Below the pieces are notes generated by a model. It saw only the letters and a list, made by a program, of their open reading frames with translations, was not told where the DNA came from and ran no database searches. DNA of 64,000 nt, taken from Salinispora arenicola (GTDB lineage: Bacteria; Actinomycetota; Actinomycetes; Mycobacteriales; Micromonosporaceae). A program made the translations under genes and the position numbers. Of this stretch, positions 1-64,000 are shown piece after piece (positions within the stretch are counted from its first letter, which is position 1; each line of letters opens with the position of its first letter). Location: assembly GCF_006716065.1 (NCBI RefSeq), contig NZ_VFOL01000001.1, positions 3,472,001-3,536,000 on the forward strand, in the 5' to 3' direction.

Positions 1-1
1 C

Positions 2-643
2 GACGCGGTCATCGACGCCACCAACGCACCCCCGACCGGCCGCGCGGAAACTGTGGCGTATTTCGGCACCACCACTCGACACCTGCTCACTGCGGGGCAG
101 CGAGCAGGTGTCCGGCATCACGTCCTCCTCTCGATCGTCGGGATCGATCGCATCGAGGGCCCCGCACACTACGCGGGCAAGCGCGAGCAGGAGCGCCTCG
201 TGGCTGCCGGCCCACTGCCGTGGACCATCGTTCCGGCCACGCAGTTCCACGATTTCGCCGCGATGGTCACCGGTTGGACAGAGCGGGACGGCGTCGCCAC
301 GATCGCGCCGCTGCTCGTGCAGCCGATCGCGCCGCAGGACGTCGCCGACGTTCTCGCCGAGATCGCGGTGGGCCAGCCGCAGGGTCGCCACGTCGACGTC
401 GCCGGCCCGGACCCGCAGGACCTCGTCGACATGGCGCGACGTACCAACGACGCACGCGGCCACACGGTGCGGCTCGTGCCGACGTGGTCGGCCGTCTTCG
501 ACTCCTCGATGGCTGGCGTCGTGCTGCTGCCCGGCGAGGGGGCCCGCATCATGCCGACCACTTTCGACGCGTGGCTCGCGGGTGAGCTACCGGAGTGCAC
601 GCACCGCCGGGCACTCGCGGAACCTTGGCCCACCTCGACCTGA
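2..643 (+). CDS. NmrA-like NAD(P)H-binding reductase, 5' end cut by the window
   Basis: The reading frame is open from base 2, so the N-terminal Rossmann glycine motif lies outside the window. What is visible is the second half of an NmrA/atypical SDR fold: a segment like VLLSIVGID (strand plus Ser), a Y-x-G-K motif (HYAGKREQER) where this family has its YxxxK-like pair, then WTIVPATQFHDF, which matches the usual 'W-T-I-L-R-P-x-x-F' strand of NAD(P)H-dependent reductases. A GTG at 53 should not be taken as the start because coding continues upstream. Substrate is unknown. It is related in fold to the protein at 5286-6125, but the two are clearly different sequences. Confidence 0.8.
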   Translation, partial: DAVIDATNAPPTGRAETVAYFGTTTRHLLTAGQRAGVRHHVLLSIVGIDRIEGPAHYAGKREQERLVAAGPLPWTIVPATQFHDFAAMVTGWTERDGVATIAPLLVQPIAPQDVADVLAEIAVGQPQGRHVDVAGPDPQDLVDMARRTNDARGHTVRLVPTWSAVFDSSMAGVVLLPGEGARIMPTTFDAWLAGELPECTHRRALAEPWPTST

Positions 644-751
644 CCAGGCACGTTTCGAACGGGTGAGTACCGTGTCCCGGCTGGTGGTGGGTGCGGGTCA
701 GTGACCAGAGGTCGCCGTCTGCAAACGGCGACCGCCTTGTCCAAGCCGAGG

Positions 752-1465
752 TCAGGCCGGGCCGACCAGCGCGTACGCCCGGACCGGGAAGGTGCCCATG
801 CCCGCCACGGCGACCGGAGCGGCGGAGAAGCGGAAGCCCTCGGAGGGCAGTCCTTCCAGCCCGCGCAGGTGCTCGACGATTGGAATGCCAGCGGCCAGCA
901 GCCCGGTGTGTGCTGGACGACGCAGGTCGGCCACGTCGTCGATGTTGACCGAATCGATGCCGACGACCGCGGGGTTCTGCGATGCCAGCCAGGACGCCGC
1001 CTCGGCGGTCAGGAACGGATGCCCGGCGGCGCCGTAGGCCGGAGTACCCCAGTGCCGGTCCCAGCCGGTGCGGATCAGCACTGCCCGTCCGGTGATGGCA
1101 CAGCCGGTGAACACGTCCGCGCCAATGCCCGGCGTTGGTGCACCGTAGACGTCAACGATGACCCCCGGCACGTCCACCATGCGTGACAACGGCACCTGGG
1201 AGAGATCGGCGCCGTCGGCGAAGCGGTGGAAGGGCGCGTCCAGGTACGTTCCGGTGTTCGCCACCAGGGTCATTCTGCCGATCTGGAATTCGGTGCCCGG
1301 CGCGTAGTGGGTCCGGGACTCCTCGCGCGACAGGTGGTCCTCGATGCGCGGCCCGGGCAGGCCCGGATAGGTCGTCATGCCGTGCCGCACCACGTGCGAC
1401 AGGTCAACGAGCCGCGTGGTGGACCCGGATCCGGTGGGGGTGGGCTGTGCTGTCGGTCTGTTCAT
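752..1465 (-). CDS. Cyclase-family (kynurenine formamidase-like) metal hydrolase
   Basis: A 237-residue protein of the putative cyclase/isatin hydrolase/KynB family. VDLSH near residue 20 and DAPFHRF near residue 80 are the family landmarks. The metal-binding signature is normally HxGTHxDxPxH; here it reads NTGTYLDAPFH, so two of the three expected histidines are Asn and Tyr. Either this belongs to a variant subgroup with altered metal site or its activity differs from formamidase. Its ATG overlaps the stop of the upstream asparaginase gene (ATGA), so the two are translationally coupled and probably share a pathway of amide or amino-acid breakdown. Substrate cannot be assigned. Confidence 0.85.
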   Translation of the reverse strand: MNRPTAQPTPTGSGSTTRLVDLSHVVRHGMTTYPGLPGPRIEDHLSREESRTHYAPGTEFQIGRMTLVANTGTYLDAPFHRFADGADLSQVPLSRMVDVPGVIVDVYGAPTPGIGADVFTGCAITGRAVLIRTGWDRHWGTPAYGAAGHPFLTAEAASWLASQNPAVVGIDSVNIDDVADLRRPAHTGLLAAGIPIVEHLRGLEGLPSEGFRFSAAPVAVAGMGTFPVRAYALVGPA

Positions 1466-2514
1466 CGACGTTCCGTCCGATCTGAGGGGGCGCTGGCCCA
1501 GGGCCAGCGGGCGGGATCTCCGGTGCCGCCGGCGGCCGCGTATCCGGCGGCGATGGTGTCGCGGTCGGCGCCGACGGCGAGCAGGGTGTGCAGCAGGATG
1601 CGTGCTTTGTAGGTGTCGAGGAAGCCGGCGCCGACCAGTCCTCGTTGCCGCAGGTCGCTCTCCGAGCCGGGAAAGGCGTAGGTGACTTCCAGGACCGGTC
1701 CGGCGCCGGTGCGAGAGGTGAGCACGACCGGGATCCTCGCCGCGAGAGCGGTGAGCTGGTTGATGAGGCGTTGGGGTACGTGGCCGACGCCGAAGCCGGC
1801 CACGACGAGGCCGTCCAGGCTGTCGGCGCCGGCAAGCAGGGTTCCGTCGTCGCCGACCGTGACGGTGTACAGCCCGACTCTGGGCATCCGGGTCACCGCC
1901 TCCAGCGGCACGGTCAGACGACGGGGCGGATAGGCGAGCAGCCGAACCCTGCCCTCGACGACGTGGCCGAGCGGGCCCGTGTTCGGCGAGCGGAATGTGC
2001 CGCCGCTGGTGGAGTGAGTCTTGCGGACGTACCGGGCGGCGTGGATCTCGTCGGCGAAGACCACCAGGGCGCCGAGCCCGCGGGCGGCGGGGCTGGCGGC
2101 GGTACGGATCGCGGCGAGGACGTTGGCGGGCCCGTCGGCGCCGACCAGGGTGGGGTTGCGCATCGCCCCGGTGACCACGATGGGTGCGTCGCCGGCGTGG
2201 AGCAGGTCGAGCAGGTAGGCGGTTTCCTCGATGGTGTCGGTGCCCTGGGTGACCACGACGCCGTCCACGTCGCCGGTCGCGGTGCGCTCGGCGATCAGGG
2301 CGGCGAGCGCGGCGAGGTCGTCGACGCCGAGGGAGGCGCTCGGCAACTGGCGGAACGTCTGTACCTGTACGTCGATGCCGGTGTCGGCCCGTCCGGGTAT
2401 GGCGGCGATGAGATCCTCGGCGGTCAGGGTCGGCACGACGCCGCCAGTGCCGCCGGTCATGGCGATCGTGCCGCCGAGGGAGAGCATCAGTACCGATGCC
2501 AGCTGCTCCGTCAC
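1462..2514 (-). CDS. ansA: L-asparaginase (type I/II fold)
   Basis: A 350-residue asparaginase/glutaminase-family protein that would hydrolyse L-asparagine to aspartate and ammonia. Both catalytic threonine regions are present: LSLGGTIAM (Thr16) and TQGTDTIEE (Thr92-Asp93), with the family lysine in YVRKTHS. No signal peptide is seen, so it is probably cytoplasmic. I chose GTG 2514 because AGGAGG sits four bases upstream; the frame could extend 33 codons further but without a ribosome site. It is the first gene of a two-gene unit with the cyclase-like gene. The gene symbol is by family only; orthology was not tested. Confidence 0.88.
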   Translation of the reverse strand: MTEQLASVLMLSLGGTIAMTGGTGGVVPTLTAEDLIAAIPGRADTGIDVQVQTFRQLPSASLGVDDLAALAALIAERTATGDVDGVVVTQGTDTIEETAYLLDLLHAGDAPIVVTGAMRNPTLVGADGPANVLAAIRTAASPAARGLGALVVFADEIHAARYVRKTHSTSGGTFRSPNTGPLGHVVEGRVRLLAYPPRRLTVPLEAVTRMPRVGLYTVTVGDDGTLLAGADSLDGLVVAGFGVGHVPQRLINQLTALAARIPVVLTSRTGAGPVLEVTYAFPGSESDLRQRGLVGAGFLDTYKARILLHTLLAVGADRDTIAAGYAAAGGTGDPARWPWASAPSDRTERR

Positions 2515-2592
2515 CGCACCTCCTTGTCCGAGTGTGCCTGCGGCAGGCTGCCACAGTTTCCAGGTACAGCCGAGTCGGCTCAACGGATCCGC

Positions 2593-2623
2593 TTGACCTT
2601 GACACCGTGACAAGGTTTTGACT
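2593..2623 (+). promoter_or_regulatory. MerR-type promoter and operator
   Basis: A -35 box TTGACC (2593-2598) and a weak -10 TTGACT (2618-2623) are separated by 19 bases, the long spacer typical of MerR-activated promoters. The spacer is filled by a dyad with arms ACCTTGACAC and GTGACAAGGT around one C (2596-2616), nine of ten positions paired. The site lies just before the HEAT gene whose downstream partner encodes a MerR protein, so autoregulation is the natural reading. Confidence 0.82.
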
Positions 2624-2646
2624 GTGTCGGGAGGTGGTATCTACCC

Positions 2647-3306
2647 ATGAACCCGACCCAGCACACCCCGACTCGCCGTGCGGTGGCTGCGTTGACAGCC
2701 CAGGCATCGGCCACTCGACTACAGGCTGCCATGGCGGTCGGCACCCAATCCGACCCGAGCGTCGTCACCGTGCTGGTGGAGCGGTGCGCGGTCGAGCCGG
2801 ACTTCTTCGTGCGTGACATGCTCACCTGGGCGCTCACGCGACTCCCCGAGGCGGTCACGCTGCCCAGGCTCGTCGCCGAGCTCACGTCTGAGCGCGCCCA
2901 GGCGCGTAGCCAGGCCCTCCACACGTTATCCAAGATCAAGAACAGGAGTGTGTACCCCTCGATCGTCGGGTCCCTGCTGCGCGACCCCGACGACGAGGTC
3001 GCGCGGACGGCCTGGCGGGCCGCTGTCGTTGTCGTCCCCGAGGGACAGGAGGAAGCGCTGGCCGCGGAACTGGTCACCCAGCTTGGCCGCGGTGACCGGG
3101 ACATGTGGCTGAGCCTCAGTCGGGCACTGGTCGGCCTCGGCGAGGCGGTCAAGCCGGCCCTGGCGGCCGGCATCGCCGGCGCGGACCCGAGGACGCGGGA
3201 GCACGCCCACGCCACGCTGCTGCTCCTTGACGACCCGGATGCCGACTACGACACGCTCATCGAGGAGGCGGGACGGCTTGCCGAACGCAAGGAACTCGGT
3301 GGGTGA
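2647..3306 (+). CDS. HEAT-repeat protein
   Basis: A 219-residue, wholly alpha-helical protein built of HEAT/PBS-lyase type repeats, roughly one every 30 residues from about 35 to 200 (recurrent 'hydrophobic-x-x-AL-x-x-D/R-x-x-V' pattern, for example SLLRDPDDEVARTAWRAA and ADPRTREHAHATLLLL). No signal peptide or membrane segment. GGGAGGTGG precedes the ATG. It is followed after 15 bases by a MerR regulator that itself carries HEAT repeats, and it sits directly behind a MerR-type promoter. HEAT solenoids bind proteins or, in the AlkD family, DNA; nothing here decides between these. Function unknown. Confidence 0.82.
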   Translation: MNPTQHTPTRRAVAALTAQASATRLQAAMAVGTQSDPSVVTVLVERCAVEPDFFVRDMLTWALTRLPEAVTLPRLVAELTSERAQARSQALHTLSKIKNRSVYPSIVGSLLRDPDDEVARTAWRAAVVVVPEGQEEALAAELVTQLGRGDRDMWLSLSRALVGLGEAVKPALAAGIAGADPRTREHAHATLLLLDDPDADYDTLIEEAGRLAERKELGG

Positions 3307-3321
3307 GGAGGAGGAACCGGC

Positions 3322-4332
3322 ATGCTGATCGGCGACGTGGCACGCCGCTCGGGAGTGAGCGCCCGCATGCTCCGGCACTACGACGCACTGGGGCTGGTAC
3401 GACCGACGGGTCGTACCTCGGGCGGCTACCGCGAATACTCGGACGAGGACCTACGGCGGCTGTTCCAGGTGGAGAGCCTACGGTCGCTGGGGCTGTCGCT
3501 GCGCCAGATCAGCCGGGCGCTCCAGGATCCCACCTGCACGCCTGCCGGTCTGGTCGGTGACCTCATCACCTGGACCGAGGAGCGGCTGGAGCGGGAACGT
3601 GAGCTGCTCGACCGGCTTCGTGTGGTCGATGCCTCAGCGCCCTCCGGGTGGCAGGGTGTCCTGCGCATCATCGAACTCATGACCGGGATCAACTCACCCA
3701 GTGCCGCCCTGCGTCAGCAGAGCGTCCTGGCCCCGGCCGAGGATGTGCGTGTGCCGGCCGAGTTGCTGGCCGGTGCGGTCCTCGCTGAATCCGATCCGAA
3801 TGTGGCCGGTGCGCTGCGATGGGCGCTCGGGCGGGTGGGCGGTGACGCGCTGGCGAGCCTGGCGTCCGGCGTCCACTCCGAGAACGTGGACATCCGCCGC
3901 CGCGCGATCCAGGCGGTTGCCGACCTGGCCGGTGACGAGGCGAGAGCAGTGCTCGTGGATGCCCTCGACGACCCGGACCCGGAGGTGCGCCGGCACGCGG
4001 CCCTGGCGTTGGGTACGGACGGCGAGGTGACGGCTGTACCCGCGCTCGTCGATTTGGTGGTCGAGGGCGTGAACGATGTCCAGGCGGCTGAGCTCCTGGG
4101 TGCCCTGGCGGAGGACCCGGCCCACGCGAAACAGATCATGAGCGTCCTTTCCGACGAACTCGCCGCCCCCACCGCGGACTCCGCCGTCCGGAGCCGACTC
4201 ACCCAGGCCATCCTGGAGCTGCCTCGGACGGTCGCCCAGCCCGTCCTGCGACGGTTGTCCCACGACGATGACCCGGTGGTGGCCCTGACCGCCGCGGCCT
4301 ACCTGGGAGACGAGGGATCCGCGTCACGTTGA
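3322..4332 (+). CDS. MerR-family regulator fused to HEAT repeats
   Basis: A 336-residue protein. Residues 1-70 are a MerR DNA-binding domain (IGDVARRSGVSARMLRHYD, then GYREYSDEDLRRL), followed by the usual dimerisation helix. Instead of a small ligand pocket, residues about 140-336 form four to six HEAT repeats (for example DALDDPDPEVRRHAALALG). A GGAGGAGG ribosome site precedes the ATG. The same operon encodes a free HEAT protein, and the promoter upstream has the canonical MerR dyad in a 19-base spacer. I infer that the HEAT region senses a protein or large ligand rather than a metal or drug, and that the operon is autoregulated; neither is shown. Confidence 0.88.
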   Translation: MLIGDVARRSGVSARMLRHYDALGLVRPTGRTSGGYREYSDEDLRRLFQVESLRSLGLSLRQISRALQDPTCTPAGLVGDLITWTEERLERERELLDRLRVVDASAPSGWQGVLRIIELMTGINSPSAALRQQSVLAPAEDVRVPAELLAGAVLAESDPNVAGALRWALGRVGGDALASLASGVHSENVDIRRRAIQAVADLAGDEARAVLVDALDDPDPEVRRHAALALGTDGEVTAVPALVDLVVEGVNDVQAAELLGALAEDPAHAKQIMSVLSDELAAPTADSAVRSRLTQAILELPRTVAQPVLRRLSHDDDPVVALTAAAYLGDEGSASR

Positions 4333-4447
4333 CGGTTGTGCTCGGTACTGCCCGGTCGCAACGCGACGTCGGATTGCCGCCAGACTCCTCACCCGCGGCA
4401 CGTGAGGATCAAGTTCGTTCACGAAGGCGACAGAAAGATGAGCGAAC

Positions 4448-5191
4448 ATGATTGCGGTACTTGGCGGCAAGGTGGCATTCGTGACTGGCGGCAGCCGTGG
4501 CATCGGCGAGGCCGTGGCGCTGAGGCTGGCCGCGGACGGCGCCGACGTCGCGTTGACCTACCGGGACAGTGCCGAGCGCGCGGCAGACGTGGTCGACCGG
4601 ATCAAGGCGCTGGGGCGCCGGGCCTGGGCGGTCCAGGCTGACAGCGCGGACCCGACGGCGGTGCGGACGGCCGTGGATCAGGTCGTCGCGGAGTTCGGGC
4701 GGCTCGACATCGTGGTCAACAACGCGGGGATCGGTGTGCTCGGTCCGGTCGAGGACATGTCACTGGAGGACATCGACCGCGTGTTGAGTGTCAATGTGCG
4801 GGCACCGTTCGTGGCTTCTCAGGCGGCGGTACGGCACATGACCGAAGGCGGAAGGATCATCAATATCGGCAGTTGCCTGGCCGAGCGGGCCGCGCTCCCC
4901 GGCGTCTCGCTGTATGCGACGAGCAAGACCGCGTTGATCGGCCTGACCAGGTCCTTGGCCCGCGAGCTGGGTGCGAGGGGGATCACCGCCAACCTGGTCC
5001 ACCCCGGGCCGACGGAGACCGACATGAACCCCGCCGACGGGGCGGGCGCCGACGTGCAGCAGAGCCTCACCGCACTCGGTCGCTTCGGCCAGTCGTCGGA
5101 CGTCGCCGCGACCGTCGCCCACCTCGCGGGTGACGCTGGTCGCTATGTCACTGGTGCCGCCATCGCTGTGGACGGCGGCTTCGCCGCTTGA
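4448..5191 (+). CDS. SDR-family oxidoreductase
   Basis: A 247-residue classical short-chain dehydrogenase. Cofactor motif TGGSRGIG at residues 14-21, NNAG near 92, catalytic Ser in NIGSC near 140 and YATSK near 157, C-terminal DGGFAA. It resembles 3-oxoacyl-ACP reductase-like SDRs (FabG type) that usually prefer NADPH, but the substrate cannot be told. It converges on the NmrA-like gene at 5286, with a strong two-way hairpin between them. The ribosome site before the ATG is weak (AGAAAGATG region). Confidence 0.85.
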   Translation: MIAVLGGKVAFVTGGSRGIGEAVALRLAADGADVALTYRDSAERAADVVDRIKALGRRAWAVQADSADPTAVRTAVDQVVAEFGRLDIVVNNAGIGVLGPVEDMSLEDIDRVLSVNVRAPFVASQAAVRHMTEGGRIINIGSCLAERAALPGVSLYATSKTALIGLTRSLARELGARGITANLVHPGPTETDMNPADGAGADVQQSLTALGRFGQSSDVAATVAHLAGDAGRYVTGAAIAVDGGFAA

Positions 5192-5220
5192 TCCTGGCGG
5201 CGGCTCCGCCGCTGGATTCC

Positions 5221-5273
5221 TGCGGATCGACTCAGGCCGCTGCCCTCGGCAGCGTGGTCCGAGTCGATCCGCA
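5221..5273. terminator. Large bidirectional hairpin between convergent genes
   Basis: A 13-base perfect inverted repeat (TGCGGATCGACTC at 5221-5233; its complement at 5261-5273) encloses a second perfect hairpin (GCTGCC CTC GGCAGC, 5239-5253). It lies in the 94-base gap between two genes that point at each other, so it can stop transcription from both sides. No T tract follows, as is common in actinomycetes. Confidence 0.75.
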
Positions 5274-5285
5274 TGGCACCGAAGG

Positions 5286-6125
5286 TTATGCCCTGCCCCA
5301 GACACCGGTGGCCGCGGTGCTCCTGGCGAAGTCGGTGAAGTCGCGGGGCGGCCGGCCGAGGGCCCGTACAACACCGTCGGTCATCCGGGCATTGCGCCCG
5401 TCCAGCAGCGTCGTGAACAGGTGCGTCAGTAACTCGACCGCCGTAGCGGGGACACCTGCGGCGGCGAGGCTGCCCGCGTACTCCTCGGGGGAAACCGGCA
5501 CGAAGGTGATGGTCCGACCCGTGACTGTGGAGATCTCGGCGACAGCCTCACCGAAGGTGAGCAACCGGGGCCCGGTCAGCTCGTAGAGCTGCCCGGCGTG
5601 CCCGCCACCGGTCAGCGCCGCCACGGCCACCTCAGCGATGTCGTCGGCGTCCACGAACGGCTCGGGTACGGCCCCGACCGGGAGGACGACCTCGCCGCCG
5701 CGCACCGAATGCAGGAGGTAGTCCTCGCTGAAGTTCTGGTTGAACCAACCCGACCGAAGGACCGTCCACTCGACCCCGGCGGACTGGACGTGCTTTTCGG
5801 CGAGTTGGGCACTGTCCTGCCCGCGGCCGGACAGCAACACCAGTCGGGAGGCGCCGGCCGCCACCGCGAGATCGGTGAACGCGGAGACCGTCTCGAGTGC
5901 GCCCGGCTCGGCGAGGTCCGGGTAGTAGGAGATGTAGACCGCGTCCACGTCCCGCAGGATCGGGGCCCAGGTTGCCTGGTCGGTCCAGTCGAAGGGCTGC
6001 TGGGCGGAGCGGGAACCCACCCGGACCGGCACGCCCTGTCCCTGCAGGCGTGCCACGATGCGCCGTCCGGTCTTGCCGGTGCCGCCGAGAACCAGAATCT
6101 GCTGCTGCTTTCGTTGGGTCGCCAT
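5286..6125 (-). CDS. NmrA-like NAD(P)H-binding protein
   Basis: A 279-residue atypical SDR/NmrA protein. The N-terminus ILVLGGTGKTGRRIV carries the GxxGxxG NAD(P) motif, followed by a short dinucleotide-binding half and the family strand WTVLRSGWFNQNF near residue 120. Such proteins act as NADPH-dependent quinone or ketone reductases or as redox sensors. The substrate is unknown. The gene runs divergently from the remains of an AraC regulator at 6198-6375, which may once have controlled it. Confidence 0.85.
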   Translation of the reverse strand: MATQRKQQQILVLGGTGKTGRRIVARLQGQGVPVRVGSRSAQQPFDWTDQATWAPILRDVDAVYISYYPDLAEPGALETVSAFTDLAVAAGASRLVLLSGRGQDSAQLAEKHVQSAGVEWTVLRSGWFNQNFSEDYLLHSVRGGEVVLPVGAVPEPFVDADDIAEVAVAALTGGGHAGQLYELTGPRLLTFGEAVAEISTVTGRTITFVPVSPEEYAGSLAAAGVPATAVELLTHLFTTLLDGRNARMTDGVVRALGRPPRDFTDFARSTAATGVWGRA

Positions 6126-6197
6126 ACCGACCAGTGAAGTGCAACAGCATGAGACGGCACATAGCTGATCCGCGCGAGCTTGTGTTCAATCGTCTAC

Positions 6198-6375
6198 ATG
6201 GACGCAGCCGTTGGTCCTCTGGACGGACCCCGAACCCGGGGTGCGGTGCTGTCGTCGGCGCGGTCGCCCGCCGGGTCGGTGACGGCAGCACCTTCGCGCT
6301 GAGCACCGCCTTCAAACGCCGCCGTGGCGTGAGTCCCCGCGCACACCGCTCCGCCGCCCGGAGGGAGGAGGGCGG
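6198..6375 (+). pseudogene. Remnant of an AraC-family regulator with large internal deletion
   Basis: From ATG 6198 the frame gives MDAAVGPLDGPRTRGAV, very like the start of AraC proteins with an N-terminal cupin domain. About 60 bases later, in a different frame, VARRVGDGSTFALSTAFKRR followed by RGVSPRAHR matches the last helix-turn-helix of the same family. The roughly 230-250 residues that should lie between are missing. Both pieces point the same way and in the right order, so this is best read as one gene destroyed by an internal deletion. The gap it occupies (6126-6557) holds no other gene. Confidence 0.62.
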
Positions 6376-6557
6376 GTGGTGTGGCCAGAACCCGATGGGC
6401 AAGCGTGGGTGTGACGGACCGAACCGACGAGGAGACGGACCATCTCGTTGACGCGGTGTCAGGTGGACGGTGCGGGCACGCTACACCGTGCCGGTTGTCC
6501 GAAGTACACCTTGGTGAGAGCGTGCGGTCATCACTCGCTTCGTGGAGAGGTGACGCT

Positions 6558-7868
6558 ATGACCGCCGACGACCTGCTGGCCCGGCACCGGAGTGTGCTCC
6601 CGTCCTGGATGCCCCTCTACTACGACGAACCGATCGAACTCGTCGCTGGCCAGGGGCGTCGGGTCACCGATGCGCAGGGTCGCACCTACCTGGATTTCTT
6701 CGGTGGTGTGCTGACCAACAGCATCGGTTACGACATTCCGGAGATCCGGGAGGCGGTGGAGCGCCAGTTGCGTACCGGGCTCGTGCACACCTCGACGCTC
6801 TACCTGATCCGGCAGCAGGTGGAGCTGGCCGAGAAGGTGGCCCGGCTTTCCGGGATCCCGGACCCGCGGGTCTTCTTCACCAACTCCGGTACCGAGGCCA
6901 ACGAGGCGGCACTGTTGATGGCCACCAACCACCGTCGCTCGCACCAGATCCTCGCCGTGCGCAACAGCTATCACGGCCGGTCGTACGCGACCATCGGCGT
7001 CACCGGCAACCGCGGCTGGTCGGCGAGCCCACTGAACCCGTTGCAGGTGGCCTGGCTGCACTCGGGTGAGCGGCTGCGGGGCCTGCTCGCCCGGCTACCC
7101 GAGGCGGACCGGATCGACGCGGCGGTGGAGGACCTGCGAGAGGTTCTGGCCACCCAGACCTCGGGCGACGTCGCCTGTCTGATCGCCGAACCGATCCAGG
7201 GCGTCGGCGGGTTCGTCCACGGCCCGGACGGGCTTCTCGCCGGCTGGCGTAAGGTGCTCGACGAACACGGCATCCTGCTTGTCTCGGACGAGGTGCAGAC
7301 CGGCTGGGGGCGTACCGGCACGCACTTCTGGGGCTACCAGGCGCATGGGGTCACCCCAGACATGATCACTTTCGCCAAGGGCATCGGCAACGGGTTCGCT
7401 CTCGCCGGCGTGGTCGGGCGGGCTGAGGTGGTCGAGTCGGTGCCGGCGATCAGCTTCTCCACCTTCGGTGGTAACCCCATTGCCGCCGCCGCCGGCAACG
7501 CCGTGCTCGACTATCTGCTCGACAACGATCTGCAGGCCAACGCGGACCGGGTCGGCACGATCCTCACCGAGGGGCTGCGCGCCGCGGTCGGCGGGCTGCC
7601 CGGGGTCGCCGAGGTGCGCGGCAAGGGGCTGATGCTCGGCGTCGAGTTCGTCCACCCGGGCACCGCCGACCCGGATCCTGGTCGAGCCGCCCAGGTGTTC
7701 GAGGCGTGTCGGGACGGCGGCCTGCTCGTCGGCAAGGGCGGCCTGTACGGGAACGTGGTGCGGATGGGACCACCGTTGACGCTGACCGAACAGGAGGCCC
7801 GGGAGGGCCTGGCCATTCTGGTGGACGCGATCCGCTCCGGCGGGACAGCGTCGGAGGCGGCGGCATGA
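6558..7868 (+). CDS. Class III PLP aminotransferase (GabT/AGXT2-like)
   Basis: A 436-residue fold-type I transaminase of subgroup III. Landmarks: FTNSGTEANEAAL (PLP phosphate loop), NSYHGRSYAT, LLVSDEVQTGWGRTG (Asp-Glu pair that holds the pyridine nitrogen) and FAKGIGNGF with the Schiff-base lysine. The start at 6558 has GGAGAGG eight bases upstream; 59 further codons are open upstream but lack family similarity. Its stop overlaps the start of methylmalonate-semialdehyde dehydrogenase (ATGA). The pair fits a pathway in which an omega- or beta-amino acid (beta-alanine, 3-aminoisobutyrate or GABA) is deaminated to a semialdehyde and then oxidised to an acyl-CoA. Confidence 0.9.
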   Translation: MTADDLLARHRSVLPSWMPLYYDEPIELVAGQGRRVTDAQGRTYLDFFGGVLTNSIGYDIPEIREAVERQLRTGLVHTSTLYLIRQQVELAEKVARLSGIPDPRVFFTNSGTEANEAALLMATNHRRSHQILAVRNSYHGRSYATIGVTGNRGWSASPLNPLQVAWLHSGERLRGLLARLPEADRIDAAVEDLREVLATQTSGDVACLIAEPIQGVGGFVHGPDGLLAGWRKVLDEHGILLVSDEVQTGWGRTGTHFWGYQAHGVTPDMITFAKGIGNGFALAGVVGRAEVVESVPAISFSTFGGNPIAAAAGNAVLDYLLDNDLQANADRVGTILTEGLRAAVGGLPGVAEVRGKGLMLGVEFVHPGTADPDPGRAAQVFEACRDGGLLVGKGGLYGNVVRMGPPLTLTEQEAREGLAILVDAIRSGGTASEAAA

Positions 7869-9355
7869 AGCTGGTCGGGCACTTCGTCGACGGCAAGTGG
7901 GTCTCGGGCTCCGCGACGCGGCGCGGCGACATCTTCGACCCGGCCACCGGCACCCGTACCGCGGAGGTCGAACTGGCCTCCGCCGCGGACGTGGCGGTAG
8001 CGGTCGAGGCAGCCGACCGCGCCGCCCGGACCTGGCGGGACTCCTCCCTGTCCCGGCGCACGGCGGTGCTCTTCGCCTTCCGGGAACTGGTCCACGCCCG
8101 GCGTGACCGGCTCGCCGAGGTGATCACCGCAGAGCACGGCAAGGTGCTCGCCGACGCCGCCGGCGAGGTGCAGCGTGGGCTGGAGGTGATCGAGTACGCC
8201 TGCGGCATCCCCGCGGCGATGCGTGGCGGGTTCAGCGAGAACGTCTCGACCGAGGTGGACTCCTACAACCTGCGCCAGCCCCTCGGGGTGGTGGCGGTGA
8301 TCAGCCCCTTCAACTTCCCGGTGATGGTGCCGCTGTGGTTCGTGCCGGTCGCGGTGGCCACGGGCAACGCGGTGGTGCTCAAGCCCAGTGAGAAGGACCC
8401 AAGCGCGGCGCTGCTGCTGGCGGAGTGGTTCGCCGAGGCGGGCCTGCCGCCGGGGGTGCTCAACGTGGTCAACGGGGACAAGGAGGCCGTGGACGCCCTG
8501 CTGGATCATCCGGCGGTGCGGGCGGTGTCGTTCGTCGGTTCCACGCCGGTCGCCCGGCATGTGCACCAGCGGGCGTCGCTGGCGGGTAAGCGGGTGCAGG
8601 CCCTCGGTGGGGCGAAGAACCACATGGTGGTGTTGCCCGACGCCGATCTGGAACTGGCCGCCGACGCCGCCGTCAACGCGGGGTTCGGGTCGGCGGGGGA
8701 GCGCTGCATGGCGATCTCCGCGCTGGTCGCGGTGGAGCCGGTCGCGGACGCCCTGGTCGCGAAGATTGCCGAGCGGACGGCCGGGCTGCGCACGGGCGAC
8801 GGCCGGCGTGGTTGTGACATGGGCCCGCTGGTCACCGCGGCGCACGCCGAGCGGGTGCGCTCGTACGTCGCGGCGGGTGTGGCGGCTGGCGCGGTGCCGG
8901 TGGTCGACGGACGGGATGTGCGTCCCGACGGCGACCCGAACGGCTACTGGTTGGGGCCGACGCTGCTCGACCGGGTCACCCCGGAGATGTCGGTGTACAC
9001 CGACGAGATCTTCGGACCGGTGCTGTCGGTGCTGCGGGTCGGTTCGTACGACGAGGCCGTCGACCTGGTCAACGCCAACCCGTACGGCAACGGGACGGCC
9101 GTCTTCACCAACGACGGGGGCGCCGCCCGGCGCTACCAGCACGAGGTGGAGGTGGGCATGGTCGGGATCAACGTGCCGATCCCGGTGCCCATGGCGTACT
9201 ACTCCTTCGGTGGCTGGAAGGCGTCGCTCTTCGGCGACCTGCACGCGCACGGTGAGGACGGGGTGCGTTTCTTCACCCGGGGCAAGGTGATCACCAGCCG
9301 TTGGCTGGATCCCCGCACCGGTGGGGTCAACCTCGGTTTCCCCACCCAGACCTGA
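7865..9355 (+). CDS. mmsA: CoA-acylating methylmalonate-semialdehyde dehydrogenase
   Basis: A 496-residue aldehyde dehydrogenase of the MmsA/IolA type, which converts (methyl)malonate semialdehyde plus CoA and NAD to propionyl- or acetyl-CoA and CO2. Diagnostic segments: ISPFNFPVMVPLWF, VLKPSEKDPSAAL, FVGSTPVARHVH, and the nucleophile in GSAGERCMAIS. The general-base glutamate of ordinary ALDHs is absent from its usual place (LGGAKNH), as expected for CoA-acylating members. The ATG overlaps the aminotransferase stop. Its last 29 bases overlap the convergent acyltransferase gene. Confidence 0.93.
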   Translation: MKLVGHFVDGKWVSGSATRRGDIFDPATGTRTAEVELASAADVAVAVEAADRAARTWRDSSLSRRTAVLFAFRELVHARRDRLAEVITAEHGKVLADAAGEVQRGLEVIEYACGIPAAMRGGFSENVSTEVDSYNLRQPLGVVAVISPFNFPVMVPLWFVPVAVATGNAVVLKPSEKDPSAALLLAEWFAEAGLPPGVLNVVNGDKEAVDALLDHPAVRAVSFVGSTPVARHVHQRASLAGKRVQALGGAKNHMVVLPDADLELAADAAVNAGFGSAGERCMAISALVAVEPVADALVAKIAERTAGLRTGDGRRGCDMGPLVTAAHAERVRSYVAAGVAAGAVPVVDGRDVRPDGDPNGYWLGPTLLDRVTPEMSVYTDEIFGPVLSVLRVGSYDEAVDLVNANPYGNGTAVFTNDGGAARRYQHEVEVGMVGINVPIPVPMAYYSFGGWKASLFGDLHAHGEDGVRFFTRGKVITSRWLDPRTGGVNLGFPTQT

Positions 9356-10742
9356 GTAGCCGCAGGGTGCCCGCCCCGGCCAGGTAGGCCACCAACGCCG
9401 CGACGGGCAGCCCGAGCAGCAGCGGGGCGGCCCGTGGGGCAGTCGCGTTGATGACCAGCGCGAACACGACGGCCACGAACGCGGCGACGGTGAGTACGCG
9501 GCGGCCGATGGCCCACCACCGCCGGCCCGCCCGGCCGTCCGGGGGTGGAGGGGGCTGTCGGGCGGCCGGGGGTCGGCCGGTACGGGCCTCGACCGGACCC
9601 AGGATGGCGACCAGGACGGCCAGCACCACGCCGAGCATCAGCAACCAGGGGATTCGCCAGGCGAGCCAGGCAGCCGAGCCGACGGCCGGGGTCGGCAGCA
9701 ACCCCACCGCGTTCAGGGCGCCGATCGCCAGGATCGCCGCGCTCAGATGCCACAGGAAGACGGTCAGGACGACGCTGTTCACCGCGATCACCGCCATCCA
9801 GGGGCGGTCGCGGCGCAGCCAGCGCTGCGCCGGCTGGCGCAGCAGCAGGAGGACCCCGAGCTGCGCGGTACTCACCGCGAGCAGGGCGAGGCTGGGCGGG
9901 GCAGCATTGTTCAGCCGTTCACCCGGAATGTTGATCATGCTGACCGGATATGGGCCGGGACCGGTCAGCAGCACCGCCACCGCGAGCCCACCGAGCAGCG
10001 CCGTCCAGCCGGCCCGCCGCGACAGCGGCAGCCGTCGGGTCCGGAGCCCAGCCCGCCGGCCGCGCGATGGCAGGTCCGTGGCGTCCTTCCTGCTCGCGTC
10101 GTACCAGGCGAAGCCGACCTGGTGAATGGCCAGCCAGCCGAAGAGGTAGTTCGGCAGGGCCGCATCGGCCAGATGGAGTTCGCGAGTCAGGTCGCCGACC
10201 GCCACCAGGGCAGCCAGCGCCACCGGTACGAGCAGCCCGTACCGGCGGTGTAGCGCGTACATCAGCGGGGTCAACGGCACCACGAGGAGGTACGCGGCGA
10301 GGAACCACAGGGGGATGGTGGCGAAATAGACCACGGTCCGGATCAACGACGGATCGGCGCCGCCGAGCCGGGCGGCCAGGGCTACGGCAGCGAGTGCGAG
10401 GATCAGCACGCTGGTCGGCCGGAGCAGGCGGGCGCTACGGCCTAGTAGCCATCCGGTGGCGTCACCGCCTCGGCGGAGGTGCGAGGTCAGCGATGCGGCG
10501 TTGGCGTATCCACCGACCAGGAAGAAGATCGGCATGACCTGGACCGCCCAGGTCACCGGGTAGGCCCAGGGTAGGTCGGGCAGCGCGGAGCGCGCGGTGG
10601 GCTGCCCGTTGGCGTCGTGCCCGATGTCCACGACGCTCCAGTGACCGATGACGACCAGGATGATCGCGAGGGCCCGGAGCATGTCGAGGTAGCGGTTCCG
10701 GCTTGCCGGTGTCGCCTCGGCGAGTCGGCGCAGGCGGCCCAT
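9327..10742 (-). CDS. Acyltransferase-3 family membrane protein
   Basis: A 471-residue integral membrane protein with about ten hydrophobic segments. It starts with RNRYLDMLRALAIILVVIGHW, which contains the R-x-x-D...GH pattern of acyltransferase-3 proteins (catalytic His of the first membrane helix). Such enzymes O-acylate cell-surface sugars, peptidoglycan or small molecules. A basic proline-rich loop (about residues 390-410) precedes the last membrane pair. The gene stands alone, so the acceptor cannot be inferred. It converges on and slightly overlaps mmsA. Confidence 0.85.
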   Translation of the reverse strand: MGRLRRLAEATPASRNRYLDMLRALAIILVVIGHWSVVDIGHDANGQPTARSALPDLPWAYPVTWAVQVMPIFFLVGGYANAASLTSHLRRGGDATGWLLGRSARLLRPTSVLILALAAVALAARLGGADPSLIRTVVYFATIPLWFLAAYLLVVPLTPLMYALHRRYGLLVPVALAALVAVGDLTRELHLADAALPNYLFGWLAIHQVGFAWYDASRKDATDLPSRGRRAGLRTRRLPLSRRAGWTALLGGLAVAVLLTGPGPYPVSMINIPGERLNNAAPPSLALLAVSTAQLGVLLLLRQPAQRWLRRDRPWMAVIAVNSVVLTVFLWHLSAAILAIGALNAVGLLPTPAVGSAAWLAWRIPWLLMLGVVLAVLVAILGPVEARTGRPPAARQPPPPPDGRAGRRWWAIGRRVLTVAAFVAVVFALVINATAPRAAPLLLGLPVAALVAYLAGAGTLRLLRSGWGNRG

Positions 10743-11132
10743 GGGCGCAAGCGTAGGGGACGGTGGCGGTAGCCGTGCGGCGTTCGGGCCGCAAAGCCGG
10801 CTGGTGCGGCTCCACCTCCTACCATCGCGGTTTCAGATCGTGGTTGAGCAGGAGTTTCTTCCTGCCCTCCTCGGATGCTGTCCTGCTGCGTCAAGCTGAG
10901 ACGCTACTGAATGACGCAGCTCTGATCGGCGGAGGTGGCGGACTGCGCCAGGTTCTACCCAAGCCCTTCAACTTTGGTCAGGACTTGGACATTCGGGTCG
11001 AGGATGACCAGCTGGTTGGTCGGAGCGGGCGTGGTCATGGGGGCGGCCTGGTGTCGTCGTGTGACTAGGCTCAAGAAACTTTCCAGCCAGGAAAATTTGC
11101 CAAGTTGGAAAGGATTCTGCCATGGTGTTGGT
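10743..11132. other. Gene-poor stretch upstream of TetR
   Basis: No convincing gene. On the minus strand a 27-codon ORF (10955-11038, starting MTTPAPTNQLVILDPN) lies divergent to TetR and could be the stub of a lost partner gene; it matches nothing I recognise. The TetR operator at 11079-11112 lies between that start and TetR. Confidence 0.3.
11079..11112. promoter_or_regulatory. TetR operator candidate (nested palindrome)
   Basis: Outer arms CTTTCCA (11079-11085) and TGGAAAG (11106-11112) and an inner near-palindrome GGAAAATTTGCC (11090-11101) share the same centre, 11095/11096. Total 34 bases with 26 symmetric positions. It lies 20 bases before the TetR start, an AT-rich island in GC-rich DNA, as expected for an autoregulated TetR promoter. 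Confidence 0.65.
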
Positions 11133-11765
11133 ATGACCTCCGAGTTGAGCCTGCGCGAACGCAAGAAGCTGGCGACGCGCGAGGCACTGAGCCACGCCGC
11201 CTGGTCATTGATGGTCGAGCAGGGATTCGACGCGGTGACGCCGGAGGCGATCGCCGCGGCGGCCGATGTCTCACCGCGTACGTTCCGTAACTACTTCTCC
11301 GGTCGCGAGGAGGCGATTCTCTATGGGGCGGCGCGCCGTGCGGGGCCCGAGGCGATTGCCGAGGCGATCCGGGCTAGGCCTGCGGGTGAGGCCGTCTGGG
11401 ACTCCCTGGCAGAAGCGCTCTCTTCCGTTGTCGCAGGCTTCCTCGGCCATCGGGACCACCTGGTCGTGCTGATGAACGTGATCCGGGAGAACCCAGCGAT
11501 GCTGGCCCAGCATCTCGTCATGTTCGAGCGGGCCCACCGCCTACTCATGGAGGTCATCGCCGAGCGCGTCAGCGACGATTCGGACCGTGACCTCGGCTCG
11601 CGGTTACTGGCCGGGGCCGCGTGTCTCGCGCTGCAAACCTCGCTTGAGATGTGGGCGGAGGGAGCCACCGACACACTTCCTGACCTGATCCGGCAGAGCT
11701 TTGCGCAACTGCGTGCGGGCCTTCCGCTTGGTACCCACACCAACCGCTCAACTATCGATACCTGA
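11133..11765 (+). CDS. TetR-family regulator
   Basis: A 210-residue TetR protein. The N-terminal helix-turn-helix reads TREALSHAAWSLMVEQGFDA, then AIAAAADVSPRTFRNYFSGREE at about residues 35-56. The C-terminal helices carry the ligand pocket. It is followed after 91 bases by an MMPL exporter, which is the likely target, and preceded by a large palindrome that is the likely operator. The ATG at 11133 is 21 bases from a GGAAAGG; a leaderless or unusual start cannot be excluded. Expected role: repression of the exporter until a lipophilic compound binds. Confidence 0.88.
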   Translation: MTSELSLRERKKLATREALSHAAWSLMVEQGFDAVTPEAIAAAADVSPRTFRNYFSGREEAILYGAARRAGPEAIAEAIRARPAGEAVWDSLAEALSSVVAGFLGHRDHLVVLMNVIRENPAMLAQHLVMFERAHRLLMEVIAERVSDDSDRDLGSRLLAGAACLALQTSLEMWAEGATDTLPDLIRQSFAQLRAGLPLGTHTNRSTIDT

Positions 11766-11770
11766 AAACG

Positions 11771-11787
11771 GGTCGTCTGGCACGACC
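11771..11787. promoter_or_regulatory. Inverted repeat before the MMPL gene
   Basis: GGTCGT CTGGC ACGACC, a perfect six-base dyad seven bases after the TetR stop and 70 bases before the MMPL start. It could be a second TetR-bound site or a weak terminator after tetR. Its sequence is unlike the palindrome before tetR, so binding by the same protein is not supported. Confidence 0.35.
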
Positions 11788-11856
11788 TGAAACGTAGCCG
11801 TCCACCTTGCACTGCGGTGGTCGGTCAAATCGCTACGCTCGTAAGTGGAGAGTCTG

Positions 11857-14124
11857 ATGGCCTCGTTTCTGTGCCGGCTTGGCAAATTCGCGTTCGGTCG
11901 CCGGTGGCTCGTCGTCGGGTTGTGGTTGGCTGTTCTCAGCTCCACGTTGGTCGGCGCCGCCACCTTGTCCGGACCGACCTCCGACGCGTTCCGTATTCCC
12001 GGCACGCCATCGCAGCAGGCGATCGACCTGCTGCGGGAACGGTTCCCACAGGCGTCCGCCGACGGCGCGACGGCCCGCGTGGTGTTCGCCGTACCAGCAG
12101 GGCAGAAGCTCACCGACCCCGAGCACCGCACGGCCATCGAGCGCGCCGTCACCGAACTGAGCCAGGCGCCGCAGGTCGCCTCCGTGACCGACCCGTTCCA
12201 GCCGGGTGCCGTCGACGCCACCGGCACGATCGGCTTCGCTCAGGCGACCTACCAGGTGCAGGGAGCGGAACTGACTGAGCCGGCACGCGACGTGCTGACC
12301 GCCGTCGTGGAAACGGCGCGCAGCGAAGGCTTGACCGTCGAGGTCGGCGGCGACGCGCTGCTGGCTAACCCTGAACAAGGTCTGGCCGAGGTCATCGGCA
12401 TCGTCGTCGCCGCCGTGGTTCTGGTGATCACGTTTGGGTCGATGGTGGCGGCGGGTCTACCGCTGCTGACCGCGATCCTCGGCATCCTGATCGGCGTCGG
12501 TGCGATCACCGCCGCGACCGGCTTCGTCGACCTGTCGTCAACCACGCCGACCCTTGCGCTGATGCTCGGTCTGGCGGTAGCCATCGACTACGCGTTGTTC
12601 ATCGTTTCGCGCTACCGGCACGAACTCGCCCTCGGCCGCGAACTGCAGGAGGCCGCCGGTCGCGCGGTCGGCACCGCCGGCTCCGCGATCGTGTTCGCCG
12701 GGCTCACTGTCATCATCGCGTTGGCCGCGCTGTCCGTTGTCGGCATCCCATTCCTGACCCAGATGGGGCTCGCCGCCGCCGGGACTGTGGCCGTTGCTGT
12801 CCTCATCGCGCTGACCCTGCTGCCAGCCATATTCGGGCTCGTCGGCCGGCGCATCGCCAGTGGACGCGTGCGCGGGTTGTCCGCCCGCGACCCAGAAGGC
12901 GACGCCGCGACGCCGAGCTTCGGCATTCGATGGGCTCGCATGGTGGCCCGCCGTCCCGTCGCGGCGCTGCTGATCGCCGTTGTCGCGCTGGGCGTCGTCG
13001 CCATCCCCGCCGCAGATCTGCGCCTCGGCATGCCCGATGACAGTACCGCCGCACCGGACACCACTCAGCGGAAGGCCTACGACCTGGTCGCCGCCGGGTT
13101 CGGCTCCGGCTTCAACGCTCCGCTAACCGTCGTGGTCAAAACTGGCACCGGTCTGGCTGATGGCGCCGTCGAGCAGGTGGCGCAATCGATCCAAGGGCTC
13201 GACGATGTCGCCACGGTTACCCCGTCCGTCATCAACCCCGCCGGTGACACCGGACTGATGACCGTCGTTCCGAACAGCGGACCCAGCGATTCCGGCACCG
13301 AGGAACTGGTCCACGCGATCCGTGACCTCGACGGCACGGTATCTGGTGCCACTATTGGCGTAACCGGCCTGACCGCCATCAACATCGACGTCTCGACCAC
13401 ACTCGGCGACGCGCTGTTGCCGTACCTGGCGGTCGTGGTGGGGCTGGCGCTGGTACTGCTCCTACTGGTGTTCCGGTCGCTGCTGGTGCCGATCAAGGCC
13501 ACCGCCGGCTTCTTGCTCAGCGTCGCGGCCACGTTCGGCGCGGTCGTGGCAGTGTTTCAGTGGGGCTGGGCGGCCAGCCTGTTCGGCATCGAACAGACTG
13601 GGCCGATCATCAGCTTCCTGCCGATCTTCCTGATCGGCATCGTGTTCGGCCTGGCCATGGACTACGAGGTCTTTCTGGTCACCCGCATGCGCGAGGAATA
13701 TGTTCACGGTAGCGACGCGCGCGAGGCCGTGGTGAGCGGATTCGGGCACGGGGCGCGTGTCGTCACCGCCGCCGCGCTCATCATGATCGGCGTCTTCACC
13801 GGCTTCATCCTGTCCCCGGAGCCGATCATCACATCGGTCGGCTTCGCCCTCGGCGTCGCCGTGCTCTTCGACGCCCTCGTCGTACGGATGACCATCGTGC
13901 CAGCCGTCATGACGCTGCTCCGCGATGTCGCCTGGTGGCTACCACGTTGGCTCGACCGTGCGCTCCCCGACGTGGACGTAGAGGGCGAAAAGCTGCGCCA
14001 CCAGCTCGATATGGCTCCTACCCCCGCCAGGCCGTCGACCGATTCTGATCAACGCGATCAAACCTCATCGAGGCACCTCCAACCGACGGGGTCGCGCGGC
14101 AACGGTGGGTCCTCGGGTGGTTAA
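11857..14124 (+). CDS. MMPL/RND-type exporter
   Basis: A 755-residue exporter of the MMPL family (actinomycete RND). Membrane topology is typical: one helix at residues 18-38, a periplasmic domain, five helices (about 175-335), then the pattern repeats (second periplasmic loop about 390-510, helices about 520-700). LALMLGLAVAIDYALFIVSRYR and FGLAMDYEVFLVTRMREEY are the paired Asp-Tyr proton-relay segments. ATG 11857 has GGAG six bases upstream. MMPL proteins export lipids, polyketides or drugs, energised by the proton gradient. The upstream TetR gene is its likely repressor. The soluble C-terminal tail is short and not recognised. Confidence 0.9.
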   Translation: MASFLCRLGKFAFGRRWLVVGLWLAVLSSTLVGAATLSGPTSDAFRIPGTPSQQAIDLLRERFPQASADGATARVVFAVPAGQKLTDPEHRTAIERAVTELSQAPQVASVTDPFQPGAVDATGTIGFAQATYQVQGAELTEPARDVLTAVVETARSEGLTVEVGGDALLANPEQGLAEVIGIVVAAVVLVITFGSMVAAGLPLLTAILGILIGVGAITAATGFVDLSSTTPTLALMLGLAVAIDYALFIVSRYRHELALGRELQEAAGRAVGTAGSAIVFAGLTVIIALAALSVVGIPFLTQMGLAAAGTVAVAVLIALTLLPAIFGLVGRRIASGRVRGLSARDPEGDAATPSFGIRWARMVARRPVAALLIAVVALGVVAIPAADLRLGMPDDSTAAPDTTQRKAYDLVAAGFGSGFNAPLTVVVKTGTGLADGAVEQVAQSIQGLDDVATVTPSVINPAGDTGLMTVVPNSGPSDSGTEELVHAIRDLDGTVSGATIGVTGLTAINIDVSTTLGDALLPYLAVVVGLALVLLLLVFRSLLVPIKATAGFLLSVAATFGAVVAVFQWGWAASLFGIEQTGPIISFLPIFLIGIVFGLAMDYEVFLVTRMREEYVHGSDAREAVVSGFGHGARVVTAAALIMIGVFTGFILSPEPIITSVGFALGVAVLFDALVVRMTIVPAVMTLLRDVAWWLPRWLDRALPDVDVEGEKLRHQLDMAPTPARPSTDSDQRDQTSSRHLQPTGSRGNGGSSGG

Positions 14125-14208
14125 CCATCGATGGCAAGCCGGCCCGGTAGGTGTGTTTGTCACAGCCCGGCATCGGAAAGTACCCAGGCGGTTTGTGAGG
14201 ATGACTGC

Positions 14209-15453
14209 ATGAGCGCAATACGGGCCCGCGTACCCGGATCGAAGTCGCTGACCAACCGCGCCCTCGCCATAGCGGCTATGGCGGACGGAGTGACCGAGCT
14301 CGACAACCCGCTGGTGAGCGATGACACCACGGCGTTCGCCGACGCGCTCGTCGCCCTTGGGGTGTCGGTCGAGCGGCAGGCCCGGCGGTGGACGGTGACT
14401 GGCAGCGGGGCGGGGCCGCGGGTGAGGTCCGGTCGTGTCTGGTGCGAGGACGCTGGTACGGCAGCCCGGTTCCTACCGCCCATGGTCGCGGCAGTCGGTG
14501 GTGTCTTCGACTTCGATGGTACGGACCAGCTGCGTGCCCGTCCTCTTCACCCGCTGATCGACGCGTTGCGGGCACTCGGCGCCACGGTCGAGCCCAGCGG
14601 TGACGGCGGCGGGCTGCCGTTCCGCCTGGTTTCGGATGGCCTGGCCGGCGGGGAGGTCGTGCTTGCCAGCGGCACCAGCAGCCAGTATCTGAGCGGGCTA
14701 CTCATGGCCGGGCCGTTGCTGTCCAACCCGCTCACGGTGGTCGCGCCGGATCTGGTCAGTCGGCCGTACGTCGACATGACGATCGCCGTGATGGCCCGCT
14801 TCGGGGTCCAGGTCACCGAGGCCAGGCCTGACCGCTTCACCGTTGACCCTGGCCGGTATACCCGCACTCGGTACCTCGTGGAGCCCGATGCCTCCACCGC
14901 TTCGTATGTTCTCGCGGCCGCCGCTGTCACCGGCAAGGAAGTGTCCGTGGATGGCTTGGGCAGTGCCAGCCCGCAGGGCGACCGGCGGTTCGTCGATGTG
15001 CTGTCCCAGCTGGGCGCCACGGTGACGGCGGACCGCGATCGGGTGACCGTGCGAGGGCCGCGACACCTTCGTGGGGGATTCGAGGTCGACATGGGGTCGA
15101 TCTCGGACACCTTTATGACCCTTGCCGCCATTGCGCCGCTCGCTGACGCGCCGATCCGAATCACCGGTGTGGGTCACGCCCGACTCAAGGAGTCCGACCG
15201 GATCGACGCGGTGGCGCAGAACCTTGTCGCGTGTGGCGTTCCGGTGCGGACAGGACCGGACTGGATCGAGATCTCCCCGACGGACCCGTCCCCGGCCCTC
15301 ATCCACTGTCGGCGAGACCATCGCATCGCGATGTCATTCTCGGTGCTCGGACTGCGGGTTTCCGGTCTGCTCCTCGATGACCCGGCATGCGTGTCGAAGA
15401 CCTTTCCCGGGTTCCACGACGAGTTGGCCAGACTGTTCGCCGACGGCCGGTGA
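14209..15453 (+). CDS. aroA: 3-phosphoshikimate 1-carboxyvinyltransferase (EPSP synthase)
   Basis: A 414-residue EPSP synthase, sixth step of the shikimate pathway (shikimate-3-phosphate plus PEP). Visible: VPGSKSLTNRALAIAA (PEP/S3P-binding Lys and Arg), CEDAGTAARFLPP (actinobacterial form of the GNAGTAMRP loop), SSQYLSGLL, DASTASY, and GHARLKESDRI with the catalytic Lys/Glu/Arg, then DHRIAMSFSVLG. The ATG at 14209 has TGAGG eight bases upstream. No other shikimate gene is nearby, so I cannot tell whether this is the housekeeping copy or a second one. The change from the usual GNAGT loop to EDAGT might affect glyphosate sensitivity, but that is speculation. Confidence 0.92.
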   Translation: MSAIRARVPGSKSLTNRALAIAAMADGVTELDNPLVSDDTTAFADALVALGVSVERQARRWTVTGSGAGPRVRSGRVWCEDAGTAARFLPPMVAAVGGVFDFDGTDQLRARPLHPLIDALRALGATVEPSGDGGGLPFRLVSDGLAGGEVVLASGTSSQYLSGLLMAGPLLSNPLTVVAPDLVSRPYVDMTIAVMARFGVQVTEARPDRFTVDPGRYTRTRYLVEPDASTASYVLAAAAVTGKEVSVDGLGSASPQGDRRFVDVLSQLGATVTADRDRVTVRGPRHLRGGFEVDMGSISDTFMTLAAIAPLADAPIRITGVGHARLKESDRIDAVAQNLVACGVPVRTGPDWIEISPTDPSPALIHCRRDHRIAMSFSVLGLRVSGLLLDDPACVSKTFPGFHDELARLFADGR

Positions 15454-15477
15454 GGTGTGGCGAGCCCAGACATGGTT

Positions 15478-15510
15478 GTTGGCCGGCACCCGAACCGAGT
15501 GCCGGCCAAC
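15478..15510. terminator. Strong hairpin between convergent genes
   Basis: A 12-base perfect stem (GTTGGCCGGCAC and its complement, 15478-15489 with 15499-15510) and a nine-base loop. It lies after aroA (+) and before the 3' end of the secreted-protein gene (-), so it can serve both. Confidence 0.8.
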
Positions 15511-15550
15511 GGCTTGTTCCCCGCTGTGGGGGTGTGGCTTGTGGTGCTGG

Positions 15551-16135
15551 TCAGCTGGTCCAGTGTTCGGCGACGAGGTCGGCGGCTTGGGTTTCCCACT
15601 GGGCGTAGTGGAACGGGTATGCCGACACCTGCACCGTCTGGGCGGCCTTGGTCAGGGGCATGTCCTGCCAGCCCTCGACCTGCTTCAGACCCTTCAGGAA
15701 GGCGGTAGTGGAGTATTCGGGGTCGGTGATCTGCTCCACCGTGCCCCACCCGGAGGACGGGCGTTGCTGGAACAGGCCCTGCGAGTCGTGGTCGTTGCGG
15801 TCACCCAGGTGTCCCAGGTTCTCCAGCTTCGACTCCTGCAGGCTGGTGGCGATCGCCACCACGGCGGCACGCTCGTCCATGCCGGCCTTCTTCGTGGCCT
15901 CGATGATGGCCTTCACGTTCGCGGTCTGCTCGTCACCCAGGCTGATACGCGACTGCTCGCCCTGAGTGCCGTGCGGGATCAACGTGTCCATGTCCGGCTT
16001 CGCCACCTGCACCGCCGCGGCCGAAGCCGGCGCGGGAGTGGTGTCGGTGAACGTGGCCAGGGGGCCGGCGACGACACCGGTGGACAGGGCCAGACCAGCG
16101 ACACCGAGGACGCTACGACGCAGAATCGTGTTCAT
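15551..16135 (-). CDS. Secreted transglycosylase-like (lysozyme-fold) protein
   Basis: A 194-residue exported protein. Residues 1-40 are a signal peptide (RRSVLGVAGLALSTGVVAG, Ala-rich cleavage region). The mature part contains AAVVAIATSLQESKLENLGH followed by DSQGLFQQRPSSGWGT, the pattern of small actinobacterial lysozyme/lytic transglycosylase-like domains, with Glu of QESKLE as candidate catalytic acid. It would act on peptidoglycan outside the membrane. ATG 16135 has GGAG upstream. A long leader with possible pseudoknot precedes it. Direct enzymatic activity is not certain; many relatives are annotated only as hypothetical. Confidence 0.75.
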   Translation of the reverse strand: MNTILRRSVLGVAGLALSTGVVAGPLATFTDTTPAPASAAAVQVAKPDMDTLIPHGTQGEQSRISLGDEQTANVKAIIEATKKAGMDERAAVVAIATSLQESKLENLGHLGDRNDHDSQGLFQQRPSSGWGTVEQITDPEYSTTAFLKGLKQVEGWQDMPLTKAAQTVQVSAYPFHYAQWETQAADLVAEHWTS

Positions 16136-16634
16136 GAGGTGTGCTCCATTCGGGGGTCGACATCCCACACCCGAAGGGGGTTCGGGGCGGGTGCGAGCAC
16201 CGTCCGGCGCTCAACAGAACAAGAAAAGGGGAAGACCATCTATCGGCAACCGCGGCCCTTGGGGGCTCGCACGGCGCCGGGTCCATGTGTAACGACCGAC
16301 CGGCCACCACCATTCCCGGCGGGGACCCCGTACCCCGGGGCCGCACACCGACCGCGTCACCAGAACACACGCGGCGGCACGGCGCTACCTCGGCCGTACG
16401 CCCGGTGTAACGCACCGACGGCCGACGGGATTCCGCCACCACCGTGCCCCCGACCACACCCCAACCAGACATCAACCAGACACGAACGGCATTCGGCCCA
16501 GACTCGTTGCTGACGGGTGGTCCAGGTCGGTGCGGCGGCGCGTGACGGAATGGGACGGAAAGGCATTCACGCCGGCGACGGGCCGGGACGACGCGGGTTG
16601 TGCGAAACGCAGGAAGTCCGCGACAAAGCTCCGA
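16136..16634 (-). promoter_or_regulatory. Long structured leader/intergenic region of the transglycosylase gene
   Basis: Almost 500 bases without a convincing ORF. On the minus-strand transcript, two helices can form in crossing order: GTGCGAGC/GCTCGCAC (16191-16198 with 16265-16272, 8 bp) and CCGGCGC/GCGCCGG (16204-16210 with 16274-16280, 7 bp), which is an H-type pseudoknot. Next to it two mutually exclusive hairpins compete: CACCCG/CGGGTG (16168-16173 with 16188-16193) and CCGAA/TTCGG (16171-16175 with 16181-16185). TGTAACG occurs twice (16288-16294 and 16406-16412), each followed by ACCGAC. The known c-di-AMP switch found before many actinobacterial cell-wall hydrolases was not recognised here. 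Confidence 0.4.
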
Positions 16635-17651
16635 TCACGACAAAGCACCCGCTAGGGGATGGCCGGGGCAGCGCAGGACCAGACGGGTGTGCAGGGCGGC
16701 CGGGTCGCCGGTGTCCGGCAGGCCGAGGGCGGCGAGCCAGGCCGCCGCGGCCGCACCGTCGCCGGCCGGGTACACCGGGGCTGACGGCCACCTGCGGGAC
16801 ACTTCGCTCCGTACCGCGGCCGCGAGCGGGGTGTCGCCGGCGAGGAGGCCGCCGCCGAGCACCACGGGGGTGTGGTCCCCGACCGGTCGGATTCGCGCCG
16901 TCGTCTCGGTGAGCCGCCGGGCCGCCTGGTCGAGAAGCGCGGTCGCCGCCGGCTCGTTGGCCAGGGCGGCAGTGATCACCAGGGGTGCGAACTGGGCGAG
17001 TTCCACCGCGGGCCGCCGGGTGATCGCTTGGATCAGCGCGTCAATGGTGTCCCGACGCCGGGATGCCACCTCGGATGTGCCGAGGACGCCGGCGAGGACC
17101 TGCCTGCCCAGTGGGTCGGGTGTGCGGCCGGTGTCCAGATCGGTGAGGAGCAGGCGGACGGCCTCGCGGCCGAGCCAGAATCCGGAGCCGGCGTCGCCGA
17201 GTAGCCATCCGTGCCCGTCGGCGACCTGGTCCAGGCGCCGGTCGTGGACCTGGGCGGCGATTGCCCCGGTGCCGGCGACCAGGACTGTGCCGTCCGGCGC
17301 GCTGGTGCCTGAGGCGTACGCGACCAGAGCGTCGCCGTGCACCGTGTACGGGCAGTGCAGGCCGACCTCGTGCCAGGTCTGGTCGAGGGCGGCGCGGCCG
17401 GCCGGGTCGCTGAGCACGCGACCGGCGCCGGCCAGCCCGATCGCCCCGGCCTGGATCCGCGCCGGGTCGAGGCCGTCCAGCGCGGCGCGCAGGGCGGTGC
17501 GTATTTCACCGAGGGCGGTGTCGATGCCGTGGCTGGTGGGGTTGCCGCCGCCGGCCCGGCCGGTGCCCAGCCGTCGTCCGTCCAGGCTGAGGGCGGTTGC
17601 TCGGGTGGTCGTACCGCCGGCGTCGAGGCCGACCACGACGGCGCCGGGCAC
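16635..17651 (-). CDS. N-acetylglucosamine kinase-type BadF/BcrD ATPase
   Basis: A 338-residue sugar kinase of the BadF/BadG/BcrA fold (eukaryotic-type GlcNAc kinase family). VVGLDAGGTTTRATAL is the first phosphate loop, LVAGTGAIAAQ the second, and GWLLGDAGSGFWLGREAV the conserved sugar/ATP segment of this family. GTG 17651 has a strong AAGGAGG. The gene is divergent from the rpiR-ngcEFG operon, so its likely job is to phosphorylate imported GlcNAc to GlcNAc-6-phosphate in the cytoplasm. Other amino sugars (for example glucosamine) are possible. Confidence 0.85.
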   Translation of the reverse strand: MPGAVVVGLDAGGTTTRATALSLDGRRLGTGRAGGGNPTSHGIDTALGEIRTALRAALDGLDPARIQAGAIGLAGAGRVLSDPAGRAALDQTWHEVGLHCPYTVHGDALVAYASGTSAPDGTVLVAGTGAIAAQVHDRRLDQVADGHGWLLGDAGSGFWLGREAVRLLLTDLDTGRTPDPLGRQVLAGVLGTSEVASRRRDTIDALIQAITRRPAVELAQFAPLVITAALANEPAATALLDQAARRLTETTARIRPVGDHTPVVLGGGLLAGDTPLAAAVRSEVSRRWPSAPVYPAGDGAAAAAWLAALGLPDTGDPAALHTRLVLRCPGHPLAGALS

Positions 17652-17741
17652 CGCCCACCTCCTTGATCATGCCATCCCCGTGCTGGTCGGCTGTGGGACG
17701 CCTGGCAACCTGCCCCGGATTCGGTGAGTGCGCAAGGTAAC

Positions 17742-17799
17742 AGTTTGAAAACTTCTGCCATGGCCTTGACAGGAAGGGGGGTTTAGTAAGAACTTTTAC
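17742..17799. promoter_or_regulatory. Candidate RpiR operators in the divergent promoter
   Basis: Two AT-rich dyads lie between the kinase and the RpiR gene: AGTTT GA AAACT (17742-17753, perfect arms) and GTAAGAACTTTTAC (17786-17799, ten of fourteen positions symmetric). TTGACA at 17766-17771 between them is a plausible -35 for the rpiR operon, with no clear -10 at ideal spacing. The setting suggests that RpiR controls both directions. Confidence 0.5.
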
Positions 17800-17836
17800 C
17801 ACTAACAGTAAACAGTCTTTGCGGAAAGGGTGTCCG

Positions 17837-18799
17837 ATGGTTGATCACGAGGTGGACACCACCGCGGAGACCGCGGTGGCCGACGCCGACGGGTTCGACC
17901 GCCGCGGCGCCCGCGCAGGTGCGGCCGACGGTGTGCTGGCTCGGGTCCGGGCCGGTGCGGACGACCTGACCGGTGCCCTGCGCCGGGTCGCCGAACACGT
18001 GCTCAGCGACCCGGAGGCCGCCGCCCGCGCCACCATCGTCGAGCTGGCCGAGCGAAGCGGCACCTCGCCCGCCACCATCACCCGTTTCTGCCGGGCGATG
18101 GGCTTCGAAGGGTACGCGGACCTGCGGCTGGGCATCGCCGCCGAGACCGGTCGGGCCCGCCTGGCCGGCTGGACCGTCGACATCGGCCGCGAGATCCAGC
18201 CCGGCGATCCGCTGCGTCGGGTGCTCGACCAGATCATCGCCGCCGACACCCGGGCGATGCACGACACCGCCGCCCTACTCGACCTCGCCGAGGTGGAGCG
18301 GGCCGCCGTCGCGATCGCCGGCGCGAGCCGGGTGAACATCTTCGGCGCCAGCGGCAGCGCCCTGGTCGGCGAGGAGATGCAGTTCATGCTCCACCGCATC
18401 GGAGTCGCCGCCTGGGCGTGGAGCGACGTACACGAAGGGCTGGCCTCAGCGGCCCTGTTGCGGGTCGGCGACGTCGCCCTCGGTGTCTCGCACAGTGGTC
18501 AGACCCGGGAGACCATCGAGATGCTGGCGGAGGCCGGCAGTCGGGGTGCGACCACTGTCGCGGTGACCGGCTTCCCCCGCTCACCGCTCGCCGAACTGGC
18601 GGACATCGCCCTGCTCACCGCCAGCCGGGCCACCACCTTCCGCCCCGACGCGCTGTCCGCCCGGCACCCCCAGCTGGTTGTGCTCGACCTGCTCTACATC
18701 GCCGTCGCACAGCGCACCCACGACCGGGCCCACGCGGCCTTGCGGCGTACAGCCCAAGCCGTCGATGGGCACAAGTCGGCAAAGGGGGCCAACACATGA
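17837..18799 (+). CDS. RpiR/MurR-family regulator with SIS domain
   Basis: A 320-residue regulator. An HTH domain at about residues 35-110 (VAEHVLSDPEAAARATIVEL followed by AERSGTSPATITRFCRAMG) is joined to a phosphosugar-binding SIS domain at about 140-290 (NIFGASGSALVGEEM, GVSHSGQTRETIEML, the Ser/Thr loop contacts). Such proteins sense sugar phosphates; with a GlcNAc importer downstream and a GlcNAc kinase upstream, GlcNAc-6-phosphate is the obvious candidate. GGAAAGG is seven bases before ATG 17837. It probably leads the operon rpiR-small ORF-ngcE-ngcF-ngcG. Confidence 0.9.
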   Translation: MVDHEVDTTAETAVADADGFDRRGARAGAADGVLARVRAGADDLTGALRRVAEHVLSDPEAAARATIVELAERSGTSPATITRFCRAMGFEGYADLRLGIAAETGRARLAGWTVDIGREIQPGDPLRRVLDQIIAADTRAMHDTAALLDLAEVERAAVAIAGASRVNIFGASGSALVGEEMQFMLHRIGVAAWAWSDVHEGLASAALLRVGDVALGVSHSGQTRETIEMLAEAGSRGATTVAVTGFPRSPLAELADIALLTASRATTFRPDALSARHPQLVVLDLLYIAVAQRTHDRAHAALRRTAQAVDGHKSAKGANT

Positions 18800-18975
18800 T
18801 CAAAGTCCAACGATCCGCCGAGGCGGTCCGCCCGCTGACCGTCGAGGTCGTACGACAGTTCCACCAGTCCGTAGCGGTGCCCCCGAACTACCGCTTCGAA
18901 AACGTCCCCGGTGGGGACGCGCGCCACCCCGTCCTCGAGTCGTGGTCCGCCGGATGTCTCCGGCGGACGGCCTGA
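18796..18975 (+). CDS. Small coupled ORF between rpiR and ngcE
   Basis: A 59-residue ORF whose ATG overlaps the rpiR stop (ATGA). It begins MIKVQRSAEAVRPLTVEVVR and ends in a hairpin-forming stretch. Codon use in the first 45 codons is that of the neighbouring genes (third positions mostly G/C), and the coupling suggests it is translated. No domain is recognised. It ends 23 bases before the ngcE start. It may be a genuine small protein, or a translated spacer that controls the hairpin at 18945-18968. Confidence 0.45.
   Translation: MIKVQRSAEAVRPLTVEVVRQFHQSVAVPPNYRFENVPGGDARHPVLESWSAGCLRRTA
18945..18968 (+). promoter_or_regulatory. Hairpin at the end of the small ORF, before ngcE
   Basis: GTCCGCCGG (18945-18953) and CCGGCGGAC (18960-18968) make a perfect nine-base stem with a six-base loop. 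It lies within the last codons of the small ORF and 30 bases before the ngcE ATG. It may reduce read-through from rpiR into the transporter genes, stabilise the transporter mRNA 5' end, or act as a translated attenuator. Confidence 0.6.
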
Positions 18976-18998
18976 CCCGAATTCCAAGGAGTCGCCTC

Positions 18999-20402
18999 AT
19001 GTCCGCTACCCCCGATCTCAACCGTCGGACCCTGTTGCGTCGCGCTGCGGCCGCGGGTCTGCTGACCCTCCCGGCCGCCGGCGTGCTCAGTGCCTGCGCC
19101 GGCAGTGAGCCGGCCCAGGACGACAGCTCCGGTGCCGCGAAGAGCAAGGACAACCCGTTCGGCGTCAAGGACGACAGCTCTGTCAAGGTGGTCATCTTCA
19201 ACGGCGGGCTGGGCGACCAGTGGGCCAAGGAGGACGAGGCCGTCTTCAAGGCCAAGTACCCGAACATCACGGTCAACATGTCGTCGACCCAGAAGATCAA
19301 GACCGAAGAACAGCCGAAGATGGCGACCCGGCCCAGCGACGTCGTCATGAACTCCGGCGCCGACATCATGGACATCAGCACCCTGATCAACGAGAGCGCG
19401 ATCGAGCCGCTGGATGACCTGCTCGACGCCCCGGCCTGGGACAGCGAGGGCACGGTGGCGGACACCCTGCTGCCGGGGACCGTCAGCGACGGCACCTTCC
19501 AGGGCAAGTTCTACGTGGTGAATATCGCGTACACGGTGTGGGGTAACTGGTACAACGCCGCCCTGTTCGACAAGGAGGGCTGGCAGCCGCCGAAGACCTT
19601 CGACGAGTTCTTCGCCCTCGCGCCGAAGATCAAGGCGAAGGGCATGGCCCCGTACGTCTACGACGCGGTGCACGGCTACTACCCGCGCTGGGCGCTGATG
19701 GCGACGATCTGGAAGTCCGCCGGTAAGCAGGCCGTGATCGACATCGACAATCTCAAGGAGAACGCCTGGAAGGCCGATGGGGTGCTGCCGGCCCTTCAGG
19801 CGTGGGAGAAGCTGGTCAAGGACAAGCTGCTGCTCCCCGGCAAGCTCGACCACACCCAGTCGCAGCAGGCGTGGCTCGATGGCAAGGCCGCGTTCATCCA
19901 GCTCGGTACCTGGCTCAAGAACGAGATGGCGGAGACCATCCCGCCGGGCTTCGAGATGAAGCTGTCGGACTACTGGAGCCTGGGGGCGAGCGACAAGGCG
20001 CCGAACGATGTCTACGCCGGTGCGGGTGAGGGCATCGTCGTGCCGTCGAAGGCGCCGAACAAGGCCGCTGCCAAGGAGTTCCTGCGGGCAATGCTCTCCA
20101 AGGAGGGCTCGGCGAAGTTCGCCGAGCTGACCAAGTCCCTCGCCTCCACCAAGGGCTCCGGGGACAACGTCCAGGATTCGGCGCTGGCCAGCGCGAACGA
20201 GCTGATGAGCAACGCCCCCCAGGATCTGGTCTCGTTCAAGTTCTGGAACTTCTACGCCGACCTGGACAAGGCGAGCCAGAACTTCTGTGCGGAGTTGATG
20301 GCCGGCCGGCTGACCGCTCAGGAGTTCGTCGACGGCATGCAGGCGGCCGCCGACAAGGTCGCCAAGGACTCGTCCGTCAAGAAGCAGACCCGCTCCGCCT
20401 GA
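18999..20402 (+). CDS. ngcE: GlcNAc/chitobiose ABC transporter substrate-binding lipoprotein
   Basis: A 467-residue sugar-binding protein of the NgcE type (known from Streptomyces olivaceoviridis for GlcNAc and diacetylchitobiose). The signal region has a twin-arginine-like start (LNRRTLLRRAAAAG) and a lipobox LSACAG with Cys33, so it should be anchored on the outer face of the membrane. NPFGVKDDSSVKVVIFNGGLGD and YPNITVNMSSTQKI match the conserved NgcE N-terminal core. AAGGAG is seven bases before the ATG. It is followed by two permease genes and no ATPase gene; in actinomycetes such importers normally use the shared ATPase MsiK. Confidence 0.9.
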   Translation: MSATPDLNRRTLLRRAAAAGLLTLPAAGVLSACAGSEPAQDDSSGAAKSKDNPFGVKDDSSVKVVIFNGGLGDQWAKEDEAVFKAKYPNITVNMSSTQKIKTEEQPKMATRPSDVVMNSGADIMDISTLINESAIEPLDDLLDAPAWDSEGTVADTLLPGTVSDGTFQGKFYVVNIAYTVWGNWYNAALFDKEGWQPPKTFDEFFALAPKIKAKGMAPYVYDAVHGYYPRWALMATIWKSAGKQAVIDIDNLKENAWKADGVLPALQAWEKLVKDKLLLPGKLDHTQSQQAWLDGKAAFIQLGTWLKNEMAETIPPGFEMKLSDYWSLGASDKAPNDVYAGAGEGIVVPSKAPNKAAAKEFLRAMLSKEGSAKFAELTKSLASTKGSGDNVQDSALASANELMSNAPQDLVSFKFWNFYADLDKASQNFCAELMAGRLTAQEFVDGMQAAADKVAKDSSVKKQTRSA

Positions 20403-20425
20403 TCCGAACGGAGACAGTGAGTCCC

Positions 20426-21367
20426 ATGCGGCATGGTGTCGCGCGTTTCGTCACGGGCTTCTTGGCCCTGCCGGTCGCGATCTACCTCTTCTACGTGGTC
20501 TGGCCCTTCGCTCAGGCCGCTGGTTACTCGTTGACCGACTGGGGTGGCTACTCCGATCGGCAGCAGTTCGTCGGGCTGGACAACTACATCCGGCTGTTCT
20601 CCGACGAGCTGATCAGGAAAGCCTTCTGGCACAACGTGTTCTTCCTGGTCACCGTGCCGCTGTTCACGATCGCGCTGGCTCTGTTCCTTGCGTTCCTGCT
20701 CAACGTGGGCGGACGCGAGGACAGAGCCGGTATCCGGGGCGTCTTCGGCTCCAGCGTCTACAAGATCATTTTCTTCTTCCCGCAGGTGCTGTCCCTGGTC
20801 GTTGTCGCCGTCATGTGGCAGCAGATCTACCGGGCCGACGGGCAGGGCCTGATCAACGGCGTGCTGATGAAGGTCGGGCTGGTTGATCCGGACAACCCGA
20901 TCGCGTTCACCAACGACCCGGAACCCTTCCTCGGTGTCCCCGCGGTGCTGTGGTGGCTGCTGCTGATCGCGGTCTGGAGCGGAGCCGGGTTCTATATGGT
21001 GTTGTTCTCCGCGGCGATGCAGTCGATCCCGAAGGACGTCTACGAGGCGGCCATCCTCGACGGCGCCGGTCGATTCCACACCTTCTTCCGGATCACGCTG
21101 CCGCTGCTGCGCGAGACCGTCTCGGTCGCCTGGGTCTACCTGGGCTTCATCGCCCTGGACATGTACGCCCTGGTGTTCGTGATGACACCCAGCCAGGGCG
21201 GCCCGAACCACGCCAGCGAGATCTTCGCGTCGGTGCTCAACTTCACCGCGTTCCAGAAGGGCCAGTTCGGCTACGCCTGCGCGATGGGTGTGGCGCTGGC
21301 GATCTTCACGATCCTGTTGGCCGCGGCGCAGCTGAGGATCACCCGCCGCGAGCGGATCGAATACTGA
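20426..21367 (+). CDS. ngcF: Sugar ABC transporter permease (NgcF type)
   Basis: A 313-residue permease of the MalF-like family with six to seven hydrophobic segments (first at about residues 10-32). The EAA loop that docks the ATPase reads DVYEAAILDGAGRFHTFFRI near residue 210. It lies 23 bases after ngcE and 14 before ngcG. I took ATG 20426; GTG 20417 three codons upstream is possible but its GGAG would be only three bases away. It should form the membrane channel with NgcG for GlcNAc or chitobiose uptake. Confidence 0.9.
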   Translation: MRHGVARFVTGFLALPVAIYLFYVVWPFAQAAGYSLTDWGGYSDRQQFVGLDNYIRLFSDELIRKAFWHNVFFLVTVPLFTIALALFLAFLLNVGGREDRAGIRGVFGSSVYKIIFFFPQVLSLVVVAVMWQQIYRADGQGLINGVLMKVGLVDPDNPIAFTNDPEPFLGVPAVLWWLLLIAVWSGAGFYMVLFSAAMQSIPKDVYEAAILDGAGRFHTFFRITLPLLRETVSVAWVYLGFIALDMYALVFVMTPSQGGPNHASEIFASVLNFTAFQKGQFGYACAMGVALAIFTILLAAAQLRITRRERIEY

Positions 21368-21381
21368 GGAGAGTGGCGACG

Positions 21382-22341
21382 ATGAGCACGGTGACCCACG
21401 ACCCCGGTCCCGCCGGGCCGGATCTCGTTCCGCCGGCCCCCACCACGTCGGCCCAGCGCTTCGAGCCCGGCGGTCGGCGGCCCGGGGCGCGGATCTTCAA
21501 CGGCTTCTCCCACCTGTTCCTGCTGGTCTGGGCGATCATGGTCGTCTACCCGCTGATCTGGGTGATCATGTCGGCCCTGAAAAGCGACGCGGAGGTCATC
21601 CAGCAACCGCTGTCGCTGATCCCGGAGACCCTGCGCTGGGAGAACTTCGGCCGCGCCTGGAGTGAGGGGCAACTCGGCGGCTTCTTCCTCAACACCGTAC
21701 TCGTGCTGGCCGGCAGCGTCACGCTGACCATGCTGCTCGGCTCGATGGCCGCGTACGTGTTGGCGCGCTATGAGTTCCCCGGTAACCGGCTGATCTACTA
21801 CATGTTCCTGTCCGGCCTCACCCTGCCGATCTACCTCGCCGCCGTCCCGCTGTTCAAGGGCGTGTACAACACCGGCGTGCTGTTTCCACCGCTCGGGCCC
21901 AACAAGCACATGATGCTGATCATGGTGTACGTGGCCTGGTCGTTGGCGTTCACGGTCTTCTTCATGCACTCCTTCTTCCGGACCCTGCCCCACACGATCG
22001 CTGAGGCGGGCCTGGTCGACGGGGCCTCGCACACCCGGCTGTTCTTCAGCGTGATGCTGCCGATGGCCAAGCCCGGCCTGATCAGCATCGGCATCTTCAA
22101 CGTGCTCGGCCAGTGGAACCAGTGGTATCTCCCGACGCTGCTCATGCAGTCCGTCGCCGGCGAGCCGAAGAACCAGGTCATCGGTCAAGGTCTGATCGAC
22201 CTGTCGGTCAGTCAGGGGTACGAGTCCGACTGGTCCGGTCTCTTCGCCGGGGTCACCATGGCGATGCTGCCGGTGTTGGTCGTGTACCTCGTCTTCCAGC
22301 GCCAGGTGCAGTCCGGCCTCACCGCGGGCGTCGGCAAGTAG
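21382..22341 (+). CDS. ngcG: Sugar ABC transporter permease (NgcG type)
   Basis: A 319-residue permease of the MalG-like family. After an unusual 30-residue proline-rich cytoplasmic N-terminus come six membrane segments (first at about 42-65). The EAA loop is IAEAGLVDGASHTRLFFSVM near residue 215. GAGGAGAG lies eight bases before the ATG; an in-frame GTG at 21373 is an alternative start. A strong hairpin follows the stop, closing the rpiR-ngcEFG operon. No ATPase gene is present, as expected for MsiK-dependent systems. Confidence 0.9.
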   Translation: MSTVTHDPGPAGPDLVPPAPTTSAQRFEPGGRRPGARIFNGFSHLFLLVWAIMVVYPLIWVIMSALKSDAEVIQQPLSLIPETLRWENFGRAWSEGQLGGFFLNTVLVLAGSVTLTMLLGSMAAYVLARYEFPGNRLIYYMFLSGLTLPIYLAAVPLFKGVYNTGVLFPPLGPNKHMMLIMVYVAWSLAFTVFFMHSFFRTLPHTIAEAGLVDGASHTRLFFSVMLPMAKPGLISIGIFNVLGQWNQWYLPTLLMQSVAGEPKNQVIGQGLIDLSVSQGYESDWSGLFAGVTMAMLPVLVVYLVFQRQVQSGLTAGVGK

Positions 22342-22348
22342 CCCTCCA

Positions 22349-22377
22349 CCGGCCCGGCGGACCCACCGCTGGGCCGG
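22349..22377 (+). terminator. Terminator of the ngc operon
   Basis: CCGGCCCGGCGG (22349-22360) and CCGCTGGGCCGG (22366-22377) pair over 11 of 12 positions with a five-base loop, eight bases after the ngcG stop. Confidence 0.8.
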
Positions 22378-22414
22378 CTGGGCGGTGTCATACCGAGCGG
22401 GCACAATCGCGTTC

Positions 22415-24115
22415 GTGCTGGTGGCGGTGGTGGCAGGTGAGGACCGTCGGCTTCCCGGCGCGGCGGAACCGGGTGGCGCGGTCGGCGGGGGAATCCTGCA
22501 ACCGCTCGATGCTGCCGGCTCGCCTACCGGGCCGCCCGAGCGGGTCGCCGACCTGGCCGCCGCGGTGGCCACCCGGGAGCGGGAAGGACGCCCCCGCTGG
22601 GTGTGGGCGTCCGGTGCCGCGCTCTACCCCGCGTTGCAGCGCGCCGGGGTTCGGGTCGACCGCTGTCACGACATCGAGTTGACCGAGGCGTTGTTGCTCG
22701 GTCACGCGGGGCGCTGGGGGGAGCCTCGCTCGTTCGCTGCCGCCTGGGCGCGGCTCACCGGTGCGTCGGTGCCGCCCGACCCGCTGCCGCGGTCGGCTGA
22801 GCCCCCGGGCCACGGTCAGGGCGCGCTCTTCGACTCGCCGCCGGGTCCGCCAGGTCCCGGCATCGCGGCCCTGACCCGGGTGTACGCGGACCAGCTCGCT
22901 CGGATCGCGGCCACCGACCATCCGGGTCGGTTCCGGCTGTTGGTCGCCGCCGAGTCCGCGGGTGCGCTCACCGCCGTCGAACTGGGCGCGGTGGGGCTGC
23001 CGTGGCGAGCGGACGTGCACGATGCCGTTCTCGCCGAGTTGCTCGGTGGGCCGTCCCCGGTGGGCGGGCCGCCTCGTCGGCTGGCTGAGCTGGCCGCTCG
23101 GATCGCCGCCGCGTTCGGCGTCCGGCAGCTGCACGCCGATTCACCCATGGAACTGGTGCGGGCCTTCGCCCGGGTGGGGGTGGAGGTGCCGAACACCCGG
23201 TCTTGGGTGCTGCGTGGCGTTGACCACCCGGCGGTGCCGCTCGTCCTGGAATACAAGGAGCTGTACCGGATCTGGACGGCACACGGCTGGGCCTGGCGGG
23301 ACGCCTGGGTGCGCGATGGTCGATTCCGCCCGGAGTACGTTCCCGGTGGCGTCGTCTCCGGCCGCTGGGCCACCCGAGGCGGTGGGGCGTTGCAGATACC
23401 GAAGGTGATTCGACGGGCGGTGGTGGCGGACCCGGGTTGGACGCTCGTGGTCGCCGACGCGGGGCAGTTGGAGCCGCGGGTTCTGGCGGCGGTCTCCGGC
23501 GATACCCGGCTCGCCGCCGCAGCGGGGGCGGGCGACCTGTACGCCGCCCTGGCCCGAGACGCGTTCGGCGGTGATCGGGCCCGCGCCAAGGTGGCCCTCC
23601 TCGGTGCCATGTACGGGCAGACCGGTGGTTCGGCGGCGCCGGCGCTGGAGGTGCTGCGACGCAACTATCCGGCGGCCTTCGCCTATGTGGAGTCGGCTGC
23701 CCGCAGTGGCGAGTCCGGTGGGCTGGTCCGTTCCTGGCTCGGCCGTACCTGCCCACCCGGCTCGGTCGGTGTCGACGAGGAGGAGCCGGTGTCGGCCGGG
23801 GGCGAGGGCGGCCGGTCGGCGCGGGCTCGGGCGCGTGGGCGGTTCACCCGTAATTTCGTCATCCAGGCCACCGCGGCTGAATGGGCCGCGACGTTGCTGG
23901 CCATGCTTCGGGGCGAGCTGGCCGGCAGCGATGCTGAGCTGGTCTTTTTTCAGCACGACGAGGTGATCGTGCACTGTCCTACCGCGCAGGCCGCAGCGGT
24001 GGCCGCGGCGGTGACCCGGTGCGGCGAGCGGGCGAGCGCGTTGCTCTTCGGCCGGACACCGGTGCGGTTCCCGCTCGACCTGTCCGCGGTTGAGTGCTAC
24101 GCCGACGCGTCCTGA
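22415..24115 (+). CDS. DNA polymerase I-like bifunctional 3'-5' exonuclease/polymerase
   Basis: A 566-residue family-A polymerase homologue of the short actinobacterial type without the 5' nuclease. The polymerase motifs are recognisable but modified: motif A VVADAGQLEPRVLA (usual DYSQIELR), motif B RARAKVALLGAMYGQ (finger-helix Arg, Lys and Tyr-Gly kept), motif C FFQHDEVIVH. The first half corresponds to a degenerate exonuclease domain. I prefer GTG 22415 because CACAAT (22403-22408) fits a -10 box seven bases upstream, which would make the mRNA leaderless; GTG 22385 is also possible. Role in repair is inferred only from the family. Confidence 0.82.
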   Translation: MLVAVVAGEDRRLPGAAEPGGAVGGGILQPLDAAGSPTGPPERVADLAAAVATREREGRPRWVWASGAALYPALQRAGVRVDRCHDIELTEALLLGHAGRWGEPRSFAAAWARLTGASVPPDPLPRSAEPPGHGQGALFDSPPGPPGPGIAALTRVYADQLARIAATDHPGRFRLLVAAESAGALTAVELGAVGLPWRADVHDAVLAELLGGPSPVGGPPRRLAELAARIAAAFGVRQLHADSPMELVRAFARVGVEVPNTRSWVLRGVDHPAVPLVLEYKELYRIWTAHGWAWRDAWVRDGRFRPEYVPGGVVSGRWATRGGGALQIPKVIRRAVVADPGWTLVVADAGQLEPRVLAAVSGDTRLAAAAGAGDLYAALARDAFGGDRARAKVALLGAMYGQTGGSAAPALEVLRRNYPAAFAYVESAARSGESGGLVRSWLGRTCPPGSVGVDEEEPVSAGGEGGRSARARARGRFTRNFVIQATAAEWAATLLAMLRGELAGSDAELVFFQHDEVIVHCPTAQAAAVAAAVTRCGERASALLFGRTPVRFPLDLSAVECYADAS

Positions 24116-24175
24116 GCCGCGGTCGGTGCGCACCTGTCCCCAGCCATTGTCCCGAGTGGGAGGAATATCCGATTC

Positions 24176-24886
24176 GTGCCGAAACTTGAACGCCGGCTGG
24201 TCGTTGGGTCCGTTGTGCATCACGGACCGGGCGGCTGTCGTGCCCGGTCCGTCCCCACGACGGAGGTGGCCCCGCTGAACCGGATCGCAGGAATGATCAT
24301 CGCCGCGGGTGGTGGGCGCCGGATCGGTGGCCCCGAGGCGCTCCTGCGCCAAGGCGAGAATCCACTGGTCAGCACGATGATCGAAACGATGACGGCGGCA
24401 GGCTGCGAGCGGATCGTGGTCGTCCTGGGCGCCGCCGCCGACCAGGTGCGGGAGACCGCTGACCTCACCCGGGCCACCGTCGTGGTCAACCGCGCCTGGG
24501 GAACGGGAGTGGGTTCCTCGATCCGGGCCGGCCTCGCGGCCATCGACGACGACGCCGTCGAGGCGGTGGCCGTCGTCCCGGTGGACATGCCGGGCCTGAC
24601 CGCCGAGGCGGTCCGCCGGGTCGCCGCGTTGCCGTACCCGGACGTGCTGGTCTGCGCCACCTACGGCGGGCTGCGCGGCTACCCGATGCTGTTCGGGCGC
24701 CGGCACTGGTCCGGCATCGCCACACTGGCCAGAGCGGACGTTGGCGCCCGGCCGTACCTGCTGGCGCACAAGGACCAGATCGTCGACATCTCCTGTGACA
24801 CGGTCGCCGACGGCAGCCGGGTCGACAGCCCGGAGCTGATGGCCCTGTACGGGCTGACCATCCCGCCGCAGCGGGTCGGCGTGTAG
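24176..24886 (+). CDS. MobA-like nucleotidyltransferase
   Basis: A protein of up to 236 residues with the NTP-transferase fold of MobA/MocA. The nucleotide-binding N-terminal strand and loop MIIAAGGGRRIGGPEALL (usual LAAGxSxRMGxxK) and VVPVDMPGLT (usual GDMPxL, metal-binding Asp) are clear. The lysine of the loop is replaced (PEALL instead of K-x-LL). GTG 24176 has a good GGGAGGAA; however an equally good GGAGGTGG lies before a CTG at 24275 that would begin exactly at the conserved strand, so the true protein may be about 203 residues. The substrate (CTP, molybdopterin, other) is unknown; no cofactor genes are nearby. Confidence 0.72.
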   Translation: MPKLERRLVVGSVVHHGPGGCRARSVPTTEVAPLNRIAGMIIAAGGGRRIGGPEALLRQGENPLVSTMIETMTAAGCERIVVVLGAAADQVRETADLTRATVVVNRAWGTGVGSSIRAGLAAIDDDAVEAVAVVPVDMPGLTAEAVRRVAALPYPDVLVCATYGGLRGYPMLFGRRHWSGIATLARADVGARPYLLAHKDQIVDISCDTVADGSRVDSPELMALYGLTIPPQRVGV

Positions 24887-25780
24887 TCAGCCCGGCAGGT
24901 CGAACAGGTCGGCCGCGTTGGCCCAGCACACCGCGCGCAGCCAGGCATCGCCCAGGTCGAGCCGGGCCAGCCCGGTGAGCTGTTCGGCGTAGGCGTACGG
25001 CAGGTTGGGAAAGTCGCTGCCGAGCAGCACCTTGCCGGCCAGGCCCAGCTCGCGCAGCCGGGGCAACTCCGCCGCGGGAAAGGGCACGAACTGGTCGAAG
25101 AACGGGGTGAAGGCCATGGTGGTGTCCAGCCGCACGTTCTCGTACCGGTCGGCGAGGTCAAGGAACGCCGAATAGTCCGGTGCGCCGAGGTGTGCCACCA
25201 CCGCGGCAAGCCTGGGGTGCTGGGCGAGCACAGCGGCGAACGGGTCGGGACCGGTGTGTGCGGTGCCGGCCGGGGCGTGCCCGGCGTGTACCACCACCGG
25301 TACCCCCGCGTCGGCGAGCAGCCCCCACACCGGATCGAGCAGTGGGTCGGTCGGTGCGAACCCGCCGACCTGCACATGCACCTTGAACACCCGGGCGCCG
25401 GCGGCGAGCGCCTCGGCGACATAGCGGGGTGCCGTCGGCTCGGGGAAGAATGTCGCCGACGGCAGGCAGTCCGGGTTCGCGCGGGCGAAGTCGAGGGTCC
25501 AGGTGTTCAGGTCGGCGGCCATCGCGGGGCGGTGTGCGTACGCCAGCGCGCTGAACGCCCGTACGCCCAGTCGGCGCAGGTGCGCGAGTCGGTCCGCGTC
25601 GCTCCACCGGTAGCGGATGGGCCAGGTGGTGCCGATGAGCGGCCCGGCCGAGTCGAAGTACGCCCACACCCGGCGCAGTAGCCGGGGCGGAAGGAAATGC
25701 ACGTGTACGTCGGCGAGGCCGGGCAGACCGAGATGCTGCCAGAACGCCGGGACGTCCGCGTCGTCAGCGGCTACCGTCAC
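24887..25780 (-). CDS. Amidohydrolase-2 family TIM-barrel hydrolase
   Basis: A 297-residue metal-dependent amidohydrolase. LADVHVHFLPP has the HxH metal pair of strand 1, VVVHAGHAP and VVAHLGAPDY the later histidines, and LLGSDFPN the Asp of strand 8. The family includes decarboxylases (ACMSD-like) and hydrolases of lactones or amides. GTG 25780 follows the upstream gene's stop by six bases, with GAGG upstream; the open frame continues further upstream but overlaps that gene. It is the second gene of a pair with the YdjM-like membrane protein, though no functional link is evident. Confidence 0.85.
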   Translation of the reverse strand: MTVAADDADVPAFWQHLGLPGLADVHVHFLPPRLLRRVWAYFDSAGPLIGTTWPIRYRWSDADRLAHLRRLGVRAFSALAYAHRPAMAADLNTWTLDFARANPDCLPSATFFPEPTAPRYVAEALAAGARVFKVHVQVGGFAPTDPLLDPVWGLLADAGVPVVVHAGHAPAGTAHTGPDPFAAVLAQHPRLAAVVAHLGAPDYSAFLDLADRYENVRLDTTMAFTPFFDQFVPFPAAELPRLRELGLAGKVLLGSDFPNLPYAYAEQLTGLARLDLGDAWLRAVCWANAADLFDLPG

Positions 25781-25785
25781 GGTCG

Positions 25786-26595
25786 TCAGACCTCGATGTC
25801 GAAACGGCTGAGTAGGTTCGGGGCGATCAGTCCGATGGTGGCCAGCACCGAGACGATGGTGAGCGCGGTCCGGACGAACACCACCTCGGTCCTGCCGCCC
25901 GCACGAAGTGCGATCGAGTCCGGCAGGCTGATCATCCTCCACATCCGGCGTTTGATCGGAATGGGCCAGAGGATCGGTACCCCGGCCCGGGTGATCATGT
26001 CACCGAGGATATGGACGAAACAGCCGACGCCGACGGCCAGCCCGATCATCGGATAGCCGCGGTCCCCCGGGAGCGTGGCGAAGGTGAACCATGCCGCGGC
26101 GAGCGAGGCCAGGGTGACCACGAGCCAGCCGGCGCGTTCGGCCCACTCGTCGAAGAGGCCACGCAGGGCGAGACCGAACATGAAGAACAGGATACCGATC
26201 ACGGCCCACTTGCCGTACGCGGCGCACAGCGTGGTGGTGCCCCAGCCGACCAGCACGGTGAAGGGGATGGTGTGGGTCAGCGTGCGGTGACCGTTGCTGC
26301 GGCGTGGGTCGCGACTCAGCTTCGTCGCATAGTAGACGCCAAGCGACACCTTCTCCGTCACCTCGGCGACGAAGAGGGAGAAGACCCCGAAGGTGCGGGC
26401 GACCGTGGCGCCACCCTGGTTACGGGTGACCTTGCCGGACAGGTCGAGGTCGGGCAAGAGCGCCGCACCCGCGCAGACCGCGGTGCCGACGGCGAGCGCG
26501 AGTGGTGACTGTTCGTAGCCGGCGAACTGGTCCAGCGCCCAGGAACCAGCCAGCCACACCGCCGCGCCGGACAGCGCGTGCGACGGTCCCATCAT
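25786..26595 (-). CDS. YdjM/LexA-regulated-type membrane-bound metal-dependent hydrolase
   Basis: A 269-residue integral membrane protein of the YdjM family (DUF457). The N-terminal MMGPSHALSGAAVWL, the acidic pair LLPDLDL, HRTLTHTIPF and HILGDMIT are the conserved His/Asp clusters thought to bind metal. About six membrane segments follow. The biochemical activity of the family is not established. The gene is immediately upstream of the amidohydrolase gene on the same strand. Confidence 0.85.
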   Translation of the reverse strand: MMGPSHALSGAAVWLAGSWALDQFAGYEQSPLALAVGTAVCAGAALLPDLDLSGKVTRNQGGATVARTFGVFSLFVAEVTEKVSLGVYYATKLSRDPRRSNGHRTLTHTIPFTVLVGWGTTTLCAAYGKWAVIGILFFMFGLALRGLFDEWAERAGWLVVTLASLAAAWFTFATLPGDRGYPMIGLAVGVGCFVHILGDMITRAGVPILWPIPIKRRMWRMISLPDSIALRAGGRTEVVFVRTALTIVSVLATIGLIAPNLLSRFDIEV

Positions 26596-26842
26596 GCCCG
26601 CTCACCCTCACCGGATCTTGGACGCCAGAAGCTACGTCACTGTAGTTCAGCGGCATACCGCGAGGGGGAGCACCCGCCCTCCGCAAGGGACGGTCCGGAC
26701 GCGGGGGCAGCCGACCGGTAGCGCCCGCGCACGTTACGGCTCGTGTTTCGTGCGGACCGGGGCACGACGGCGGATGACAAAACCAGGTGATCGGGATCGT
26801 CGGTGGCCGCTATGGTGGCGCGGGCTGCTGACGGAGGGCGAC

Positions 26843-27544
26843 ATGGCAGGTGCACGACGGCGAGGGCAGGTGCTGATCTTCGATGCTGACGATACGCTCT
26901 GGGAGAACAACGTCGTGTTCGAGCGGGTCATTGAGGACTTTCTGACCTGGGTGGAGCACCCGACTCTCGACCGCGCCGAGATTCGTACGATCCTCGACGA
27001 CATCGAGCGGGCCAACGCGATCGTGCACGGCTACGGCAGCAGGGTCTTCCTCCGCAGTCTCGGTGAGTGTTTCGAACGGCTGCAGGAGCGGCCAGCCACG
27101 GCCGCCGAGCGGCGGGGGATCGAGGAGTTGGCCGTGGCCCTGGCCGAGCACCAGGTGGAGCTGATGCCGGGGGTGGCCGAGGCGCTGGGCGAGTTGGTCG
27201 GCCGGCACGACCTGTTTCTGCTCACCAAGGGCGACCGGAAGGAGCAGCAGCGGAAGCTGGACGCCTCGGGCCTGCTGCACCACTTCCGGGCCGCGCACAT
27301 CGTGCCCGAGAAGGATGTGACCACCTACCGGTGGCTGGCCAACGAGCACGACTTCGAACCGTCCCGTGCCTGGATGGTCGGAAACTCGCCGAAGTCAGAT
27401 ATTCTGCCGGCCCGCGCGGCGGGGATGAACGCCGTGTACGTGCCGAACGAGAACACCTGGGTGCTGGAGCACGACGTGCTGGATCGCAACGATCCCGCGG
27501 TGCTGCACCTCGCCGCCTTCCCGGACCTGCTGCACCACTTTTGA
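26843..27544 (+). CDS. HAD-superfamily phosphatase
   Basis: A 233-residue HAD hydrolase with a helical cap. Motif I is LIFDADDTLWENN (nucleophile Asp and general acid Asp), motif II LFLLTKGD, motif III lysine in PEKDVTTY, motif IV GNSPKSDILPA. This D-A-D-D-T-L-W form is typical of a family of uncharacterised haloacid-dehalogenase-like phosphatases. ATG 26843 has GGAGGG four bases upstream; 83 more codons are open upstream but look non-coding. Substrate unknown. Confidence 0.88.
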   Translation: MAGARRRGQVLIFDADDTLWENNVVFERVIEDFLTWVEHPTLDRAEIRTILDDIERANAIVHGYGSRVFLRSLGECFERLQERPATAAERRGIEELAVALAEHQVELMPGVAEALGELVGRHDLFLLTKGDRKEQQRKLDASGLLHHFRAAHIVPEKDVTTYRWLANEHDFEPSRAWMVGNSPKSDILPARAAGMNAVYVPNENTWVLEHDVLDRNDPAVLHLAAFPDLLHHF

Positions 27545-27560
27545 TCCGTCCGGCCGCCTG

Positions 27561-27588
27561 GACGGCTCGGGTTCGACCGAGCGGGGTC
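27561..27588. terminator. Hairpin between convergent genes
   Basis: GCTCGG GTTCGA CCGAGC (27565-27582) with an outer GGAC/GTCC pairing, in the 61-base gap between the HAD gene (+) and the small gene on the other strand. Confidence 0.55.
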
Positions 27589-27605
27589 CGTCGGACCTGC
27601 GCTGT

Positions 27606-27875
27606 TCAGATCTCCGTGCCACGGACGATGGCCACCGCCACCCGGCAGAACTCGTCCATGTCTGGTTGGAACCCGGCCGCGATGTCCGGGTGCAGGCCGG
27701 CTCGGGTCTCGTCCAGCAGCCGCTGGCAGACCTGCTCGACCGGCTCGTCGGTATAGCTTGCCCGTACCCGGTCGGTGGCGGCCTGTAGCGCCGAGGTCAA
27801 CTGGTCCTCCAGCGGGCCGCGCAGTTTCTCCTGCACCGCATCGCGGGGGTCCAGCGTGACGTGTGGCTCCGACAT
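27606..27875 (-). CDS. Small alpha-helical hypothetical protein
   Basis: An 89-residue acidic protein starting MSEPHVTLDPRDAVQEKLRG, predicted to be mostly helical, with no signal or membrane segment. GGGAGCG lies six bases before the ATG. It is encoded 46 bases downstream of the RusA-like gene on the same strand, so the two may form an operon. The spacing of hydrophobic residues suggests a small bundle; I do not recognise the family. Confidence 0.7.
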   Translation of the reverse strand: MSEPHVTLDPRDAVQEKLRGPLEDQLTSALQAATDRVRASYTDEPVEQVCQRLLDETRAGLHPDIAAGFQPDMDEFCRVAVAIVRGTEI

Positions 27876-27921
27876 CGGCGCTCCCTTCCTCGACGACCGG
27901 GTACCCCACCGCGGGCGTCGG

Positions 27922-28353
27922 TTAAACCGCGGCCGGTACGGCGGCCACCCGTACCTCGTACGAGTAGTCCTCCGCCGGTTCCTCCCGATACGTCAACGTT
28001 CGAATTTGCCGGTCATCGTCGTAAAGTGCGACATCCACCAGGACACCGAGGTGGGTCAGGCCGATGCTGGCCACCCGCTTCTTGTCCTGGAGCACCGCAC
28101 ACACCCCACCGAGCAGGGTGCTCGCGTCGGAGGTTCGGTGCCCCGGCGGGCAGCGCAGCACGAGGTCCACCTCGACTGGCCCGGACAGCGGGGTCCAGCC
28201 GGTGTGCTGGGCCGCCTCGCAGGCCGCCTGGAGCAGGGCGCGGACCCTCGTCGCCTGCCGGTGCCCGGCGGCGAAGATGGACAGCGCCTCGGTCTTGATC
28301 GGTGGCAGGCCACTTACCTCGAAGGTCAGGGTGAGAGCGCGGGTGTCCTGCAC
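27922..28353 (-). CDS. RusA-like fold protein of unknown activity
   Basis: A 143-residue protein from GTG 28353 with GAGGAGG upstream. Its layout follows RusA Holliday-junction resolvases: an N-terminal strand LTLTFEVSGLPPIKTEAL, a basic helix with HRQATRVRALL, a strand VEVDLVLRCPP, then the active-site region and the strand VDVALYDDDRQIRTLTY, close to the RusA pattern 'V-x-Y-x-DD-x-Q-I'. The usual 'DxDN' pair before the central helix is SDAST here, so only part of the acidic site is retained. It may be a DNA-binding relative that has lost cleavage. It shares an operon with the 89-residue gene. Confidence 0.5.
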   Translation of the reverse strand: MQDTRALTLTFEVSGLPPIKTEALSIFAAGHRQATRVRALLQAACEAAQHTGWTPLSGPVEVDLVLRCPPGHRTSDASTLLGGVCAVLQDKKRVASIGLTHLGVLVDVALYDDDRQIRTLTYREEPAEDYSYEVRVAAVPAAV

Positions 28354-28522
28354 AACGGCACCTCCTCGTTGCGGACGATCCTGCCCAATCGGCGGGGCAG
28401 CGGTGAGGGTTCCCGCGAGAACCGACCGATCGGGCGGGCAGGGTTGGCCGAGGCGTGTCGACATCGCTGGCGAACGCGCAGGTAAGGTTAGTCCACCTGG
28501 TGGGCTCTGGGTAACTGTTCGC

Positions 28523-29455
28523 TCACTCGGTGGGATGTTGCCCGGGTTGCGACGCAGTTGCGACAGTTGATCGGACAAACTCGGCGACCACCGTGCCGAG
28601 CCGTTTACCGGCGTCCTCCTGAAGGAAGTGCCCAGCTGCCTCGATCACGGGATGGTCGATTCCGGCAGCGCCCGGCACGAGGCTGCGAAGCACTGGTGCC
28701 ATCGCCGCCGTGATCGGATCCTGGTCACTGAACGCCACCAGGAACGGGCGGTCCCAGCGGGACAGTTCGGTCCAGGCGGCGCGGTTGGCGCCGGTGGCCG
28801 GGTCGTCCGGCGTGGTCGGCACCAGGGTAGGCATGGCGCGGACACCCGCGAGGTAGGACTGGTCCGGGAACGGCGCGTCGTAGGCCGCCAGCGCCTCCGC
28901 GGTCAGCTCGCTCAGGCAGCCCATCTGCACGAGGCGGGACACCTCCAGCTCGGGGGCCGTCTCGACCACCTTCCGGAACTGCCACCAGATGTCCGGCATC
29001 GGCTGGTCGCCGGTGGGTAACCCGGTGTTGGCGGCCACCACTCGGGCGAACCGGTCCGGGTGCTCGGCGACCAGACGAAGCCCGATCAGACCGCCCCAGT
29101 CCTGCCCGACCAGCGTCACCCCGGTCAGGCCCAGCTTGTCGAAGGCGAAGCCGCGTACCCACTCGACGTGCCGGGCGTAGCTGTGCTCCGCGCGTGTGGC
29201 TGGCTTGTCGGACCGGCCGAAGCCGATGAGGTCCGGCGCGATGGCACGCAACCCGGCGTCGGCGAGGACCGGGATGACCTTGCGGTACAGGAAGGACCAG
29301 CTGGGCTCACCGTGCAACAGCAGCACGGGTTCCCCGTCCGCTGGGCCGGCTTCGACGTAGGCCATCCGTATGCCGTCCAGGTCGACATACTGGGGTTCGT
29401 AGGGGAAGTCGGGCAGGTTGTCGAACCGGTTGTCCGGGGTACGCAGTACAGACAT
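28523..29455 (-). CDS. Haloalkane dehalogenase-like alpha/beta hydrolase
   Basis: A 310-residue protein closest in pattern to haloalkane dehalogenases of subfamily I (DhlA/DhmA): N-terminal VLRTPDNRFDNLPDFPY, oxyanion/halide motif HGEPSWSFLYRK (Glu and Trp), nucleophile Asp in GQDWGG, later Asp in FSDQDPIT and the catalytic His in EAAGHFLQED. These enzymes hydrolyse C-halogen bonds to alcohols. The start ATG 29455 has no ribosome site; CAATAT (29464-29469 on the other strand) is a good -10 so the mRNA is probably leaderless. No chlorinated-compound genes are nearby. Confidence 0.88.
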   Translation of the reverse strand: MSVLRTPDNRFDNLPDFPYEPQYVDLDGIRMAYVEAGPADGEPVLLLHGEPSWSFLYRKVIPVLADAGLRAIAPDLIGFGRSDKPATRAEHSYARHVEWVRGFAFDKLGLTGVTLVGQDWGGLIGLRLVAEHPDRFARVVAANTGLPTGDQPMPDIWWQFRKVVETAPELEVSRLVQMGCLSELTAEALAAYDAPFPDQSYLAGVRAMPTLVPTTPDDPATGANRAAWTELSRWDRPFLVAFSDQDPITAAMAPVLRSLVPGAAGIDHPVIEAAGHFLQEDAGKRLGTVVAEFVRSTVATASQPGQHPTE

Positions 29456-29625
29456 GGCAGTCAATATTGCACAGTGCGCCGGTTTTCGGTGCTGCTGCCT
29501 GCCGGCGACCCGGTTCGGGGTGGCCGGCGAACGCCAAGCCCCGGCTCGATGGACCCCGCACCCTGGCTCAACGGACCCCGGGCCCGGACCGGCGAACCCC
29601 GACCCTGGCCTGGTGCCGGGGTCGC

Positions 29626-30627
29626 TCAGCAGACCCGGGCCGGATGGGGGACCGCGTCCGGGCCGTCCTGCTCGATGGCGGTGAGGCTGGCGACCGTGGT
29701 AGCGGCGATGTTGCGCATCGCCTCCTCGGTGAAGAACGCCTGATGGCCGGTGATCAGCACATTCGGGAAGGTGTTGAGCCGGGAGAAGTCGTCGTCACCG
29801 AGCACCCGGTCGGAGAGGTCCTCGAAGAACAGGTCGGTCTCCTCTTCGTACACGTCGAGGCCGAGGTAGCCGATCCGGCCACTCTTGAGCCCGTCGATCA
29901 CCGCTCGCGTGTCCACCAGAGCCCCCCGGCTGGTGTTGATCAGCATCACGCCAGCGCGCATCTGGGTGATCCGTTCGGGGTTGATGAGGTGCTGGGTGTC
30001 CGGGGTCAGCGGACAGTGCAGGGTAATGACGTCCGAGTCGGTCAGCAGACGCTGGAGCGGCACGTACTCGACTCCGGTCGCCACCGCCGCGTCGTCCGGG
30101 TAGGGGTCACTGGCGATGACCCGGCAGCCGAAACCGGACAGGATGCGGGCCACGCAGAGCCCGATCTTGCCGGTGCCGACGATGCCGACGGTCCGGCCGT
30201 GCAGGTCGAAGCCGAGCAACCCAGTGAGCGCGAAGTTGTGTTCCCGGACCCGGTTGTACGCCCGGTAGATCTTGCGGTTGAGGGCGAGCATCAGGCCCAC
30301 TGTGTGCTCGGCTACGGCGTACGGCGAGTATTCCGGCACCCGGACCACGGTGAGGCCGAGCCGACGGGCGGCGGCTACGTCGACGTGGTTGAACCCGGCA
30401 GAGCGAAGCGCGATGAGGCGGACGCCGAGCGCGTCCAACCGCTGCAGCACGTCGGTGCCGAGATCGTCGTTGACGAACGCGCAGACCGCCGTCGCACCGC
30501 CGGCGAGCTGGGCGGTCTGTGGGGTGAGCCGGGGCTCGAGGAATTCCAGGTCGTGGCCGTCTGCTGGGTTGGCCGCCGACAGGAACTCCCGGTCATACGG
30601 CTTTGTGCTGAACACCGACACGCGCAT
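29626..30627 (-). CDS. ldhA: D-2-hydroxyacid dehydrogenase (D-lactate dehydrogenase type)
   Basis: A 333-residue D-isomer-specific NAD-dependent 2-hydroxyacid dehydrogenase. [44 protein letters not shown] (NAD loop), [10 protein letters not shown] and the catalytic [13 protein letters not shown] (His) match LdhA of fermentative D-lactate formation. It stands alone. The gene symbol rests on the pattern of conserved residues, not on a search; related dehydrogenases for other 2-keto acids are possible. Confidence 0.88.
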
Positions 30628-30735
30628 CAGGAACCTCCCGGTGACACCGTACGACGTGGGTGTTTGCCCTCGAAGGGCGGGTTGTCGACTAGGATTTACC
30701 GAATTTTGCGGAATGAAAAAGACATTTCAGTATGA

Positions 30736-32139
30736 GTGATAAGGTTTGGTGTGCCACGCCGTCCGCGCCCTTCTCGGCCCCCTCGCCGCGGCGTCGCTTC
30801 GGTGGGTGGCAACGCCCGACCCCGCCGTGGACTGACCCTGATCGCAGCCTCCGCGTGCGTCTTCATCGTGCAGCTGGACTTCTACGCGTTGAACCTCGCG
30901 CTGCCGTCGATGGCGGCGGAACTGGGTAGCTCCACCACCGATCTGCAATGGGTGATCAGCGGCTACATCCTCGCCCAGGCGGCGTTCCTCATTCCCGGCG
31001 GGAAACTCGGTGACATTCTCGGCCGCAGGCGGGTGCTCGTCGCCGGTTTGGTGACCTTCGGTGTGGGCTCGCTCGGTGCCGGTCTGGGCTCCGATCCGTC
31101 CATCGTCATCGCTTTTCGGGTCGTGCAGGGCATGGGGTCAGGAATCGTGTTCCCCCTCGCTTTCGCGGTAATCACCGAGGCGTACCCGGGGCGGCAGGCG
31201 AAGCAGGCGATCGGCAACGCCTACGGCATCGGGGCGGTGGCGCTGGCGCTCGGACCGCTGCTCGGCGGTGGGGTCACCGAGCTGATCAGCTGGCGAAGCG
31301 TGCTCCTGGTGAACGTGCCGTTGTGCCTCGCCGCCATCGGTGTCGCCCTCGCCTGGCTACCGGAGTCGCGTGACCCCACCGTGCCCCGGACGATCGACCT
31401 GTACGGCCTGGTTGTGGTGGTATTCGGGATCGTCGCGATCACCGTGGCCGCCGATCGCATGAACGCCTGGCGCCCGGTCGCTGCCGTCGCTCTCGCCGTC
31501 GGCGGGCTCGTGCTCCTGGTCGCCTTTGTGCTACGGGAACGGGTGGCGGGAAATCCACTGGTAAGGCTGGACCTGTTCCACGACACCGCATTTGTGGCGG
31601 TGACTCTCATGGGAATGGTCGCCAACATTGCCTTCGTGGTTGCGGTGTTCGCCACGACGATCCATCTGCAACAGGTTCGGGGCTACTCACCATTTATTGC
31701 GGGTATGGCGGTGCTCGCCGCCTCCATCAGCGGCGGGGCTGCCGGTCCGCTCGCGGGTAGCATCAGTCAGCGGGTCGAGATTCGTCGATTGATTGCCACG
31801 GCTACCCTGGTCGGCGCGCTTGGTCTGCTCGTGGTGGCCTTCGGCGGCCAGATTGGGCCGTACCTGCTCGGTCTGGCGGTCGCCGGGTTCGGCTACCGGA
31901 CCGGGTTCACCCTGACCAATCTGGGCACGCAGGCCATGGTTCCGGCCGAACGGGCCGGCGAGGCGTCCGGTGTCACGCTCGCGATCCTGTTCGCCGCCTC
32001 CGGCGTCGCGGTCGCGGCGGCCGGCACGCTGATCGAGCAGGGGGACCTGTCGACGGGCATCATGCGGGTCCTCCTGGGGACCGCGATCGGTAGCGCCGTG
32101 GCCACGATAGTTCTGGCCAGGATCTTCCGACGTCGCTGA
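30736..32139 (+). CDS. MFS drug exporter, 14-helix DHA2 type
   Basis: A 467-residue major facilitator with 14 predicted membrane helices (EmrB/QacA subfamily). Helix 1 contains VFIVQLDFYALNLALPSM (motif D1), followed by GKLGDILGRRRVL (motif A) and VQGMGSGIVFPLA with the antiporter motif C region. A basic arginine/proline-rich N-terminal tail of about 30 residues precedes helix 1; GTG 30736 has no clear ribosome site and the real start may be a later codon. An AT-rich stretch (30690-30735) upstream likely holds the promoter. No regulator is adjacent. Confidence 0.87.
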   Translation: MIRFGVPRRPRPSRPPRRGVASVGGNARPRRGLTLIAASACVFIVQLDFYALNLALPSMAAELGSSTTDLQWVISGYILAQAAFLIPGGKLGDILGRRRVLVAGLVTFGVGSLGAGLGSDPSIVIAFRVVQGMGSGIVFPLAFAVITEAYPGRQAKQAIGNAYGIGAVALALGPLLGGGVTELISWRSVLLVNVPLCLAAIGVALAWLPESRDPTVPRTIDLYGLVVVVFGIVAITVAADRMNAWRPVAAVALAVGGLVLLVAFVLRERVAGNPLVRLDLFHDTAFVAVTLMGMVANIAFVVAVFATTIHLQQVRGYSPFIAGMAVLAASISGGAAGPLAGSISQRVEIRRLIATATLVGALGLLVVAFGGQIGPYLLGLAVAGFGYRTGFTLTNLGTQAMVPAERAGEASGVTLAILFAASGVAVAAAGTLIEQGDLSTGIMRVLLGTAIGSAVATIVLARIFRRR

Positions 32140-32192
32140 CCGGTCGACGGTGCGGCGGCGGGGGCGGGGGCGCTACGGCCGGCGCCACCGCG

Positions 32193-33185
32193 TCACCCGA
32201 GTTCTGCTCGGGCGGCGAGTGGGGTGCGTCCGGTCCAGGCGTGAAACGCACGGTAGAACGAGCTGGGTTCGTCGTAGCCGAGGAGGAATGCGATCTCGGC
32301 CACCGAGAGGCTCCCCTCGCTGAGATAGCGGTGGGCGATCGATCGTCTGGTGTCGTTGAGTACGGTCTGGAAGTTGGTGCCTTCGCTCTTCAGCTGACGT
32401 TGCAGCGTGCGGGCCCCCAACGTCAGTTCACGGGCCACGCCGTCGACGGTGCCCCGGCCGCTGGGTAGTAGTTCGAGCAGGGCGGCCTGTACCCGTTGGC
32501 GTACCGTGGAGCCGCGCTCCAGGTGGGCGAGCCGGCTGCGGAGTTCCGGCTCGAAGAACTCCCACATCGGCTCGTTGGCGGTGAGGAACGGGCGGGCCGA
32601 GTCCCGGGCGCTGAAGGTCACGGTGAAACGCTCGGTCTGCTGTACGCGAACTCCGAGGTAGTCGGCGAGTGCACCGGCGGCGGACGGTGGCTGCGCGCTG
32701 GTGACGGCGACCGGCACCACCCTCGTTCGGGTGGCCAGTCGGGCCAGGGCGACCCACCACACGAGCTCGGTCGTCGTCAGGACTTCCGGGGGCCGGTGGT
32801 GTGGCGGCCAGTGCAGTTCCACCTCGAGCCCTTCACCGGTGGTAGCGATGACGAGTCGTAGCGGTCCGATGAGCGCCTTGTACGTGGCGATGCGGGCAGC
32901 GGCCACGCCGAGGTTCGGGCTGCACAGCGCCGCGAAGAGCGGCGGATGGAACGCCTCGACGGAGATGGCCTGACCGATCCGGATCGGCAGCCCGGGGTCG
33001 GCGGCCTCGGCGGCGACCGCCTCCCACAGGGCGTAGAACCGCTCTGGTGTCAGGGTGGCCGGGCCGTCGGACAGCGTGTCTCCCGGCAGCCCGGCCCGGC
33101 GCAGGATGTTGCCGACGGACAGGCCCAGATCGGACAGCAGCACCCGGGCGTTCGGGTCCAGTCGGTAGTGCTCGTTGATCGACAT
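32193..33185 (-). CDS. AraC-family regulator with arabinose-binding-like N-domain
   Basis: A 330-residue AraC regulator of the OruR/ArgR-like subgroup: residues 20-200 form the N-terminal ligand domain (IRIGQAISVEAFHPPLFAAL), residues about 235-330 the two HTH motifs (VARELTLGARTLQRQLKSEG and SVAEIAFLLGYDEPSSFYRA). GGAGGA lies six bases before ATG 33185. It follows the SDR gene by 31 bases on the same strand, so it is likely cotranscribed with and regulates that oxidoreductase. Confidence 0.9.
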   Translation of the reverse strand: MSINEHYRLDPNARVLLSDLGLSVGNILRRAGLPGDTLSDGPATLTPERFYALWEAVAAEAADPGLPIRIGQAISVEAFHPPLFAALCSPNLGVAAARIATYKALIGPLRLVIATTGEGLEVELHWPPHHRPPEVLTTTELVWWVALARLATRTRVVPVAVTSAQPPSAAGALADYLGVRVQQTERFTVTFSARDSARPFLTANEPMWEFFEPELRSRLAHLERGSTVRQRVQAALLELLPSGRGTVDGVARELTLGARTLQRQLKSEGTNFQTVLNDTRRSIAHRYLSEGSLSVAEIAFLLGYDEPSSFYRAFHAWTGRTPLAARAELG

Positions 33186-33216
33186 GCTGTGTCCTCCCTG
33201 GTCGGCCGCGGCGGGC

Positions 33217-34134
33217 TCAGACCGTGAGGGCAACTCCCGTCTCCCGCTCAGAGACCTGCCACAGCCTGCGGATGGCGGCGCCGGCCCCGGGACGCAGGAC
33301 CGGCAGCCGGACGGCTCGGCCGGTGTTGCCGAACCGCGGGCCGTAGAACTGGCCACCCCTGGCGTCCGGGTCGGTGGCGGCGCGGATCTGGGGCATCGCG
33401 CCGTTCACGATACCCATGCCCATGTGCCGGGCCATCCAGGCGAAGAAGGCGCCCATCCAACCCCCACCACCCTGCTCGACCGTGTGGACCTGTAGGTCGC
33501 TGCTGGTCAGGCCCGGATGCGCGATAAGGCTCTGGGCGTTCACCCCGGCCCGGTCGAACTCCTGCTGCAAACCGAGGGCGAAGTGGTAGTTGGCGAGCTT
33601 GGACTGGCCGTAGGCGCGCCACGGGCCGTAGGTGCCGTTCAGGTGTGGATTGTCCGGATCGACTGAGCGACCGAAATGGTGAGCCGTTGACGTCACGGTC
33701 ACGACCCGGGCGGCGGGTGCCGCCAGGAGCGCCGGCATCAGCAACGCCGTCAACGTCCAGTGCCCGAGGTGGTTGACCCCGAACTGCATCTCGTACCCGT
33801 CGGTGGTCCGGCGCTCTGGCAGCGCCATCAGCCCGGCGTTGTTGACCAGGATGTCGATCTGGCCGTGCCGGGCCAGGATCTGTTCGGCGGCCTGTCGCAC
33901 CGACGCCTGCGAGCCGAGATCGAGCTCGACCAGTTCCAGGGACGCGGTCGGGGTCTCCACCCGGATCTCCGCCACCGCCTTTGTCGCCTTGTCCTGATTA
34001 CGCACCGCCATCACCACATGCGCACCCCGGCTGGCGAACACCTTCGCGGTTTCCAGCCCCAGGCCCCCGTTGGCTCCGGTGACCACCGCCGTTCTGCCGG
34101 TCAGGTCCGGAACCGATTCGCGACGAAATTCCAC
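33217..34134 (-). CDS. SDR oxidoreductase (retinol/protochlorophyllide reductase-like)
   Basis: A 305-residue SDR of the extended retinol-dehydrogenase-like type: TGANGGLGLETAKVFASRGA (cofactor), NNAGLMALPERRTTDGYEMQ, VTVTSTAHHFG (Ser) and YGQSKLAN (Tyr, Lys). GTG 34134 has AAGGAGGAGG. Typical relatives reduce or oxidise alcohols, sterols or aldehydes with NADP. It forms a pair with the AraC regulator downstream; the AraC gene probably senses its substrate. Confidence 0.88.
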   Translation of the reverse strand: MEFRRESVPDLTGRTAVVTGANGGLGLETAKVFASRGAHVVMAVRNQDKATKAVAEIRVETPTASLELVELDLGSQASVRQAAEQILARHGQIDILVNNAGLMALPERRTTDGYEMQFGVNHLGHWTLTALLMPALLAAPAARVVTVTSTAHHFGRSVDPDNPHLNGTYGPWRAYGQSKLANYHFALGLQQEFDRAGVNAQSLIAHPGLTSSDLQVHTVEQGGGGWMGAFFAWMARHMGMGIVNGAMPQIRAATDPDARGGQFYGPRFGNTGRAVRLPVLRPGAGAAIRRLWQVSERETGVALTV

Positions 34135-34386
34135 CGAACCTCCTCCTTGTACGTCCGTGTCAGCAAGTCTGGTCCGCAAAGGGCGCCACGGCACTAGCGG
34201 AACGCGCCAACCTCATATCACATGACGACAGGGCTCCGTGGTGCCATGCCACACGCCGCCGTCGCACAGCCGGGGTCACTGGGCCCTGCCCCGACCACTC
34301 GTGTCGCGGTGAACCGGCCGTCCTGGCTCACCGCATATGCGGCTAATCGGTCCGTACCCGGCAGGACCGGTGCTACAACGAGTCAC

Positions 34387-35205
34387 ATGACAGCCAAGGG
34401 CGAGCGAGCGCCACCCGTTGGGCGGGGCGACCACGCCGCCGGGAAGCCCGCTCGCGGAGCACCCAGCGGCTTCGGCCCATTGCTGGTGCTCTGGGACATC
34501 GACGGCACCTTGATCGACAACGGTGGGGTGAGTAGGCAGGCGTATGCGGTGACGTTTACCCGGCTGACCGGTCAGCCCCCGACACACCCGATTGTTCCCG
34601 CGGGCAAAACCGACCCCGCGGTCCTGCGGTCGATGCTGCGGCAGCACGGAATCGAGGCCACACCCGACCTGATGGAACAGGCCGTTCACCTGATGAACGA
34701 CGTGTTCGAGTCCCTCGCGTCGCGATTACGCGATCGTGGCCACGCCGAGCCGGGGGCGCAGGCGGCCATCGCGGCGTTGGCCGGGCGGGCAGACGTCGTC
34801 CAGTCCGTGCTGACCGGCAACACGCGGCACAACGCCCGGGTCAAGATCTCCGTGTTCGGCCTGACCGGTGCCCTCGACTACGAGGTGGGCGCGTATGGCT
34901 CGGACACCGAGGTGCGTGCCGACCTGGTGTTGGTCGCGCGAACGAAAGCCACCGCGAAGTACGGCAGCCCGTTCCCGCCGGCTGCCACGGTGTTGATCGG
35001 GGACACCCCTCGTGACATCAAGGCTGGCCGCTCCAGCGGCACCTACACGGTGGGGGTGGCCACGGGGGAGTACGGCGTGGATTCGCTGACCGCCGTCGGA
35101 GCCGACGCGGTGCTGCCCGACCTCCGGGACGCCGATGCCCTGGTCGGTGCGGTGCTCGGGGCGCGGCGCAAACAGCCGGCAAGGTCCTCCGATGAGCTCG
35201 GCTGA
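34387..35205 (+). CDS. HAD hydrolase, phosphoglycolate phosphatase-like
   Basis: A 272-residue HAD phosphatase: motif I VLWDIDGTLIDNGG, motif II VLTGNTRHNA, motif IV IGDTPRDIKAGRSSG. A 30-residue basic N-terminal tail precedes motif I. ATG 34387 lacks a ribosome site but has TACAAC (34373-34378) as a -10 at leaderless distance. It overlaps the next gene, a 2H phosphoesterase, by 14 bases, so both may work on the same phosphorylated compound. Substrate unknown. Confidence 0.85.
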   Translation: MTAKGERAPPVGRGDHAAGKPARGAPSGFGPLLVLWDIDGTLIDNGGVSRQAYAVTFTRLTGQPPTHPIVPAGKTDPAVLRSMLRQHGIEATPDLMEQAVHLMNDVFESLASRLRDRGHAEPGAQAAIAALAGRADVVQSVLTGNTRHNARVKISVFGLTGALDYEVGAYGSDTEVRADLVLVARTKATAKYGSPFPPAATVLIGDTPRDIKAGRSSGTYTVGVATGEYGVDSLTAVGADAVLPDLRDADALVGAVLGARRKQPARSSDELG

Positions 35206-35893
35206 GGGCGCCGGGGACGGTCCGGACGAACTCGAGTACATCCGGTCGGACTGGAATCGATATCGACAGCTGGACCGGTTGGTCGACCACTGGCAGCGGC
35301 CTGGCTGGAGCGCGGGTCGGCGTTCTTATCACTGGATCGTCCGGTTTGACAACCGTCCCACGGTCCAGCAACTCGCCACGCGCTGCCAGGCCCGGCTGGG
35401 GCACCTGAACACTCTCGACCTGGCTCCCGTCGAGAGTCTGCACATGACCCTGCAACGTGTCTCCTTCACCGATGAGATCACCAGCTCGCAGGCGCTCGCG
35501 GTGGCCGCCGTGGCCACCGAGCGGTGTGCGGCCATGCGACCGTTCACCGCGACTGTCGGCCCCCTCACCGGATCGGCGAACTCGGTCCATTTGAGCGTTG
35601 GCCCGCACCGGCCGTTCCACCTCCTCCGGCACGCCGTGGTCGCGGCGACCGCGCACGTGCGGGGAGCCGAGGCCGTACCTGGCCACGCCGCGACCTTCGA
35701 TCCGCACGTCAGCATCGCCTACAACCGTCGACCCACCGCAGCGAAACCGGTCATCGAGCAGGTGGCGACCGTCCGGTCGCTGTCTCCGGTCACGGTCCAG
35801 GTCGATGCCATCAGCCTGGTCGAGCTGCGGCGTGACGGCCACTCCTACATCTGGCGGCAGATCATGGCCGTCCCGCTGGCAGGGCAGGGGTAG
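35192..35893 (+). CDS. 2H phosphoesterase (2'-5' RNA ligase-like)
   Basis: A 233-residue protein with the two HxT/S signatures of 2H phosphoesterases, HMTL near residue 88 and HVSI near residue 170. Family members open cyclic nucleotide or RNA 2',3'-cyclic phosphates or join 2'-5' RNA in vitro. The gene overlaps the HAD phosphatase gene by 14 bases, which suggests a joint step of cyclic-phosphate opening and dephosphorylation; this is inference. Confidence 0.82.
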   Translation: MSSAEGAGDGPDELEYIRSDWNRYRQLDRLVDHWQRPGWSAGRRSYHWIVRFDNRPTVQQLATRCQARLGHLNTLDLAPVESLHMTLQRVSFTDEITSSQALAVAAVATERCAAMRPFTATVGPLTGSANSVHLSVGPHRPFHLLRHAVVAATAHVRGAEAVPGHAATFDPHVSIAYNRRPTAAKPVIEQVATVRSLSPVTVQVDAISLVELRRDGHSYIWRQIMAVPLAGQG

Positions 35894-35903
35894 CGCGGAG
35901 ACG

Positions 35904-36878
35904 CTACCGTGCGGGCGCCGACTTGGACTCGACCCGGCCGATCGGATCGGGCCGGCTGGTCAGTTCGTCCCGTTCCCGCTGCCAGGCGGACTCCCCGGGG
36001 TAGAGGGTAGTGCGCAGGTAGGCCCAGGTGAGCCGCTGGACGGCGGCCACCCGCTCGGGGTTCTCGTCCGTGGTCTCGGCCACATCATAGCCCGCGACAC
36101 CACCGAGCCCGTGTTCCGCACCGAACAGGGTGAGTAGGGACTTGGGGCCGGGGGAGAGGAAATAGGGGTCGGTGTGCCATCGCGGTCCTCGTACCGTCAG
36201 GTGGGCAGAGGTGTCCCGGTCGCCGGCGACCACGAGGGTGGGTGTCGTCATCGTGGAGAAGTCGGTGGTCGAGAAGAAGGGGTAGTTGTCGACCACGAAG
36301 TCGGTGAGGGCGTCGCCTCCCCTGCCGGGCGCGGCGAGCAGCACGCCTGCCGTGATCCGGGGCTCGGAGAGGTCCACCTCCGTCCCGTCGTGCGGGTCGG
36401 TCAGCCGGGCGCCCAGCAGCAGGCTCGCGGTGTGTCCACCCATCGAATGCCCGGCCACGGCGACCCTGTTCCGGTCCAGGCGGCCGTGGAGCTGCCCGAT
36501 CGTGGCCTCGATCTGGTCGAGCTGGTCGAGGATGCGTTTCATGTCCTCGCCCCGCGATCGCCAGTACAGGGGGGCCTCGGGATCATCCGGGTCCAGGTTC
36601 AGCGTTCTCGAGTTCAGGTGGGTGGGCTGGATCACGACGAAGCCGTGTGCCGCCCAGTAGTTCGCGAGTGGGGCGTAGCCGTTCAGGGAGGACAGGTGGT
36701 TCGAGGGGCCGTGCCCGTGTGAGAGGAGGATGATCGGTAGCTCGCCTCCGGTCATGGGCGCGGAGACCCGTACCTGCAGGTCCACGGCACGGCCAGGAGC
36801 CTGCAGCACCACTGGACTGACCGACAGGACGGGTGTCGGGGCGCCGACCGTGTCGGCCGGCCGGTGTGGCTCACTCAT
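35904..36878 (-). CDS. Alpha/beta hydrolase (chlorophyllase/PAF-acetylhydrolase-like)
   Basis: A 324-residue alpha/beta hydrolase with LLSHGHGPSNHLSSLNGY (oxyanion), nucleophile elbow GHSMGGHT, an acid strand VVAGDRDT and His in FGAEHGLGG. No signal peptide. Such proteins hydrolyse esters. Its promoter carries two CGGAGCA...GTTCCG palindromes (see next entry), which means tight control by a TetR-family repressor, although no such gene is adjacent. Confidence 0.85.
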   Translation of the reverse strand: MSEPHRPADTVGAPTPVLSVSPVVLQAPGRAVDLQVRVSAPMTGGELPIILLSHGHGPSNHLSSLNGYAPLANYWAAHGFVVIQPTHLNSRTLNLDPDDPEAPLYWRSRGEDMKRILDQLDQIEATIGQLHGRLDRNRVAVAGHSMGGHTASLLLGARLTDPHDGTEVDLSEPRITAGVLLAAPGRGGDALTDFVVDNYPFFSTTDFSTMTTPTLVVAGDRDTSAHLTVRGPRWHTDPYFLSPGPKSLLTLFGAEHGLGGVAGYDVAETTDENPERVAAVQRLTWAYLRTTLYPGESAWQRERDELTSRPDPIGRVESKSAPAR

Positions 36879-36950
36879 GTCATCTGGTCCTTTCGTCGGA
36901 GCGCTGCTCCCGACCTCGTGCGAGCCGGGGCAGGAGCTCCGCAGCAGAAG

Positions 36951-36997
36951 CGGAGCACTGTTCCGTAACTATACGGAGCATCGTTCCGCTTCGTCAA
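36951..36997 (-). promoter_or_regulatory. Promoter with two identical-type TetR operators
   Basis: Reading the minus strand: -35 TTGACG (36992-36997), 18-base spacer, -10 TATAGT (36968-36973). One operator, CGGAGCATCGTTCCG (36974-36988), fills the spacer; a second, CGGAGCACTGTTCCG (36951-36965), lies just after the -10. Centres are 23 bases apart, two helix turns, so two dimers could bind the same face. This is the best-defined promoter in the window. Confidence 0.85.
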
Positions 36998-37108
36998 CGA
37001 CGGGCGACTGCCCGCAGGAGCGGGCGGTGGGCGTGGCTGCGGTCGGCACGGTCGCGGAGGTCGCTGGCGACCGTGGGGCGTGCCGCCCTCCTCGAACCGC
37101 TCGGCGAC

Positions 37109-37194
37109 GGCAATAGTGCCGATACGCAATTACGTCGGATTCCTCGTTGCGCCAACCTGGCAATAGCAGCATTGTCGCATTCAACTTACGTCGG
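37109..37194 (+). repeat. Imperfect tandem repeat before the MFS gene
   Basis: GGCAATAG followed 13-19 bases later by TTACGTCGG occurs twice: 37109-37116 with 37130-37138, and 37159-37166 with 37186-37194. The unit is repeated with about 50 bases of offset, immediately upstream of the histidine-rich MFS gene. It may be a duplicated operator. Confidence 0.45.
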
Positions 37195-37238
37195 TAATCT
37201 CCTCGGCGGGGGAATTCCAGAAAGGCGATCGATGCACC

Positions 37239-38567
37239 GTGCGTGAACTACTGAGCAATCGAACCTACCGCCGGCTGTTTACCGCCCAGGTAATCGCACT
37301 CGTCGGCAGTGGTTTGGCGACGGTGGCGCTCGGGCTGCTCGCCTACGACCTCGCGGGCGCACGGGCCGGGGAGGTCCTAGGAACCGCGCTGGCGATCAAG
37401 ATGGTCGCGTACGTGTGCGTATCGCCGCTGGTCGGTGCGGTGTTGGACCGAGTGCCGCGCGGTGTGGTGATGGTGGGCTCGGACCTGGTCCGATGCGGAG
37501 TCGTCCTGCTGCTGCCGTGGGTCGACGCGATCTGGCAGGTCTACGTTCTCATCGCCGTACTGCAGGCCGCGTCGGCCGCCTTCACGCCCACCTTTCAGTC
37601 CGTACTCCCGGACGTCATTCCGGACGAGGACGACTACACGAAGGCGTTGTCCGCGTCGCAGGTGGCTGTCGCTCTGGAGAACATCGCCAGCCCGGTCATC
37701 GCCGCCGCGCTGCTACTCGTCATGAACTTCAGTGTTCTGTTCGTGGGAACGGCGGTGGGATTTCTCGCTTCCGCGCTGTTCGTCAGTGCGGCAACGGTTC
37801 CCAGGGCACGACGTAGCAGCCGTGTCCGCTTCTCCGCGCGTCTGCTCGCCGGACTGCGCGTGTTCGCGGGCACGCCACGGCTACGGGCGGTCCTGGCGCT
37901 GAACATGGTGGTCGCTGGCTCGGGCGCCGTCACCCTGGTCAGCACCGTCAACGTCGTACGTGACCTGCTGGATGCCACCGAATCACACGTGCCGCTCCTG
38001 CTTGCGGTCTCCGGCATCGGCACCGTCACCGCGGCGTTCGGCGCACCACTGCTGCTGCGTCGACTGAGAGACCGACGTACGCTGCTCGCCGGTGCCGCCA
38101 CGGCCGTGCTCGCACTGGCGGGCGCACTGGTGTTGTCAACCGTACCGTCCTGGTTCCTCGCGATCTGGGTGTGGCTACTCATCGGCTTTGCCGGTGGATT
38201 GATCATCGTCACGATCAACCGGGTGCTGCGCGCATCGTCGACCGCCTCCGACCGGCCGGCCCTGTTCGCCGCCCAGTTCTCCCTGTCGCACCTCTGTTGG
38301 CTGATCACCTATCCCCTCACCGGCTGGGTGGGGGCGACCGTCGGCTTCACCGCGGCATGGTCGCTGCTCATGGGCCTGGTGCTCGTGGCTGGACTCGCCG
38401 CCACCTGGCTCTGGCCGGCCCGCCTTCTCGAGACCTTCCGGCACCAGCATGGCGCCGATACGGACCACGAGCACCTGGACGACGCCGAGTGGGACGGGGC
38501 GGCCTGGGTGCACACCCACCGCGTCCAGATCGACGGCAACCACACGCGATGGCCCCAACCCGTGTGA
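37239..38567 (+). CDS. MFS exporter with histidine-rich C-terminal tail (NreB-like)
   Basis: A 442-residue 12-helix MFS protein of the enterobactin-exporter/NreB-like family (MFS_3). It is read from GTG 37239. The last 45 residues form a soluble tail rich in His, Asp and Glu: RHQHGADTDHEHLDD, then WVHTHRVQIDGNHTRW. NreB of Achromobacter, a nickel exporter, has a comparable His-rich tail, so a role in nickel, cobalt or zinc efflux is plausible. No metal-sensing regulator is adjacent except the TetR downstream. Confidence 0.82.
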   Translation: MRELLSNRTYRRLFTAQVIALVGSGLATVALGLLAYDLAGARAGEVLGTALAIKMVAYVCVSPLVGAVLDRVPRGVVMVGSDLVRCGVVLLLPWVDAIWQVYVLIAVLQAASAAFTPTFQSVLPDVIPDEDDYTKALSASQVAVALENIASPVIAAALLLVMNFSVLFVGTAVGFLASALFVSAATVPRARRSSRVRFSARLLAGLRVFAGTPRLRAVLALNMVVAGSGAVTLVSTVNVVRDLLDATESHVPLLLAVSGIGTVTAAFGAPLLLRRLRDRRTLLAGAATAVLALAGALVLSTVPSWFLAIWVWLLIGFAGGLIIVTINRVLRASSTASDRPALFAAQFSLSHLCWLITYPLTGWVGATVGFTAAWSLLMGLVLVAGLAATWLWPARLLETFRHQHGADTDHEHLDDAEWDGAAWVHTHRVQIDGNHTRWPQPV

Positions 38568-38611
38568 GGGGTTGGTGTGATCATCTCGGCCAATATTCCG
38601 ACTAGACATTA

Positions 38612-39247
38612 ATGGAACGTTCGTTTAGTGTGTGGGATGTGTCCGATGAGTCGCGGTCGAGAGTCGATAATGCCTCCACAAAGAGTCGTATCCGGGATGC
38701 TGCGATCACTCTGTTCGCGGAAAACGGTGTAGCGGCCACCGGGGTCCGTGCCATTGCTTCCGCGGCTGGCGTCCACCCATCATTGATCATTCATTACTTC
38801 GGAACGAAGGACGCGTTACGCGTGGCCTGTGACAAGTATGTCGCCGGCTTCGTGCGGGAGTACAAGCACAAGGTCATGAGATCGGGCATGAAGTTCGACG
38901 CGGCGGATCTCCGCGATCTGCGCGACGGCCCGCCACTGATGCGGTACCTGGCCAGGACGCTGGCTGACGGATCTCCCCACACCGCCGCGTTGGTTGACGA
39001 GATGGTGAACGACGCTGTCGAGTATCTGTCCGAAGGAGTCGCGTCGGGCCTGGTCCGACCGACAGACCACCCCTACGAACGCGCTGCGATCCTCGCGGTC
39101 TGGTCCCTGGGTGCGCTCGCGCTCCACGAACATGTCAAACGGCTGCTCGGTGTCGATCTCACCGAGCTCAACAGTGAGGTCGCTGTGGAGTCGACCTACG
39201 GACAAGTCGCGTTGGAACTGCTCGGTAACGGGATCTTCCGCACCTGA
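38612..39247 (+). CDS. TetR-family regulator
   Basis: A 211-residue TetR protein with HTH SRIRDAAITLFAENGVAATG and AIASAAGVHPSLIIHYFGTKD at residues about 26-66. ATG 38612 lacks a ribosome site; TAGACA (38603-38608) could be a -10 for a leaderless mRNA. The start codon sits in a palindrome GAACGTTC (38614-38621), a likely autoregulatory operator, in which case a GTG at 38630 or 38639 may be the real start. It forms an operon with the small membrane protein (31-base gap). Confidence 0.85.
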   Translation: MERSFSVWDVSDESRSRVDNASTKSRIRDAAITLFAENGVAATGVRAIASAAGVHPSLIIHYFGTKDALRVACDKYVAGFVREYKHKVMRSGMKFDAADLRDLRDGPPLMRYLARTLADGSPHTAALVDEMVNDAVEYLSEGVASGLVRPTDHPYERAAILAVWSLGALALHEHVKRLLGVDLTELNSEVAVESTYGQVALELLGNGIFRT

Positions 39248-39277
39248 CCGGTCACGCAACACAGTGAGGCGGCGAAC

Positions 39278-39667
39278 ATGGACATCACCCAGACTCTCGG
39301 AAAAATCCTTTCGCTGTACCTGATGACAGCCGGCGTCGCGTTTATCGTGGCCACCCAGTTCTACCTACGACTCACCCAGCGGGCTGACCGGTCGGACCTG
39401 ATGGCGGTGAACATATCCGGCATGCTGCATCTCTTCATCGGCTTTGGCGTGCTGGTCACCCACTTCGAATGGGGCGGCGCACTCGAGGTGCTCGTGACCC
39501 TGATGGGTATCTTTTTCACGATCCGTGGGCTCAGCTACTACTGGGTGCCCCAGTTGGTGTTGCGGCCCGCAGAACAGGGGCGCGGATCAGCTCTGGGGCT
39601 GCGGGTGATGGGCGTTGCCTTCGTCGTCTACGGCGGTCTGATGGGCTACCTCAGCTTCTTCGGCTGA
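39278..39667 (+). CDS. Small four-helix membrane protein
   Basis: A 129-residue integral membrane protein with four predicted helices (about 10-30, 44-62, 67-85, 105-127). AGTGAGGCGG precedes the ATG. It lies in the same unit as the upstream TetR gene. The hydrophobic pattern is like DUF4345-type small membrane proteins, but I would not insist on that. Function unknown; the TetR gene suggests induction by a lipophilic compound. Confidence 0.78.
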   Translation: MDITQTLGKILSLYLMTAGVAFIVATQFYLRLTQRADRSDLMAVNISGMLHLFIGFGVLVTHFEWGGALEVLVTLMGIFFTIRGLSYYWVPQLVLRPAEQGRGSALGLRVMGVAFVVYGGLMGYLSFFG

Positions 39668-39731
39668 GCGGTTGTCGGCAGAAGCGCGTGGCAGTCGGTG
39701 TCGCCGGTGTCGGCGACGCCGGCCCACGCGG

Positions 39732-41135
39732 TCAGGGCAGGGTGTCCAGGTGTGGGCCGACGGTCTGGGCAAAGGTGGTGCCGTTGGTTACGTCCCAGTT
39801 CACCGACCAGGTCATCGCGCCGCGCAACCCCGGGTAGGTGCGGGGTGGGCGGAAGCTGCCGCAGTGTGTCCCCCTGGTCAGGCAGTCCAGCGCGGCGTTG
39901 ACCACACTGGGTGCGACGATGCCTCCGCCGGCTGCCCCCGGGCCGGCTGGCAGACCAAGCCCGACCTGGTCTGGCCGCAGCCCCGCCTCCAGTTGGATGC
40001 AGGCCAGCGCAACGATGAAGTTCACCGAGCCCTGACTGTAGGCAAACCTCTGGTCGCAGCCGAGCATCGCACCGGAGTTGTAGTACTGGGTGTTTACTAC
40101 CGTCACAATATCCTTGATGTCCAGTGCCAGCTTGAAGTAGCTGGTGGCGGGGTTCTGCATGTCGATGGTCTGGGGCGCCATCGTGATGACAAGGCCAGCG
40201 CCAACCTTGGCCCGCAGCGACCGGAGGGCCTGCGCCATGTACGTCGGATTGAGTCCGTTCTCCAGGTCGATGTCCACACCGTCGAAGCCATACCGTTGGA
40301 TCAGTGCGTGGACCGAATCGCTGAAGGCGACCGCAGCCGCCGCGTCGTCGACGGCAACCCGTCCCGCCTCGCCGCCAACCGAGACTATGACCTTCCTGCC
40401 CTGGCTCTTGAGCGCCTGCACGTCGGCCGAGAAGTCCGCGTCGGTATAGCCGCCCAGTGATGCCGACAAGCCCGGGTCGACCGCGAAGGTCACCTCGCCG
40501 GGGGTGGTTGTCGCCGCGGCGAACGCGACGGCGACCACGTCGTACTCGGTGGGGACGTCCCGTAGGCGTAGCTCGACGGCCGGGTTGTCGAAGTTGTGCC
40601 AGTATCCGGTGAGGATGTGCGCGGGTAACTCGTGGGTCGGTGGCGGGGTTGTGGGCGGCATCGTGGTGGGCGGCGGGGGCGTGGGTGGCATCGTGGTGGG
40701 CGGCAGGGTGGTCGGTGGTGGAGTCGTGGGCTGCGGTGGACCAGCGCAGTCCGCGCCGTTCAGCTGGCAGGTGGTCGGGGTGCCGGGCCCGCTGCCGATG
40801 AAGCCGAAGGAGACCGAACCACCCGGCGCGATGGTGCCGTTCCAGGACCGGTTGCTGAACGTGTGCCGCTGACCGGAGGAACTGAGTAGTGCCTCCCAGT
40901 AGTTGCCGATCGTCGTGCCGGCGGGCAGGTCGAAGCCGAGGCTCCAGCCGTCGACGGCGCTGCTTCCCCCGTTGGTGATCGTGTACTTTGCCTCCCACCC
41001 GGTGCCCCAGTCGGAGACCTTGACGAAGGTCGCGGTCGGGCCGGCGGCGTAGGCCGGCAGCGCCACCCAGGCTGCCCCGAGCGTGGCTGTCATAACGGTG
41101 ACCAGGGACAGGATCAGGGATTTGGAACGCTTCAT
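39732..41135 (-). CDS. Secreted chitinase, CBM2 plus GH18
   Basis: A 467-residue secreted enzyme. Residues 1-29 are a signal peptide; about 30-130 a CBM2 cellulose/chitin-binding domain (TFVKVSDWGTGWEAKYTITN, paired Cys in CQLNGADC); about 132-165 a Pro/Thr linker (PPTTLPPTTMPPTPPPPTT); about 170-467 a GH18 catalytic domain with the DxxDxDxE motif DGVDIDLEN and YYNSG near the active site. It hydrolyses chitin to chitobiose, which fits the NgcEFG importer in this window. ATG 41135 has GGAGGG. Upstream AT-rich repeats may control it. Confidence 0.93.
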   Translation of the reverse strand: MKRSKSLILSLVTVMTATLGAAWVALPAYAAGPTATFVKVSDWGTGWEAKYTITNGGSSAVDGWSLGFDLPAGTTIGNYWEALLSSSGQRHTFSNRSWNGTIAPGGSVSFGFIGSGPGTPTTCQLNGADCAGPPQPTTPPPTTLPPTTMPPTPPPPTTMPPTTPPPTHELPAHILTGYWHNFDNPAVELRLRDVPTEYDVVAVAFAAATTTPGEVTFAVDPGLSASLGGYTDADFSADVQALKSQGRKVIVSVGGEAGRVAVDDAAAAVAFSDSVHALIQRYGFDGVDIDLENGLNPTYMAQALRSLRAKVGAGLVITMAPQTIDMQNPATSYFKLALDIKDIVTVVNTQYYNSGAMLGCDQRFAYSQGSVNFIVALACIQLEAGLRPDQVGLGLPAGPGAAGGGIVAPSVVNAALDCLTRGTHCGSFRPPRTYPGLRGAMTWSVNWDVTNGTTFAQTVGPHLDTLP

Positions 41136-41193
41136 GCGACCCTCCACACCCGGGCGAACATTCGCGAGCATCCACGTCAGGACACACTCATAT

Positions 41194-41208
41194 TATTAAG
41201 ACTATTAA
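41194..41208 (-). promoter_or_regulatory. AT-rich direct repeat before the chitinase
   Basis: TATTAA occurs at 41194-41199 and 41203-41208, nine bases apart, in an otherwise GC-rich region between the divergent chitinase and FAD oxidoreductase genes. It may be part of the chitinase promoter or an operator. It does not match the DasR consensus used for chitinases in Streptomyces. Confidence 0.35.
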
Positions 41209-41348
41209 CTGTTTCTGTCCAGGGTGTCGAACCGGACTTCTCGCAGTCGACCGTCGGCGAGCCTCCTGGTTCGACAAAACTGATCGCTCTCGACACACTG
41301 GACCCCGCTGAGATCGGCGAGCTGGCCACTCCTCGGAAGGGAATCCGC

Positions 41349-42677
41349 ATGCCCAGGTACGACGTGATCGTTATCGGAGCCCGCTGTTCGGGCGCGTCCA
41401 CTGGCATGCTTCTGGCCCGACAGGGATACCGAGTGCTGGTGGTGGACAGGTCAACCTTTCCCAGCGATGTCATCTCGACCCACTTTCTCTGGCCACACGG
41501 GACGTCCTACCTGAACCGATGGGGCCTGCTGGATCAGGCACTGGCGGTCACCCCGGCACACACCGAGGTCACCTTCGTCAACGACGGGATTCCGCTCACC
41601 GGCTCGGTGCCGGACGAGCTACTGCGCGCCTACTTCCGCGACTGGCACGGCGACGACACGGGCGTGGTGCGCTCGTACGCCTCGATCCGCCGGCACGTGC
41701 TCGACCAGATGTTGGTCGAGGCGGCGAGCAAGGCCGGCGCCGAGATACGGACGAACTTCACGGTGCGGGAGCTGATTACCGAAGGAGAGCAGGTCGTCGG
41801 CGTACGGGGACGCACCTCCGACGGGCGGTTGGTCGAGGAGCGTGCCCGGATCGTGGTCGGCGCCGACGGCCGCAACTCGTTCGTCGCCCGCTCCCTCGGC
41901 CTGCCCAAGTTCGACGAGCGGCCACGGTGCACCTTCGCCTACTGGAGCTACTACTCCGGCTTTGACCTCGGCCCTGCCCAACTGCACCGACGAGGTCGGC
42001 TGGCCTGTGCCGTGGCGCCCACCAACCACGACCAGAACATGGTCCTGGTCTGGGGCCCGAGCGAGTGGTCGCGTGAGTTCCGCCGCGACGTGCCCGGCAA
42101 CTTTCAGCGGGCGCTGGATTTCGTCAGCCCGGAACTGGGCGAGGTGGTCCGGACGCAAGGCGTGCGCGCGGAGCGCATCTACGGGACGCTGGACCAGTCC
42201 GCGTTCCTCCGGCCGTTGGCGGGGCCGGGCTGGGTGCTTGTCGGGGACGCCGAGTCAGCCAAGGACCAGTGCACCGCGATCGGGATGACCCACGCGTTCC
42301 GGGGCGCGGAGTTGGTCGCCGACGCGCTCGGCCGGTGGCTCTCCGGGGACGTGTCCCTCAACGAGGCGATGACCACCTATGAAAGCCGTCGCCGCAGCCA
42401 GAACGCCGCCGCCTACTACGACTATGTCTGCACGCTCGCTGAGATGCGACCGTACCGCCACGACGAACTACAGCTGTTCGTGGCGTTGCGCGGAAACCAG
42501 CAGGAGATCGACCGGTTCGTCGCTACCCACGCTGACATCGCGCCGGTTTCGGAGTTTTTCCAGGCCTCGAACCTCCTCCTGCTCAACGACGCGGCGAAGG
42601 AGTCCTCCGCCGGCTACCCGGTGTTCGACGACTTCCCCACGACCGCTCGGATGTACCAGCAGAACCTGTTCGCCTGA
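41349..42677 (+). CDS. FAD-dependent oxidoreductase (PHBH/geranylgeranyl-reductase-like)
   Basis: A 442-residue flavoprotein of the group that includes p-hydroxybenzoate hydroxylases and geranylgeranyl reductases. VIVIGARCSGASTGMLLARQG (residues 5-25) is the FAD loop, VVDRSTFPSD the acidic strand, VVGADGRNSFVAR the DG motif, and GWVLVGDAESAKDQ the GD motif. GGAAGGGAA precedes ATG 41349. It is 21 bases before the oxoamine synthase gene, so it probably oxidises or reduces a substrate or product of that enzyme. No halogenase WxWxIP motif is seen. Confidence 0.88.
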   Translation: MPRYDVIVIGARCSGASTGMLLARQGYRVLVVDRSTFPSDVISTHFLWPHGTSYLNRWGLLDQALAVTPAHTEVTFVNDGIPLTGSVPDELLRAYFRDWHGDDTGVVRSYASIRRHVLDQMLVEAASKAGAEIRTNFTVRELITEGEQVVGVRGRTSDGRLVEERARIVVGADGRNSFVARSLGLPKFDERPRCTFAYWSYYSGFDLGPAQLHRRGRLACAVAPTNHDQNMVLVWGPSEWSREFRRDVPGNFQRALDFVSPELGEVVRTQGVRAERIYGTLDQSAFLRPLAGPGWVLVGDAESAKDQCTAIGMTHAFRGAELVADALGRWLSGDVSLNEAMTTYESRRRSQNAAAYYDYVCTLAEMRPYRHDELQLFVALRGNQQEIDRFVATHADIAPVSEFFQASNLLLLNDAAKESSAGYPVFDDFPTTARMYQQNLFA

Positions 42678-42698
42678 CCCGTCCCCCGGAGATCGACT

Positions 42699-44243
42699 GT
42701 GTCCCTGCCTGAGCTTGACCAACGCGACGACGACGAACTGATCGAAACCATCCTCGCGGCCGCTGACCGGCGCGATCTGGCGGCCATGGCGGTAGCCGCG
42801 GCCGAGGTCTCCGAGATGACCCGCAACTGGGCCACCCACATCCCGTGGGACGAGTTCGACTCGTTGGACGAGATCGCCCTGGACGAGGTGATCGCCGACC
42901 TGACCCAGATGTGGGAACCCGTCAACCTGCAGGTTGACGCCGACGAGGAGTACGCGCTCGACAAGAACGCCTATGACTTCTACCGGCCGGTGGGACGTAA
43001 CCTGATGACCCGCACCGAGGAGTTCCACGGGTGGGTCGAGGCGCGGCGACGGACCGAGACGTGGCAGTACTCCAGGACGCTGGAGGCCGCGCCGAACAGC
43101 GTCGCCCAGATCACCAACGACATCGGCCGGCGCACCCGCGGTATCAACTTCAACTCGCAGGACTATCTGTCGTTCAACACGCACCCGGCGATCCGGGAGG
43201 CGGCGACCAAGGCGATGCGCGACTACGGGCCGCACAGCGCCGGGTCACCGATGGTGCTCGGGAACACCCGGATCTCCGACGAACTGGAGGCATCGCTCGG
43301 CGAGCTGGTGCGGGCCGAGCAGGTGACCCTCTTTCCGACCGGCTGGGCCGCCGGGTTCGGTGCGATGGCGGGGCTGGTCCGCCAGGAGGACCACGTTCTG
43401 ATCGACCGGCTGGCGCACTCCTGCCTCCAGCAGGGGGCCCGGGCGACCACCCGCAACGTGGTGCGCTACGAACACCTCAACGTCGACGAGGTCCGTCGCC
43501 ACCTCGTCGACATCCGCCGGCGCGACAGCCGCAACGGCATCCTCGTCGTCACGGACGGTCTCTTCTCGGTGGATGCGGACTGGCCGGATCTGGTGACCCT
43601 TCAGCGGGTGTGCCGGGAGCACGACGCGACGCTGCTCGTCGACGTGGCACACGACCTGGGTTCGATGGGCCCGGGTGGTACCGGTGTGCTCGGTATGCAG
43701 GACGTGCTCGGCGACATCGACATCGTGATGGGCGCCTTCTCCAAGACGTTCTGCTCCAACGGCGGTTTCGTCGCCTCGGCCTCCCCCGCGCTCAAGCAGT
43801 ACCTCAAGATGTTCGGCGGATCGCACATGTTCTCCAACGCGTTGTCTCCGGTGCAGACCGCCGTGGTCCTGGAAGCCTCGAAGATCATTCGGTCTGCGGA
43901 GGGAGACCTCCTCCGGTCCCGGCTGCACACCGCCGTCACCGCGCTGCGCGATGAGTTGATCGGGCACGGTCTGACGTGTATGGGAGAGCCGTCGCCGATC
44001 GTGCCGCTCCTGATCGGAAACGAGAAGCTGGCGCGGATCGCGAACCGCCTGCTGTTCGACCGCGGTGTGCTCGCGTTCATGGTGGAGTTTCCGGTGACCC
44101 CGACGGGCTCGTCGCGGTTCCGGCTCCAGGTGCAGGCAAATCACGAGCCGGATGAGGCGCGCGCAGCAGCGAGGATCATCGCGGACGCGATCACGGACGC
44201 CCGGACGTACCTGTCCAGTGCCTTCGGGAGCACACAGCGGTAG
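42699..44243 (+). CDS. Alpha-oxoamine synthase (ALAS/KBL/CqsA-like) with extra N-terminal domain
   Basis: A 514-residue PLP enzyme that should join an amino acid to an acyl thioester with loss of CO2. The core from about residue 145 holds NFNSQDYLSF, HSAGSPMVLGNTRISDELE, TLLVDVAHDLGSMG (Asp for the PLP nitrogen) and GAFSKTFCSNGGF with Schiff-base Lys349. Ahead of it lie about 140 acidic residues not found in simple ALAS, KBL or BioF proteins. The only gene in its operon is the FAD enzyme, and a strong terminator follows. Lack of heme or biotin genes argues against housekeeping ALAS or BioF; a small-molecule aminoketone or modified lipid is more likely. Confidence 0.86.
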   Translation: MSLPELDQRDDDELIETILAAADRRDLAAMAVAAAEVSEMTRNWATHIPWDEFDSLDEIALDEVIADLTQMWEPVNLQVDADEEYALDKNAYDFYRPVGRNLMTRTEEFHGWVEARRRTETWQYSRTLEAAPNSVAQITNDIGRRTRGINFNSQDYLSFNTHPAIREAATKAMRDYGPHSAGSPMVLGNTRISDELEASLGELVRAEQVTLFPTGWAAGFGAMAGLVRQEDHVLIDRLAHSCLQQGARATTRNVVRYEHLNVDEVRRHLVDIRRRDSRNGILVVTDGLFSVDADWPDLVTLQRVCREHDATLLVDVAHDLGSMGPGGTGVLGMQDVLGDIDIVMGAFSKTFCSNGGFVASASPALKQYLKMFGGSHMFSNALSPVQTAVVLEASKIIRSAEGDLLRSRLHTAVTALRDELIGHGLTCMGEPSPIVPLLIGNEKLARIANRLLFDRGVLAFMVEFPVTPTGSSRFRLQVQANHEPDEARAAARIIADAITDARTYLSSAFGSTQR

Positions 44244-44295
44244 CCGGTGCCGCGCCGGGACGGGCGCGGTCGGTGGCTCAGCGCAACGAGGGCCC

Positions 44296-44329
44296 GAGAG
44301 GCGGGGCGGCCAAGCCGCCCCGCCCTCTC
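44296..44329 (+). terminator. Terminator after the oxoamine synthase
   Basis: GAGAGGCGGGGCGGC pairs with GCCGCCCCGCCCTCTC around CAA, 15 base pairs with one bulged C. It separates the FAD/oxoamine synthase operon from the next SDR gene. Confidence 0.85.
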
Positions 44330-44384
44330 ACGCGTCAGCTGAGGTCGGCCGGGTAACCCATGACTCGGCTGGAAGGAGGCTCCG

Positions 44385-45089
44385 ATGGCCCGAACCGTGG
44401 TGGTGACCGGCGGCAACCGGGGAATCGGCCTGGCCACCGCGCAGGCATTCAGCAGGCAGGGCGACCGGGTGGCGGTGGCACACCGTGGGCGGGAATTCCC
44501 AGACGGGATGTTCGGGGTCAGGTGTGACGTCCGCGACGCGGCCAGCGTCGACGCGGCTTTCGACGAGGTCGAAGCCGAGTTGGGACCGGTCGAGGTGTTG
44601 GTGGCCAACGCCGGCATCATCGACGACGGGCCGTTTCCGCAGCTGACCGAGGCACAGTTCGGTCGGGTACTGGACACCAACCTCACCGGTGCCTTTCGGT
44701 GCGCCAGCCGCGCATCGCACAGCATGCTGCGGGGAGGGTGGGGTCGGTTGATCTTCCTCTCCTCCGTGGTTGGCCTCACGGGCAGCCACAGCCAGGTCAA
44801 CTACGCCGCCAGCAAGGCCGGGCTGGTCGGCATGGCCCGCTCGCTCACCCGCGAACTTGCCAGTCGCAACATCACCGCGAACGTGGTGGCGCCGGGACCG
44901 GTCGAGACCGAGCAGTTCGCCGCCGTACCCGACGAGCGGCGGGCCGAGTTCCATCGGGCGATCCCCGCTGGCCGGTTTGCTCAGCCGGATGATGTCGCCG
45001 GCGTGGTCACCTGGCTGGCTGGGGACACCGCCAGTTATGTCTCCGGCGCGATCATTCCGGTCGACGGTGGCCTCAGCATGGGACATTAG
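44385..45089 (+). CDS. SDR-family reductase (FabG/MabA-like)
   Basis: A 234-residue SDR: TGGNRGIG (residues 8-15), NAG near 78, catalytic FLSSVVG and YAASK (residues about 143-147), C-terminal PVDGG. It lacks the usual Arg cluster after TGGN but otherwise resembles MabA/FabG1, beta-ketoacyl-ACP reductase. GAAGGAGG precedes the ATG. It is separated from the oxoamine synthase by a terminator, so it is an independent unit; a joint role is possible but not shown. Confidence 0.87.
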   Translation: MARTVVVTGGNRGIGLATAQAFSRQGDRVAVAHRGREFPDGMFGVRCDVRDAASVDAAFDEVEAELGPVEVLVANAGIIDDGPFPQLTEAQFGRVLDTNLTGAFRCASRASHSMLRGGWGRLIFLSSVVGLTGSHSQVNYAASKAGLVGMARSLTRELASRNITANVVAPGPVETEQFAAVPDERRAEFHRAIPAGRFAQPDDVAGVVTWLAGDTASYVSGAIIPVDGGLSMGH

Positions 45090-45208
45090 GTGCTGACGCC
45101 TTCCAGCGTCCGGTCCGCCGTTTGACCCGACGACCACCGGGTAGCCGCGCTCGGCGACGCCGCGTCCGCGCGCCGGGACCAACCCGATGGCGAGGGGGAA
45201 GACATTCG

Positions 45209-45826
45209 ATGGCTGCCCAGACCAGAGTCGCGGTGATCTACTACAGCGCGACCGGCATCACGTACCAGCTGGCCAAGGCCGTGTGTGAGGCTGCCGGCGA
45301 CACCGGCGCCGAGGTGCGGCTCCGCAAGGTGCGAGAGCTGGCGCCGGACGAGGCGATCCGGGCGAACGCGGGCTGGCATGCCCACCGGCTCCAGACCCAG
45401 GACGTGCCGGAGGCCGAGCCTGACGACCTGACCTGGGCGGACGTGGTGATCCTTGGATCACCCACCCGCTACGGTCTGGTCGCCGCGCAGCTCAAGCAGT
45501 TCATCGATACCACCGGGCCGCTCTGGACGCGTGGCGCGTTGGCCGACAAGGTCTACTCCGCCTTCACCTCCACCGCCACCCTGCACGGCGGCCAGGAAAC
45601 GACGCTCACCTCCCTCTTCTCCGTCTTCTACCACTGGGGCGGGATCGTGGTCACCCCTGGCTACACCGATCCGAGCCAGTTCGTCGCCGGCAACCCGTAC
45701 GGCGCCTCGCACACCAGCAACAATGCGGAGGTGGCCCCGGACAGCACCGCGCTCGGCGCGGCGGCGCTCACCGCCCGACGGGCGGTGCGGATCGGTGCCG
45801 CGCTGAAACAGGGGCTTGCCGGCTAA
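45209..45826 (+). CDS. wrbA: WrbA-type NAD(P)H:quinone oxidoreductase
   Basis: A 205-residue flavodoxin-fold FMN protein. AVIYYSATGITYQLAKAV is the phosphate loop (usual S-x-T-G/GN-T), ILGSPTRYGLVAAQLKQFID and SAFTSTATLHGGQETT match WrbA, which reduces quinones by two electrons. ATG 45209 has GAGGGGGAA ten bases upstream. Its 3' end overlaps the convergent anthranilate synthase gene by 59 bases, so the two cannot be fully transcribed at once without interference. Confidence 0.9.
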   Translation: MAAQTRVAVIYYSATGITYQLAKAVCEAAGDTGAEVRLRKVRELAPDEAIRANAGWHAHRLQTQDVPEAEPDDLTWADVVILGSPTRYGLVAAQLKQFIDTTGPLWTRGALADKVYSAFTSTATLHGGQETTLTSLFSVFYHWGGIVVTPGYTDPSQFVAGNPYGASHTSNNAEVAPDSTALGAAALTARRAVRIGAALKQGLAG

Positions 45827-47723
45827 CCTCGGCGGAACTCGGCGCGGAAAGCAGGTCACCCAACAGGTCAGCGAGGACGTCCACACCGTCCGGGCTGAGC
45901 ACCGACTCGGGGTGGAACTGCACTCCGGCCACGCTGGCGCCGCGCAGCGCGTGCACCGCCCCGCTCGCGTCGTCCCGGGCCACCTCCACCGGACCGTACC
46001 GGGTGTGCAGGTGGTCCGCGTGCGCCCGAGCGGTGTACGTCGAGTAGAAACCGACCCGCCGTGGCGTACCGAAGATCGATACCTCCCGTTGGAGCCCCTG
46101 GTACGGGGCGTCGCGCCGGTACAGCGGCAGCCCGAGCAGACCGCAGAGGAGTTGGTGGCCGAGGCAGACCGCGAGGGTCGGCTGGCCGGCGGCGAGCAGC
46201 CCGGCGAGCAGCCCGCGCAGCGCGGCCATCTTCGGCTCGGTCACCGCCGACGGGTCACCCGGTCCGGGGCCGACGATCACCACGTCGTACTCGTCCAGTG
46301 GGCCGGGCGCGACCCACGGCCGGACGTCAGTGGCGAGGCCGAGCGCCCGTAGCTGGTGGGCGAGCATGCCGGTGAACGTGTCCTCCCCGTCCACAATCAG
46401 TGCCCGGCGGCCGGTGAGTCCGGGGCGGCCCGGGGCGTCCTCCGGCCGTTGGTCCAGCCAGAACCGGGCCAGCGGTGCGTTGCGGGCGGCCAACGCCGCT
46501 TGCACCTGTGGGTCGTCGGCGAGCCGACGCACCGTCCCCGTGGCTGGTTGGGGCGCCTGCGGGCCGAGGCCCAGCGCGGCGAGCACACCGGCGGCCTTGG
46601 CGTGCGTCTCGGCTACCTCAGCCGCGGGAACCGAATGGCGGACCAGGGTCGCCCCGACCGGCACCCGCAACTCGCCGGCGGGGGAGAGCTCGGCGGTACG
46701 GATCAGGATCGGGGCGTCCAGCGTCTGTTGGCCGGCCGGATCCCGGCCGAGCAGCGCCAGCACCCCCGCGTAGTAGCCCCGCCCGGTGCTCTCGTGACGC
46801 GCGATGACCCGGCACGCGTTCTCCATCGGGCTGCCGGTCACCGTGGGGGCGAACATGGTTTCGCGCAGCACGTCGCGCACGTCCTTCGAGCCGCGTCCCG
46901 CCAACAGGTACTCGGTGTGGGCGAGGTGGGACATCTCCTTGAGGTATGGGCCGACCACCTGGCCACCCCGTTCGGCGACGGAAGCCATCATCTTCAGCTC
47001 CTCGTCGAGGACCATGTACAGTTCCTCGGTCTCCTTGGGGTCGGCGAGAAAGCGCAGCAGGTCGGCCCGGTCGGCGGCCGCACCGGTGTGGCGGAAGGTG
47101 CCGCTGATCGGGTTCATCAGGACCAAACCGTCGTCGACGCTGACGTGTCGCTCGGGGCTCGCCCCGACCAGCGTCCGGGTGCCGGTGTGCACGACGAAGG
47201 TCCAGTAGGCGCCGCGTTCGCGCAGCAGCAGTGAGCGCAGCGCCGCCAACGCCGCCCGCAGCGGGGCGCCCTGCACAGTGGCGTGCAGGGCGCGGTGGAT
47301 CACGAAGTTGGCGCCCTCCCCGTGGCCGATTTCGTCGGCGAGTACCCGTTCGACCGTGGCCGCGTACTCCTCGTCGGTGACGTCGAAGCCGGCGTTGTGG
47401 GTGACCACTGCCGCGTCTGGCAGCGCCGCCAGCGCCGCCGCGAGGTCGACCTGTTCGTGCCGGTCGATCTCCAGGCACTCCAGCGGGGCGCTGTCGTCGA
47501 CGCAGGCGAAGCCCCGCTCGACCACCTGCCGGTATGGCACCAGGGCGAGGGTGCGCGGGCCGGGTGCCCCGGTGGGCAGTGGGATGTCGGCGAGCCGCCG
47601 CACCACCCGCACCGCTCCGGTGTACAGGTCGAGGTGGTCGGCACCCTCGCGGCGGACGAGTGCGAACGGGCCGGGATCGGTGCCGGCCGCGGCGGCGGTG
47701 AGTAGCGGGGAAAGGTGGTCCAT
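45768..47723 (-). CDS. trpEG: Fused anthranilate/ADIC synthase (TrpE-like plus glutamine amidotransferase)
   Basis: A 651-residue fusion. Residues about 20-410 are a chorismate-binding component I; about 445-640 a class I glutamine amidotransferase with nucleophile in LAVCLGHQ and VQFHPES. The chorismate segment reads TVTGSPMENACRVI, the form found in PhzE-type and in Streptomyces-type fused enzymes rather than the SGAPKxRA form of classical TrpE. It makes anthranilate or aminodeoxyisochorismate from chorismate and glutamine. GAGGAG precedes ATG 47723. A leader peptide with Trp-Trp and an attenuator precede it, as reported for the fused gene of Streptomyces venezuelae, so tryptophan represses it. 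No other trp or phenazine gene is nearby. Confidence 0.88.
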   Translation of the reverse strand: MDHLSPLLTAAAAGTDPGPFALVRREGADHLDLYTGAVRVVRRLADIPLPTGAPGPRTLALVPYRQVVERGFACVDDSAPLECLEIDRHEQVDLAAALAALPDAAVVTHNAGFDVTDEEYAATVERVLADEIGHGEGANFVIHRALHATVQGAPLRAALAALRSLLLRERGAYWTFVVHTGTRTLVGASPERHVSVDDGLVLMNPISGTFRHTGAAADRADLLRFLADPKETEELYMVLDEELKMMASVAERGGQVVGPYLKEMSHLAHTEYLLAGRGSKDVRDVLRETMFAPTVTGSPMENACRVIARHESTGRGYYAGVLALLGRDPAGQQTLDAPILIRTAELSPAGELRVPVGATLVRHSVPAAEVAETHAKAAGVLAALGLGPQAPQPATGTVRRLADDPQVQAALAARNAPLARFWLDQRPEDAPGRPGLTGRRALIVDGEDTFTGMLAHQLRALGLATDVRPWVAPGPLDEYDVVIVGPGPGDPSAVTEPKMAALRGLLAGLLAAGQPTLAVCLGHQLLCGLLGLPLYRRDAPYQGLQREVSIFGTPRRVGFYSTYTARAHADHLHTRYGPVEVARDDASGAVHALRGASVAGVQFHPESVLSPDGVDVLADLLGDLLSAPSSAEVSRQAPVSARHRSAPPVGR

Positions 47724-47743
47724 CGGGTCTCCTCGGTTCCGGT

Positions 47744-47853
47744 GCCGCCCGGTAGGGCGGTCCGGATGCCCGGTCGAAGACCGACGGCCGCCTCGATGGG
47801 CGGCCGCGTGGGAAGCTACGCGCGGGGGGTGGCCGCCAGGTCGGCGGGCCACC
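47744..47853 (-). promoter_or_regulatory. Trp attenuator RNA structures
   Basis: In transcript order: segment 1 GGTGGCC (47853-47847, contains the Trp codons), segment 2 GGCGGCCACC (47837-47828), segment 3 GCGGCCGCC (47807-47799), segment 4 GGCGGCCG (47792-47785). 1 pairs with 2, 2 with 3, and 3 with 4, the classical layout. Two further hairpins follow, CGGTC/GACCG (47771-47783) and CCGCCC/GGGCGG (47745-47760), the latter near the ribosome site. Confidence 0.78.
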
Positions 47854-47875
47854 AAAGGTGTGAGTACGCGAGCAT
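47816..47875 (-). CDS. trpL: Leader peptide with two adjacent Trp codons
   Basis: A 19-residue ORF, MLAYSHLWWPADLAATPRA, ending in TAG 47816-47818. Tandem TGG TGG codons (47854-47849) lie in segment 1 of the attenuator. TAGGGT (47883-47888) makes a good -10 seven bases before the ATG, so the leader is probably translated from the first base of the mRNA. When tryptophan is scarce, a ribosome stalled at the Trp codons would free segment 2 to pair with 3 and allow transcription of the synthase gene. Confidence 0.85.
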   Translation of the reverse strand: MLAYSHLWWPADLAATPRA

Positions 47876-47962
47876 GCGCACCACCCTACGCTGCCACCGC
47901 GGACGGCGGAAGCGGGAGTTCGACCCGGCGGCGACGCGGCAGGGCGGATAGCGTGACCGACG

Positions 47963-49330
47963 ATGAGCATTCTCGCGTTGGATCTGGGCACCTCCTCGGT
48001 ACGTGGCCTGGTGCTCGACGAGCATGCCCGTCCGCTGCCCGGGGCGCTGGCCCGGCGTCGGGTGAGCCTCGCTGTCGGTGCGGACGGCGCCGGCACGCTG
48101 GACGCTGACGTCTATCTCGCCCGCCTCGCGCAGTGCCTGGACGCGTTGGCCGACGGTGGGCACCTGGACGACATCGATCTGGTGGCGACCTCCGCGCAGT
48201 GGCACTCGGTGGTGGCGCTCGGCGCGGCCGGTACCCCGATCGGGCCGGTGCTCACCTGGATGGACACCCGGCCGGAACCGGCCGGCGGGCAGCGCGGACC
48301 GGCCGACCCGGACGCCTTCCACCAGCGCACCGGTACCTGGTGGCATCGCTGTTACTGGTCGGTCCGCCTGCCCTGGCTGCGGAGGCGGGCCGGTGGCCAC
48401 GCCACCGGCTTCGTCGGGCTGGCGGAGTATGCCCTCAGTGTGCTGCTCGACGCGGCTCCCATGTCGGTGTCGCAGGCATCCGGCACCGGCCTGCTCGACC
48501 TCGCCACGATGGGTTGGGATCCGGAGGCCTGTGCGTTGGCCGGTACCGGCCCCGCCGAGTTGCCGGAGTTGGCGCCGGCGGGCTGGCACGGCAGGCTCCG
48601 CCCGGAGTATGCGCGCCGCTGGCCGGCGCTGGCCGGTGCCCGCTGGACCGCCCCGGTTGGTGACGGCGCCGCGTCCAATGTCGGCTCGGGTTGTGTCCTA
48701 CCGGAGCGGGCCGCGGTGACGGTGGGCACCTCGGCGGCGGTCCGGGTGGTGCGCCCCGTCGTGCCGGGCGGGCCGCTTCCCCGGCTGGCGCCGCGGCTGT
48801 GGCGGTACCGGGTTGACCACCGGCATGTCGTGACCGGTGCCGCATACTCCTCCGGCGGTAATCTTTTTGCCTGGGCGAACCGGGAGTTGCGTCTGCCCGG
48901 CGGGGAGGAGCTGGATGCAGCCCTGGCCCGGGTACCCATCGCCGGTGGGGCGCCGGCGGTGAACGTCTGCTTCGGGGGTGATCGGCCGCCCGGCCTGACG
49001 CCGGCCGGCTCCGGCGTGCTGCGCGGGCTCGGCTTCGGCACCACCTCCGTGGACATCCTGGCCGGCCTGATGCGTGGCCTCAGTGAGCTGGTCGCCGTGG
49101 ACGTGACCGCCTTGGAATCCGAGTCGGACTCGCCGATCGAGGTGGTTCTGGGGGGTGGGGCGATGGTGGCGTCCGCGTGGTGGCGCCGGGCGTTCGCCGC
49201 GGCTCTCGCTCCCCGGACGGTGTGGCACCAGCGGAATCCGGAGGTCGGCGCGACCGGTGCGGCGCTGGTCGCGCTCGATCGGATCGGCGACGCGGTAAGG
49301 CTCGTCGATGTGGACCGGACAGACCACTAG
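47963..49330 (+). CDS. FGGY-family carbohydrate kinase
   Basis: A 455-residue FGGY kinase (xylulokinase/gluconate kinase-like), phosphorylating a pentose, hexonate or polyol. ILALDLGTSSVRGLVLD is the phosphate-1 loop, VLTWMDTRP follows, then VGDGAASNVGSG and VTVGTSAAVRV (phosphate-2), FGTTSVDILAG and VVLGGGAMVAS (adenosine). TAGCGT (47949-47954) and ATG 47963 suggest a leaderless mRNA. The gene is divergent from the trp leader with 87 bases between them, so the promoters are back to back. No transporter or isomerase gene is close enough to name the sugar. Confidence 0.87.
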   Translation: MSILALDLGTSSVRGLVLDEHARPLPGALARRRVSLAVGADGAGTLDADVYLARLAQCLDALADGGHLDDIDLVATSAQWHSVVALGAAGTPIGPVLTWMDTRPEPAGGQRGPADPDAFHQRTGTWWHRCYWSVRLPWLRRRAGGHATGFVGLAEYALSVLLDAAPMSVSQASGTGLLDLATMGWDPEACALAGTGPAELPELAPAGWHGRLRPEYARRWPALAGARWTAPVGDGAASNVGSGCVLPERAAVTVGTSAAVRVVRPVVPGGPLPRLAPRLWRYRVDHRHVVTGAAYSSGGNLFAWANRELRLPGGEELDAALARVPIAGGAPAVNVCFGGDRPPGLTPAGSGVLRGLGFGTTSVDILAGLMRGLSELVAVDVTALESESDSPIEVVLGGGAMVASAWWRRAFAAALAPRTVWHQRNPEVGATGAALVALDRIGDAVRLVDVDRTDH

Positions 49331-49654
49331 GCCGCCGCTGTCTGATCCTCCGTTCTACCGGCACCGTCGCTGCCGCCGTCGGCGGTGCGGTGTCGGTGGG
49401 CAGGCCGTCGTCGGTGACGGTCAGGGGGATTGGGGCGGGGGAGGGCAGCCCCCGTCCCCACCGCTGCTGGACACGTGCCGGCGGAGCTGTGTCCGTCGTG
49501 GCGTGTCACGTGGGAGCCGGGCCACGCGAGTGGCCTGCGGATCACCTCCCTCCACTATGGTCTATTGCTGACGGTGTCCGGGCTGACCTGCCGCCAGCTC
49601 TGGTCTCTCCGGCTCTGACGGGTCATGGCCGGGTGATCCTCGCGGCGCTTCGGA

Positions 49655-49668
49655 TGGAAGCGCTCCCA
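49655..49668. promoter_or_regulatory. CebR operator 1
   Basis: TGGAAGCGCTCCCA, one mismatch from the 14-base palindrome TGGGAGCGCTCCCA that binds the cellobiose-responsive LacI repressor CebR in Streptomyces and related actinomycetes. Confidence 0.85.
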
Positions 49669-49758
49669 TGCATGGGTGTGACTGTAGCGCCTGTAACCGT
49701 GCGGTGAAAGCTCTTTAACAAGGTGGAAATTTGTTGGAGCATCTTGTCCGCATGGTTG

Positions 49759-49772
49759 TGGGAGCGCTTCCA
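49759..49772. promoter_or_regulatory. CebR operator 2
   Basis: TGGGAGCGCTTCCA, also one mismatch from the CebR palindrome. Its centre is 104 bases from operator 1, close to ten turns of DNA, so a loop is possible. Confidence 0.87.
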
Positions 49773-49867
49773 ACAGTGGCAAGCTGATTGATGAGTCGCC
49801 GTCACGCGAACGCGGGGCCGAGGGCAGCCGGCGAGTCCGGTGCGGCACCCCGATATGGCGGGCACCA

Positions 49868-49945
49868 GCCCGCACCACGTCACCGGCCCCGGCCCCGCCG
49901 GGGACCCCCTGTCCCGGGTGCCTCGCCCGCACCACGTCACCGGCC
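49868..49945 (+). repeat. 21-base direct repeat in the cellulase leader
   Basis: A perfect 21-base repeat with core CCGCACCACGTCACCGGCC (19 of its bases) at 49868-49888 and again at 49925-49945. It lies downstream of both CebR boxes. Function unknown. Confidence 0.6.
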
Positions 49946-49997
49946 AGGCGCCCCCGCCGGGGCGTGAGCTCCGGCCTGGCCCGAGGAGACACCGCGC

Positions 49998-52898
49998 ATG
50001 AGACCCATGGCCCGACGTCGCCGCCGCGCGATGATCATCGCGGCGATGGTGGTGGCGGCCGGCGGAGCGACCGTGCCCGCCGGGGCCGCCCAAGCCACGC
50101 CGGCCTGCGACGTGGTCTACACGACCAACGACTGGGGCAGCGGCTTCACCGCGAACATCGCCCTCACCAATCTCGGCGACCCGATCCAGGACTGGACCCT
50201 GCGGTTCGCGTTCGCCGGCAACCAGACCATCACCCACGGCTGGTCGGCGACCTGGAGTCAGGACGGTAGCGACGTCACCGCCACCAACGAGTCGTGGAAC
50301 GGTGACCTCGGCACCGGTGATGCCGCGCACATCGGCTTCAACGCCACGTACAGCGGCACCAACGCCGAGCCGACGTCCTTCTCCGTCAACGGCATGAGCT
50401 GCGGCGGCGTACCGCAGCCGCCCACGGTCACGCTGGACGTGCCCGCCGGGCCGTTCGAGGCGCCCGCCGACGTGCCGCTGACGGCCGCCGCCAGCGATCC
50501 GGACGGGACCATCAGCAAGGTCGACTTCTACCGCAACGGCCTGCTGGTCGGCACCGACACCACGGCCCCGTACGCGTACACCCTGCAGGCGCTGCCGGCG
50601 GGCACCTACACCGTGCAGGCCAAGGCGTACGACGACACCGGGCGCAGCGCCGTCGCGGAGAAGTCGTTCACCGTCGAGCCCCCGTCCGGCCCACGACTGG
50701 TCGCCACCCCAGCCGCGGTGGGCGTACCCGAGGGCGCCAGCGCCACCGTCACGCTGACGTTGAGCGAGGCGCCGGCCGCGAGCGTCCCGGTGAGCCTCAC
50801 CCGCACCGGTGACACTGACATCACTGTCGCGCCCACGTCGCTGACGCTGACCACCGGCAACTGGAACACCGGTGTCACCGTGACCGTGTCGGCGGCCGAG
50901 GACGCCGACACCGCCGGGGGCACCGCGACGATCACCGCGTCCGCTGCCGGCCTCGCCGCACTGGCGATCACCGCGACGGAGATGGACAACGACAACCCGG
51001 GCGGCGACAACGAGTACATCGCGCGATTCCTCACCCAGTACGGCAAGATCAAAAATTCGGGGTACTTCAGCCCCGAGGGCGTGCCGTACCACGCCATCGA
51101 GACCCTGATCGTCGAGGCGCCCGACCACGGCCACGAGACCACGAGCGAGGCGTTCAGCTTCTGGCTCTGGCTGGAGGCGCAGTACGGCCGGGTGACGGAG
51201 AACTGGGCGCCGTTCAACACCGCCTGGACGGTGCTGGAGAACTACATCATCCCGTCGTCGGCCGACCAGCCCACGGCCGGCGCTCCCGGAACCGCTCAGT
51301 ACGCCGCCGAGTACGACCTGCCCAGCCAGTACCCGTCGCAGCTGCAACCGAACGTTCCGGTCGGCCAGGACCCGCTGCGGGGTGAGCTCCAGTCCACCTA
51401 TGGCACCGGTGACATCTACGGCATGCACTGGCTGCTCGACGTGGACAACACCTACGGCTTCGGTCGGTGCGGCGACGGCACCACCCGGCCGGCGTACATC
51501 AACACCTTCCAGCGCGGTCAGCAGGAGTCGGTCTGGGAGACCGTCCCGCAGCCCTCCTGCGAGACCTTCACCCACGGCGGGCAGTACGGCTTCCTGGACA
51601 TCTCCGTCAAGGAGCAGAACGCCCCGGCGAAGCAGTGGAGGTACACCAACGCGCCGGACGCCGACGCCCGCGCCGTGCAGGCTGCCTACTGGGCGCTGAC
51701 CTGGGCCAAGCAGCAGGGCAAGGCGGCGGATGTGGCGGCCACTGTGGCCAGGGCCGCCAAGTTGGGCGACTACCTGCGCTACGCGATGTTCGACAAGTAC
51801 TTCAAGAAGATCGGCAACTGTGTCGGGGCGTCCACCTGCCCGGCCGGCAGTGGCCGAGAGTCCGCGCACTACCTTTTGTCCTGGTACTACGCCTGGGGCG
51901 GCGCGTACGAGCCGGGTCAGGACTGGTCCTGGCGGATCGGCTCCAGCCACAACCACTTCGGCTACCAGAACCCGTTCGCCGCCTGGGCGTTGACCAACGT
52001 GCCGGAACTCGAGCCGAGGTCGCCGAGCGCGACCACCGACTGGGCCAGGAGCCTGGAGCGGCAGCTGGAGTTGTACACCTGGCTGCAGTCCGCCGAGGGC
52101 GCGATCGCCGGCGGCGCGACCAACAGCTGGGGCGGCCGGTACGCCCAGCCACCGGCTGGCACACCGACCTTCTACGGCATGTTCTACGACGAGAAGCCCG
52201 TCTACCACGACCCGCCGTCGAACCAGTGGTTCGGCATGCAGGTCTGGTCGATGCACCGCGTCGCCGAGCTGTACCTGCAGACCGGTGACGCCCGGGCCGA
52301 GGTGTTGCTGGACAGGTGGGTGCCGTGGGCGATCGCCAACACGAGCCTGGGCGCCGACTGGTCGATCCCGGCTGAACTGACGTGGACGGGCAAGCCGAAC
52401 ACGTGGAGCCCGACCAACCCGCAGCCGAACACTGACCTACACGTCGAGGTGACCGACACCGGGCAGGACGTCGGTGCCGCGGCCGCCTACGCCCGGACCC
52501 TGATCGCCTACGCGGCGAGGTCAGGAGACGTGGCCGCCAAGACCACCGCCAAGGGTCTGTTGGACGCGCTGCACGCCGCCAGCGATGCCCTGGGCGTGTC
52601 GACGGTGGAGAAGCGGGGCGACTACGAGCGCTTCGACGACGCCTACGACGCGAGCACCGGGCAGGGTCTCTACCTCCCGCCGGGCTGGACGGGCACGATG
52701 CCCAACGGTGATGTGATCGCGGCGGGTAGGAGTTTCGTCGACATCCGGTCGTTCTACCTGAACGACCCGGATTGGCCGAAGGTGCAGGCATACCTTGATG
52801 GTGGCGCCGAGCCGACGTTCCGTTACCACCGTTTCTGGGCCCAGGCCGACGTCGCGATGGCGTACGCCGACTTCGGGCGGCTGTTCCCGACTGGTTGA
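49998..52898 (+). CDS. Secreted GH48 cellobiohydrolase with CBM2
   Basis: A 966-residue secreted reducing-end cellobiohydrolase. Signal peptide 1-34; CBM2 at about 35-135 (CDVVYTTNDWGSGFTANIAL, WNG, final Cys); an Ig-like domain at about 140-230; a Calx-beta-like domain at about 232-328; GH48 at about 335-966. The GH48 start YIARFLTQYGKIKNSGYF and the acid-catalyst segment LIVEAPDHGHETTSEAF are diagnostic. GAGGAG lies nine bases before the ATG. GH48 is the key exocellulase of cellulolytic actinomycetes. CebR boxes upstream imply induction by cellobiose. Confidence 0.95.
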   Translation: MRPMARRRRRAMIIAAMVVAAGGATVPAGAAQATPACDVVYTTNDWGSGFTANIALTNLGDPIQDWTLRFAFAGNQTITHGWSATWSQDGSDVTATNESWNGDLGTGDAAHIGFNATYSGTNAEPTSFSVNGMSCGGVPQPPTVTLDVPAGPFEAPADVPLTAAASDPDGTISKVDFYRNGLLVGTDTTAPYAYTLQALPAGTYTVQAKAYDDTGRSAVAEKSFTVEPPSGPRLVATPAAVGVPEGASATVTLTLSEAPAASVPVSLTRTGDTDITVAPTSLTLTTGNWNTGVTVTVSAAEDADTAGGTATITASAAGLAALAITATEMDNDNPGGDNEYIARFLTQYGKIKNSGYFSPEGVPYHAIETLIVEAPDHGHETTSEAFSFWLWLEAQYGRVTENWAPFNTAWTVLENYIIPSSADQPTAGAPGTAQYAAEYDLPSQYPSQLQPNVPVGQDPLRGELQSTYGTGDIYGMHWLLDVDNTYGFGRCGDGTTRPAYINTFQRGQQESVWETVPQPSCETFTHGGQYGFLDISVKEQNAPAKQWRYTNAPDADARAVQAAYWALTWAKQQGKAADVAATVARAAKLGDYLRYAMFDKYFKKIGNCVGASTCPAGSGRESAHYLLSWYYAWGGAYEPGQDWSWRIGSSHNHFGYQNPFAAWALTNVPELEPRSPSATTDWARSLERQLELYTWLQSAEGAIAGGATNSWGGRYAQPPAGTPTFYGMFYDEKPVYHDPPSNQWFGMQVWSMHRVAELYLQTGDARAEVLLDRWVPWAIANTSLGADWSIPAELTWTGKPNTWSPTNPQPNTDLHVEVTDTGQDVGAAAAYARTLIAYAARSGDVAAKTTAKGLLDALHAASDALGVSTVEKRGDYERFDDAYDASTGQGLYLPPGWTGTMPNGDVIAAGRSFVDIRSFYLNDPDWPKVQAYLDGGAEPTFRYHRFWAQADVAMAYADFGRLFPTG

Positions 52899-53072
52899 CG
52901 GAGCGATCCAGGCAGACAGTGCATTATTCCTGATTCGGATGATTCGCGTTAGAGCGAAGGTGGCATTCCGGACTTAACCGATAGGACCGAGTGTTCTCAC
53001 TATGCAAAATGGCCAAAATTTAGAGGTCCCTGGGAGCGCGGACCTGCTCCCGAGGGGGTAACGTACGTCACC

Positions 53073-53104
53073 GGAGAGGCCGCTCCCCCCGTGGCGGCCT
53101 CTCC
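53073..53104 (+). terminator. Terminator after the GH48 gene
   Basis: GGAGAGGCCGC (53073-53083) and GCGGCCTCTCC (53094-53104), a perfect 11-base stem with a ten-base loop. It also lies 29 bases after the stop of the convergent membrane protein gene at 53133. Confidence 0.8.
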
Positions 53105-53132
53105 CTTGCTGAGTCGCCACGTGTGACTCGTC

Positions 53133-53840
53133 TCACCCGCGCTGCGGCGACTGCTCACTGTTGACTGGCGCGAACCCCTCATCCGGGGCTACCGGGTGTC
53201 GTAACCCCGGATGGCCAGTCGGCAGCGAACGACGCACCACCACCCAGCTCACCGTGAGCACGGCGGCCACCAGCGGCCAGCTCATCGCCACCCGGGCCAC
53301 GCTCAGCGCAACCACCTGCCCACCGAGCCACAACGGCAGGAAGACGGCTACCCGTAGCAGGTAGCTGACCGTCCAGACCCAGCTGCCCCGTCCATAGGCC
53401 CGCAGTAGCGCCGGATCCCGGCGCCACCGGGTTCGCTGCCGTAACACCGCACCGACGACCACACCCAGTAGCGGCCAGCGGACCACCACGCTGATCAACC
53501 AGGCGAGCGCGCTCGCCGCGTTCGCGACGAGCTGCACCAGGAAGAAGTCCTCGGCCCGTCCCGTCCGCAACGCGATCAGCGCGCCGACGCAGACGGCGAG
53601 TAGGCCCACCAGCACCGACCGTGGGCGGTGCCCACGGAGCCACCGCCAGCCCGCGACCGCCGCGCCGGCCACCAGGGCGGCGCCCACCCCGACTGGCAGC
53701 GACTCGCCGCTGAGCAGCCAGCCTGCTGCGAACGCCACCGGCGGAACCGTGGCGTCGATCGCACCGCGCCGCCCGCCGAGCAGGTCGGCGAGCGATTCCG
53801 GTTCCGTCGTCGCCGTCGGATTCTTCGCAGTGGTACCCAC
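53133..53840 (-). CDS. DUF3159 membrane protein
   Basis: A 235-residue membrane protein with about five hydrophobic segments. SLADLLGGRRGAIDATVPPV near residue 20 is the DUF3159 signature. GTG 53840 has GAAGGGG at good distance; twelve codons upstream are open without support. In other actinomycetes such genes neighbour pot-type or DNA-related loci, but here the gene is isolated. Function unknown. Confidence 0.82.
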   Translation of the reverse strand: MGTTAKNPTATTEPESLADLLGGRRGAIDATVPPVAFAAGWLLSGESLPVGVGAALVAGAAVAGWRWLRGHRPRSVLVGLLAVCVGALIALRTGRAEDFFLVQLVANAASALAWLISVVVRWPLLGVVVGAVLRQRTRWRRDPALLRAYGRGSWVWTVSYLLRVAVFLPLWLGGQVVALSVARVAMSWPLVAAVLTVSWVVVRRSLPTGHPGLRHPVAPDEGFAPVNSEQSPQRG

Positions 53841-54244
53841 TCTCACCCCTTCCCTCGTCGCGGCCTTTGCGGCCAACCGGAGCCGGCGGTGAAACCCCGG
53901 TGGGCTGATCCAAACCTAGTACGACAGTGGCATCAGGTGATCAGGTGGTGACTCTGCTGTTCGTCGCCCTAATGCATAAAAGTGACGAAATGCCTTTTCC
54001 GTGCATGTGTTGTCCTCGTTTCGCACCGATCCAAAGACGGGTGCCGTGGCGAGGTGGGTGCGTTTCTAGTCATAACGAGACAAAACATTGCTCGGACGAA
54101 GTCGGATGCGGTACGCCTTGCCAAAAGATCTAAAAATGTGAATACTTCGTTTCAGCCTGGCTGCCTACCCTGCTCGGCCAGGCCGTTGCATTGGCCCCGC
54201 CACCTCGGCGTGGGCCTCCTCATCCCCCCAAACGGAGGTTCTAC
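53841..54244. other. Promoter region before the serine protease
   Basis: No ORF is convincing. An unusually AT-rich stretch (about 53965-54150, with TAATGCATAAAAGTG and ATCTAAAAATGTGAATAC) contrasts with the surrounding DNA and probably contains the promoter of the protease gene. No clear operator was found. Confidence 0.4.
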
Positions 54245-55279
54245 ATGCGACCCACGAGGTTCGTGTTCCGTCGTGCCGCGGCAGTGGCCGCGGCCGGAAC
54301 CCTGGTAGTAGGAGCGCTGATCGGTAGCCCGGCACAGGCAGCCCCCGACGCTTCACCGGAGGCCGCCGCTGACCTCGCCGAGCAGCTCGGTGACCGTGCC
54401 GCCGGCATCTACGCCGACGACAGCGGCAAGGTCGTCGTCGCGGTGACCGACTCCGCCGCCGCCCGACAGGTCACCCGTGCCGGCGCCACCCCGAGGATGG
54501 TCAAGCGCGGTGCCGCCGAGTTGAAGCGCGCCACCGCCGAGTTGGAACGCTCGGCGAAGATCCCCGGCACCGCCTGGTGGGTGGATCCGGAGACCAACCA
54601 GGTCGTTGTCTCCGTCGACAGCACGGTGACCGGAACCAAGCTGGCCCGGGTCAAGGCCGCCGCGGCCCGGACCGGAGGCGCGGTGCGCATCGAGCCGGAG
54701 GCGGGCGTGTTGAGCACCCAGATCACCGGAGGTGAGCGGATCACGGGTGCCAGCGGTGGCGTGTGTTCGCTCGGCTTCAACGTGCGTAGCGGCAGCAACT
54801 ACTACTTCCTGACCGCCGGGCACTGCACCGACGTCGTGTCGAGCTGGTACGACAACGGCTCGCTCCTCGGCCCCACTGCCGGATCCAGCTTCCCCGGCGA
54901 CGACTACGGCATCGTGCGCCTCAACAACGGCTACGAGCCGGGCTACGTCTACCTCTACAACGGCGGGTACCAGGACATCACGACCGCGGGCAACGCCTTC
55001 GTCGGCCAGTCCGTACGGCGTTCGGGCCAGACCACCGGTCTGCACAGCGGCTCGGTCACCGGGCTCAACGCCACGGTCAACTACGCCGAGGGCACGGTCT
55101 ACGGCCTGATCCGTACCAACGTCTGCGCGGAGCGGGGCGACAGCGGCGGTTCGCTGTTCAGCGGTTCGACCGCGCTCGGCCTCACGTCCGGCGGCAACGG
55201 CAACTGCACCTTCGGTGGCACGACCTACTTCCAGCCGGTCATCGAAGCGCTGAACCGTTACGGCGTGGACGTCTACTGA
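54245..55279 (+). CDS. Streptogrisin-like secreted serine protease
   Basis: A 344-residue S1 family protease of the alpha-lytic/streptogrisin type made as a preproprotein. Signal peptide 1-31; propeptide to about residue 160 (repeats of charged helices, [18 protein letters not shown] typical of the pro-domain); mature domain with His in FLTAGHC, Asp in GDDYGIVRL and Ser in [12 protein letters not shown]. The three Cys pairs expected in this family are present. GGAGG lies six bases before the ATG. It degrades extracellular protein and probably acts together with the polysaccharide hydrolases. Confidence 0.92.
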
Positions 55280-55360
55280 CGAAAGTGGCGGTCGCCGGGC
55301 CCCGTCCGGTGACCCCCACCAGCGTTGGTCGTCAGCTCATCACGGTGGGGTTGTGACGAG

Positions 55361-55388
55361 GACCCGGCTCCCCTGCGGGGGCCGGGTC
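55361..55388 (+). terminator. Intrinsic terminator of the protease gene
   Basis: GACCCGGC...GCCGGGTC (eight base pairs) with an inner CCCC/GGGG pairing, followed by TTCTTGTT. One of the few hairpins here with a following T-rich tract. Confidence 0.88.
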
Positions 55389-55689
55389 TTCTTGTTGCTG
55401 GTCAGTGCCCGTAGCCCAGCTGCTGCCACCTACCACGGACAGCCGCGAGCTGTTGCCCCGCCGCGGATCCGGCGCGGTGTACTGAAGGCCACGAGCCCTA
55501 TGGTCGACCGGTCGCTACCTGAATGGGGATATCTGTGGATCTTGGCGATCTGCCGGACCAGCCTCGGCTGATGCCGTTGATTGGCCTACGCCGGCCAGCG
55601 GCCGGGGATCGGGTCAGCGCGGCAGGCTGCGCAGAAGCGCCAACGGCCTCGGGCTGGTGTTCCTTGGGATCAGGTACGGATCATGAGGG
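55389..55689. other. Gene-free gap
   Basis: No gene or remnant could be identified between the protease terminator and the end of the DUF4239 gene. Several short frames are open, none with recognisable content. Confidence 0.4.
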
Positions 55690-56472
55690 TCAGTCGAATG
55701 CCTGCCCTGCCTTGACATAGGGATCAACCGATACGACGATCGCTCCTCTGAAGGGTTCGTCCACGCCCTCGACCACGAACAGCAGGAGACTGATCATGGT
55801 GGCGACGGCGCAGACGAGAATCATGGAAGTGCGACGTGTCTGGGTCGGGATGAAGCAGGACAGCAGGATGACGACCAGTGCGCCGAACAGGAGTGTGAAC
55901 CACAGCGTCGTGGGAAGCGCGGCCGTGGTGTAGGTGTATCGGAGCTGGCGTGCCTCGCTCCACTTCTCGAGTTCTGACAGGGCCAAGCTGTTCAGCTGTC
56001 CTTCCTTCTCTGACTTCGGATTGAACTTCAGCAACACGCGGTGAACCCTGTTCTCTGCCTCCAGTTCGCCGTCCGCGCTGTTTCCCTGCTGGTAGGCGGG
56101 CCACGCCTCGTTGACCATGAATTCGACATGTTCGCGTAACAGGCCCTGAAGCTGAGTACGGGCGGGCTCCGGATGTTCGGACACCGTGCGATAGAGCGCG
56201 CTCAGGTCCGCCGCCTCGGTGGCGACCGAAAGACTGGCCTGGTTGTAGGTCCCGTACACGGAGAACGCGGTCAGGGCGAGTAGAAGTGCGTAGAAGGTGC
56301 CGGCGATCATGATGGTGTGGGTGATGAGGTCCAGCCACTTCGGCTCGGCGCCGCACACCCGTTTGGCTCGTCCGTGCAGCAGCCGTACCCCCAACGCCGC
56401 TATGCCGACAAAGAATGTCAGGAAGATGAGGAACAGGACCCAGCCGGGTACCAGGTGGCTCCAGTCGCGCAC
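55690..56472 (-). CDS. DUF4239 (bestrophin-like) membrane protein
   Basis: A 260-residue membrane protein with helices at about 10-30, 55-75, 185-205 and 215-235, and a soluble helical section between. The pattern matches bestrophin-like DUF4239 proteins. GAGGAG precedes GTG 56472. Some relatives are suspected ion channels, but the family is uncharacterised. Not obviously linked to the neighbouring ars pair. Confidence 0.75.
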   Translation of the reverse strand: MRDWSHLVPGWVLFLIFLTFFVGIAALGVRLLHGRAKRVCGAEPKWLDLITHTIMIAGTFYALLLALTAFSVYGTYNQASLSVATEAADLSALYRTVSEHPEPARTQLQGLLREHVEFMVNEAWPAYQQGNSADGELEAENRVHRVLLKFNPKSEKEGQLNSLALSELEKWSEARQLRYTYTTAALPTTLWFTLLFGALVVILLSCFIPTQTRRTSMILVCAVATMISLLLFVVEGVDEPFRGAIVVSVDPYVKAGQAFD

Positions 56473-56621
56473 GTGACTGCTCCTCGCCCGGAAGGTGTTT
56501 CATGACCAGATGGGTGGAGTATGTCAAGTGCGCCGACTCTGGTAGCGGGGGTTTCGCGACCGGGTGACGGCATTGTGAATGGAGTCGGTCGTGGGGTGGA
56601 TTGCACGAAATGCGCCTCGAC

Positions 56622-57002
56622 CTACGGAGCGGTGGTCCCACCCTCGTTGGCGAGTAGCGCCGCCAGCTGGCCGAGGACGGCCTTCCGCGGTCGGTAGTAC
56701 ACCCAGGTGCCCCGACGCTCGGCGTCCACCAGCCCTGCCTCGCGAAGTGTCCGGAGGTGGTGCGAGATCGTCGGCCCGCTCAGGTCGAAGGCGGGGGTCA
56801 GGTCGCACACGCACGCCTCGCCGTTCTCGGCGGAGGCGATCATCGACATCAGCTGGAGCCGCACCGGATCGCCGAGTGCTTTGAACGCCGGAGCGAGCGC
56901 GGTGGCGACCTCCGCAGGGACACGCTGCTGCGCCAGGGGTGGGCAGCAGGGGGTGTCGCCGCCCAGGATGGCGAGGGGGAGCGGCGTCTTTTGTTTCGGC
57001 AT
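56622..57002 (-). CDS. arsR: ArsR-type metalloid-responsive repressor
   Basis: A 126-residue ArsR/SmtB repressor. The winged helix has LSGPTISHHLRTLREAGLVD near residue 70-90, and the As(III) motif C-V-C-D-L appears in GEACVCDLTPAF. An additional Cys pair (PCCPP) sits in the N-terminus. A perfect TTGACA...TGTCAA operator lies in the gap to the divergent arsN1-like gene. Expected to release DNA on binding arsenite or a trivalent organoarsenical. Confidence 0.9.
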   Translation of the reverse strand: MPKQKTPLPLAILGGDTPCCPPLAQQRVPAEVATALAPAFKALGDPVRLQLMSMIASAENGEACVCDLTPAFDLSGPTISHHLRTLREAGLVDAERRGTWVYYRPRKAVLGQLAALLANEGGTTAP

Positions 57003-57011
57003 ACGTCTAGT

Positions 57012-57059
57012 TTGACATCTCTCGAATCGGTGTGCAAGCATTGGTTTGACAGATGTCAA
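57012..57059. promoter_or_regulatory. ArsR operator region
   Basis: TTGACA GA TGTCAA at 57046-57059 is a perfect palindrome of the known ArsR type, and a half site TTGACATCT lies at 57012-57020. The two are 34 bases apart in the divergent promoter between arsR and the acetyltransferase unit. Confidence 0.88.
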
Positions 57060-57072
57060 GAAGGACACGTTT

Positions 57073-57156
57073 GTGAAAAAGATGCTTCGACGGAAGGTCC
57101 CCCAGGTCGAGGCGCGGTCCGGTGCTTCCGGCGGACCGCGCCGAGGAGCGCGCTGA
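57073..57156 (+). CDS. Possible 27-residue leader ORF
   Basis: GTG 57073 with AAGGA seven bases upstream opens a 27-residue basic ORF (starts MKKMLRRKVPQ) whose TGA overlaps the ATG of the acetyltransferase gene (TGATG). It could be a coupling leader or a small protein. Evidence is limited to the ribosome site and overlap. Confidence 0.4.
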   Translation: MKKMLRRKVPQVEARSGASGGPRRGAR

Positions 57157-57653
57157 TGGCCGACATCACCATCCGACCCATGCGCCGTGACGACGAAAAG
57201 CCGGTCCTGGAGATCTACCAGGCGGGCCTCGACTCCGGAGACGCCAGTTTCGAAACCGTGGCCCCGGCCTGGACGGTATTCGACGCCGGCCGGCTACCCG
57301 AGCATCGCTACGTCGCCGCCGATGACGGCGGCACGGTCCTCGGCTGGATCGCCGTGTCGTCGGTCTCCACCCGCGTCGTGTACGCCGGAGTGGTGGAACA
57401 CTCCGTCTACGTCGACCCCGCCGCGCAGGGACGCGGCGTCGCCCGGCTGCTGCTCACCACGCTGATCGCCGCCACCGAGGCTGCCGGGATCTGGACCATC
57501 CAGTCGGGCGTCTTCCCAGAGAACACCGCCAGCCTCACCCTGCACACCCGATCGGGTTTCCGTGTCGTCGGTACCCGTGAGCGGGTTGGCCGCCGGCACG
57601 GCCGGTGGCGCGACGTCGTGCTGCTGGAGCGCCGTAGTCCGGCCATTACCTGA
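57156..57653 (+). CDS. arsN1: GNAT acetyltransferase (arsinothricin/phosphinothricin type)
   Basis: A 165-residue GNAT of the PAT/Bar family that includes ArsN1, which acetylates arsinothricin and phosphinothricin. ITIRPMRRDD, a conserved stretch SVYVDPAAQGRGVARLLL (acetyl-CoA loop Q/R-x-x-G-x-G/A) and SGVFPENTASLTLHTRSGFRVVGTRERVGR fit the family. It lies divergent from an As(III)-type ArsR with a shared operator, which favours the arsinothricin assignment over plain phosphinothricin resistance. Confidence 0.82.
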   Translation: MADITIRPMRRDDEKPVLEIYQAGLDSGDASFETVAPAWTVFDAGRLPEHRYVAADDGGTVLGWIAVSSVSTRVVYAGVVEHSVYVDPAAQGRGVARLLLTTLIAATEAAGIWTIQSGVFPENTASLTLHTRSGFRVVGTRERVGRRHGRWRDVVLLERRSPAIT

Positions 57654-57965
57654 CAACCCCAAGCCGGGCTCGACTGTCCGCCGATCCGGCGCGCCGCCCG
57701 GGCCCAACCCGCATGACCACCGGCCCCGTACCTCCGTCCGGGTGAACGACGCGCCCACCCGGAGGCTGGCTACCACGCCGTCGGCCGCCGGGTTCGATGG
57801 CAGTAACCCGACCGAGCCGGCTACCGGTGCCGGCAGCCGATGACTCGATTCCGCCAGGGACTCGTCGTAGCACCGTTGTCGGTGCGGACGGTTACGATGT
57901 CGGCCCGTAAGCCGACGCCCGCCACCGAGGATCACCGGTGTCACAGGGCAGCCGAGGGGAAACCA
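57654..57965. other. Gap of 312 bases
   Basis: No gene seen. A hairpin CCGGGTG/CACCCGG (about 57738-57767) is a candidate terminator of the acetyltransferase gene. The rest is GC-rich spacer. Confidence 0.4.
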
Positions 57966-58508
57966 ATGGCCACGCACATCGTCCTGTTACGGGGAATCAA
58001 TGTAGGCAAGCACAACCGGATCGCGATGTCCGAGCTCAAAGCGTTACTCACCGACCTCGGTCACACGGACGTGCGGACGCTGCTCAACAGCGGAAATGCC
58101 GTGGTCACGACGGCTGACGCGGACTCGGCCGCAGTGGCGCGCAGGATCCGGAAGGGCATCAGCGACTCGTTCGGCCTGTCGATCCCCACCATCGTGCGAA
58201 GTCGCGCCCAGGTCGAGGCTGTGATCGAACGCAACCCCATGCCCGAGGAGGCGGAGCGTGAGCCGAGCTACTTTCACGTGGGATTCTGTGACCCTGCGCC
58301 GTCGCAGGAACGCCTCGACGCGATTGACGGCACGACGCTCGGCGCGGATCGAATCATGGTCCGCGCCGGTACGTGCTATCTGTGGTTCGCCGACGGACCC
58401 CGGAACTCCCCTCTCGGCCGGGTGCTCAGTGCCGACAAACTCGGCGTGAGCATGACGATGCGCAACTGGAACACCGTGCGGAAGCTGTTGTGCCTCGCCG
58501 GCCCCTGA
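57966..58508 (+). CDS. DUF1697-family protein
   Basis: A 180-residue cytoplasmic protein of the DUF1697 family: IVLLRGINVGKHNRIAM at the N-terminus, TLLNSGNAVV near residue 40, and the C-terminal MTMRNWNTVRKLL are family hallmarks. The family is widespread in soil actinomycetes and uncharacterised. ATG 57966 has GGGGA upstream. The gene stands alone. Confidence 0.88.
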   Translation: MATHIVLLRGINVGKHNRIAMSELKALLTDLGHTDVRTLLNSGNAVVTTADADSAAVARRIRKGISDSFGLSIPTIVRSRAQVEAVIERNPMPEEAEREPSYFHVGFCDPAPSQERLDAIDGTTLGADRIMVRAGTCYLWFADGPRNSPLGRVLSADKLGVSMTMRNWNTVRKLLCLAGP

Positions 58509-58558
58509 ATTCCGGACGACGTTCGGGGGAGCGGGGCTGGCCTGGCGCCTCCACACAG

Positions 58559-59143
58559 TCAGCCAGGTGACGGCCCTGTGTACGCCGTGCCAGGTTCGCG
58601 CCGACCGAGCTGCGCGGCGGCGCCGAGGACCAGGTCGACTCTGCCGTCCAGCGGGCCGCCGAGCTCCAGTACCGGTGTGTCCGTCCAGGCATGCAGCGGG
58701 TCGTCGTAGACCAGTTCCAGCAGCGCGTCGTTCATTCGCGTCCGGAGGCCGGGCCACTCCGTGGCTGGCAGCAGTCGCTCCGTCTCAGCTGTGATCACCG
58801 TGATGACCAGCAGGTCGAGGTGGGTGAAGGCGACGCTGAGGGGCGAGTGGTCGGCCTCCTCCGACGGGTCCGCACCGGCCGCGACCAGGTACGCCAGGTA
58901 GTCCAGCGGTGTGCGGTCGAAGATCGTGTCGGACGGCGACGGCGGCGAGCACAGGCTTCGCGCCGAGCGCGCCATCAGCGCCCGATAGTCCTCCGGCGAC
59001 GGCGGATACTGGAACTCGTACTCCTCGTCTTCGAGTAGGTGGTACGGCTCATCGGCCACCACGTGGCCGGGTAGTCGGGCGCACAGCGCCTCGACCAGTG
59101 TCGTCTTCCCGGTTCCGTGCGTCCCGGAGACCCCGATCCTCAT
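58559..59143 (-). CDS. AAA-type small ATPase/kinase
   Basis: A 194-residue P-loop protein: IGVSGTHGTGKTTLVEAL (Walker A), FDRTPLDYLAYL near residue 75 and strand LDLLVITVIT (residues about 109-118) in place of Walker B. The size and layout fit nucleotide kinase-like AAA proteins that phosphorylate small molecules. It is probably cotranscribed with the HTH gene upstream (50-base gap). Substrate unknown. Confidence 0.78.
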   Translation of the reverse strand: MRIGVSGTHGTGKTTLVEALCARLPGHVVADEPYHLLEDEEYEFQYPPSPEDYRALMARSARSLCSPPSPSDTIFDRTPLDYLAYLVAAGADPSEEADHSPLSVAFTHLDLLVITVITAETERLLPATEWPGLRTRMNDALLELVYDDPLHAWTDTPVLELGGPLDGRVDLVLGAAAQLGRREPGTAYTGPSPG

Positions 59144-59193
59144 TCCTGCGCGCTCCTCCGGTATTGGCCGTGCTTGGGCGAGGGGTGGCTGGG

Positions 59194-59514
59194 TCAGGTG
59201 TGCGGTGTGCTGGTGAACAGGTTGATCAGTTCGCCGATGCGGTGGTCGGCCTCGGCCGGATGCCGAAATCGACCGGCCGGGTTGACGGTGTACGCGTTGC
59301 GCCGGCCAACCCGCTCCCGCTGCAGGTATCCGGCGGCTTCCAGGTCGGCGACGATGGCCTGTGCGGCGCGTTCGGTGATGCCGACGGACATGGCGACGTC
59401 GCGGAGACGTGTTGTCGGTTCCCGGGCGATGGCCAGGAGCACGTGGGCGTGATTGGTCAGGAACGTCCATCCCTTCGCTCCGTCCGCTGTCCCTGGCCGG
59501 GTCGCCTGAGGCAT
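59194..59514 (-). CDS. Winged-helix regulator (MarR/ArsR-like)
   Basis: A small HTH protein of 106 residues from ATG 59514, or 109 from 59523. TFLTNHAHVLLAIAREPTTR starts the fold, followed by MSVGITERAAQAIVADLEAA (recognition helix) and YLQRERVGRRNAYTVNP (wing). It is upstream of the AAA gene, and two overlapping palindromes upstream are likely operators. Inferred to repress its own operon. Confidence 0.82.
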   Translation of the reverse strand: MPQATRPGTADGAKGWTFLTNHAHVLLAIAREPTTRLRDVAMSVGITERAAQAIVADLEAAGYLQRERVGRRNAYTVNPAGRFRHPAEADHRIGELINLFTSTPHT

Positions 59515-59601
59515 GATCACCATCCCGCCGTTGTCCGGTGTGTCTCCGCCAATATAGGTATCCCAAGACACGAAAGCATCATCGTGCCTGCACCTCGACC
59601 C

Positions 59602-59633
59602 AAATGCATGAGCTGCATTTCGTGAATAACGAA
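59602..59633. promoter_or_regulatory. Overlapping palindromes before the winged-helix gene
   Basis: AAATGCA TGAGC TGCATTT (59602-59620) and TTCGT GAATA ACGAA (59619-59633), both perfect, share two bases. They lie between the HTH gene (-) and the VOC gene (+) in an AT-rich stretch. Candidate autoregulatory site. Confidence 0.6.
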
Positions 59634-59734
59634 TCATGTTTCGAGGGCTGCCCTCGGGCGTGGCGCGGCCCAAGCCGACCGCGGGTGTGTTATAGACATG
59701 GGAACACGGCAGCGAACCGTCACGAGGAGATGGC

Positions 59735-60487
59735 ATGGAGTCCCTGCGCCTCGGCAGCATCCTGCTCGGCACCAACGACCCGGGGCGGCTGCGCGACTGG
59801 TACGTCGCTGCCTTCGCGGCGGTGGTGGCACCATCGGGGTTTCTCGACTTCGGAGGGATCAACCTCCTCGTGGACGGCCGCGACGACGTCGCCCGCGAGA
59901 ACGTCGAGCCTGGCCGCGTGATTCTCAACTTCGAGGTCGACGACGCTCGGGCGGTCACCGCACACCTCGACACCATGGGTGTGACGTGGCTCGTTCCCCT
60001 GGAAGAACGCACCGACGGCCTCTTCGCCACGCTGCTCGACCCGGACGGTAACTACGTCCAGGTCATCGAACTCAATGAGGAGTACCTGGCGGCGCAGGAT
60101 GCTGCTCGAGCCACGGCCGGGGGGACGCTGGCACGCTCCAGAGCGTTCAGCGGCTTTTCGGTCGACGACATTCCGGCGGCGAGAGAGTTCTACGGCGAGA
60201 CGCTGGGACTCAAGGTGGACGAAGAACACGGCATGCTTCATGTGCGGCTCGCGGGCGACCGTTCCGTACTTGTGTATCCGAAGCCCGGGCACGAGCCAGC
60301 CACCTACACGATGCTCAACTTCCCGGTCGACGACATCGAGCAGGCCGTGGCGGCGTTGGCTGGCCGGGGTGTGCGGTTCGAGATGTACGACTACGTTGAC
60401 CCCAAGGGCATCTATCGGGATGAAGGCCCTCCCATCGCCTGGTTCCGCGACCCAGCCGGCAACATCCTGTCCGTCCTGCAGGAGTGA
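59735..60487 (+). CDS. Two-domain VOC (glyoxalase/bleomycin-resistance) protein
   Basis: A 250-residue protein with two VOC modules (about 1-115 and 135-250), each ending in a metal-binding-type Glu (YVQVIEL; ILSVLQE). The second contains [21 protein letters not shown]. Such proteins bind and sometimes transform small molecules or sequester antibiotics. GAGGAGA lies before the ATG; TAGACA about 40 bases upstream may be a -10. It is not clearly part of any operon. Confidence 0.83.
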
Positions 60488-60555
60488 GTGACCGGACGCA
60501 GCCCGGACGGCGGTGCGAGCAGGTCGGCGTCAACCCGCTCGACCCCCGCCGCTGT

Positions 60556-60656
60556 TAGGATGAGGTCGTCGGATCGGGCCGACACGGTGTTCGTCGGCCC
60601 TGACCAGGGAGTGCAGATGTGGTAGGTGACGACGACATCTCCGGGTGAGCCCGGAG
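60556..60656 (+). promoter_or_regulatory. Leader region of the ABC-F gene
   Basis: TAGGAT (60556-60561) is a good -10. A hairpin GGGCCGAC/GTCGGCCC (60576-60600) is followed by a minimal ORF ATG TGG TAG (60617-60625) with GGGAG six bases before it, then a second hairpin CTCCGGG TGAG CCCGGAG (60639-60656). This architecture resembles ribosome-mediated attenuators of antibiotic-resistance ABC-F genes. The main start codon is at 60774. Confidence 0.6.
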
Positions 60657-60773
60657 TGCCCGGCCAGCGAGCAGGCGCGCTTCAGGAGCGTCGCCGCCCT
60701 GGCTGTTTCGTCGTCTCTTGACCCTTCCGCAGGGCGGCCCCGACGCGCCCACCCCACCCGCGAGGTCACTTCG

Positions 60774-62399
60774 ATGTCCGACGCTTCAATCGTCTGCACC
60801 CGCCTGTCCTTTGCCTGGCCCGACGGCACCACCGTCTTCCAGGACCTTTCCCTTACCGTCGGCACCGGGCACACCGGCCTGGTCGCGCCCAACGGCGTCG
60901 GCAAGACCACCCTGCTTCGGCTGATCGCCGGCGAACTCGCGCCCACCGCCGGTGCCGTCACCGTCACCGGCACCCTCGGCTATCTGCCGCAGAACCTGCC
61001 GCTGTCCGGTGACCTGACCACCGCGGAGGTGCTCGGCGTCGCCGCTACCGTCGCCGCTCTGCACGCCATCGAAGCCGGTGATGCTCGCGAGGAACACTTC
61101 ACCACGGTCGGCGACGACTGGGACGTCGAGGAGCGCAGCCGCGCCGAGCTGGACCGGGTCGGGCTCGGTGAACTCGCCCTCGACCGCCGACTGGACACTC
61201 TCAGCGGCGGCGAGATCGTCGCCCTTGGGCTGGCCGCCCACCTGCTGCGTCGCCCCGACATCCTGTTGCTCGACGAGCCCACCAACAACCTCGACGTCGA
61301 CGCCCGGCACCGCCTGTACGCGGTCCTGCAGGAGTGGCCCGGGGTCCTGCTGCTGGTCAGCCACGACCGGGCGTTGCTGGACCGGATGGAGCGTATCGCT
61401 GAACTGAACCCGGGTGAGGTCCGGTTCTTCGGTGGAAACTTCACCGACTATCAGGAGGCAACGCGGGCTGCCCAGGAGGTTGCCCAGCGGCACGTCCGCT
61501 CCGCCGAACTGGAGGTCAAACGGGAGAAGCGGGAGATGCAGCAGGCCCGCGAGCGGGCCGAGCGCAGGGCCGGAAACGCCGCGCGCAACGTCAAGAACGC
61601 CGGACTACCCAAAGTCATCGCCGGTGGCCTCAAGCGGCGTGCCCAGGAGTCGGCCGGCAAGGCTGACGAGACGCACGCCGCTCGGGTCGCCGACGCACGG
61701 GCTCGCCTCGACGAGGCCAGTCGCGCGTTGCGCGACGATGCTTCCATCACCGTCGAACTACCCGACACGGCGGTGCCGGCCGGTCGTACCCTCCTCGTGG
61801 CGAAGGGGCTGCGGGTCCGCGACCTCTTTGCCGGGGAGGGCGTTGACCTGACCATCAAGGGCCCGGAACGCATCGCGCTCACCGGCCCGAACGGCGTCGG
61901 TAAGTCGACCCTACTGCGTCTGCTGGATGGCTCCCTGCCCCCGGACGCGGGCACTCTCCGGCGGGCAGACGGCCGGATGGCATACCTGTCGCAGCGCCTC
62001 GACCTGCTCGACCTCGAACGGACGGTCGCGGAGAACGTCGCCGGATACGCGCCGGACCGGCCGCAGTCGGAACGGATGAACCTGCTCGCTCGGTTCCTGT
62101 TCCGGGGAACGCGGGCGCATCTGCCGGTTGGGGTGCTCTCTGGTGGGGAACGCCTGCGCGCCACGCTCGCCTGCGTCCTGTACGCCGAGCCGGCCCCACA
62201 CCTGCTGCTGCTCGACGAGCCCACCAACAACCTCGATCTGGTCAGCGTCCGGCAGTTGGAGACCGCGCTCCAGGCGTACCGGGGGGCGTTCGTTGTGGTC
62301 AGCCACGACGAACGGTTCCTCACCGAGATCGGGGTCCGGCGGTGGTTGCGGCTCGACGACGGGCGGCTGCGGGAGTTCGCAGCCCCCGACGGCGACTGA
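60774..62399 (+). CDS. ABC-F family ribosome-associated ATPase
   Basis: A 541-residue ABC-F protein with two nucleotide-binding domains and no membrane segment. Walker A APNGVGKTTLL and GPNGVGKSTLL, signatures LSGGE and LSGGERLR, Walker B LLLDEPTNNLD (twice), His switch SHDRALL and SHDERFL. The charged linker between the domains (about 240-350, rich in Arg/Lys/Glu) is the ribosome-facing arm. The family includes translation factors and ribosome-protection proteins (OleB, LmrC, Vga types). The attenuator-like leader supports antibiotic-inducible ribosome protection. Confidence 0.9.
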   Translation: MSDASIVCTRLSFAWPDGTTVFQDLSLTVGTGHTGLVAPNGVGKTTLLRLIAGELAPTAGAVTVTGTLGYLPQNLPLSGDLTTAEVLGVAATVAALHAIEAGDAREEHFTTVGDDWDVEERSRAELDRVGLGELALDRRLDTLSGGEIVALGLAAHLLRRPDILLLDEPTNNLDVDARHRLYAVLQEWPGVLLLVSHDRALLDRMERIAELNPGEVRFFGGNFTDYQEATRAAQEVAQRHVRSAELEVKREKREMQQARERAERRAGNAARNVKNAGLPKVIAGGLKRRAQESAGKADETHAARVADARARLDEASRALRDDASITVELPDTAVPAGRTLLVAKGLRVRDLFAGEGVDLTIKGPERIALTGPNGVGKSTLLRLLDGSLPPDAGTLRRADGRMAYLSQRLDLLDLERTVAENVAGYAPDRPQSERMNLLARFLFRGTRAHLPVGVLSGGERLRATLACVLYAEPAPHLLLLDEPTNNLDLVSVRQLETALQAYRGAFVVVSHDERFLTEIGVRRWLRLDDGRLREFAAPDGD

Positions 62400-62507
62400 C
62401 ACCGCCGGGCCGGGCGAAGGACGAAACGGTGGGGACGGGGATTGCCAGAGCAGGTGATGGTGGCCGGCGGTGACAGCGCTGAACGCGACGGAGGTGGCCG
62501 TGGCGGG

Positions 62508-62975
62508 TCAAGCGCCAGCCGATGTTGACCTACGCTTCCGGACAAGGAACGCCTCGATGCGGTCGAACGCGCCGGCCCACCCCTCGCTGACAAAGAAGTC
62601 CCGGATCTCCGGGGTGGGGAAGCCGCTTTGGACGACGGTCACCTGCGTACCGCCGTCGTCGTCTTCGAAGGTGACCTCGATACGGGTGGTCATGGTGTCG
62701 CCGTCTGGACTCGAGCCGGTCGCATCAGTGACGAGCCGGTGTGGTCGGTCGATCTCGATGAATGTCTGCGTCTCCCGGAACAGTGCGTCAGGGCTGGCCC
62801 CCCACACCACTGTCTGTTTCCCGCCGACCCGCAGGTCCACCTCGATCTCCACGATGTCGGGCTTCTCGTGCAGGATGTTGAACCAGATCTTCTGCTGCTC
62901 CGCGTCGGTGTATGCGTCGAAGACCTCCTCCGGTGTCGCCGGCAGGTGCCGCGTCATCCGCAAGTCGAGAGTCAT
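62508..62975 (-). CDS. SRPBCC/AHSA1-family protein
   Basis: A 155-residue START-like (activator of Hsp90 ATPase C-terminal) protein: MTRHLPATPEEVFDAYTDAE at the start, VDLRVGGKQTVVW, TRIEVTFEDDDGGTQVTVVQ and the final helix GWAGAFDRIEAFL. AAGGATCC precedes ATG 62975. It is the second gene of an ArsR-SRPBCC pair, a common actinobacterial module. The SRPBCC fold binds hydrophobic ligands. Here 188 of its 468 bases also lie in the open ArsR frame. Confidence 0.88.
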   Translation of the reverse strand: MTLDLRMTRHLPATPEEVFDAYTDAEQQKIWFNILHEKPDIVEIEVDLRVGGKQTVVWGASPDALFRETQTFIEIDRPHRLVTDATGSSPDGDTMTTRIEVTFEDDDGGTQVTVVQSGFPTPEIRDFFVSEGWAGAFDRIEAFLVRKRRSTSAGA

Positions 62976-63315
62976 GTAGTGGATCCTTCGCTTCGTGTTG
63001 GAGAGTGAGGTAGGCGTCGAGGCCGTCGAGGCGACGCGCCCAGAGACGCTGGTAGAAGCTGATCCAGGTCATCGCTTCGTCCAGCGGGGCCGGGGCCAAC
63101 CGGCAGTGCCGGGACCGCCCGACCTTCTCGGTCACGATGAGACCCGCATCTTCCAGCACCTGAAGGTGTTTCTTCATGCCGGTCAGGCTGATCCCAGCCG
63201 GCGTCGCGAGGTCACCGACGGTGGCCGGGCCGTCGCCCAGCCGCACCAGGACACGGCGGCGGATCGGGTCGGCCAGGCTGGCGAAGACGCGATCGAGTGC
63301 CTTCTGCTGAACCAT
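62788..63315 (-). CDS. ArsR-family regulator with overprinted C-terminus
   Basis: A winged-helix ArsR regulator: ALDRVFASLADPIRRRVLVR, then TPAGISLTGMKKHLQVLEDA and VTEKVGRSRHCRLAP; no metal-binding Cys motif. Such proteins are normally 105-120 residues and end just before or a few bases into the SRPBCC gene. Here the frame stays open for 175 residues, running out of phase for 188 bases into SRPBCC, with a low-complexity Arg/Gly-rich extension after about residue 112. Either the stop was lost recently or a frameshift has joined a shadow frame. ATG 63315 lies at a strong operator. Confidence 0.85.
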   Translation of the reverse strand: MVQQKALDRVFASLADPIRRRVLVRLGDGPATVGDLATPAGISLTGMKKHLQVLEDAGLIVTEKVGRSRHCRLAPAPLDEAMTWISFYQRLWARRLDGLDAYLTLQHEAKDPLHDSRLADDAAPAGDTGGGLRRIHRRGAAEDLVQHPAREARHRGDRGGPAGRRETDSGVGGQP

Positions 63316-63317
63316 GC

Positions 63318-63351
63318 GGTTCACTGTACGACAGTGAACCGATCGGTTCAA
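63318..63351 (-). promoter_or_regulatory. ArsR promoter with perfect operator
   Basis: GGTTCACTGT ACG ACAGTGAACC (63318-63340) is a perfect ten-base dyad. On the minus strand, TTGAAC (63346-63351) and TACAGT (63323-63328) are separated by 17 bases, so the operator covers the -10 and most of the spacer. This should give tight autorepression of the arsR-SRPBCC unit. Confidence 0.85.
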
Positions 63352-63363
63352 TAGTATGCGGCG

Positions 63364-63501
63364 ATGAACGACAAGATCATGGCTGACGGTTCGCCCAGCG
63401 GGATGGCGCCCGCCACCGGCGCGCACGTGGTGCCGCGCGGCGTCGTCACCCGACCGCTGTATCCGATCCGTCCGCCGTGGCCGGCGGAGGCGTGGATGTG
63501 A
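63364..63501 (+). CDS. Possible small ORF divergent to arsR
   Basis: ATG 63364 opens a 45-codon frame (MNDKIMADGSPSGMAPATG..., ending in TGA 63499-63501), divergent from the ArsR gene and starting 12 bases after its -35. No ribosome site is visible. It may be a chance frame or a leaderless small protein. No similarity recognised. The rest of 63316-63658 contains nothing else I can support. Confidence 0.25.
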   Translation: MNDKIMADGSPSGMAPATGAHVVPRGVVTRPLYPIRPPWPAEAWM

Positions 63502-63658
63502 CGAAGGCCGAGATTCGAACCGGCCGTAGCTGATGTCCACGTCCCTGGCGCCGAGCCCGCGGTATCTCGTGACCGCTACGGGGCGTGGTCCACCGCCTTT
63601 GCCCTGGCGCGGGGGTCAGAGCTGCTGGGGTGGCGGTTCGTGGATGGAAGTGATCAGG

Positions 63659-64000
63659 TCAGGGGTAACGGCGCAGCCCTGCGATGAGCAGTCCGACCAG
63701 GCGCCGTGCCTCGTAGCGGGGGTCGCGGCCCGCGCCGATGCAGAGGTTGCCCACACCGCGCATGAGCTCGTAGGCCGCCACGTCGGGACGGACCTCACCC
63801 GCCGTCGCGGCGGCGTCGAGCAACCGAGCACATACGGGGACGAGGCGGTCGAGGAAGTAGGCGTGCAGCGCCTCGAAGGTGGCGTCGTCGGACTGCAGCG
63901 CTTCGGCGAGGCCGTGCTTGGTGACCAGGAAGTCGACGAAGAGGTCGATCCACCGAGCCAGGGCGGCGTACGGGGTGTCGCTGGTCGCCAACAGGGTCGG
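63659..64000 (-). CDS. TetR-family regulator, C-terminal part (cut by window)
   Basis: The frame is open to the right edge. The visible 113 residues (DTPYAALARWIDLFVDFLVT, LLDAAATAGEVRPDVAAYEL, GAGRDPRYEARRLVGLLIAG) are the C-terminal ligand-binding helices of a TetR protein, close to the 'R-P-D-V-x-A-x-D/E-L-x-R' pattern of tetracyclin-type C domains. The N-terminal HTH lies outside. Target unknown. Confidence 0.8.
   Translation of the reverse strand, partial: PTLLATSDTPYAALARWIDLFVDFLVTKHGLAEALQSDDATFEALHAYFLDRLVPVCARLLDAAATAGEVRPDVAAYELMRGVGNLCIGAGRDPRYEARRLVGLLIAGLRRYP

What the first reader, a model, noticed from the sequence alone, without database searches (positions are those of the whole stretch)
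47744..47888. Trp-codon leader peptide with four-segment attenuator before a fused anthranilate/ADIC synthase
A 19-residue leader with tandem Trp codons starts seven bases after a -10 box. Its Trp codons sit in segment 1 of four pairing segments (1:2, 2:3, 3:4 all visible). The fused enzyme carries the PhzE-like TGSPMENAC segment, yet its control is by tryptophan, like the Streptomyces venezuelae fused gene. This ties a secondary-metabolism-like enzyme to tryptophan supply.
Basis: partly seen in the sequence, partly recalled or inferred. Interest (0 to 1): 0.78.

Follow-up and report, generated by a model that had tools for sequence, protein, structure and literature searches.

The report
Tryptophan attenuator before fused anthranilate synthase
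A short leader peptide with two tryptophan codons and a set of competing RNA hairpins sits before a fused anthranilate synthase gene and very probably switches it according to tryptophan supply; this is a kind of switch already known from Streptomyces, here with an additional helix that covers the gene's ribosome-binding site.

Summary
A 19-codon ORF (MLAYSHLWWPADLAATPRA, 47875-47816, minus strand) with tandem Trp codons and segments 1-4 precedes a 651-aa fused anthranilate synthase (47723-45768). In 141 of 141 orthologous loci read in the genus (Micromonospora/Salinispora) a Trp-Trp leader is present with TAnnnT 6-7 nt before it; so it is in 56 of 60 chosen loci from 24 other genera of the family. 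Codon choice is frozen where it forms segments 1 and 2. Modelling gives the expected switch: in the window helix 3:4 falls from 0.92 to 0.12 when a ribosome sits on the Trp codons. This is the Streptomyces venezuelae/S. lividans trpL1-type attenuator: a new member of a known kind. The enzyme lies in the clade of attenuated anthranilate synthases, apart from PhzE; the TGSP segment does not separate the two. Two departures: a U-run after hairpin 3:4 is rare in the genus set (7 of 146), and the bases just 3' of segment 4 pair with the Shine-Dalgarno region, with matched changes across genera. Whether that helix is a regulated second lock is open; equilibrium folding does not show it.

The parts
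47883..47888 (-). -10 box TAGGGT (TAnnnT class); transcription predicted to start at or next to the leader ATG (leaderless)
   Evidence: TAnnnT 6-7 nt before the leader start in 141 of 141 genus loci, 0 at the same spacing in the window 20 bases further up; SD-like motif before the leader in 8 of 141
47816..47875 (-). leader peptide ORF MLAYSHLWWPADLAATPRA, stop TAG 47818-47816
47849..47854 (-). tandem Trp codons TGG TGG
   Evidence: found in 139 of 139 distinct sequences of the folding set, which was chosen by Trp-Trp-Pro
47843..47851 (-). segment 1 (TGGCCCGCC), pairs with segment 2
   Evidence: 8 pairs, 91.8% of cells paired over 40 sequences
47830..47837 (-). segment 2 (GGCGGCCA), pairs with 1 or 3
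   Evidence: 7-pair 2:3 helix, 99.3% of cells paired
47799..47807 (-). segment 3 (GCGGCCGCC), pairs with 2 (antiterminator) or 4
47784..47792 (-). segment 4 (GGCGGCCGT); 3:4 is a 9-bp GC hairpin without a U-run
   Evidence: 96.6% of cells paired; hairpin; tail
47776..47782 (-). anti-Shine-Dalgarno segment GGTCTTC, just 3' of segment 4
   Evidence: fold; comparative test
47745..47760 (-). GC hairpin CCGCCC-TACC-GGGCGG inside the SD helix
   Evidence: fold
47726..47732 (-). Shine-Dalgarno region GGAGACC of the structural gene, paired with 47776-47782
45768..47723 (-). fused anthranilate synthase (chorismate-binding domain plus class-I glutamine amidotransferase domain), 651 aa, ATG 47723; apparently monocistronic
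   Evidence: Pfam PF00425 and PF00117; the neighbouring genes recognised lie on the other strand

Best explanation
This is a ribosome-mediated tryptophan attenuator of the kind known for the fused anthranilate synthase gene of Streptomyces. Transcription starts at the leader ATG; a ribosome translates the leader from the 5' end of the mRNA. With tryptophan short it stalls on the two Trp codons and covers segment 1, so 2 pairs with 3 and the gene is expressed. With tryptophan plentiful it runs on to the stop codon near segment 2, or no ribosome is present and 1 pairs with 2; in both cases 3 pairs with 4 and expression is cut off. The gene makes anthranilate for tryptophan in addition to the ordinary TrpE encoded next to trpC. 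Shown: the leader, its conservation, frozen codon choice, mutually exclusive helices, clade membership. Inferred: the direction of control, the leaderless start, anthranilate (not ADIC) as product. Open: how output is cut in this genus, since 3:4 mostly lacks a U-run; U-less or Rho-dependent termination is my first choice.
For: Leader plus TAnnnT in 141 of 141 genus loci read and in 56 of 60 chosen loci of other family genera. Codons of segments 1 and 2 are fixed beyond the peptide: Pro CCC 138 of 139 (31% of Pro codons in the genes downstream), Ala GCG 138 of 139 (39%); where the ORF ends early (L020, L021, L024, L025) segment 2 stays conserved outside it. Folding with the RNA under a ribosome on the Trp codons removed lowers 3:4 from 0.98 to 0.64 on average over 139 sequences, and from 0.92 to 0.12 in the window (footprint assumed). 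S. lividans trpL1 MFAHSTRNWWWTAHPAAH, leaderless, precedes monocistronic trpE (PMC8079986, section 14 part 1); closely similar leaders precede the Streptomyces genes of the same clade. The ordinary TrpE passes the NCBIfam cut-off in 57 of 61 genus genomes, with no Trp-Trp frame in the 500 bases before it in 11 of 11 loci examined.
Against: No experiment. Covariation of 1:2, 2:3 and 3:4 is weak and partly matched by slid controls; the 2:3 match per sequence only modestly beats shuffles (median p 0.11). A U-run after 3:4 occurs in 7 of 146 sequences of the genus set, against 23 of 32 from other genera and 27 of 56 in the wider family, so classical intrinsic termination is doubtful here. Four of the 60 family loci gave no leader. 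No Rfam match at gathering thresholds.
Confidence: 0.88

Rival explanations
1. The attenuator acts wholly or partly on translation: the bases just 3' of segment 4 sequester the Shine-Dalgarno region, and pairing of 2 with 3 would free segment 4 to compete with the downstream hairpin and release the site.
For: The 17 nt after segment 4 pair with the SD region better than their shuffles: by 6.64 kcal/mol in 139 distinct sequences of the genus set and 2.65 in 54 loci of other genera, against 0.16 (sd 2.70) for 832 decoy placements. Matched partners beat permuted partners across genera (-11.87 against -9.94, sd 0.32, 0 of 200), with paired changes such as CGUUUCC:GGAAACG and GUCGUUCC:GGAACGAC. U-run rare in the genus set.
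Against: Equilibrium SD accessibility hardly differs with the ribosome on the Trp codons or at the stop (0.20 against 0.16). The lower cost of opening the start region in the stalled state (2.74 kcal/mol) is mostly reproduced with segment 2 shuffled (1.99) and fully with the inner region shuffled (3.05) or the downstream half swapped (2.72); in the window the sign is reversed (9.6 stalled, 8.1 released). The helix is as strong where a U-run is present (p = 0.92). By longest paired run the per-sequence excess is weak (median p 0.17, 22% under 0.05). The window's own helix is not exceptional: 8% of decoys are as strong. Permutation does not remove shared ancestry.
Confidence: 0.22
2. The gene product is an ADIC synthase (PhzE function) for a secondary metabolite and the attenuator couples that pathway to tryptophan.
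For: Best PDB match is PhzE 3r74 (595 bits over residues 30-621); none of the 25 NCBIfam matches shown (of 43) reaches its cut-off. AS and ADIC synthase are said to be indistinguishable from sequence (PMC5958127, passages).
Against: Clade separate from Pseudomonas PhzE; near-universal in the genus; no PHZA_PHZB match in the genome, though the control rang nowhere; the S. venezuelae fused enzyme is described as an anthranilate synthase (PMC5897657 passage).
Confidence: 0.06
3. A chance Trp-Trp ORF in a GC-rich intergenic region without function.
For: GC-rich inverted repeats are common; covariation is weak.
Against: 141 of 141 orthologous loci read, frozen codons, single occurrence of the pattern in the genome.
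Confidence: 0.01

Closest known systems
Streptomyces venezuelae fused anthranilate synthase gene and its trp attenuator (Lin, Paradkar and Vining 1998; not held; seen as a citation in PMC1262725 and PMC4833913)
   Same: fused enzyme, Trp attenuator as cited by those papers
   Different: its sequence was not at hand; the Streptomyces leaders I read have three Trp codons, this one two; little or no U-run after 3:4 in Micromonospora and Salinispora
Streptomyces lividans trpL1-trpE (PMC8079986, passages and section 14 part 1)
   Same: leaderless Trp leader peptide (MFAHSTRNWWWTAHPAAH) before a monocistronic anthranilate synthase gene
   Different: [quoted passage not shown] here it is mostly absent
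Classical trp attenuators of Corynebacterium and Streptomyces in a comparative survey (PMC1262725, passages)
   Same: double or triple UGG codons, GC-rich conserved pairing segments
   Different: the survey states that all terminators carry poly-U tracts; the genome list in the passages I saw names no Micromonospora or Salinispora
PhzE, ADIC synthase of phenazine biosynthesis (PDB 3r74)
   Same: fused domain order, TGSP segment, similarity over residues 30-621
   Different: Pseudomonas PhzE lies in a different part of the tree and has no Trp leader
Actinobacterial ileS T-boxes that sequester the Shine-Dalgarno box (PMC1262725, passages)
   Same: an amino-acid related leader with an SD-sequestering helix
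   Different: T-box, not a leader peptide (recalled: it senses tRNA); no kinship tested

Membership tests
Actinobacterial trp attenuator of the fused anthranilate synthase gene (S. venezuelae / S. lividans trpL1 type) | short leader ORF with tandem Trp codons | tested here: met
   141 of 141 genus loci read
Actinobacterial trp attenuator of the fused anthranilate synthase gene (S. venezuelae / S. lividans trpL1 type) | leaderless leader mRNA | tested here: inconclusive
   TAnnnT 6-7 nt upstream in 141 of 141, SD-like motif in 8 of 141; no transcription start data
Actinobacterial trp attenuator of the fused anthranilate synthase gene (S. venezuelae / S. lividans trpL1 type) | mutually exclusive 1:2, 2:3 and 3:4 helices with the Trp codons in segment 1 | tested here: met
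   support is by conservation and folding, hardly by covariation
Actinobacterial trp attenuator of the fused anthranilate synthase gene (S. venezuelae / S. lividans trpL1 type) | terminator hairpin followed by a U-run | tested here: not met
   window tail CGGTCTTCG; TTT in 7 of 146 of the genus set. The feature varies inside the group (27 of 56 family loci), so I do not treat it as defining
Actinobacterial trp attenuator of the fused anthranilate synthase gene (S. venezuelae / S. lividans trpL1 type) | controlled gene is the fused anthranilate synthase orthologue | tested here: met
   48-row clade with the attenuated Streptomyces genes, SH-aLRT 99; the S. venezuelae and S. lividans sequences themselves were not in the tree
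Actinobacterial trp attenuator of the fused anthranilate synthase gene (S. venezuelae / S. lividans trpL1 type) | expression falls with tryptophan | not testable with these tools
   needs an experiment
PhzE / ADIC synthase | groups with phenazine PhzE | tested here: not met
   Pseudomonas rows L033, L042, L047 lie outside the clade
PhzE / ADIC synthase | phenazine genes in the genome | tested here: inconclusive
   no PHZA_PHZB match, but the control genomes gave none either
PhzE / ADIC synthase | releases ADIC instead of anthranilate | not testable with these tools
   said not to be decidable from sequence (PMC5958127 passages)

The most novel reading that the evidence does not exclude
The fused-trpE attenuators of Micromonosporaceae carry a second lock that I have not seen described: the stretch directly 3' of the terminator hairpin, where a U-tract is expected, is an anti-Shine-Dalgarno strand kept complementary to the gene's ribosome-binding site by matched changes. 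In Micromonospora and Salinispora the U-tract is mostly gone, so the leader may have shifted from intrinsic termination towards translation control, giving a series of lineages caught between the two outputs.
Probability: 0.3. Interest if true: 0.55.

Novelty: new member of a known kind. Interest (0 to 1): 0.33.

Why it matters
It extends an experimentally known Streptomyces attenuator to a family rich in antibiotic producers (recalled) and shows that the PhzE-like fused enzyme found in nearly every genome of the genus examined is very probably the tryptophan-controlled anthranilate synthase. phzE sequences have been used to find phenazine producers (PMC3111181, seen only as a search listing with the start of its abstract), so this clade is a possible source of false positives. 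If the SD helix is functional, the family offers a natural series for asking how an attenuator changes its output from transcription to translation.

Tried and rejected
Secondary-metabolism reading of the enzyme: rejected on the tree and because the TGSP segment is shared. A residue that separates the two clades (position 266: His in 44 of 48, Arg in 24 of 33 outside): Pseudomonas PhzE also has His, so it is no determinant. SD switch by equilibrium folding: the apparent effect is largely reproduced by controls. A link between loss of the U-run and a stronger SD helix: none in 54 family loci (p = 0.92). SD helix of other genera with a longer tail window: about a quarter of 208 decoys were as strong as its median, so inconclusive at that setting. 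Rfam: no match. My first motif count missed the motif in 40 of 48 rows because it searched from the wrong position; one search replaces it. My first check for leaders before the ordinary trpE looked partly in the wrong place, and a repeat had five loci in the wrong orientation; one search is the valid one.

Rows dropped and choices: leader conservation was read in 141 of the 151 genus genomes; the other ten had fragmentary or weaker matches and were not fetched. The folding set (146 sequences, 139 distinct) holds 134 of those 141 loci plus 12 named loci (one, L016, is Plantactinospora and was also counted among the 32 of other genera); six loci had no usable hit to the start of the protein and one (L133) lacked the Trp-Trp-Pro text. 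Alignment A1 used 40 of 53 representatives; Streptomyces and Yinghuangia rows were left out because of their longer linkers. The 60 family loci were chosen among the better matches, where a number of genomes have only weak matches; leader candidates with a TAnnnT box were preferred, so the box count there is not independent. In one search, 54 of 56 loci had a usable start. U-run windows differ by one base between the two sets. Decoys are 208 gene-like starts at four offsets from the named loci; the fused genes themselves were not removed. Ribosome footprints are assumed.

Full report
What is there. On the minus strand, TAGGGT (47888-47883) is followed after seven bases by ATG (47875) of a 19-codon ORF, MLAYSHLWWPADLAATPRA, that ends at TAG 47818-47816. 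The next gene on that strand starts at ATG 47723 and encodes 651 residues with a chorismate-binding domain and a class-I glutamine amidotransferase domain. The neighbouring genes recognised lie on the other strand, so the gene is probably monocistronic. The genome has three chorismate-binding matches: this one, an ordinary trpE with trpC just downstream and a third in a frame of 423 codons.

More than chance. A Trp-Trp leader is present in 141 of 141 genus loci read (of 151 genomes), each with TAnnnT 6 or 7 nt before its start; the same box at that spacing is found in none of them in the window 20 bases further up, and an SD-like motif precedes the leader in 8 of 141. Five paralogous loci from the same genomes (55-62% identical enzymes) have no leader. 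Of 60 chosen loci from 24 other genera of the family, 56 have a leader, all with the box; L276, L283, L287 and L321 gave none. The segment 1-2 pattern is unique in the genome.

RNA or peptide constraint. In 139 distinct sequences the codons that build segments 1 and 2 hardly vary although synonyms are common in the genes downstream (counted in loci L084-L113): the first Pro is CCC in 138 (31% of Pro codons downstream), the second Ala GCG in 138 (39%), the first Ala GCC in 137 and the last GCC in 132 (56%). In L020, L021, L024 and L025 (Paractinoplanes, Dactylosporangium, Actinoplanes) the ORF ends right after Trp-Trp-Pro-Ala, in the 1:2 loop, yet segment 2 is kept. So the RNA itself is under selection. 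The sequences are related, so these counts are not independent.

Structure. Over 40 representatives 1:2, 2:3 (with an inner CGCGU:ACGCG-type helix) and 3:4 are paired in 91.8, 93.2 and 96.6% of cells; sliding the partners by 1-3 columns gives 13-75%. Covariation is slight because most pairs never vary, and for 3:4 one slid control has a higher covariation score. The clearest paired change is in a Kutzneria sequence (L035): U-A instead of C-G in 1:2 and A-U instead of G-C in 2:3. The full leader folds at -82.6 kcal/mol, z = -4.04. If the RNA under a ribosome on the first Trp codon is removed, helix 3:4 drops to a mean probability of 0.64 over 139 sequences against 0.98 with the ribosome at the stop and 0.96 with none; in the window the values are 0.12, 0.92 and 0.95. 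That is the classical attenuator logic.

The enzyme. PhzE is the best solved relative, but in a tree of 81 named fused enzymes the window protein lies within a 48-row clade (SH-aLRT 99) of Micromonosporaceae, Frankiaceae, Streptomycetaceae and Kutzneria genes. The scan finds leaders in 46 of the 48; L029 has one with a GTG start and L017 one with Trp-Arg (read). Of the 33 rows outside, Pseudomonas PhzE among them, L046 gave a hit, a 52-residue frame that I judge false, and L069 a 39-residue frame that the labelling rule set aside. Because S. lividans trpL1 precedes trpE with a closely similar peptide and the S. venezuelae fused enzyme is described as an anthranilate synthase (its title also), I take this clade as the Trp-controlled anthranilate synthase. 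Product specificity is said not to be readable from sequence (PMC5958127, passages). The ordinary TrpE passes its cut-off in 57 of 61 genus genomes, without a Trp-Trp frame in the 500 bases before it in 11 of 11 loci examined.

How the output is cut. Hairpin 3:4 is followed by TTT within about 12 bases in 7 of 146 sequences of the genus set, in 23 of 32 from other genera and in 27 of 56 of the wider family set; the loss is thus not unique to this genus. The bases directly after segment 4 pair with the Shine-Dalgarno region of the gene. This complementarity exceeds shuffles by 6.64 kcal/mol in the genus set and 2.65 in 54 loci of other genera, against 0.16 (sd 2.70) for 832 decoy placements in the named loci. 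Matched partners beat partners drawn from other genomes in the genus set (-12.98 against -12.33, sd 0.16, 0 of 200 permutations as low, 114 distinct pairs) and across genera (-11.87 against -9.94, 0 of 200, 54 pairs). Examples are GGUCUC:GAGACC, CGUUUCC:GGAAACG, CGUUCCC:GGGAACG and GUCGUUCC:GGAACGAC. Not every locus has it; several family loci are no better than their shuffles, and by longest paired run the excess per sequence is weak (median p 0.17). The window's own helix (GGUCUUC:GGAGACC) is ordinary in strength: 8% of decoys are as good. I consider the helix real in the family. Whether it is switched is unproven: accessibility of the SD hardly changes between states, and the lower opening cost with a stalled ribosome is largely reproduced by controls and reversed in the window.

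Known or new. Trp attenuation before the fused gene is known in S. venezuelae (Lin et al. 1998, seen as a citation) and was described from RNA-seq in S. lividans (PMC8079986). [quoted passage not shown] In the listings of my paper searches and the passages I read I saw no account of this leader in Micromonospora or Salinispora, nor of the SD helix; the library holds open-licence papers only and I saw 10-20 titles per search. I therefore file it as a new member of a known kind.

Noticed in passing
window 47776-47782 with 47732-47726, minus strand; loci L270-L329: Helix between the bases 3' of segment 4 and the Shine-Dalgarno region, with matched changes across Micromonosporaceae genera.
   Followed up: partly
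L017 (Pseudofrankia sp. BMG5.36), before the fused gene: Leader with Trp-Arg (TGG CGG) instead of Trp-Trp, hairpin segments kept: a natural single-Trp variant (read).
   Followed up: no
L020, L021, L024, L025, L302, L303, L306 and others: Leaders shortened to 10-12 residues that end right after Trp-Trp-Pro-Ala; in L020 and L025 the CGCGCGTAA text, the usual stop region, is still present downstream.
   Followed up: no
window 41349-45089, plus strand: FAD-dependent oxidoreductase, a BioF/KBL-like enzyme with about 110 extra N-terminal residues and a FabG-like reductase side by side; the first two have no relative at E <= 1e-20 in the 80 named loci around fused-synthase genes. Possibly a small lineage-specific biosynthetic set.
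   Followed up: no
window 45206-45826 and 47963-49330: WrbA-type flavoprotein and FGGY kinase flank the fused gene; WrbA is found in 10 and the kinase in 13 of 80 named loci, mostly Micromonospora and Salinispora.
   Followed up: partly
L224-L228 and rows outside the clade: Second fused synthases (55-62% identical) in some genomes of the genus, without Trp leader; perhaps from secondary-metabolite clusters, contexts not examined.
   Followed up: no
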